Shown in pieces: positions 1 to 21,920 of a stretch of 21,920 nt of DNA (position 1 is the first letter of the stretch; each line of letters opens with the position of its first letter). A model generated the notes under the pieces. The model had not been told where the DNA came from, did not search any database, and saw only the letters and a program-made list of their open reading frames with translations. The DNA lies in IMG/VR virus record IMGVR_UViG_3300031772_009615, positions 1 through 21,920 of that record, one strand, 5' to 3'. Both the position numbers and the translations under genes were made by a program. This DNA comes from a virus.

Positions 1-1899
1 CGCCTTGCTCAGGATATCCCACGTTCCTCTTGACGATTCGGCGATCTGGCGCTGAAAATCTGTCTGCTGATATTGCTGGTCCAGAAGCGCACCGAATTTG
101 TCATCGTTCAACGATTCCATCTTCGCCGTCGACCTCGTTACCAAATCCAGGAAATTCCCCGTCATGAGGTTGACGATGATCTGGCTGTTGTCCTTGATCA
201 TCTTCAGCCAGTAGGTGACGTCTGTCTGCTTCTGCGGGCCTTTCAATAATTCGATGACTCCGGTGATACCGCTGACGATCGAGCCGATGGAACCAAGAGA
301 GGAAAGAAGTCCTGAAGCAATTCCCCCGGCACTCTTACCGAGATCGCCCGCCACGCTCGCCACTCCCCCTAACGCCTCTTTGCCCTCCTTGGCGATATTG
401 GAGAAAAGCCCCTTGAACATACCCAGGACTTTGTCGGCGACCATCTCTCCAATCATCCGGAAGAAGGCCTCCTTCACGTTGTCAAAGGCTTCGTTGAAAT
501 ATTTCTTGAAATTGATCCCATGCTCAAAGAACTTACCGTCAGCAAAATTCAGGCCTTTGCAAATATCGCCGATGAGACCGGACGCGCTATCGCCGAATCC
601 TGCAGCGACGTCGTTATAGAGACCATCGAAATATCCCTTGGTTTCGGTCGTAGTCGTCTTGGCCGTCTTCGGGATAAGGCCCATCTGCTTGCAAACAAAA
701 TCCGCCAGCCTGCCTTCCCTCTCCATCGCGGGCAGCACGGTATCCGTGATCTTGGCGCTGTATTCCCCCATCGCCCACTTCAAAGCCTTGCTCATTTCAT
801 AATGCTTGGCTTCGGTATCTACCAGTTTGACCGTCGCCGTTCTCAGCTGGTCATGTTTCTTGCCGACTTCATCAACAGCCGGCTTTAGCGCCTCGGCTTG
901 TTTCTTGTGCTCTTCGAGGACTTTCCCGAACTCGTGGCCAGCCGCCCGGGCGCGCTCCTGCGCGGCCCTTAGTTTTTCCAGGGCCTCCTCGTATTCCTTG
1001 TTCGCCTTCTTCGCACCGAATAGCGAATCCTCAACGCTTTTAATCCCGCCGACAAGTTTCCCTAGCCAACCGATGACGGTTTTTATTTCTTCAACAACCG
1101 CACTGAGCCAGAGCTTGAAGTCGTCGGATTCAGCCAGCTTATTCACTTCTTCCGTCAGCTTCTTGATCCCGTTCTTCACGTCTTCGTTTTGGATGATCGC
1201 GCCGCCGACTGTCTCCTCGACCTCGTCCCAGGCGTTGTTGAGCTGTGAAAGGCTTCCGGAAAAAGTGTTCGTATCAGCCTGGGCCCGGGCGTAGAACCCG
1301 GAGAGCTTCTCAAGCAGTTGGGCCTGCTTCTCACTCTTCGGGAGGTTCTCGTCGACCTTGATACCGTAGCGGCCGAGCGTTTCCGTACTTCCCGCCATCG
1401 CCTTGGCAACAAGAGTCGCCGCACTCTCCAGGTCCATCTTGAAAACCGAGGCCATGCCTATCGCGCCTCGAGTCGCCTTATCGATCCCCTCTCTATCCAG
1501 GTTTGTGAGTTGGATCAGCAGGGCCTGAGCGCCCTGGATGGCGTCGTCCTCGTAGATGGTCTGTTTTTGGAGCTCGGAGGAGTATTTCTTGAAATGGTCG
1601 AGGAGCGGTTCGACGGAGCGGCCGGTGATATCCAAGGCAGCCGCCAGGTTATTCTCGGCTGTCTCCGCTTCCATCGCGGCCGTGATCGAGTCTTTCACAA
1701 AGTTCGTGAGGAGGCTTATTCCCTTTTTCAGCGCATCGGCCGCCAGCTCCCCGAGTGCGAATTGCTGCCAGAGAGAACCTAAGGATTTATGGGTCTCGTC
1801 CCCCCTTCCTTTCAGCTTGTCGATTTCATCCCCGAGCGGCTTGATCTCTTTCAACGCCCCCGAGGCGTCCATCGTGACGATGTACTTGATATCAGCCAT
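1..1899 (-). CDS. Tape measure protein, N-terminal part (runs off the window)
   Basis: The reading frame opens at ATG 1899 and stays open for 633 codons to base 1, so the protein is cut by the window edge. The N-terminus (MADIKYIVTMDASGALKEIK) and the stretch AMAGSTETLGRYGI are typical of the N-terminal part of siphovirus tape measure proteins, which set tail length and sit inside the tail tube. The chain is helical and charged in the middle. Around residues 505-550 there is a long glycine/serine/alanine-rich hydrophobic stretch, as expected for a protein that later meets the host membrane. The start overlaps the end of the chaperone GT frame by 8 bases and has only a modest upstream site (AAGAGA). 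The place directly after the G/GT genes is the standard one for this gene. The family call is firm; the C-terminal half is unseen. Confidence 0.88.
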   Translation of the reverse strand, partial: MADIKYIVTMDASGALKEIKPLGDEIDKLKGRGDETHKSLGSLWQQFALGELAADALKKGISLLTNFVKDSITAAMEAETAENNLAAALDITGRSVEPLLDHFKKYSSELQKQTIYEDDAIQGAQALLIQLTNLDREGIDKATRGAIGMASVFKMDLESAATLVAKAMAGSTETLGRYGIKVDENLPKSEKQAQLLEKLSGFYARAQADTNTFSGSLSQLNNAWDEVEETVGGAIIQNEDVKNGIKKLTEEVNKLAESDDFKLWLSAVVEEIKTVIGWLGKLVGGIKSVEDSLFGAKKANKEYEEALEKLRAAQERARAAGHEFGKVLEEHKKQAEALKPAVDEVGKKHDQLRTATVKLVDTEAKHYEMSKALKWAMGEYSAKITDTVLPAMEREGRLADFVCKQMGLIPKTAKTTTTETKGYFDGLYNDVAAGFGDSASGLIGDICKGLNFADGKFFEHGINFKKYFNEAFDNVKEAFFRMIGEMVADKVLGMFKGLFSNIAKEGKEALGGVASVAGDLGKSAGGIASGLLSSLGSIGSIVSGITGVIELLKGPQKQTDVTYWLKMIKDNSQIIVNLMTGNFLDLVTRSTAKMESLNDDKFGALLDQQYQQTDFQRQIAESSRGTWDILSKA

Positions 1900-2547
1900 T
1901 GTTCTTTGTCTCTTCTTTCGCCTTCCTCATCTGCAAGGTGAGAATCGTCTGATGGATCGTATTGAGCTTGAGCAGGAAGATCTTCTTGCTAGCTCCAACC
2001 AGTCCGGACTCGTCGATCAGAGAAACCATGAGATTGAAGTCCTTAACGAAGGGCGTCGCATAGGACAGGTACCAGTCGAGTGCCATCTCATCGGCCTCCG
2101 TCAGCGCCGGCGGGTTCTGAGCCGGGTGATCTCCCTCGCCTACCGTCTCCCAGTCCGTGACGTCGCGCCACTCCCTATACCAGGAGAGGTAGGCTTTCAG
2201 TTTCCCAGGAAATTCTCGACGTCCCTTGCAAAATCGACGATGCGCCGGCCCACCAGGACAACCTTGGGCTCATCTTCCAGAGTCTTCGCTTTGATCCGCG
2301 TCACGAACCGGAGATACTTCTTCTTGTTCTCTGGAGTGCAGGGCAGCTTCTCGCCGCCGTCCTCGAGGTTCCAATCCTCGATGAGCTCGCCGACCAGGTC
2401 GATGACCTCTTCGGAGTTTTCCCGGTCTTCCAACTTCACAGAGAAATCCAAGGGCATGGGCCGGATCTTGAATTTCAGTACGCCGACTTTCTCGTCCCTC
2501 GGCTGGACCTCCAGCCACATAGTTTCTTTCAGCTTCTTGACATCCAC
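1892..2547 (-). CDS. Tail assembly chaperone GT, -1 frameshift product of G
   Basis: This is a joined reading of two frames, not a single open frame. Translation starts at GTG 2547 in the G frame, slips -1 at GGGAAAC (2206 to 2200) and continues from base 2200 to the stop at 1892. The second frame is open for 38 codons before its first ATG (2086), and those codons encode a plausible protein (LKAYLSWYREWRDVTDWETV...), which would be odd for a non-coding gap. The predicted product is 218 residues: 116 from G and 102 from T. In lambda-like phages G and GT bind tape measure and tail tube proteins during tail assembly and are absent from the virion. The role rests on position between tail tube and tape measure and on the frameshift layout; sequence similarity to G or T was not tested. 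Confidence 0.78.
2197..2547 (-). CDS. Tail assembly chaperone G (unshifted product)
   Basis: This is a 116-residue acidic and basic mixed protein with no membrane segment. The start is GTG at 2547 with AAGGAG about 10 bases upstream; a nearby ATG (2543) is out of frame. The stop TGA (2199 to 2197) follows directly after the GGGAAAC heptamer, so normal termination gives G and -1 slippage gives GT. It lies just downstream of the tail tube gene and upstream of the tape measure gene, the conserved place of the chaperone pair in long-tailed phages. The family is recognised by context and by the frameshift signal rather than by a residue motif. Confidence 0.78.
   Translation of the reverse strand: MDVKKLKETMWLEVQPRDEKVGVLKFKIRPMPLDFSVKLEDRENSEEVIDLVGELIEDWNLEDGGEKLPCTPENKKKYLRFVTRIKAKTLEDEPKVVLVGRRIVDFARDVENFLGN
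2200..2206 (-). promoter_or_regulatory. Programmed -1 ribosomal frameshift slippery site
   Basis: The minus strand reads G GGA AAC in the G frame, which fits the X XXY YYZ rule for tandem -1 slippage. The stop TGA follows at once. Lambda uses the closely related G GGA AAG at the same place. A short possible stem (CUCUC paired with GGGAG, one wobble) lies about 12 bases downstream and might stimulate slippage, but it is weak. Confidence 0.8.
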
Positions 2548-2560
2548 GGTTCACGCTCCT

Positions 2561-3604
2561 TTATGCCAGGTAGTCCGCTATCGCCTTGTTCATCAGTTCG
2601 ATGTATTGCCGGGTATGGGCCATCCCCGTCGGATTCGCGGCGGCTTCCTCGGCCTGGAACTCGTACTGCAGCGGGAACGTCTCGCCTTTTTCGTGGGGGT
2701 CGCTGATCATACGCAGACGGGGAAAGAAAAGGCTGAGCCTGTAAGCGTAGGTGCTGGCGATGATCGAACCGGTAAACTCGATCAGCATCTTTTGATAGGC
2801 CTCGGCCTGGAAGATGTCGTCGAAGTACTCGGCGTTCGCCGTGTCGGTCCTGGGGATCTTGATCTTGACCGTGATCAAACCCGGGCCCGTTTCCTCGGGC
2901 TCGATGATCGAGTCGCCGATGATATGGGCATCCAACGGCCGCGAAAAGTTGACATCGATCTCGGACGCCAAGAGTGCTATCTCAGCCGCTACGTCTGTTC
3001 CGCCCTGGGCGTTCATCTTGACGATCCCTTGGGCCGCCCGGATCCGGTTGTGCCTGTCGGCATATGTCAGAGCGTCCATCTCTGTGGCGGTATTCGTCGC
3101 GCCGTCGATCAACACCTTGTTCCCGCGCAAAGAGAGCTTGCCCTTGAGGAGCCCGTCGGCGTAGTTGAGTGAAAACGCCGTCGGCTTGGCGCTTGGGACC
3201 TCGACGATCTTCCCGGGCCGTTCAGCTGCGAACGTGGCGAATTTCCCTGAAACATTGTCGGCCCACTGAAGCGTATGCAGGTAGGCGGCGGTCGCGCCTT
3301 GCTGAACGGGAACTCCAGCCGTGCCGAAAAGCAGCGCCAAGAGGATCCCCAGGGCCCCCGGGTCGTAGCGCATATCGAAGCCAAGCGAGAAATCAACGGC
3401 CGCATGAGGGCCGATATCTCCGCCAAGCACGAACGGGGTGTCGTGCTCGATTGCGGGCTTGTAATCCCGCTTGCTCACCAGGCCGTCGATGTCGGTGATG
3501 AGCATCCCGAATCCGGCGCCGAGCTGGACGGCCGTACCCCATTCTGAGGCTTTCTTCGCCCCGGCCGCGTAGAACCGTTTCTGTGGAACAGTGGGGGTTG
3601 TCAT
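2561..3604 (-). CDS. Major tail tube protein
   Basis: This 347-residue protein starts at ATG 3604 with AAGGAGG placed well upstream, inside the end of the preceding 27-codon ORF. It is beta-rich in appearance, with many short hydrophobic strands (LSLRGNKVLIDG, INVNFSRP-like segments, LITVKIKIPRT), and has no signal peptide or membrane segment. Its position between the tail-terminator candidate and the G/GT chaperones is where the major tail tube gene sits in siphoviruses, and its length is in the upper range for such proteins. The virion tube would be built from stacked hexamers of this protein around the tape measure. The call comes mainly from gene order and general character; no diagnostic motif was recognised. 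Confidence 0.7.
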   Translation of the reverse strand: MTTPTVPQKRFYAAGAKKASEWGTAVQLGAGFGMLITDIDGLVSKRDYKPAIEHDTPFVLGGDIGPHAAVDFSLGFDMRYDPGALGILLALLFGTAGVPVQQGATAAYLHTLQWADNVSGKFATFAAERPGKIVEVPSAKPTAFSLNYADGLLKGKLSLRGNKVLIDGATNTATEMDALTYADRHNRIRAAQGIVKMNAQGGTDVAAEIALLASEIDVNFSRPLDAHIIGDSIIEPEETGPGLITVKIKIPRTDTANAEYFDDIFQAEAYQKMLIEFTGSIIASTYAYRLSLFFPRLRMISDPHEKGETFPLQYEFQAEEAAANPTGMAHTRQYIELMNKAIADYLA

Positions 3605-3605
3605 A

Positions 3606-3689
3606 TCAGTCCTCCTTCACTTTCGATTTCTTGGCTCCGTCGGCCCACCAGGAGGCCGCGCGCCAAATGAATATTGCGTTTTCGCTCAT
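3606..3689 (-). CDS. 27-residue ORF between tail terminator and tail tube
   Basis: A short frame encodes MSENAIFIWRAASWWADGAK followed by KSKVKED. It starts at ATG 3689 with a GGAGG eight bases upstream and ends one base before the tail tube start. It fills a gap that would otherwise be about 100 bases in a tightly packed operon. The peptide has three tryptophans and a basic C-terminal end. Its last codons contain the ribosome binding site of the tail tube gene, so its translation may be coupled to that gene. It could be a real small protein or only a leader ORF. I do not recognise a family. Confidence 0.5.
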   Translation of the reverse strand: MSENAIFIWRAASWWADGAKKSKVKED

Positions 3690-3706
3690 GCTTTTTACCT
3701 CCAATC

Positions 3707-4186
3707 TCAGAGCTCTCCGAAGTCGCCGCTGATGACACAGCGAATTTTCTGATCAAAAAATCCGAACCCTTCAAGGCTCAAATATCCATCGTCCGTCTCG
3801 GGCGGTTCGTCGATCCGGACCTGAACGGCCAGGGCTCCGAGCGTCCCTGCGTTTGGGGAAATCGAGTCGTCGTTGATTGCCTTCCGAATGTCCCGGATCG
3901 AGCGTTCCAGCTTCGTCACGGTGTCCAGGTTGTCCTGGACAATCCCTTTGACGGACACATAGAATGTCTCGTCGTATTGCATCTCCCCGGCATAGGCAAT
4001 CTCGCCGCCTGAGCTCGAGAAGACCATGTAGGTCGGAAATTTCGTGCATTCAGACCAGTGCTTGAACCGCTTGGCGACCTCCCCCGGCGTATACCAGAAG
4101 TCGGATCCTGCCAGGATCCCCTGCAGGACTGAAACGATTCGATTGATGACCTGAAGGCGTTTCGACTCGGCAGCCGGGTTTGCCAT
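3707..4186 (-). CDS. Putative tail terminator / tail completion protein
   Basis: This 159-residue protein starts at ATG 4186 behind AGGAGG. The N-terminus is helical (AAESKRLQVINRIVSVLQGIL), followed by mixed alpha/beta segments such as TYMVFSSSGGEI and ETFYVSVKGIVQ. Size and fold outline resemble the small proteins (lambda gpU type and relatives) that close the tail tube or join it to the head. It follows a gp10-like gene and precedes the tail tube gene, which is the usual order in HK97-type operons. The role is inferred from position; a neck protein of another kind is possible. Confidence 0.55.
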   Translation of the reverse strand: MANPAAESKRLQVINRIVSVLQGILAGSDFWYTPGEVAKRFKHWSECTKFPTYMVFSSSGGEIAYAGEMQYDETFYVSVKGIVQDNLDTVTKLERSIRDIRKAINDDSISPNAGTLGALAVQVRIDEPPETDDGYLSLEGFGFFDQKIRCVISGDFGEL

Positions 4187-4187
4187 G

Positions 4188-4802
4188 CTACATGCCTCCT
4201 GATGCCCCGGGCCCGATCTTCTCAGCCGCCATTTTCGCGGCCTGGTTGTATATGCTCGGACCGCTCAGCAAGTCCTTAAGGACGGGGACCATGTTGGCCA
4301 GCGGCACAGAGAACCAGCCGGATGGAGGGATCTGCACTTTGTCCTTGAGCAGGAACATCGGCTTCAGCCTCCCTTTCCCGTCGCGTCGACAGAGAAGCAT
4401 GGTCCCTCGCTTGGTTTTGATGAAGAAAAGGTCGGGGAAATTCCTTGGGACACCCTTGACGCCGGCAAGCGGTATCGCCAGGGCCTTAGCCCGCCTCGGC
4501 CGAATCTCGCCGCCCTGGTCCTGAATCCGGGCGTAAACGACGTCCTTTCCCGCTTCGAGCCCGGTTCCAAGAGTTACGGAATAAGTGTCTTCTCCCGCGC
4601 TCACGAGCATCCCGACATTACGGGCAAGTTGGCCGGTCTTTCTGCCGCGTCCGGATTTCTTCATCCCCGCGGCGGACCGCTTTAACGTCTTGAGAGTGTC
4701 GGCCGCCCACTTCGTGATCAGGTATTTCGTCGCCTTGGGGATAGTCTTTAAAGTCTGCGTCTTGAAGATCGCGCCCTTAAAATCCTGTTGAATCCCGCTC
4801 AC
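4188..4802 (-). CDS. HK97 gp10-like / virion morphogenesis (neck) protein
   Basis: This 204-residue protein starts at ATG 4802 and overlaps the upstream connector gene by four bases (ATGA). The section YARIQDQGGEIRPRRAKAL followed by AIPL resembles the conserved core of gp10/Mu gpG-like minor virion proteins, in which a Y/H-x-x-I-Q-x-G-G segment is followed by K-x-LAIP. The N-terminal half is basic and helical. Such proteins act at the head-tail joint or in tail completion. The gene order connector, gp10-like, tail terminator, tail tube supports the call. The exact role is not shown by sequence. Confidence 0.65.
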   Translation of the reverse strand: MSGIQQDFKGAIFKTQTLKTIPKATKYLITKWAADTLKTLKRSAAGMKKSGRGRKTGQLARNVGMLVSAGEDTYSVTLGTGLEAGKDVVYARIQDQGGEIRPRRAKALAIPLAGVKGVPRNFPDLFFIKTKRGTMLLCRRDGKGRLKPMFLLKDKVQIPPSGWFSVPLANMVPVLKDLLSGPSIYNQAAKMAAEKIGPGASGGM

Positions 4803-5374
4803 AGTCTCACCCTCCGGTACTTAGCGCAAACCGCGCGTACGGATTTCAGCAGATCCTGCTCGTCTGAAGCGGAGGATCCGTCGGGCATGGATCGCGAGGT
4901 TTCGCCCCAGGATTTCTTCTGCCCCCTCTGGAACTCAAACGCGACCTGCTTCATGCACTCGAGCTGCAGGTCCGCCGGCATGGTCGGCGTCTGTCCCGTG
5001 ATCGCGTACCCGGCCGTGCAGGTGATCTCTATCCCGCTCGGCGCCGTCGACCACTTCGCGCCATCTTTGGCCAGGATCCCTTCATCGGCATAGGAATAGA
5101 AATCTTCGTCCACAACCAGGGCGATTCCGTCCTCCTTGATAGAGGTTAGAGCCGTCACCGGCCAGGCAGGGAGAAACAGCATTGCCTTCCCATTCCCCGT
5201 AAGTTTCACCGCGGTATATGTGGCAGTCGCCAGGATCCGGCCGCACTCCTTGTCCATGCGCTGCGAGACGGCGTTGATAAGCGTCTCGAAAAGGGCCTGG
5301 CGAGAGTCATCCGACTCGCCGAAGTACGCCTTCATCTGAGCCCAAGTGACGATCGCGTTCGCGTTGAGGGCCAT
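4799..5374 (-). CDS. Head-tail connector, HK97 gp6-like
   Basis: This 191-residue protein starts at ATG 5374 with GAGG upstream. The first 60 residues are helical (TWAQMKAYFGESDDSRQALFETLINAVS) and are followed by a beta section with PAWPVTALTSIKEDG, a pattern common in gp6-like adaptors (the P-V-x-x-L-x-S-I segment). A C-terminal helix follows (PADLQLECMKQVAFEFQRG). Such proteins form a ring under the portal that seals the packaged head. It sits downstream of the capsid genes and upstream of the gp10-like gene, as expected. Confidence 0.72.
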   Translation of the reverse strand: MALNANAIVTWAQMKAYFGESDDSRQALFETLINAVSQRMDKECGRILATATYTAVKLTGNGKAMLFLPAWPVTALTSIKEDGIALVVDEDFYSYADEGILAKDGAKWSTAPSGIEITCTAGYAITGQTPTMPADLQLECMKQVAFEFQRGQKKSWGETSRSMPDGSSASDEQDLLKSVRAVCAKYRRVRL

Positions 5375-5377
5375 GTA

Positions 5378-5584
5378 TTACCTCGTGCGCTTCTTCCTGT
5401 GGGAGTCCTTGGATTCCTTCGTCTCGCTCGGTCCGTCCAGGCTTTTGTCCTGCTCGCAGCGCCTGGAACGCAGCCAGTCCTCTGCGAGGTCTTGTGGAAC
5501 ATCGTAGACCTTGCCCGCCTCAAAGAGCTTTTTGTTGATATGGTCCGGCGCAGCCCATCTGCTCTCAAACATTCGTACTCGCAT
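5378..5584 (-). CDS. Small hypothetical protein of the head-tail region
   Basis: This 68-residue protein is read from ATG 5584, which has AGGAGA four to five bases upstream. The frame could extend to an ATG at 5659, but that extension would translate a strong GC hairpin and has a poorer ribosome site, so the shorter form is preferred. The core FESRWAAPDHINKKLFEAGK followed by VYDVPQDLAEDWL resembles small proteins often found between the capsid and connector genes of phages; the tail is highly charged. No function is known. Confidence 0.6.
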   Translation of the reverse strand: MRVRMFESRWAAPDHINKKLFEAGKVYDVPQDLAEDWLRSRRCEQDKSLDGPSETKESKDSHRKKRTR

Positions 5585-5608
5585 GGAATCTCCTAACGTA
5601 GATGAGGA

Positions 5609-5628
5609 GGGAGGCCTTCCGGCCTCCC
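5609..5628 (-). other. GC-rich hairpin between head and connector genes
   Basis: GGGAGGCC and its exact complement are separated by four bases (perfect 8-bp stem; GGAA tetraloop in the minus-strand RNA). It lies in the gap between the head-surface gene and the 68-residue gene. No U-run follows on the minus strand. On the plus strand CCTTTTC follows, so it is not a typical terminator for the genes around it. It may be an mRNA processing or stability element. Confidence 0.55.
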
Positions 5629-5677
5629 CCTTTTCGATCTTGTAGATCTCAACTGGCATTGACCAGTCGCTTCCCTA

Positions 5678-6097
5678 TCAGCTCACGGGCGCGTGACGGG
5701 GGAATCCCTTGAGGACCAGCGCTGAGTACGGGAATCCATTGGTGTGGGTTCCCGTATGGTCGATGATCACGCGGATGTACCGCTTCTTCCCGATATAGCC
5801 GCGCTGGATGACCACCTCGTCCTCTGCCGCGGCATCGACCACGACGCCGTTGGCCCCGCCCAGGAGGTCGGCATCGGCGACGTCGGTGAACGCCGAATTG
5901 TCGTCCGATTCCTGGAACTTGACCGTAACGTAGACCGACCCGCTCAGGGTGTCCAAGGACGCTCCGAGATGGGCGACCATCAGGGCGCCCTCGAAGCCGG
6001 CGAGGTCGACGCCGACCCCCGTGCCCTCCGTGTCGTCGTTGCCGACGATGGGATCGATCGACTTGACCGCGAGAATGCTATTTTTGAGGTCTTTCAT
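5678..6097 (-). CDS. Putative head decoration / capsid-associated protein
   Basis: This 139-residue protein starts at ATG 6097 with an AAGGAGG six bases upstream and directly follows the major capsid gene. It is rich in short beta segments with Asp, Gly and Val (VYVTVKFQESDDNSAFTDV, KKRYIRVIIDHTG) and lacks a signal peptide. The layout suggests a compact beta-sandwich of the kind seen in many small virion proteins encoded beside the major capsid protein. Its strong ribosome site fits a protein made in large amounts. Decoration or stabilisation of the capsid is inference from place and character only. Confidence 0.5.
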   Translation of the reverse strand: MKDLKNSILAVKSIDPIVGNDDTEGTGVGVDLAGFEGALMVAHLGASLDTLSGSVYVTVKFQESDDNSAFTDVADADLLGGANGVVVDAAAEDEVVIQRGYIGKKRYIRVIIDHTGTHTNGFPYSALVLKGFPRHAPVS

Positions 6098-6107
6098 GAT
6101 GTCCTCC

Positions 6108-7247
6108 TTATGCCTTGATCTTGAGGAGCTTGATCGCCTCGGGCAGGACGACCTGGCCGTTGAACCGCTTGCGGGCCATGAAACCGATCTGGCCGAACTC
6201 GGCGTACTTCTCGACCAGCCTCTGGATCTCGATCTGGATGCGGTCCCCGATCAGGTATCCCCTTCTGAAATCGCCGTAAGCGACTTCGTACTGGTTATCG
6301 ACCAGGCCCGACGGCATGTCGACGCACTCGACGACCGGGTTGCCGAGGAGCGTTGCGGGCTGGTTGGCCTGGAGGCCGGGCTGCCAGATGTAGGCGTTCG
6401 TGGTGGCTTCCTTGAGCAGCCTGACGACCTTGACCGTCGCCCGCTTCATGAGCCAGGACGCATTGCGGGCGTAGCCTTCCTTGAGCGCGTACTGGACGCC
6501 GATCAGGTCGTCCGCGGCGATGGCGTTGGAGCCGGCGGTTGTCTCGCAGCCGGCGATGACCGTGGTGTTGATCAGGATGCCTTCAGCCTGGCCCACGCCG
6601 TTCCCCGTCAGGAATTCCGTGCCTTCCAAGACCGCGAATTGCTCGACGATCTCGGCCGCGATCTCGGCTTCGAGGTTGAACGCGGAGTCCTCGAGGTCCT
6701 GGCGGGACACCCTGACGAGGGCGTACGCTTCGGGAAGGGCCATCTCTTCCAAGCCGTACTTGAGCCCGGTCCGCTCGGTCCGCTCCGCGACTTCAGCCGT
6801 CCGGGCAGCGGAGAACTGGCCCGTTCTCTTGGGAACCTGGATGGTCCGGTTGACCGTCTCCCGAACCCTGGCCAGCTGCCGAATCGGCGAGATCTCGGTG
6901 ATCCCCTTGATGATCTCGCGGACGTAATCCGGCGGCCCCGAAAGAAAGCCCCCCGTGGTGTCGTCGCTGATGGTGAGGACCTTCCGCTCCTCGGGGCCCA
7001 GAATGCCCTTCCGGAGCCAGGTGCCGAACGCCTTCCGCTCGGCCGTGGATTTCTCCGTCCTCTCGTCCTTAGTGCCCGAGTCTCCGATAGGCGGCCGATT
7101 CATCTTCGTCTCGAGGGCGTCGAGCCGGGCCTCGATCTTCTCCTGAGCGGCCTTGAAGTCGCTCGCGGAGATCAGGCCCTTCTGCGATTCCTCGTATTTC
7201 TGCCGCAGCTCGGAAACCAACTGTTTGATTTCTTGGATGGGATCCAT
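6108..7247 (-). CDS. Major capsid protein, HK97 fold
   Basis: This 379-residue protein has the two-part layout of HK97-type capsid proteins. Residues 1 to about 60 form a charged coiled coil (the delta or scaffolding domain normally removed by the prohead protease). After that comes the capsid body with TTGGFLSGPPDYVREIIKGI, the P-domain helix region (EEMALPEAYALVRVSRQDLED), and the C-terminal segment with GDFRRGYLIGDR and FNGQVVLPEAIKLLKIK. These are characteristic of the phage_capsid family. It lies directly after the protease gene, as usual. The start is ATG 7247, three bases after the protease stop. Confidence 0.93.
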   Translation of the reverse strand: MDPIQEIKQLVSELRQKYEESQKGLISASDFKAAQEKIEARLDALETKMNRPPIGDSGTKDERTEKSTAERKAFGTWLRKGILGPEERKVLTISDDTTGGFLSGPPDYVREIIKGITEISPIRQLARVRETVNRTIQVPKRTGQFSAARTAEVAERTERTGLKYGLEEMALPEAYALVRVSRQDLEDSAFNLEAEIAAEIVEQFAVLEGTEFLTGNGVGQAEGILINTTVIAGCETTAGSNAIAADDLIGVQYALKEGYARNASWLMKRATVKVVRLLKEATTNAYIWQPGLQANQPATLLGNPVVECVDMPSGLVDNQYEVAYGDFRRGYLIGDRIQIEIQRLVEKYAEFGQIGFMARKRFNGQVVLPEAIKLLKIKA

Positions 7248-7249
7248 TT

Positions 7250-7939
7250 TCAGTTGACTCCTGTGTTTGAATTAAGCAGGGCTTTAAGCTCTGCTACGAC
7301 CTCCTTCAAGTGGATCGCGTCGTCCGGCTTGCTTGGGTCTATGTTCTGCGGCTCCGCCGGCGGAGTGGACTTCGCGTCCGGCTCCTTCCCGAGGAGTGCT
7401 TCCATTCGCTTGATCGTTTTCGATACCGTATCTTTTTGCTCATCGGTCAGACCGTCCTTCGCTTCGAACGCCATGACCTGGGCAAGGATGTCTTCCACGT
7501 TTTTCACCGCGGTCACTTGGGCCATCGGGTTTGCAGGGAAAGTCACCAGCGACACCTCCCAGAGCCGGATCTCCTTCAGGATCCGGATCTCCTTGTCGAA
7601 CTCCTTCTTGATTGCGTCGAATCCTATGGATAAGCCCTTGATCGCCCCTTGCTTGAGCAGAGCGTGGAGTTCCTTTGCCCGCTGGACAGCAAGGTTGAGC
7701 CAACCCTTGATCTTGAGCCCGATGCCGTCTTCCTCGCCCTCGAGGATCCCGACAGGCTGAGATGGGTCATGGAAGGCTAAGAGAGGAAACTGCTTCTGTT
7801 CGTCCAGGGTCTTGGCGAAAGCGCCGGCCATGACGATATCGCCGTAGAAATCCGCCACGCCGAATACGGACGCGTAGCCCTCGAAAGATCCGTCCTCTTT
7901 GACCTCTTTTAGCTCAAACCGGAACCCTTTCTTTTCCAT
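7250..7939 (-). CDS. Prohead maturation protease, HK97 family
   Basis: This 229-residue protein is read from ATG 7939, which has AGGAGG six bases upstream. The open frame continues further upstream but would overlap the portal gene. The family residues are visible: His57 in LLAFHDPSQPVG, Ser104 in IKGLSIGFD and Glu128 in LWEVSLVTFPANP, with spacing close to the HK97 His/Ser/Glu triad. The enzyme cleaves the capsid delta domain inside the prohead. The last 70 residues are charged and may act as a scaffold or self-cleavage region. The order portal, protease, capsid is canonical. Confidence 0.92.
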   Translation of the reverse strand: MEKKGFRFELKEVKEDGSFEGYASVFGVADFYGDIVMAGAFAKTLDEQKQFPLLAFHDPSQPVGILEGEEDGIGLKIKGWLNLAVQRAKELHALLKQGAIKGLSIGFDAIKKEFDKEIRILKEIRLWEVSLVTFPANPMAQVTAVKNVEDILAQVMAFEAKDGLTDEQKDTVSKTIKRMEALLGKEPDAKSTPPAEPQNIDPSKPDDAIHLKEVVAELKALLNSNTGVN

Positions 7940-7949
7940 ACCGATCCTC

Positions 7950-10052
7950 CTACGAAACCACGGGATAATGGGAACAAAGACAGTTGATAACGTTCCCCGG
8001 TCCGGCCCCGTGGGAACGGTCCCCGGGATAGTCCAACTTCTCCCCTCCAACATCGAACGCATCGTCTATGGGGACTTCCTGGCCATCCGTGTTCTTGTGG
8101 TCCTCCCGGGATTCGGGAACGAACGAGCACATCCAGCCCTTCTTGTCCACGAACTCGGTCTGCTTGTAGCCTTCAAGTTGTCCCCAGTTCTCGACCATAG
8201 CCGTCTCAGTCCTAGCGATCCGCCGGGCCCGGACAACGGCCATATCGCTGAGCTTCTGCCAGATCTCCTGGGTGGTCTGTTCGATCGTCCAGTTCTCAGC
8301 CTCTGCCGCCTTGAGCGCCCGAGCTACCTCTGCTGCAGTCTCCTCGGTGATGAATTTGGCTGAGGAGCGCATGAGCATCTCGAGCTTGGCTTTTTGGTCT
8401 ATCGTGAACTCGAAACGGGAATCGCCTTTCGTCTCTTCGTCGAACTCGTAGAGTTTGCCCTCGGAAATATCCAAGCCGGCCTCCCCTGCCTTCGTAAACA
8501 GGTAGAAGTATCGGGACTTGAACTTCGAGACGTATTCCTTGACCTCGTCCTCAGTGTCCAGGAGCGAGTTAATGACAACGAGTTGAGGGGATCCGGCTGC
8601 AGCGATTTTCTCCTTGACCGCTTTGGCCTGCGATCGGAGGTATGATTCTGCCTCGGGGATGAAGCCCTTCTCCTTTGCGGCTACGCGAGAGGCGAAGTTC
8701 GTCCAGAGCGCTTGCTTCCTCTCCGGCGCGGACCAGAAGCCCTTGATGTTCGGAGGGGCCATCGACTTCTTTCCGTTCTCCGCCGGCTGCTTGTCATCGG
8801 CCTGATCGTCCTGGTCCTGATCCTCTATCGCAGGCGGCTCCTCCTCCCGGCCGAATTCAGTCAGGCCGAGCGGGATGAGGATCACGTCTCCGTCCTCTCT
8901 CTCCTCATATCCGCAGGCCTCGCGCTTTTCATTCAGCGTCAGCCACCAGGCCCCCTGCATGCGCGCGTAGGCTTCCTCGCGCTTCTTCTGCAGCGCCTCG
9001 ATCTGGTCGATATCCAGGTCCAGCCTCAGGCGCTCCCCGTAGAGCGGCGTCAGCCAGTTGTTGAGCTCGTCCCGGACAAACCCCGCCAGGGGGAGGCATG
9101 CCTCCATGTAGAGCGCCAGGCGGGCTTCCTGGTAATTCGAGTAGGTCTTGTTGTCGGCGTCTCCGATGAGCTCGGGCGCGACCCCGAACACGCGGCAGAT
9201 CTTGCGCGTGACTTTCGTGTCCGCCTTGTCCCAGTCCATGTCTTTCGGCGAGATGGCAAAGTTCTTCCAGTCCATCCCGCCCTCCAGAAGCAATGGCGTG
9301 CCCGCGTTCTCATATCCTGAGATCTCATCCTTGATCTGCTTCTTCAGCCGCTCGAACTGCTGGTCGGTGAGCTTCCCCTCAACAGTCAGTGCTCCCGGCG
9401 GCCGGCAGTCGTTCTTAAGGAGTTTCGCATTCCACTCGTGTGCGAAGTTCGAGATGTCCACGGCCCGGGCGGCGACCTCGAGCGGGCTCAGGCCGTAGAA
9501 GTCGTCCGTGGGATGGAATGTCTTCATGTGGAGGACCTGGGAGACGTCAAAGGTGATCTCTTTCCCGGAGACTCGGTACTTGTACCCGGCGATGAGCTGC
9601 TGCGCGTTCCCTGGGACGACGACCATCCGGTCCGGCCGCAGCGCCCAGAGCTCCTTGGGAGCGCCCTTATTCGGGCCGTTTTTCTCGATGTAGCTGTTAC
9701 CGGCGATCAGGTAGAACTTGACGACCTTTTCGATGAATCTGGCCTGCCCTTCCATCGGGTTCGGCCGGCGCATGAGATCAAGAAGGGGGTGATTGTCGAT
9801 CTCCGTCATGTCGCCCTTGCTTGCCTTTGAGTCCTGGTAGAGTACCCAGGGGATCCCCGCGATCGTCTTGGCGATCAGGTCGATGCAGGCGTAGGCGTCC
9901 ATGCAGGCCTGGTAGCCGGCCTGGGAAAGGCTCTTGTAGTCCTTCGGGGTCCAGACAACGGGCTGCCCCATGAGCATCATCAGGATAGCGGGCCAGGACG
10001 CGCTTTCCTTCTTCTCGCGGGCCCGGCTGATTTGGAGGCCAAAAACCTTCAT
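7950..10052 (-). CDS. Portal protein fused to a Mu F / SPP1 gp7-like head morphogenesis domain
   Basis: This is one continuous frame of 700 residues. Residues about 30-400 match an HK97-type portal (DAYACIDLIAKTIAGIPWVLY near 52, FYLIAGNSYIE near 113, FYGLSPLEVA near 185, VFGVAPELIGD near 288). An acidic linker (DQDQDDQADD, 411-420) leads to residues 430-700, which match the Mu F/SPP1 gp7 family: RARRIARTETAMVENW (608-623), W640, DGQEVPIDDAF (656-666), YPGDRSHGAGPGNVINC (675-691). The portal is the dodecameric DNA entry channel; the second part normally is a separate minor head protein acting in assembly or ejection. The start overlaps the terminase stop by four bases. Confidence 0.9.
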   Translation of the reverse strand: MKVFGLQISRAREKKESASWPAILMMLMGQPVVWTPKDYKSLSQAGYQACMDAYACIDLIAKTIAGIPWVLYQDSKASKGDMTEIDNHPLLDLMRRPNPMEGQARFIEKVVKFYLIAGNSYIEKNGPNKGAPKELWALRPDRMVVVPGNAQQLIAGYKYRVSGKEITFDVSQVLHMKTFHPTDDFYGLSPLEVAARAVDISNFAHEWNAKLLKNDCRPPGALTVEGKLTDQQFERLKKQIKDEISGYENAGTPLLLEGGMDWKNFAISPKDMDWDKADTKVTRKICRVFGVAPELIGDADNKTYSNYQEARLALYMEACLPLAGFVRDELNNWLTPLYGERLRLDLDIDQIEALQKKREEAYARMQGAWWLTLNEKREACGYEEREDGDVILIPLGLTEFGREEEPPAIEDQDQDDQADDKQPAENGKKSMAPPNIKGFWSAPERKQALWTNFASRVAAKEKGFIPEAESYLRSQAKAVKEKIAAAGSPQLVVINSLLDTEDEVKEYVSKFKSRYFYLFTKAGEAGLDISEGKLYEFDEETKGDSRFEFTIDQKAKLEMLMRSSAKFITEETAAEVARALKAAEAENWTIEQTTQEIWQKLSDMAVVRARRIARTETAMVENWGQLEGYKQTEFVDKKGWMCSFVPESREDHKNTDGQEVPIDDAFDVGGEKLDYPGDRSHGAGPGNVINCLCSHYPVVS

Positions 10053-11527
10053 GCGAGTCTCCTGATCCTGGGTTCGCTTTCGTTCGGCTCGTAGAACGTG
10101 AGCAGGAAGGCATCGGCTTCGTCAGGGCTCCGGAATCCGCGCTCTTTATATTCATCCTTACTCTCGACGACGCGCCGGCCCTTCTTGTCCAGGGATTTCG
10201 ACTTCCGGTTGACCAACTCCGTCATCAAACGATCGTCTTCGGGACAGGAGATCTCCCCGATGATCTTCCCGACTTCAAACCACATCTCGGAAATGACGTT
10301 CGGGTACTTATCCGGCTCCTTCGCCTCGGACTGGAAGTTGACCGGGACGATGTTGTAGCTGTGGCTTTGGAGGATGTCGGTCACGCCACCGCCGACGCCT
10401 GTGTCGTCGACTTTGATCCGAATATCCTTTTTGAACTCGGCGAACTTTTCAACCTCATCGGCGATATATACGAGCTTGGCCTTCTCCGGGAGTTGTTTTG
10501 AGGTGAGGACTTTTTTCTCAATGACCTTCAAGCCCTTCCGCTTCCGCATGACCGTATCATCCGCGCCTCCTCGGGCGACATCGACGCCGATCTCTTCCTG
10601 GCCGGTTGAGTCGAAGTCGGCGTTCTTGGCGTTTTCGAACATCCTATTGACCTGGCTGAGCTTGATGATCGTATCGGCGCCGACATCGCAGATCTCACCC
10701 AGGACCTTTGTTAAGAACAGGACTGAATCCTCACCCCAGTCTTTTTTACAATCCTCGATATACTTTGGCGTCGCGATCTGGATGACTAAATCTTTCGGGT
10801 CGACATATTTCAGCTTGAACTTGTCCGGCCGGGTAACATCCTCAATCTCTATCCCCCGGAATTTCTCGCCCGTAACATAGGGAGAATCGAAGGCCGAAAC
10901 ATGGATCTTCTTCCAGTCGGAACTCAGATCGTTGAAGATCTTGTAGTAGTTCTCTCCCACCTGGACGCCATCCGTCGTCGAAATAACCAGCCAGCGACAG
11001 AGGCCGCCGGTCATGAGCCCGCGGACGGAATCCCACATCCACTGGGGGATCCCCTTGGCCTCATCGAAGATGAATAGGATTGCCGGCGCGTGCCAGCCCT
11101 CGGCCCGGGCGGGCTTGTCAGTCGAAAAGCCGATGGCGAAATGATCTGAATCGTCGGTCTTGATCTCTGTTGTGAGGCATTCGCCTTCCAGGCGGATTCG
11201 GCTTTTAGCGTAGATTGCGTTTATCTCAGACCAGAGAAGCATCTTGATCTGGGAGAAATTCGGAGCGGTCGTGATGACCTTTGAGCCCTCGTAACAATTG
11301 AGGAACCAGACTGCGATCTCAGCCGCGGTAAATGTCTTTGACACGCCATGACAGGCCCGGACGGCCACTTTCTCATGGCTTTGAAGGCTAGTCAGGATCT
11401 CCCTCTGTTTTGACCAGGTCACATGGCCAAGTGCGTGTTCAACAAAAAAGACAGGATCCTTCCTATATTCGGTGAACAATTCATTCATGACTTGGCCGGT
11501 TTCAGGATCCATTCTTTTTGTACTCAC
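10049..11527 (-). CDS. terL: Terminase large subunit
   Basis: This 492-residue DNA-packaging motor has an N-terminal ATPase and a C-terminal RNase H-fold nuclease. The Walker A region is ACHGVSKT (58-65), a deviant form accepted in large terminases. Walker B with the catalytic Glu is LFIFDEA (151-157). Nuclease acidic residues are visible in GVDVARGGADD (314-324), KVDDTGVGGG (372-381) and near the end in SPDEADAFLL. The frame starts at GTG 11527, overlapping the small subunit by 26 bases. An ATG at 11512 is an alternative; neither start has a strong ribosome site, so translation is probably coupled to the small subunit. Confidence 0.93.
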   Translation of the reverse strand: MSTKRMDPETGQVMNELFTEYRKDPVFFVEHALGHVTWSKQREILTSLQSHEKVAVRACHGVSKTFTAAEIAVWFLNCYEGSKVITTAPNFSQIKMLLWSEINAIYAKSRIRLEGECLTTEIKTDDSDHFAIGFSTDKPARAEGWHAPAILFIFDEAKGIPQWMWDSVRGLMTGGLCRWLVISTTDGVQVGENYYKIFNDLSSDWKKIHVSAFDSPYVTGEKFRGIEIEDVTRPDKFKLKYVDPKDLVIQIATPKYIEDCKKDWGEDSVLFLTKVLGEICDVGADTIIKLSQVNRMFENAKNADFDSTGQEEIGVDVARGGADDTVMRKRKGLKVIEKKVLTSKQLPEKAKLVYIADEVEKFAEFKKDIRIKVDDTGVGGGVTDILQSHSYNIVPVNFQSEAKEPDKYPNVISEMWFEVGKIIGEISCPEDDRLMTELVNRKSKSLDKKGRRVVESKDEYKERGFRSPDEADAFLLTFYEPNESEPRIRRLA

Positions 11528-11897
11528 TCATGGATTTTCTCAGGTCCGTTATTGAGAGGGCGACTTTGAGTTCGCCGCTATGGGCGAGTTCCTGCCGATC
11601 GCGCCAAAGGTCGGGGCGCCGGTTCTTCAGCCAAAAGATCATGGCGGTTGTATCACCGCCCTTGGCCTTCTCATAAAGGCTCTTCGTTATCTGAAAGTCG
11701 GCCTTCAGCTTTCCCCTTTTTAGGGACTGCAAAAACACTGGTGTTTTTTTCCAGTAATTCAGGGTCCGGGGGCTGATCCCCAGGATGACGGCGATCTCCT
11801 CATCTGTCATTCCAAGGCTGGCGATGATCTCGACCTGCTCAAGATTGATATCTTCCAGCCTCACGCGCTGATTGAGCTTTACCACTTTGACTTTCAT
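11502..11897 (-). CDS. terS: Terminase small subunit (putative)
   Basis: This 131-residue protein carries an N-terminal helix-turn-helix (MTDEEIAVILGISPRTLNYW, about residues 30-49) and a helical middle (DFQITKSLYEKAKGGDTTAM) followed by FWLKNRRPDLWRDR, a pattern very common in phage small terminases. It would recognise the packaging site and hand DNA to the large subunit. It starts at ATG 11897, sharing four bases (ATGA) with the methyltransferase gene, and overlaps the large terminase gene. Confidence 0.82.
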   Translation of the reverse strand: MKVKVVKLNQRVRLEDINLEQVEIIASLGMTDEEIAVILGISPRTLNYWKKTPVFLQSLKRGKLKADFQITKSLYEKAKGGDTTAMIFWLKNRRPDLWRDRQELAHSGELKVALSITDLRKSMSEYKKNGS

Positions 11898-12883
11898 CTT
11901 GCTTCGAGCACCGTTGTCCTAATGTGAGACGCGATGGCCTCCATAAAGCGGGGCATCACAGCGTTGCCGATCCGCGCCCACTGCTCCCGGAAGTTGCCGG
12001 TGATTTTGAATTCATCCGGGAAACTCGAAAAGCGCTTGATTTCAGAAATGTTCAAGCACCGTGGATGTTCCCAGTGGAAGACCCCTCCGCCTCCGCTCGG
12101 GATGACGGTTTTCTGGATAGTCGGGCAGGGACGGTTAGGGTTCAACTTGGACCCATTGAACCAGTAACCTTTGGGATGGTACTTGTCGAAGCTCTCCCCG
12201 TTCCTGCACTTCTTCCAGATCTCAAATCCCAGTTCACCCAGGGTCCTGGAGGCGTCATCGGGGAGCCCCTGGACCGCCTCCCGGGATGGAATGACCTTCC
12301 GCTGAGGCTCGGGGAAAGAGGGCTCTTTTCTCAAGTCATTCCTGACTCCGATCCAGATCAGCCGCTGGCGCGACTGGGGGACTCCGTAATATTTCGTGTT
12401 CATGAGTTTGCACTTCGTCCGGTAGGGAATGCCCTTGAGGGTCTTCATGATCTCGATGAATCGGCCTTTCATCGTCCCTTTTACCAGTCCCGACACGTTT
12501 TCCATGACATAGATCTTGGGTTGGAGCTCGTCGATCAGCCGCGCGAACTCTAGGAAAAGGTCGTTCCTGGGGTCGTTGACGTCTCTCCGGCCGGCCGTCG
12601 AGAAGCCCTGGCAGGGCGGCGAGCCGTCCAGGAGGTCAAGCGTGCCGCGCTTCAGCCGGCAGAACTCGAGGATCTCTTTGCTGGAAACAGTCTTGATGTC
12701 TTTCTTCCAAACAGGGACCCTGGGGAAATTCAGCTTGAAGGTCTCGACCGCGTTGGTGTCGGAGTCGATGGCCAGGAGCTCCCGGAAGCCGGCCCACTTG
12801 TAGCCGAGCGAGCTGCCGCCGCATCCGGCGAAGGTCGAAACAAGCGTCGGTTTTCTCACCATTTGTACCCGCATTTCGGACAT
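11894..12883 (-). CDS. C5-cytosine DNA methyltransferase
   Basis: The ordered motifs of m5C methyltransferases are all present in 329 residues: motif I TFAGCGGSSLG (17-27, SAM binding), motif IV DGSPPCQGFS (86-95, catalytic Cys91), motif VI ENV (128-130), motif VIII QSRQRL (170-175), a target-recognition region with RPCPTIQKT (251-259) and motif X RIGNAVMP (304-311). It transfers a methyl group from SAM to cytosine in a DNA target that cannot be told from this sequence. No restriction enzyme gene is adjacent, so self-protection of phage DNA against host restriction is the likely use. Starts at 12883, 12874 or 12862 are all possible and none has a clear ribosome site; the longest overlaps the ParB-like gene by 28 bases. 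Confidence 0.93.
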   Translation of the reverse strand: MSEMRVQMVRKPTLVSTFAGCGGSSLGYKWAGFRELLAIDSDTNAVETFKLNFPRVPVWKKDIKTVSSKEILEFCRLKRGTLDLLDGSPPCQGFSTAGRRDVNDPRNDLFLEFARLIDELQPKIYVMENVSGLVKGTMKGRFIEIMKTLKGIPYRTKCKLMNTKYYGVPQSRQRLIWIGVRNDLRKEPSFPEPQRKVIPSREAVQGLPDDASRTLGELGFEIWKKCRNGESFDKYHPKGYWFNGSKLNPNRPCPTIQKTVIPSGGGGVFHWEHPRCLNISEIKRFSSFPDEFKITGNFREQWARIGNAVMPRFMEAIASHIRTTVLEAR

Positions 12884-13350
12884 TCGTTCTGGGTCAGGAG
12901 CGACTCATCGAAGTCCTGCTCCTTTGGATCAATGTCGGGCCCGAACCGCTCCATGATCTGCTTGAGGTCGGCTGTATTCCCGAGGTCGACCTTGTAATCA
13001 TTGAGATTAAGCTTTGCCAGGTAGGGCTGGACGAGCTCGGCCAGCTGTTGCTCTTCGTAGAATCCGGCGCGGTCGTTATCGGAGAGAGCAAACTCGATCT
13101 TCTCGGCTTCGATCTTGGGCTGGACAATGGAGACTTCAACCTTTCGCACGCCGAGCTCCTTCAGGGCCCGGATCCGCATATTCCCGCCGAGGGTGATGTA
13201 CTTTCCCTTTTCCTCAAAGACGATCAGAGGCTTATAGACTCCGAGCTTGAGGATCTGGCGTTTGAGGCGCTCGAAGTCGTCCTGCCGGATCCCGCGGGGG
13301 TTCTTCTCCCAGGGAAGCACCTGATCGATGGGAACCTTGACGATTTTCAT
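12856..13350 (-). CDS. ParB-like nuclease-domain protein
   Basis: This 164-residue protein has the ParB/Srx N-terminal fold: IDQVLPWEKNPR (8-19), a repeated helix (FERLKRQILKLGVYKPLIVF) and the signature KYITLGGNMRIRALKELGV (49-67), where GGNMR replaces the more usual GEHR box. The C-terminal end has one CPKC pair (CPKCGYKW), enough for half a zinc site. In phages these proteins are often encoded next to DNA methyltransferases and terminases, as here. Current knowledge places this fold among CTP-binding switches and nucleases, but its phage role is not settled. It overlaps the upstream membrane protein by four bases (ATGA). Confidence 0.82.
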   Translation of the reverse strand: MKIVKVPIDQVLPWEKNPRGIRQDDFERLKRQILKLGVYKPLIVFEEKGKYITLGGNMRIRALKELGVRKVEVSIVQPKIEAEKIEFALSDNDRAGFYEEQQLAELVQPYLAKLNLNDYKVDLGNTADLKQIMERFGPDIDPKEQDFDESLLTQNECPKCGYKW

Positions 13351-13712
13351 GCGGTCGGTCCCCTTCCATTGATCGCATCGAAAATCTTTTGATGATCTTC
13401 ACGGTTTTCTTTCCGAAAAGTCTCAAACTGCTTCCAGTTCTCTTTCAGCCCTGCTATATCTTCCACGTGTTTAAGACACAACGAATTAGGCTTCCCGTTT
13501 CCGGCCGCCGGCGCTTGCGTTTGGGGCATCGCCGTGGCCGTGAGCTCAAACTTGCGTCTGGCTTGCCGTGCCCGTATCACCGTCCCAACCTTGTCGATCC
13601 ACAAGCCGACACTCGATATCAAAAGGACGATCACTGCGGGCCAGGACCACGCGCCCCCCGCACCCTTCGCAGTTTCCACCGCCTGTTGAGCCGTCTGTGG
13701 GTCCAGCATCAT
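13347..13712 (-). CDS. Small membrane protein with C-terminal coiled coil, lysis region
   Basis: This 121-residue protein has one membrane segment (WSWPAVIVLLISSVGLWI, about 22-39) after a short N-terminal part. A basic stretch (RARQARRKFEL) and an Ala/Pro/Gln linker follow, then a charged helix (ENWKQFETFRKENREDHQKI). One membrane span plus a long soluble helix is common in phage accessory lysis proteins, but also in unrelated proteins. It begins ATGATG; the first ATG (13712) overlaps the upstream stop, and GGGGAG lies 4 and 7 bases before the two options. The function is not known. Confidence 0.6.
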   Translation of the reverse strand: MMLDPQTAQQAVETAKGAGGAWSWPAVIVLLISSVGLWIDKVGTVIRARQARRKFELTATAMPQTQAPAAGNGKPNSLCLKHVEDIAGLKENWKQFETFRKENREDHQKIFDAINGRGPTA

Positions 13713-13996
13713 TCACTCCCCTTTCGTTTCAGCTCCTCGCGGAGCCGCTTGATTTCCTGCTTGAGCTCGTCGACCCAGAGAATGAAAGCCTGATTAACGA
13801 CCAGGTTCCCATCCGGCGTGAAGGCCAATGGATTGAGGCGGACCTCCGGGCCAGGATTCAAGCAGTCATACGAGGGATATAGCGACGGATTGTAAGAGCT
13901 GCAGCTCTCAGCTAAAAAGCAGATCGCGCAGAGCGTCAAGATCGCGACGATCCACGGCAGCCAGGATCTTTTTCCGGCGCTTTTTGTCTTTTTCAT
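13709..13996 (-). CDS. Small membrane-anchored or lipoprotein-like protein
   Basis: This 95-residue protein starts at ATG 13996 behind AAGGAGG. A basic N-terminus (MKKTKSAGKR) is followed by a hydrophobic segment (WIVAILTLCAICFLA, about 14-28), then ESCSSYNP. The cysteine after AES might be lipidated, but the lipobox is imperfect because -2 is Glu. After a Pro/Tyr-rich section, the C-terminal part (FILWVDELKQEIKRLREEL) is a short coiled coil. It overlaps the preceding 63-residue gene out of frame by 89 bases, which is exceptional here. A spanin-like role is possible in this lysis neighbourhood but unproven. Confidence 0.6.
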   Translation of the reverse strand: MKKTKSAGKRSWLPWIVAILTLCAICFLAESCSSYNPSLYPSYDCLNPGPEVRLNPLAFTPDGNLVVNQAFILWVDELKQEIKRLREELKRKGSE

Positions 13997-14099
13997 TCTC
14001 GATAGCCTCCTTGATCCGGCCGACGAGGGCTTCGACCTTCGCCTCCAGGTCCTTGACCGTTTGCACAGCTGCTAGGATTTCGCCCAGGTTGAATGGCAT
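13908..14099 (-). CDS. 63-residue coiled-coil protein
   Basis: This small protein starts at ATG 14099 with AGGA seven bases upstream, just after the endolysin stop. It is almost wholly helical (ILAAVQTVKDLEAKVEALVG, then a basic KDKKRRKK stretch) and has no membrane segment. It follows the endolysin and precedes two membrane proteins. Its last 89 bases also encode the start of the next gene in another frame. I do not recognise a family. Confidence 0.55.
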   Translation of the reverse strand: MPFNLGEILAAVQTVKDLEAKVEALVGRIKEAIENEKDKKRRKKILAAVDRRDLDALRDLLFS

Positions 14100-14120
14100 G
14101 TTAGTTCCTCATGTCGATCC

Positions 14121-14462
14121 TCAAATTTCGAAGTGGTAGATGTCGTTCAGACTCTTCCATCGCCCGCCCCACACGCCGCCCATACTCTCCCAGATCTGCC
14201 CGAGCAGCTCATACTCGGGTATCCGGTCCCAGACCGGCCGGCCGTCCTTGATAATGACAAGGTCCATCGCCTGCCAGAACTGATGTTTGGCTTTCTTGAC
14301 GTAGCCGTCGACCTGGCTCTTGCCCTCGAGGAAGTACTTGTGGACCTCCTCGGCAGACAAGAAAAAGTTGAAAGGCATGATCTGAATGTTATTGACCCGA
14401 GCCTCGATCACGAGCTTCGAGATCAGGTAGATGAAGTTCAGGCGCGCGGCGGTTCCGTTCAC
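14121..14462 (-). CDS. Endolysin, M15-type zinc peptidase
   Basis: This 113-residue protein matches small phage L-alanyl-D-glutamate / D-Ala-D-Ala peptidases of the M15 group. The first zinc-ligand motif is seen as KAKHQFWQAMDLVI (His and Asp eight apart, H-x6-D; the usual Gly is Trp), and the second as GGVWGGRWKSLNDIYHFE, with the catalytic acidic residue and the last His ligand. It would cut the peptide part of peptidoglycan during lysis. There is no signal peptide, so it needs a holin for access. The only start in reach is GTG 14462 with a poor ribosome site; an in-frame stop lies 27 bases upstream. A strong hairpin sits about 40 bases upstream. Confidence 0.85.
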   Translation of the reverse strand: MNGTAARLNFIYLISKLVIEARVNNIQIMPFNFFLSAEEVHKYFLEGKSQVDGYVKKAKHQFWQAMDLVIIKDGRPVWDRIPEYELLGQIWESMGGVWGGRWKSLNDIYHFEI

Positions 14463-14502
14463 GCCTTGATTGTAAGGGGGTGGTTTTTAGCGATTTCGGT
14501 CA

Positions 14503-14525
14503 GGTGGCCACAAGCTGTGACCACC
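14503..14525 (-). other. Strong hairpin upstream of the endolysin gene
   Basis: GGTGGTCACA and TGTGGCCACC on the minus strand form a 10-bp stem with one G-U pair and a GCT loop. It is in the 85-base gap between the nuclease-paralogue gene and the GTG start of the endolysin. No U-run follows, so a standard intrinsic terminator is unlikely. It could be an operator, a processing site or a brake on endolysin translation. Confidence 0.55.
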
Positions 14526-14547
14526 TTCTACCCGAGAGGGGGGACGC

Positions 14548-14853
14548 TTAAATGGCCAAAGATTTCCTCTTGACGCCAGTTGAAAAGTCCGCTATTTCAA
14601 ATGTCGATATATTCGGCTTCTTGATCCAAATCTCTTTTCGGCAGGATGCCGGAAGTTCTATCTGGCCAACGGCTTCCCGGTCCGCTTTTGTTGCCGCGTC
14701 AAGACAAATTTTGATTTTGCGAAGTTCATATTGGCGTACGGCTTCGAGGTCAAACGGACCGTCAGAAAGAAAACTCACGCGATATCCGCAAGCCATGAGG
14801 ATTTCCCGGGCGCGTCGGCGCGCTTTGTAAAACCTATTCTGTGTCGCTGCCAT
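14548..14853 (-). CDS. Small paralogue of the upstream nuclease's N-terminal domain
   Basis: This 101-residue protein is read from ATG 14853, which has AAGGA six bases upstream, and overlaps the preceding gene by 20 bases. Residues about 14-75 align with residues 12-90 of the protein encoded just upstream: GYRVSFLSDGPFDLEAVRQYELRKI against GYYIENINGPSFDIIAAREREWRLI, and both reach KEIW(I/L)(K/R)K. The pattern G-P-x-FD-(I/L)-x-A-(V/A)-R recalls the Asp strand of PD-(D/E)XK resolvases and nucleases, but the E-x-K half is not preserved. It may be a DNA-binding or inactive nuclease-like partner. Function unknown; the homology to the neighbour is visible by eye. Confidence 0.65.
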   Translation of the reverse strand: MAATQNRFYKARRRAREILMACGYRVSFLSDGPFDLEAVRQYELRKIKICLDAATKADREAVGQIELPASCRKEIWIKKPNISTFEIADFSTGVKRKSLAI

Positions 14854-15529
14854 CTTGTTCCTTCTTTGCCAGTTCAATGAAGCGAAGAATCTCCTCGCAA
14901 TGTTTAAACCATTCTCCTCGAATTCTGAATTGAGCAAAATGTTCATGAAGTTTTTTTTCGCTTTCAAAGACGTTATCCGTTTTTATTGAATGAAGCATTT
15001 CAAGGTCGTCGAGGTTATTAGCTTTAAGTTCATAGCATCGTCTTTGGATATCTTTGGTATGGCCGATTTTTATAAGATTCCGTTCTTTGTTGAGGATGAA
15101 ATAAACGTGGCCGGAAAGATCATTTTGCTGCTTCCGGATTATTTGTTTTCGGGATCTAAAAACATTAAGAAGCTGCCCGTTTTGTGTTATCCATTGTCCA
15201 TTTTCCAAGCTGTAAGTTATCCAATGCCGGGAAGTGGCGGAAGAATTTTTCCCGGCACCCTTCCTCAACCAGATTTCCTTGCTGATAAGTTTGATACCAT
15301 GTCTATCAATAAGCACCGGAATTTGTTCCAAACGTCTTACCTTTTCTACTTTTGCGGAAAGTTGATCGGGTTCAACGAAAATGATTAATCGCCATTCTCT
15401 TTCCCTGGCGGCGATAATATCAAAAGATGGGCCGTTTATGTTTTCGATATAATAGCCGATCTGGGACAGGCTATCAATTGCCTTGGCTTTCGCTCTGGCC
15501 ATCCGTTTCTTGATCGCTTCGTCTGCCAT
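14834..15529 (-). CDS. Fusion of nuclease-like domain and T5orf172/MUG113-type GIY-YIG domain
   Basis: This 231-residue protein has an N-terminal domain (about 12-90) shared with the next gene and a C-terminal GIY-YIG domain of the T5orf172/MUG113 type (138-220). The latter shows HVYFILN (GIY equivalent, 141-147), LIKIGHT (YIG equivalent, 152-158), R163-R164, LHEHF (194-198) and the metal-binding Glu206 in RGEWF. Residues 91-137 are a linker of unknown role with an aromatic WITYSLENGQW stretch. GIY-YIG domains cut DNA and are common in mobile nucleases. The ribosome site is weak and the DNA is visibly AT-richer than the flanks, which suggests later acquisition. It sits between the candidate holin and the endolysin. 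Confidence 0.75.
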   Translation of the reverse strand: MADEAIKKRMARAKAKAIDSLSQIGYYIENINGPSFDIIAAREREWRLIIFVEPDQLSAKVEKVRRLEQIPVLIDRHGIKLISKEIWLRKGAGKNSSATSRHWITYSLENGQWITQNGQLLNVFRSRKQIIRKQQNDLSGHVYFILNKERNLIKIGHTKDIQRRCYELKANNLDDLEMLHSIKTDNVFESEKKLHEHFAQFRIRGEWFKHCEEILRFIELAKKEQDGSDTE

Positions 15530-15555
15530 CGATACGCCAGGTGTTTGTGGTCCGT

Positions 15556-15578
15556 GGGGCCGTCTCAGGCACGGCCCC
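15556..15578 (-). other. Perfect hairpin after the candidate holin gene
   Basis: GGGGCCGT and ACGGCCCC form a perfect 8-bp stem around a seven-base loop, 16 bases beyond the stop of the membrane-protein gene. It occupies the 64-base gap before the nuclease fusion. No U-run follows on the minus strand, so termination would be inefficient or factor-dependent. It might reduce read-through into the nuclease genes. Confidence 0.5.
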
Positions 15579-15593
15579 GATTTCGGTCCCGAC

Positions 15594-15860
15594 TCAGGCC
15601 CCCGGCCCGGCCGGTCTTGCCACCTTGATGAGCGAATATCCGGCGTTCGCCCCGATGGCCACCTGGATCACGTCGATGACGATCTGCGCCGTGATCGGCC
15701 TCCCTGTCGAGACGTAGAAGTAGAGAACCACTCCCACGCTGACGACGACGGACAGAATGACCGCCATCGTCTTCTCGACGACCACGTTGACCTTGGCCAG
15801 TGCATTCTTGAGGAACTGCGTCACGGCCAAGGTTGTCGCGATCATGGTTGTGATATTCAT
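15594..15860 (-). CDS. Two-span membrane protein, candidate holin
   Basis: This 88-residue protein starts at ATG 15860 behind an excellent AAGGAGG. Two hydrophobic segments are seen: residues about 31-50 (MAVILSVVVSVGVVLYFYV) and 58-80 (AQIVIDVIQVAIGANAGYSL), joined by a short turn with GRP. The N-terminus is amphipathic and may form a third weak span. Size and layout fit class II phage holins, which make the membrane hole that releases the endolysin. The endolysin gene follows, but two nuclease-like genes lie between. Other small membrane roles cannot be excluded. Confidence 0.55.
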   Translation of the reverse strand: MNITTMIATTLAVTQFLKNALAKVNVVVEKTMAVILSVVVSVGVVLYFYVSTGRPITAQIVIDVIQVAIGANAGYSLIKVARPAGPGA

Positions 15861-15888
15861 GAGATACCTCCTTCGAAATAAATTACGA

Positions 15889-16317
15889 TCACAAAGCCCC
15901 CAGCTGAATTTTTACATGGGGCGTTCGAGAGTAGAACTTCTGCGCGGTGACCTTTACGATTTGCGCGTCGTCCCTGTAGGCAAAGCCGTTCATGGCATCT
16001 GCGGCGGACTTGATGAGATTATCCACATCGGGCCGTTTCGCCGGCCGAATCAGCCCGTCCGCCATCGCCTGCTGTCGCCTCATGCTCTCGGATTTCGGAA
16101 TGCCGCAGTAGATGTAAAGCATCATCCATACCGGACCCGTAAACGGCTCGAAGCCGGGATATTTGACAGCGAAGAGTTCCCGGATCAGGGTTTCATAGTT
16201 GACGGTTTTCTGCGGGGTCACACCCCGACGGATGAACCCTCCGGATTTTGTCTTGACCGGGAATACCTTCGGCCGCTGCTTGCCTACTCCTTCGCCTGGA
16301 ATCGTGAGCTCGATCAT
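15889..16317 (-). CDS. rusA: RusA-family Holliday junction resolvase
   Basis: This 142-residue protein shows the RusA family core: an N-terminal strand (MIELTIPGEGVGKQRPKVF), the catalytic motif RPDVDNLIK (95-103, with two Asp and a Lys in the RusA D-x-D-x3-K pattern) and DAMNGFAYRDDAQI (107-120), giving the third Asp. RusA dimers cut four-way junctions, which resolves replication and recombination intermediates before packaging. Length is close to usual. It starts at ATG 16317 with a four-base overlap with the upstream gene, at the end of the replication module. Confidence 0.9.
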   Translation of the reverse strand: MIELTIPGEGVGKQRPKVFPVKTKSGGFIRRGVTPQKTVNYETLIRELFAVKYPGFEPFTGPVWMMLYIYCGIPKSESMRRQQAMADGLIRPAKRPDVDNLIKSAADAMNGFAYRDDAQIVKVTAQKFYSRTPHVKIQLGAL

Positions 16318-16541
16318 GATGACTTCTTCTTTCCAGGCTTAGCTTCGGTCTCGCCTTTCCTGGCGATCGCCAGGGCTTTCTGCTGGCCCTCGAGCCGTTT
16401 GTTCAAATCCTCGATTTCCTTCATCGCCTTCTCGGCCCGTTTCGTAGTCGAATCGATCATCTCCCTTGTCTCGGAGATTGCGGCTTCCAGGACGTTGACC
16501 AGAAAATCCTGTTCTCCAAAAAGCGGTTTATTCTCAAGCAT
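16314..16541 (-). CDS. 75-residue helical protein, unknown function
   Basis: ATG 16541 is chosen because AAGGAGG lies five bases upstream; a TTG at 16556 would also open the frame but would place the ribosome site inside the gene. After LENKPLFGEQDF the protein is a long charged helix (VNVLEAAISETREMIDSTTK and on), ending in a lysine-rich tail. A coiled-coil dimer is likely. It lies between a wing-helix-like protein and RusA, within the replication module. I do not recognise a family. Confidence 0.6.
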   Translation of the reverse strand: MLENKPLFGEQDFLVNVLEAAISETREMIDSTTKRAEKAMKEIEDLNKRLEGQQKALAIARKGETEAKPGKKKSS

Positions 16542-16552
16542 GTCTTCCTCCT

Positions 16553-16888
16553 TCAATTTCCGAAAAGCTCTTGTTGCTCTCCCCGGACCGGTGCCAAGTG
16601 GGGGTAGTACGCGAGCACGGTCTTGTAGCGGCTGAGCAGGGGTATCGCCTTGGCCTCAAGGTATTTTTTGAAATCCTCGACCTCGGCCGGCCGGATCGGG
16701 ATGAAGAGGCCCTGGTCACAGCTGCATACCGGCTGCTTCGAGTAAAGATCGCGCAGCTGACGATCCGTCATCTTGGGCTCCCAAAGCTGCATGTGATCAA
16801 GGACCCGGTCTCTCTGGATCGCGTTCTCGCGCCCGCGGTGGGCCTGCATGAATTTCATGAAGATCAGGGTGAGGCGTGTATTGTCCAT
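16553..16888 (-). CDS. Small winged-helix-like protein with possible clamp-binding tail
   Basis: This 111-residue protein starts at ATG 16888. Residues about 20-55 (GRENAIQRDRVLDHMQLWEP followed by KMTDRQLRDLYSK) look like a small helical DNA-binding unit, followed by GLFIPIRPAEVEDFKKYLEA, a pattern I associate with phage replication-region proteins. The extreme C-terminus is EQQELFGN; Q-x-x-L-F resembles the motif by which bacterial proteins bind the DNA polymerase sliding clamp. A link to replication or to a clamp takeover is inference. Two cysteines (CSC) in the middle are not a full zinc site. Confidence 0.6.
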   Translation of the reverse strand: MDNTRLTLIFMKFMQAHRGRENAIQRDRVLDHMQLWEPKMTDRQLRDLYSKQPVCSCDQGLFIPIRPAEVEDFKKYLEAKAIPLLSRYKTVLAYYPHLAPVRGEQQELFGN

Positions 16889-16889
16889 G

Positions 16890-17093
16890 CTATTTCCCCT
16901 CCACCTTCGTGGCTATCTTCAGATACTCCTCGCGCATCTGGAGGATCTCCTTCTCCATGATTCGGATCCGGGCCTGGGTAAGTGTAGCCTGCTGTCTGGC
17001 CGTGGCCTGGGTGATCGCGGAGCCGACATAAATGCCGGCGGCGAACGCCGCGAAGAGCAGGACACAGACGACGAAGAAATTACGTCCTTTCAT
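16890..17093 (-). CDS. Small membrane-anchored coiled-coil protein
   Basis: This 67-residue protein has one N-terminal membrane segment (FFVVCVLLFAAFAAGIYVG, about 6-24) followed by a long helix (ARIRIMEKEILQMREEYLKI) likely to pair as a coiled coil. It starts at ATG 17093 with GAGGA about ten bases upstream. The layout resembles an inner-membrane spanin subunit in miniature, but the gene is in the replication part, away from the endolysin. Function unknown. Confidence 0.6.
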   Translation of the reverse strand: MKGRNFFVVCVLLFAAFAAGIYVGSAITQATARQQATLTQARIRIMEKEILQMREEYLKIATKVEGK

Positions 17094-17099
17094 GGTTTC

Positions 17100-17282
17100 T
17101 TATCCTCGCCGGGCTGGCGGATAACAATAGGTGACGGTTTTCCACGGGCCACGATAGAGGTAAGACGTAGCAACCAGCTTTGACCCATCCTCGGGACAAT
17201 AGGCGTCCTTAAGCCGTGCCGGGCACATGAAACGATAGGCTACTTTACATTTGGGACATTTACCCTGGGTGTATTCGCTCAT
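17100..17282 (-). CDS. 60-residue zinc-ribbon-like protein
   Basis: The protein is read from ATG 17282, which shares four bases (ATGA) with the upstream stop; the longer frame overlaps that gene heavily and is rejected. CPKC (9-12), Cys20 and CPEDG (29-33) make a partial zinc-ribbon pattern, followed by an aromatic C-terminal part (SYLYRGPWKTVTYCY). It is the second of two adjacent cysteine-rich proteins after the replication initiator. No function recognised. Confidence 0.6.
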   Translation of the reverse strand: MSEYTQGKCPKCKVAYRFMCPARLKDAYCPEDGSKLVATSYLYRGPWKTVTYCYPPARRG

Positions 17283-17557
17283 AGCTTCTTCTCCTTGAGC
17301 GCCATTTCCTTCAGACACTCGAAGTGATAGTCCTTCTCGTCGACTGTGATCGCCGAAAGGAAATACATCCATTTCCCGCACCAGCTGCAGCACAGAAGAT
17401 CCGCCGCATGGGCGCAGTCCTTGTGGTAATACTCGCACTGGTACTCTGCGGCCTCGTCCTCCGGCACGAAGTCGTCGCACCACGCGCATTTGTGAATAGC
17501 CACGGTATCGTCCGGTCCGTACTGCCGCTTATCGCGGTACTCGTCAGACATGGTCAT
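17279..17557 (-). CDS. Tandem zinc-finger protein, LIM-like spacing
   Basis: This 92-residue protein contains two copies of C-x2-C-x17-H-x2-C: Cys24, Cys27, His45, Cys48 and Cys57, Cys60, His78, Cys81. The copies are 33 residues apart. Each could bind one zinc ion, giving a two-module treble-clef or LIM-like protein; classical LIM domains have only two residues between modules, here there are eight. Such proteins usually bind proteins or nucleic acid. It overlaps the end of the replication initiator by four bases (ATGA), so it is probably translated with it. No phage family is recognised. Confidence 0.68.
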   Translation of the reverse strand: MTMSDEYRDKRQYGPDDTVAIHKCAWCDDFVPEDEAAEYQCEYYHKDCAHAADLLCCSWCGKWMYFLSAITVDEKDYHFECLKEMALKEKKL

Positions 17558-18528
17558 GGTGTCACCCCCTGCAGCCCCTGGGCATATTCTCCGAGTTCTA
17601 TCTTGATGTCCGCCTGGATCTTCTCCCAGGCGTCTTTATTGCCTTTCTTCCGGGCTTCTTCGAGGTCTTGGCTATATTTGTTAAACAGCTCCCGCCGCTT
17701 TTTCTCGATCAGCGCCGTCCGTTTCTTCTCCTCATCGGTCGGCTGGTATTTATTCTCCCCTACCCGGGAGGCCCGGCCTTCCTGGCGCCCGCCGCCATTA
17801 TTCGGACGTCCTGGATCCTGATACGGCTCGTTCAGGTAATCTTCGAAATGCCCCGGCCGGAAAAGGGTTGAAGGCCTAATGTATTGACTCATCTTGGGAT
17901 CCCCCCGCCACTGAGACGTCTTTGTGTCGATGACGTGCTTGAAATCTTCGAAAAGGTGGCCTTCGGCGATCCTGCCGTTGATGAGCCCGACTGCCTCCTT
18001 GTTCGTACAAGACCGCTTCTGCCCTGTGACCTGGTTGAAGTAGTCGATGATTTTTTTGATCAGTTCGGAGGAGGCGGAAGAGGGGGATATAATTACTTTA
18101 CTTTGCTTAATAATTACTTTACTTAAAGCAGAGTTTTTCCCACCTTCGTCTTGAGTAGCTCTGGAATAGGTCTGGAGTAACTCCGGAGGAGGCATGGAAA
18201 TTGTTGATTTTGCTTCCTTTTCCGGATTGAGGTTTGGCTGCTTCTCTTGGAAGTCTGGGATATGAAGGAAAAAATCGCCTTTTACCTGATAACGGATAAT
18301 GAGATGGTTCTGTTCGAGGTCCTCGAGATACTCCTCGACCTTTTTAATGGACTTCTTGAGCCTTGTGAAGATCTGGCCATTGATGACTTCAGCATCCCCG
18401 GAGAAACAACCGTTGACATCAACATGAGGAAGCAACCATGTATAAAGAAGCCGCGCTCCGTCTGTACTTAGACTCGCTAATTTTTTGCTCTGCGAAATTG
18501 ATTTTAAAACAAATCTGCCTGCAGGCAT
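17554..18528 (-). CDS. Replication initiator, winged helix plus Phg_2220_C-like domain
   Basis: This 324-residue protein starts at ATG 18528 behind AAGGAGA. Residues 1-105 look like a DnaD/O-type winged helix (LYTWLLPHVDVNGCFSGDAE, LKKSIKKVEEYLEDLEQNHL, ending FFLHIPDFQEKQ). Residues 106-155 are a linker with a tandem SKVII-KQ-SKVII. Residues 156-233 match the conserved phage C-terminal domain (IIDYFNQVTGQKRSC, EDFKHVIDTKTSQWRGDPKMSQYIRPSTLF). The remaining 90 residues are highly charged. Such proteins bind the phage origin and load the host helicase. The DNA coding for the linker carries four tandem 11-bp repeats and an AT-rich stretch, so the origin may lie inside this gene as in lambda O. 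Confidence 0.8.
   Translation of the reverse strand: MPAGRFVLKSISQSKKLASLSTDGARLLYTWLLPHVDVNGCFSGDAEVINGQIFTRLKKSIKKVEEYLEDLEQNHLIIRYQVKGDFFLHIPDFQEKQPNLNPEKEAKSTISMPPPELLQTYSRATQDEGGKNSALSKVIIKQSKVIISPSSASSELIKKIIDYFNQVTGQKRSCTNKEAVGLINGRIAEGHLFEDFKHVIDTKTSQWRGDPKMSQYIRPSTLFRPGHFEDYLNEPYQDPGRPNNGGGRQEGRASRVGENKYQPTDEEKKRTALIEKKRRELFNKYSQDLEEARKKGNKDAWEKIQADIKIELGEYAQGLQGVTP
18089..18124 (-). repeat. AT-rich stretch with two 15-bp direct repeats (possible unwinding element)
   Basis: AAGTAAAGTAATTAT on the minus strand occurs twice with a 21-base period (18110-18124 and 18089-18103), in a stretch that is almost wholly A/T among GC-rich neighbours. The period equals seven codons, so the repeat is also a protein repeat (SKVII). 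It lies just after the 11-bp repeats, the order seen at the lambda origin. Confidence 0.65.
18149..18192 (-). repeat. Four contiguous 11-bp repeats, candidate iterons
   Basis: On the minus strand the four units are CCTCCTCCGGA, GTTACTCCAGA, CCTATTCCAGA and GCTACTCAAGA. The common core is about TACTCCAGA, with one or two changes per unit. An 11-base period is not a multiple of three, so protein repetition does not explain it. One unit equals about one DNA helical turn, so bound proteins would line up on one face. They lie in the initiator gene, upstream of the AT-rich stretch. Confidence 0.65.
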
Positions 18529-18557
18529 TAATTATCTCCTTTCGACAGAGCCGGACG

Positions 18558-18581
18558 GGAGGGGCCGGGCAAGACCCCTCC
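18558..18581 (-). other. Hairpin in the leader of the replication initiator
   Basis: GGAGGGG and CCCCTCC pair as a 7-bp stem around a ten-base loop, about 30 bases upstream of the initiator ATG and just before its ribosome site. No U-run follows, so it is not a clear terminator. It may affect translation or act as a protein binding site. Confidence 0.45.
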
Positions 18582-18619
18582 AGCGCAACTAATCGCTTCG
18601 GACATCCGGCAAGAATGAT

Positions 18620-18676
18620 AGAGAGCCCGGGAATAGGAGGGAGGAGGATTGATGGAAACGCTTGCCCGGGCTCTCT
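18620..18676 (-). repeat. 12-bp perfect inverted repeat in the gap before the initiator gene
   Basis: AGAGAGCCCGGG (18620-18631) and CCCGGGCTCTCT (18665-18676) are exact complements with a 33-base spacer. The gap 18529-18687 holds this repeat, the smaller hairpin and no gene on the minus strand. In minus-strand RNA the loop is pyrimidine-rich (CCUCCUCCCUCC). There is no U-run after it. It could be an operator, a replication element or a regulatory RNA structure. Confidence 0.6.
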
Positions 18677-18687
18677 GTGTGGCCATG

Positions 18688-18888
18688 CTAGGTTCTTACC
18701 TCTTTCCCGGATTCAGGAGCTGCTGGAGGAGTCTCGGGAGGATCCTCGGGGAGCCTGATGATCCGTTCCGGCGACAAGACGTGCTTTACATCGCCGCAGC
18801 CCTGGCATGTCGCCCTCCCTGAGAAAGGCTTCTGCGTGTGCTTGGTAAAGGTCCCACATTTCGTGCAGTAGATCTCGCGCGTCGTCAT
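18688..18888 (-). CDS. 66-residue zinc-ribbon protein
   Basis: The gene is read from ATG 18888, overlapping the upstream stop by four bases (ATGA); the longer frame overlaps the upstream gene and is rejected. CTKC (8-11) and CQGC (28-31) form a standard four-cysteine zinc ribbon. The C-terminal half is Pro/Glu-rich and likely unstructured. Its place between recombination and replication genes suggests a nucleic-acid accessory role, without further proof. Confidence 0.65.
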   Translation of the reverse strand: MTTREIYCTKCGTFTKHTQKPFSGRATCQGCGDVKHVLSPERIIRLPEDPPETPPAAPESGKEVRT

Positions 18889-19655
18889 GACAGCCTCTGG
18901 GTTAACGCAGCCTCGGAATACACGCGCACGCCCGGGATGTTGGCCTTGTCCTTGAGCGCTTTGACTACCCTGCGGATAGCGACTTCGTCCGGAACCATGT
19001 ACTCGCGGGGGATCTTGTTGACGTCCGTGATGACGAACTTCCATTCCGTCCTCAAGGAAAGTCCGTTTGTTTCGGGTGCTTCAGGAACCACCGGGGCCGC
19101 GTCGGTGATCGCTTCGACCGTCTTGAAGGCTTGCTCGATGACAGCGGCCGCTTTTTCCGGCTCGCCCTTCTCCTCCAATTTTTCAGCCTTGGCGACGGCC
19201 TTCTCTGCGAGCTTCCTTGCATCTTCTTCGGCCTTTGCGCGTTTCTCTGCGGCCTCCCGCTTGATACGCTCCTGCTCCACGAGATACGCCGCTATCTTCG
19301 GCTTGACGAGCTTCTCGGCTAAATCCAGGGGATCCGTGAATTTCTTCTTCTCTTCGATGAGGGAGCGGTGAAGCTTGTGGGCCGTGGCGATTTGCGGGTC
19401 GAACGTGGCGGCGATCTGTGCCGCCATGCGCTTGATGTCTTGGAGGAAGGCATTAGCCGCCGTCAGGCTTTCCTGGTCCTGGACCACGATCGACTTGGCC
19501 TTGGTCGGGAGCGTGAGGGCTTGTGTCTGCACTTCTGCGACGGGTGCCGCAAAGGCAGGCTCGTCGTCGGGGAAGTCCATGTCGACGGGAGGGGCCGGCC
19601 TTTTGGGCCGCCTTCCCGCCGACGTCCTGGTGAGATATTTGATCGCTGTTTCCAC
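18885..19655 (-). CDS. Coiled-coil protein of the recombination module
   Basis: This 256-residue protein is read from GTG 19655, which has GGAGG six bases upstream and follows the ATPase stop by one base. The open frame extends upstream by 40 codons, but that part is a shadow of the ATPase gene. After an unstructured Pro-rich start, residues about 55-180 are helical, with QERIKREAAEKRAKAEEDAR as a clear coiled coil. The C-terminal domain (WKFVITDVNKIPREYMVPDE, then IRRVVKALKDKANIPGVRVY) is a conserved end that I associate with phage proteins near recombinases. The function is unknown; a partner of the ATPase is likely by position. Confidence 0.7.
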   Translation of the reverse strand: METAIKYLTRTSAGRRPKRPAPPVDMDFPDDEPAFAAPVAEVQTQALTLPTKAKSIVVQDQESLTAANAFLQDIKRMAAQIAATFDPQIATAHKLHRSLIEEKKKFTDPLDLAEKLVKPKIAAYLVEQERIKREAAEKRAKAEEDARKLAEKAVAKAEKLEEKGEPEKAAAVIEQAFKTVEAITDAAPVVPEAPETNGLSLRTEWKFVITDVNKIPREYMVPDEVAIRRVVKALKDKANIPGVRVYSEAALTQRLS

Positions 19656-19656
19656 G

Positions 19657-20784
19657 TTACGCCTCCGCCCCTTCGTGAAGCCCTGCAGCGTGTTTGTCCC
19701 GCGCCTTGGCCTTCCCTTCCCGAAGGTGTTCCGCCCAGCGGCCCAGGTAATCGATGACCGTCTCAGCTTCGACATTGGTCAACTCGGACGGCTCGGCGAA
19801 TCCTCTGCCATGAATTTTCTTGACGTGGTCGGAGATACCCATCCAGATCGTCGCCTCCTGTCTTCCGAGCTTGCGCAGCGCCGCGATTCCCTCTTTGATC
19901 TTGATGAGCTGTTCCGGGGTCGCCATGATGACAGTCGATTCGGACTTCTCTTCGTCAGGGAATTCTCCGGGCTGTTCAATCCCGCTTGCATCCGACGGCC
20001 TCTGTCCTCCGGCAGCGGGATCCGGAGTCTTGGCCGCAGTCGTCGCCGGAGCCGCGGCGACCTCGGGCTTTAGGATAGGCTTGCCTTCCAGGAGCCATGC
20101 CATGATTTTCTTTCCGGTGTCCCGAGTCGGCTTGAAGACTTGGCCGTCGAAAAGGCTCGTGCGGTCCTTGGACGCGATGGCATGGTGATCCATCGCCAGA
20201 TCGAGGACGGTCGTGAATTCGTATTCCATCCCGTCCCGCTGAATGGGAGCCAACCCGACTTTCTTGGGCACGCTTTTGCCCTTCTCGTTTTGCTCCAGGA
20301 TGTAATCCTGCTTGGACCGCATGGTGCAGATGATGTGCAGATCGGACTGCAGGATGCGGGCCTTGAACCTCTCATGCTCGGGCGTGATCGTTGCCCAGTT
20401 CGCGTAAGAATTGCTTCCGGCCCGCTGATCCAGGGCCCCCTTCTTATCGAGCAATCCGCCCTCGCCCGCCCAGGCGTGCGAAATCGAATCGAGGATCAGC
20501 ACGTCATATCCTTCCTTCTCGGCCAATTCGATGGCCTCAAGATATCGCGGGATCGTGTAGGGTGGGTCGATTTCCAGGATGTCGAATGCGATTCCCTTCA
20601 AGGGTCCGGTACCCACGTCCGCGTAGAGAGATGCGGATTTGTTCTCAGTATCGACGACGGCGATCCGTTTCCCGATACCGGCCGCGATGAGGAGCGCGGA
20701 GAACGTCTTGCCGGATCCGGAAGGACCGGTGATGGCGATCTTGAGTTTCGCTTGCCTACGTTCGGCTTTTCTAAATGCGCTCAT
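19657..20784 (-). CDS. RecA-fold ATPase, Sak4/AAA_24-like recombinase
   Basis: This 375-residue protein is read from ATG 20784, where GAGGAG lies six bases upstream; an ATG at 20790 abuts that site. Walker A is GPSGSGKT (20-27), the next strand RIAVVDTENKSASLYAD (40-56) is typical of AAA_24/Sak4 proteins, and Walker B is YDVLILDS (93-100). Sak4 proteins are the shortened RecA-like recombinases of phages and act on single-stranded DNA with a phage SSB. After the core (to about 235) there is an Ala/Pro-rich linker and a helical C-terminal domain (ATPEQLIKIKEGIAALRKLG). The small protein upstream with an SSB-type tail supports the recombination role. Confidence 0.82.
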   Translation of the reverse strand: MSAFRKAERRQAKLKIAITGPSGSGKTFSALLIAAGIGKRIAVVDTENKSASLYADVGTGPLKGIAFDILEIDPPYTIPRYLEAIELAEKEGYDVLILDSISHAWAGEGGLLDKKGALDQRAGSNSYANWATITPEHERFKARILQSDLHIICTMRSKQDYILEQNEKGKSVPKKVGLAPIQRDGMEYEFTTVLDLAMDHHAIASKDRTSLFDGQVFKPTRDTGKKIMAWLLEGKPILKPEVAAAPATTAAKTPDPAAGGQRPSDASGIEQPGEFPDEEKSESTVIMATPEQLIKIKEGIAALRKLGRQEATIWMGISDHVKKIHGRGFAEPSELTNVEAETVIDYLGRWAEHLREGKAKARDKHAAGLHEGAEA

Positions 20785-20794
20785 CTTCATCTCC

Positions 20795-21064
20795 TCAGAA
20801 CGGGACTCCGTCGTCCGGCGTATCGGTCGGGAAGCCGTCCTCGGCCTCGGGGACTGCCGCGGCTCGGGCTGCCGCCGGCCGCTCGTCGGCTGACTTGTAG
20901 ACGATGTAGTCCGGCTGTCCGTCTTTTTCTTTGAACCCGTTAGTCCAAATGGAAAGCCGGATATCCGGTCCCGTGGGGTTTGTCAGGACGACGGATAAAA
21001 ATGTTTTTCCGTCGCGTGTCGTTTTCTTCCAGGCGACACCGACCTGGGCCATTTTTGCACTCAT
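20795..21064 (-). CDS. Small DUF736-like protein with SSB-type acidic tail
   Basis: This 89-residue protein starts at ATG 21064 with AAAGGAGA upstream and a four-base overlap with the previous gene. The core VGVAWKKTTRDGKTFLSVVL resembles the GAAWKK-(S/T)-(R)-(E/D)-G-x-x-(Y/F)-LSV segment of DUF736 proteins. A second strand is seen in IRLSIWTNGFKEKDG. The last residues are DTPDDGVPF. Bacterial and phage SSBs end in a similar D-D-x-(I/V)-P-F tip, which recruits partner proteins. It may serve as a small ssDNA-binding partner of the Sak4-like ATPase next to it; binding is inferred. Confidence 0.62.
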   Translation of the reverse strand: MSAKMAQVGVAWKKTTRDGKTFLSVVLTNPTGPDIRLSIWTNGFKEKDGQPDYIVYKSADERPAAARAAAVPEAEDGFPTDTPDDGVPF

Positions 21065-21432
21065 TCTGAATCTCCTTTGCCCTTCCCCTTGACATCGGCC
21101 GCGGCACTCATTAAACTTAAGTTGATTGCTGGTGCCTGGCCTCTTCGGGGGTCGGGCTTTTTTATTTCCCTTACCCTGGCCCGGGGATCCCGGACCGGCC
21201 GATTGATGGTCATTCTTGTTTTTCCTTTGATTCGTTCCCCCAAGTTGGATTTATGCCAAGCCTTGGCTCGGCAGATGCTACTATCGAAATCCTGCCACGG
21301 GCGATTCCTGCGCATGAAACGGCCGCAGCTACCGCATCGTGGGATTATGGTCAATCCGGCCGCGTTCGCACGTTTGAACGCATTTAGGCTTGATTTTCCG
21401 GCATAGAGAAGGCTGGTCTTGAGTTGATTCAT
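21061..21432 (-). CDS. Small basic protein with a CxxC motif
   Basis: This 123-residue protein starts at ATG 21432, overlapping the regulator gene by four bases (ATGA). It has CGSCGRF (33-39) and Cys54 within a basic region, a possible incomplete zinc site. The C-terminal half is rich in Arg, Lys and Pro and seems unstructured. An internal ATG at 21210 has AAAGGA upstream and could yield a 49-residue form that lacks the cysteines. I do not recognise a family; nucleic-acid binding is possible from the charge. Confidence 0.55.
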   Translation of the reverse strand: MNQLKTSLLYAGKSSLNAFKRANAAGLTIIPRCGSCGRFMRRNRPWQDFDSSICRAKAWHKSNLGERIKGKTRMTINRPVRDPRARVREIKKPDPRRGQAPAINLSLMSAAADVKGKGKGDSE

Positions 21433-21920
21433 AAGACCTCCCCCTTCAAGCGCTCATCCAGCTCCGTCGCGATCTGCTTCAGCATTCCGATCTTCCGGCT
21501 GATGGACCGATGTTCGGCTCTGTCGATGCGGCCGTCTGTCCTCGCCGCTTTGACGAGCTCCTGGATCCGGCCGACGAGACGGGAGAGGTCGAGCTGCTGT
21601 TCTTGGAGGTCCGATGAGGATCCTGCCCGGACCTGGTCCTCCCGGACGACGCGAAAGCCTTCCGGGATGAAAAAGCTTATGAGTTCCAGCGCCACGTTAG
21701 GATAGTGCTTCGCGGCCGCGCGGATGATGTTGCGGGCGAAATCGGCGTCGCTGCGGATCGTCCCGTTGCAATGCCGCTGGAGGGTGTCGGTCTTGAGCTC
21801 CAGTTCTGCGGCCAGAACTTTCTTGTCCGGCCGGCGGGTTTCCGGAGAGGCGAAGTTGATGAGGTAATTCAAGACGCTTTGGAAATCCGATGCGTATGGT
21901 GTATTCGGATTGTAGTTCAT
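21429..21920 (-). CDS. Putative phage regulatory protein, CII/CP76-like
   Basis: This 163-residue protein begins at the last base of the window, so its upstream control region is not visible. Residues about 33-60 (KKVLAAELELKTDTLQRHCN) look like a helix-turn-helix with an AAELE...TLQRHCNG pattern recalling phage CII-like (CP76) regulators. The middle (NIIRAAAKHYPNVALELISF) is helical, and the C-terminal part (LSRLVGRIQELVKAARTDGR, then an ISRKIGMLKQIATELDERLK segment) could form a helical oligomerisation region. As the first gene before the recombination module it may control early transcription. The regulator class is tentative. Confidence 0.5.
   Translation of the reverse strand: MNYNPNTPYASDFQSVLNYLINFASPETRRPDKKVLAAELELKTDTLQRHCNGTIRSDADFARNIIRAAAKHYPNVALELISFFIPEGFRVVREDQVRAGSSSDLQEQQLDLSRLVGRIQELVKAARTDGRIDRAEHRSISRKIGMLKQIATELDERLKGEVL

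Follow-up and report, generated by a model that had tools for sequence, protein, structure and literature searches.

What are two neighbouring genes with a common domain, one of them fused to a GIY-YIG nuclease domain, doing beside the endolysin gene of a phage? The genes lie in a 21,920-base IMG/VR stretch (the window, meaning the whole stretch of DNA analysed), whose recognisable genes lie on the minus strand, and the features of the locus are as follows.

14121..14462, minus strand: M15_4 endolysin (Pfam match at 4.7e-8), downstream neighbour of the pair
14463..14547, minus strand: untranslated gap before the endolysin, holding a hairpin (14502-14526) and a box (14469-14490)
14469-14490, minus strand: box CTAAAAACCACCCCCTTACAAT / CTAAAAA..CTTACAAT, directly before the endolysin start and recurring in the gap of several relatives
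14548..14853, minus strand: small gene (101 aa), a stand-alone dead Hjc-like protein of type A
14834..14853, minus strand: overlap of 20 nt between the fusion stop and the small-gene start
14834-15529, minus strand: fusion gene, an ORF of 231 aa
14834..15154, minus strand: fusion residues 126-231, T5orf172/MUG113 GIY-YIG domain (Pfam match at residues 140-213)
15155..15529, minus strand: fusion residues 1-125, dead Hjc-like domain (PD-(D/E)XK fold) of type B
15594..15860, minus strand: candidate holin, upstream neighbour, a small hydrophobic ORF named by position, without a confident family match
15889..16317, minus strand: RusA-type Holliday junction resolvase (family match), the probable active resolvase of the window phage

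The gene pair and its surroundings

That the two neighbouring genes share a domain, as the original prediction had it, was borne out by BLASTP (28% identity over 86 aa, E 2e-5) and by an independent relative, L046/L060, which matches both, with 57% identity to the small protein and E 9.7e-6 in its record for the fusion N-terminus. The position between candidate holin and endolysin also holds, and the pair is indeed AT-richer than its surroundings, with a GC content of 38.3% in the GIY-YIG part, 43.5% in the fusion N part and 48.7% in the small gene against 56.4% in the window. Hardly any DNA in the window is as AT-rich as the GIY-YIG part: only 0.5% of 321-nt segments equal it, and all of these fall inside the fusion/small gene pair. 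The small gene likely starts at the ATG at 14853, with AAGAAGGAA directly upstream as a good ribosome-binding sequence, and this start was preferred to the TTG at 14967; the resulting 20-nt overlap makes co-expression of the two genes probable. Between the lysis cassette and the terminase lie a C5 cytosine methylase gene and a ParB_N-domain gene (window 11894-12883 and 12856-13350), and in L060 the ParB part is fused to a further methyltransferase-like part, as judged by eye.

Relatives of the two genes

Single-protein scans of viral contigs gave no close relatives of the small protein, the fusion N part or the GIY-YIG part. When phage records were searched by tblastn, the GIY-YIG half alone produced matches, among the best 20 of 43 matching records listed; the fusion N part matched nothing in these records even at E 10, the small protein gave three chance-like matches only (E 1 to 6), and the type A alignment detected no relative in bacterial genomes. 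We scanned viral contigs with the pattern FD...KE[IV]W, which gave 34 stretches, and reading these in frame yielded L046, a close relative of the small protein, together with nine rows in which Q/S/A-x-K is intact. More lysis regions were gathered with the neighbouring lipoprotein, the small protein and the fusion N-terminus as anchors. Terminase relatives that were 71-74% identical were present at three loci of bacterial genomes (L080, L081, L082), all from Candidatus Aminicenantes, which indicates this group as the host. A profile search of the Aminicenantes host class matched 7 of 142 genomes at E<=0.001, the genome matches from this search including intact or chance rows (L087 and L089 are intact, and L090 was rejected).

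Altogether we collected 18 dead Hjc-like copies, so called from the active-site comparison below, in 17 distinct loci of phages and prophages tied to Candidatus Aminicenantes. These are the window with two copies, eight viral contigs (L058, L060, L061, L066, L067, L068, L070, and L073) and eight genome loci (L080, L081, L082, and L094-L098, of which L080 and L081 are in one genome). L046 and L060, L066 and L074, and L067 and L072 are the same contigs, the identical dead genes of L068/L069 and of L070/L071 were each counted once, and ORF calls in the relatives are mechanical. The window is the only one of the 17 loci with two dead copies; the dead genes do not form a constant pair, each of the 16 other loci having a single copy, and at one of these no lysis gene is visible.

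Fold of the shared domain

The AF2 model of the small protein (pLDDT 88) has the order helix-strand-strand-strand-helix-strand-strand, and its best PDB match is Hjc 1gef (Z 11.4, rmsd 2.7, 95 aligned). Hjc structures headed its PDB list in both programs, closely followed by SPARDA subunits and the homing endonuclease 2ost (Hjc superfamily). The model of the fusion N-terminus has the same topology and the same top PDB matches (Hjc 1gef, Z 10.4, rmsd 2.7, 96 aligned, residues 6-118), the agreement of the two models not being independent, since both were built from one set of 21 rows, intact rows included. The alpha-beta-beta-beta-alpha-beta core of Hjc is present in the models of both window copies, and the GIY-YIG half of the fusion was modelled at low confidence (block means 43-70).

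Profile comparison of dead with intact rows by hhalign gave a probability of 97.9 (E 4.7e-13). Since part of the intact rows came from the scan with FD...KE[IV]W, a pattern that predetermines these residues, the comparison was redone without the KEIW block, and the probability was then 94.3, while 30 column shuffles never exceeded 0.4. Pfam Hjc was hit by intact rows (3 of all 21 rows of alignment A6, best 2.4e-9), as were PDB Hjc chains (best 8e-4); a PDB sequence search with the two-sequence alignment returned chance matches only, and the small protein had no match in Pfam, PHROGs or NCBIfam. The common domain is almost certainly an archaeal-Hjc-type PD-(D/E)XK Holliday-junction-resolvase fold that is catalytically dead. 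A degenerate PD-(D/E)XK resolvase-like fold without E-x-K had been proposed from the sequence, and the models, giving Hjc for both domains, agree with it; unrelated folds, named beforehand as the outcome that would count against it, were not found.

Loss of the active site and selection

We take the catalytic residues of Hjc and PD-(D/E)XK enzymes to be a Glu in helix 1, an Asp, and E/Q-x-K. Of the 17 dead rows with data, none has the helix Glu or the Lys of the catalytic site, and 5, both window copies included, have the Asp; among intact rows the Glu is found in 12 of 12 and the Lys and the Asp each in 13 of 13. In most sister dead rows C, H, Q, N, or S takes the place of the Asp. On alignment to the intact rows neither window copy has the full Hjc catalytic set (Glu and Lys are missing and Asp is retained), and both are predicted to be dead.

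With the catalytic columns removed, the dead rows form one side of a branch in both trees (99/94 with 18 rows, 100/99 with 28 rows). L061, L044, and L082 were left out of the trees as cut or masked, the dead genes of L061 and L082 being cut at the contig end, and the intact row of L073 was left out of the 18-row tree as a long branch. The small gene falls in a group with L060 and L068, and the fusion N part in one with the stand-alone proteins of L067 and L070 (92/92, 18-row tree), a grouping into types A and B that is weaker in the 28-row tree (81/22). From these separate groupings the small gene and the fusion N part look like different old lineages, and a recent tandem duplication was rejected because the two fall in different tree groups.

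Between the window and L060, pS was 0.92 (saturated) and pN 0.26, and between L061 and L066 dN/dS was 0.21 over 54 codons. The strength of this constraint rules out a decayed pseudogene, and the codon comparisons strongly support the view that the dead Hjc-like lineage is under purifying selection. All 10 dead rows in A6 are basic, with net charges between +4 and +11.

The slot before the endolysin

In 13 of the 17 loci (the window, L058, L060, L061, L066, L067, L068, L073, L080, L081, L082, L096, and L097) the dead gene is followed immediately by an ORF for a peptidoglycan hydrolase, and in three (L070, L095, and L098) such an ORF stands one or two places further along; the remaining locus, L094, has the dead gene and no visible hydrolase or lysis gene. 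The hydrolases belong to four Pfam families (M15_4, NlpC/P60, Amidase_2, and M15_3), and others were recognised by their own profiles. Among 11 lipoprotein-anchored loci, chosen without regard to the dead gene, five carry it, three (two of them near-identical) carry another family, and three show no endolysin. All three terminase-anchored genome loci have the dead-Hjc gene before the endolysin, and none of 20 terminase-related viral contigs, most of them fragments, carries it. Very probably this is a slot-resident lineage of dead Hjc-like proteins beside the endolysin gene.

L064 and L067 share 94.9% identity up to the slot and 89% from the start codon of the endolysin onward, with no similarity between, the difference consisting of the slot gene and its leader. 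As these near-identical loci carry unrelated genes there, the slot is exchangeable, and no GIY-YIG gene was involved in the exchange. The mobility that had been suggested for the pair stands for the slot and not for the pair as such, as the relatives are not invariant pairs and the foreign part is most likely the GIY-YIG domain. The original prediction is therefore supported in part, and a mobile nuclease or an anti-competitor system may still describe the fusion.

Several further observations concern these lysis regions. A family with the motif SLYVWGE (about 80 aa, paired cysteines), whose common part has no Pfam or PHROG match, fills the slot before the endolysin in L005 (5674-5952), L017 (7833-8219), L063 (2710-2946), and L064/L065 (L064 1013-1246), and L018 has an NlpC endolysin with neither this family nor the dead-Hjc family before it. 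In four related phages (L073 4221-4796, L066 3098-3901, L067 3450-3887, and L064 535-1005) the gene immediately upstream of the slot gene encodes an HTH protein whose C-terminal part is conserved. A short ORF before the M15 endolysin of L066 (4308-4388, MGDVLKFAYLRIKAVEY...) corresponds to the beginning of the NlpC/P60 endolysin of L058 and is probably the scar of an endolysin replacement; in L060, L061, L063, and L068 the endolysin is preceded by short leaders of another kind (VNRSP.., VNGTL..). Another degenerate PD-(D/E)XK-like phage protein, with VQSCG replacing Q-x-K, is encoded at 4888-5352 of L017, a terminase relative.

Candidate cis elements in the gap

The box at 14469-14490 looks like a leaderless -10 promoter and is a candidate promoter or operator. 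A box model built from seven loci had its top match inside the gap in three of seven held-out dead loci (L081, L082, and L096) and missed L067, L080, L095, and L097, the scan leaving out L070, L094, and L098. Of 16 dead loci (L098 left out of the count), 9 have TGTCAA close to the stop codon, the window not being among them, and none of 4 SLYVWGE loci has it. We treat the box and TGTCAA as clues to cis elements in the gap region that are not universal, and as leads only. The hairpin was rejected as a general feature, its fold z-score being below -2 in 3 of 9 dead loci (the window, L061, and L073) and in 1 of 4 SLYVWGE loci.

The GIY-YIG domain and the fusion

The T5orf172/MUG113-type GIY-YIG domain noted on the larger gene passes the Pfam cut-offs of PF10544 (42.5 bits, cut-off 20) and PF13455 (46.6 bits, cut-off 22.3), and PF01541 GIY-YIG scores 20.2, just below its cut-off of 22.6. 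The fusion retains Y, K-x-G, R, E, and GEW, and ten columns are invariant in 6 of 6 T5orf172 sequences; we presume catalytic roles for the conserved Tyr, Arg, Glu, and GEW. In the fusion and in all five aligned relatives a Lys occupies what we take to be the second GIY-YIG tyrosine position, where Tyr presumably has a role. A Pfam scan of the fusion (CapR profile not included) gave no second Pfam domain, no Zn finger and no RepA_N.

No second fusion of dead Hjc and GIY-YIG was present among the lysis loci gathered. The 142 genomes of the Aminicenantes host class gave no GIY-YIG match at E<=0.01, all four fusion matches falling within residues 1-92, and neither these genomes nor the loci held an allele pair with and without the fusion. 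Because single dead copies are resident elsewhere and the fusion was seen nowhere else, the GIY-YIG domain, not the pair, is most likely foreign. Among the papers listed by searches of open-licence PMC literature, none described a dead-Hjc/GIY-YIG pair in a lysis slot.

Comparison with known systems

Hjc resolvases (PF01870; PDB 1gef, 1hh1, 1ob8, 2wcw) have the fold and the helix/strand order in common with the window domains; in contrast to them, the dead lineage has lost the active-site Glu and Lys, is located in a phage lysis cassette and in one copy is joined to GIY-YIG. The archaeal regulators PRK04140 (NF003162) are weakly matched by the fusion N-terminus at model residues 199-277 (E 0.002), at 15.5 to 17.2 bits (whole fusion 15.5), far below the cut-off of 263; unlike in PRK04140, there is no HTH in the window proteins, and the small gene gives no match.

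According to the available part of a survey of phage T5orf172 nucleases, these lie near genetic-exchange boundaries and swap their DNA-binding domains, which are mostly Zn fingers, 200 of 229 carrying Zn-finger domains (CapR, DUF723, DUF4397) and 29 of 229 not (PMC10448857). The fusion resembles the nucleases and putative homing endonucleases described in that part of the survey in its domain, invariant residues, N-terminal extra domain and phage location, and differs from the Zn-finger members in that a dead Hjc fold takes the place of a Zn finger, of which Pfam detects none (PMC10448857). Odn (ICP1 gp88), as the available portion of its report presents it, is an origin-directed chimeric nuclease of RepA_N and T5orf172 that cuts satellite origins (PMC8263062). 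The fusion is like Odn, by analogy, in joining T5orf172 to a binding domain borrowed from a non-nuclease protein, and unlike what is described there in that RepA_N and satellite origins are replaced by an Hjc-like domain paralogous to the adjoining gene (PMC8263062).

Proposed function and alternatives

The explanation that we prefer, held as a whole with no more than even confidence, is that a resident dead-resolvase DNA-binding protein, a possible regulator of the lysis region, had one of its copies made into a chimeric T5orf172 nuclease. That Hjc-fold proteins lost the PD-(D/E)XK site and were nevertheless retained under purifying selection beside the endolysin gene in Aminicenantes phages and prophages is strongly supported. 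Their basic charge and Holliday-junction-resolvase fold suggest that they probably still bind DNA. More tentatively, they may serve the lysis region as small regulators or architectural proteins, acting probably at sites in the pre-endolysin gap, a role that we regard as conceivable rather than likely. In the window phage a second dead copy would have been joined to a T5orf172 GIY-YIG nuclease, with the dead domain giving targeting and the GIY-YIG domain cleavage, and we lean slightly towards the fusion being an active targeted nuclease. Acting as a homing-type enzyme, the chimera might cut related phages at the lysis slot and so favour exchange of the slot, a suggestion that we put forward with reserve, and the small gene would retain the resident role. 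Several observations speak against this explanation: the Asp is kept in both window copies, the GIY-YIG domain has Lys at the second tyrosine position, the L064/L067 exchange involved no GIY-YIG gene, the candidate cis elements are not universal, the dead gene is missing from the 20 terminase-related viral contigs (mostly fragments), L094 shows no lysis gene, and the model of the GIY-YIG half is of low confidence.

Among the alternatives, an anti-competitor or anti-satellite weapon, in which the fusion cuts rival DNA bearing the site of the dead domain and the small paralogue shields the phage's own site, appears unlikely. The dead copies are basic, the 20-nt overlap makes co-expression of fusion and small gene probable, and the layout parallels that of Odn, in which, in the portion of the report available, a non-nuclease binding domain and T5orf172 cut satellite origins (PMC8263062); but no target was seen, no satellite is known for phages of the window type, and two dead domains that are about 28% identical do not require a common site.

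Slightly less credible is a role as accessory subunit, in which the dead proteins would assist or modulate, without catalysis of their own, the active resolvase whose gene lies just before that of the holin (RusA in the window, Hjc-type elsewhere). A resolvase gene does stand upstream of the candidate holin in several loci: RusA in the window, L080, and L081 (and in L058 just below the Pfam cut-off), an intact Hjc-type in L070 and L073, and a weak Hjc match in L095 (19.4 bits, cut-off 21.1). This switching of the active resolvase between families speaks against one conserved interface, and the dead gene follows the position of the endolysin, not one resolvase family.

We doubt even more that the genes are passive cargo of a moron-like hotspot between holin and endolysin that gathers unrelated small genes without a lysis role. 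Such a hotspot would fit the unrelated SLYVWGE gene filling the slot in L005, L017, L063, and L064/L065 and the swap of the whole slot between L064 and L067; against it, a single dead family turns up in 16 further loci, in most of them right before the endolysin although the endolysins come from four unrelated families, the dead genes are under strong constraint, and candidate cis elements are kept in many loci. It is quite improbable that the two genes form a cut-and-protect system, in which a dead Hjc-fold lysis-region regulator would be re-armed by an unrelated nuclease, the fusion cutting rivals at the lysis slot and its dead neighbour shielding the phage's own genome. That the dead proteins are still active PD-(D/E)XK nucleases with a displaced active site, as the FD aspartate kept in both window copies might suggest, is very improbable, since the helix E and the lysine are missing from all dead rows with data and the D is also gone from most sister rows (C, H, Q, N, S).

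In wider terms, the locus shows a pseudo-resolvase lineage kept under selection at a fixed place of the lysis cassette in phages of an uncultured bacterial group, together with one case of such a dead fold joined to an unrelated nuclease domain. Should the dead proteins prove to bind DNA close to the endolysin gene, they would add a new kind of lysis regulator, and the fusion would provide a new targeting domain for T5orf172 nucleases.

Follow-up and report, generated by a model that had tools for sequence, protein, structure and literature searches.

A putative replication origin of 11-bp iterons and AT-rich repeats nested in a phage initiator gene

The initiator gene and its domains

The window (the whole 21.9-kb stretch of viral DNA that was analysed) encodes a putative replication initiator with two recognizable domains joined by a linker:

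17554 to 18528, minus strand: replication initiator ORF (324 aa), comprising a winged helix, a linker and a Phg_2220_C domain
18214 to 18528, minus strand: N-terminal winged-helix domain (aa 1-105; AlphaFold2 model), presumed to bind the iterons
17830 to 18051, minus strand: Phg_2220_C domain (aa 160-233; Pfam), presumed to contact a helicase loader or helicase

The ORF matches PF09524 in Pfam (E 1.8e-23; 82.8 bits against a gathering cut-off of 27) and the replication initiation protein family PHROG_428 (E 8e-35). Its winged helix is modelled confidently by AlphaFold2 from a 48-sequence alignment (mean pLDDT 84.9), with a recognition helix predicted at aa 61-73. In structure comparison the model resembles viral replisome organizers; it also matches Fur/PerR/ArsR-type winged helices and domain 4pt7 of a plasmid RepA initiator (a weak Foldseek match), and no single PDB match is decisive. 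A lambdoid O protein is a structural match only at E 1.5e-3 (rank 28), the Pfam scan of the initiator gave no match to the lambda O family, and a sequence search of the PDB returned nothing meaningful. In close relatives the Phg_2220_C domain is swapped for other C-termini.

Two features were observed elsewhere in the window. A low-GC patch at 14548-15529 (0.41-0.46), possibly a recent insertion, includes a T5orf172/GIY-YIG-like ORF (14834-15529) that overlaps a second ORF. At 11894-13350, between the structural and replication genes, a C5-cytosine methylase gene lies beside a gene with a ParB_N domain.

Iterons and AT-rich repeats in the linker-coding segment

The linker-coding part of the initiator gene contains a tandem array followed by an AT-rich element:

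18149 to 18192, minus strand: four contiguous 11-bp iterons, identified by sequence and a codon-shuffle test, with the 11-bp array kept in relatives
18192 to 18182, minus strand: iteron unit 1, CCTCCTCCGGA
18181 to 18171, minus strand: iteron unit 2, GTTACTCCAGA
18170 to 18160, minus strand: iteron unit 3, CCTATTCCAGA
18159 to 18149, minus strand: iteron unit 4, GCTACTCAAGA
18125 to 18146, minus strand: two degenerate units (AAGGTGGGAAA and AACTCTGCTTT) in the same 11-bp phase as the iterons, bridging the array to the AT-rich element
18089 to 18124, minus strand: AT-rich element in which the 15-bp sequence AAGTAAAGTAATTAT occurs twice as a direct repeat, presumed to be a DNA-unwinding element

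The sequence bears out the four contiguous units reported in an earlier note on this DNA, as well as the placement of array and AT-rich repeats between the winged helix (AlphaFold2) and the Phg_2220_C domain (aa 160-233). Only unit 2 has the core TACTCCAGA unchanged; units 3 and 4 each differ from it by one mismatch and unit 1 by two. The units are shorter than the iterons of lambda, which are about 18-20 bp long. Dyad symmetry within the unit was considered and rejected; ACTCCnGAGT looks palindrome-like, but column composition accounts for the frequency of complementary pairs.

The two 15-bp repeats are likewise exact (18124-18110 and 18103-18089, minus strand), but they do not follow the array at once, as the earlier note had it; 24 bp separate the four iterons from the first repeat, and these hold the two degenerate units, whose phase was counted backward from AAGTAAAG. 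The AT-rich element is the highest-AT stretch of the 21.9-kb window at lengths of 40, 50 and 60 bp, and positions 18087-18137 are its least stable 51 bp (nearest-neighbour sum -53.7; window mean -74.2, sd 4.8). GC skew, also proposed as a check, displays no clear switch across the 22-kb fragment, which counts against an origin.

Within the best 44-bp stretch of the initiator gene, 23 of 33 positions match at lag 11, a value equalled by 3 of 2000 synonymous-codon shuffles of the gene; when any lag from 7 to 30 is allowed, 18 of 400 shuffles equal the observed periodicity. The significance of the period in this gene taken alone is thus moderate, and it becomes strong through comparison with relatives.

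Conservation among relatives

Sixty-five distinct initiator genes were gathered from viral contigs, genome contigs and named phages, most by protein searches and some with an array-containing pattern, the latter being a biased subset. A first scan of genome contigs yielded no relatives and a second yielded three MAG contigs; a plasmid search with the winged helix of one relative found no match. Pooled identity in the 75 bp past the winged helix is 0.419, 0.354 and 0.339 at lags 11, 22 and 33 and about 0.25 at other lags, and no peak appears within the winged-helix-coding part. For 57 non-redundant genes, lag-11 identity past the winged helix is 0.425 compared with 0.316 in synonymous-codon shuffles (z 17; lag 22, z 10), and the stretch downstream of the array exceeds its shuffles at lags 5 (z 14) and 10 (z 13.6). 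Tested singly, 40 of the 65 genes pass at p<0.05 and 33 at p<0.01; several that do not pass carry their array outside the tested stretch. In the majority of relatives AAGTAAAG comes directly after the last unit (AACTCnnnnnn), and the 5/6-bp repeats beyond stay in fixed phase with the 11-bp array.

A DNA-only pattern (TCCAGA-N5-TCCRGA-N5-35-AAGTAAAG) run over viral contigs gave nine matches. Seven are located in linkers of winged-helix initiators whose N-termini differ widely; the remaining two represent a single chance sequence. Among close relatives (N-termini 61-74% identical), the array is present in L002, which retains Phg_2220_C, and kept in L003, L004, L006 and L009, in which no C-terminal domain was recognised. 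It is not visible in L035, L036 and L039, where the winged helix is close (about 61% N-terminal identity) and the linker is Pro/Lys-rich; these genes may have lost the origin, or it may now lie at another place.

Between a conserved Glu codon and the AAGT element the distance is 67 bp in 22 genes, 78 bp in one and 89 bp in four (the window, L002, L003 and L030). These 11-bp steps place the same element in all three reading frames, which argues that selection acts on the DNA, and the array has apparently grown and shrunk by whole units without respect to frame. A return to the original frame plausibly takes place further downstream, in the 5/6-bp repeats. The unit ACTCCAGA likewise occurs in all three frames, often inside one gene (frames 2, 1 and 0 in L018 and L022).

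Arrays of different sequence occur among the relatives (ACTCCAGA, ACTCACGA, ACTCCGGC and AACGGA). Mixed arrays are present in the linkers of L049, L050 and L051, where GACGGAGT-type units come after a ACTCCAGAGT unit within one gene and without a change of phase; this looks like one iteron sequence giving way to another. The suggestion that repeats and winged helix change in step found no support in covariation across 37 genes (Mantel r 0.06; permutation mean 0.00, maximum 0.27), and the top-ranked columns were not concentrated in the recognition helix.

Known in-gene origins and the function of the array

The closest known counterparts are two phage genes. ORF11 of the Lactococcus phage r1t (Zuniga et al. 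2002, as cited in PMC8965321) is, like the window's gene, a Phg_2220_C initiator; its linker contains GGAACCGAAAT-type 11-bp units (25 of 33 matches at lag 11, reached by 0 of 300 codon shuffles) and then AT-rich repeats of 5/6 bp, as in the window. Its N-terminus is weakly similar to the window's (hhalign probability 54 over 43 columns), its iteron sequence is unrelated, and a DnaC-like loader gene lies directly downstream, whereas none was recognised in the 21.9-kb window. In the Lactococcus phage Tuc2009, Rep (ORF16) has a winged helix related to the window's family (hhalign E 5e-07, 93 columns), and its gene carries four contiguous CAACCAAnnnn-type 11-bp units and then GATAG/GTTAG 5/6-bp repeats in the same layout. 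Its C-terminal domain is Rep_Org_C, unlike the window's Phg_2220_C, and its iteron sequence also differs; the rep record is annotated "contains origin of replication", and the in-gene origin and Rep binding have been published (PMC8965321).

The 11-bp rule is not universal. TP901-1, for which an in-gene origin is reported (PMC8965321), gave no 11-bp period in ORF13, and periods of 22-24 bp were seen in phiPYB5, KC5a and a staphylococcal phage. Other Phg_2220_C phages have 22-24-bp or other periods, with the exception of Marinitoga phage MPV1, whose Phg_2220_C initiator contains six 11-bp GCAACAGCAAC units (L092:1836-1901) and has an N-terminal domain that looks different. In Francisella phage KIRK, an AT-rich region within the Phg_2220_C gene fhv_0043 has been predicted to hold a lambda-like origin with four iterons (PMC7924643); this is a prediction only, and the likeness to the window lies in the Phg_2220_C gene and the in-gene iterons. 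With the r1t array and the published KIRK prediction, the earlier view that internal origins are little described for Phg_2220_C initiators does not hold. In-gene origins are also known in initiator families other than the window's, namely the lambda ori in gene O and SPP1 oriL in gene 38, and the origin of 80alpha is inferred to lie within ORF20, again of another family (PMC6316719, PMC5499656). The RepA_N plasmid pSK41 is similar in that its origin encodes the linker of Rep, whose N-terminal domain binds four boxes central in rep (PMC5703833), but it is a plasmid and not a phage, and its initiator is of a different family.

Our analysis supports the segment as, in all likelihood, the phage's theta-type origin of replication, located within the initiator gene where it codes for the linker. 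Iterons followed by an unwinding element, as the earlier note proposed, is the best reading of a signal that survives codon shuffling in many relatives and is kept across reading frames. Two of the comparative results speak against it, namely the lack of a visible array in L035, L036 and L039 and iteron sequences that do not track the divergence of the winged helix. The layout is that of r1t and Tuc2009, and judged by its sequence the window very probably holds a well-supported further example of the known in-gene phage origins.

Three other explanations were weighed. Iteron arrays often act in autoregulation, and the array could be an operator at which the initiator or a repressor blocks transcription within its own gene, the AT-rich stretch being incidental; no second array of the core TACTCCAGA occurs elsewhere in the 21.9-kb window, so that the protein's sites would be confined to that gene. 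This is improbable, given that the array lies some 340 bp inside the coding sequence and not at a promoter, that it adjoins 5/6-bp repeats which keep a fixed phase and which no DNA in the window undercuts in stability, and that the same layout in Tuc2009 is an origin. Phages also carry other cis sites within genes, and a packaging site or recombination hot spot might by chance lie inside this one, but that is slightly less credible still: across widely divergent phages it is the linker of winged-helix initiators that holds the array, and the DNA pattern retrieves it there, and two well-studied phages with this layout have an origin or replisome organizer there. Least probable of all is a protein-level cause, in which a Pro/Thr/Ser-rich linker and then a Lys/Val-Ser repeat (SKVKxSKVK) generate repeated codons; the linker peptides are indeed alike (PTPExLQSxSRVT, SKVKESKVK) and AGTAAAG, read in two frames, is in frame 0 in 52 of 70 cases, but 11 and 5 are not multiples of three, ACTCCAGA is read in three frames, and codon-shuffled genes fall short of the observed lag-11 and lag-5 values, so that, as the earlier note held for the 11-bp period, protein repeats do not explain it and this cause is largely refuted.

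For the nested origin we infer, partly by analogy with SPP1 and lambda, a mechanism in which the N-terminal winged helix binds the 11-bp iterons, each about one helical turn, so that several initiator monomers would align on one face of the DNA. The resulting complex would melt the adjoining AT-rich repeats, and the C-terminal domain may then recruit a helicase loader or the helicase. A broader generalization is possible but doubtful: that phage initiators of a very wide class, their C-termini being unrelated, follow a common origin grammar, with one iteron per helical turn, 11-bp gain and loss in any frame, and a fixed phase to a 5/6-bp block that would serve as a repeated single-strand recognition element, with a role like the bacterial DnaA-trio and beyond that of an AT-rich melting zone.

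No statement was found in the literature searched that arrays in so wide a set of genes change by 11-bp steps while holding a fixed phase to 5/6-bp repeats. Used as a rule, the combination of 11-bp units and in-phase 5/6-bp repeats, situated in the linker just past a winged helix, can locate the origins of many uncultivated phages with sequence as the only input. The arrangement also shows a DNA signal shaping a coding sequence, in which array length varies across reading frames, and the existing variants allow a direct test of how one winged-helix family recognises its iterons.
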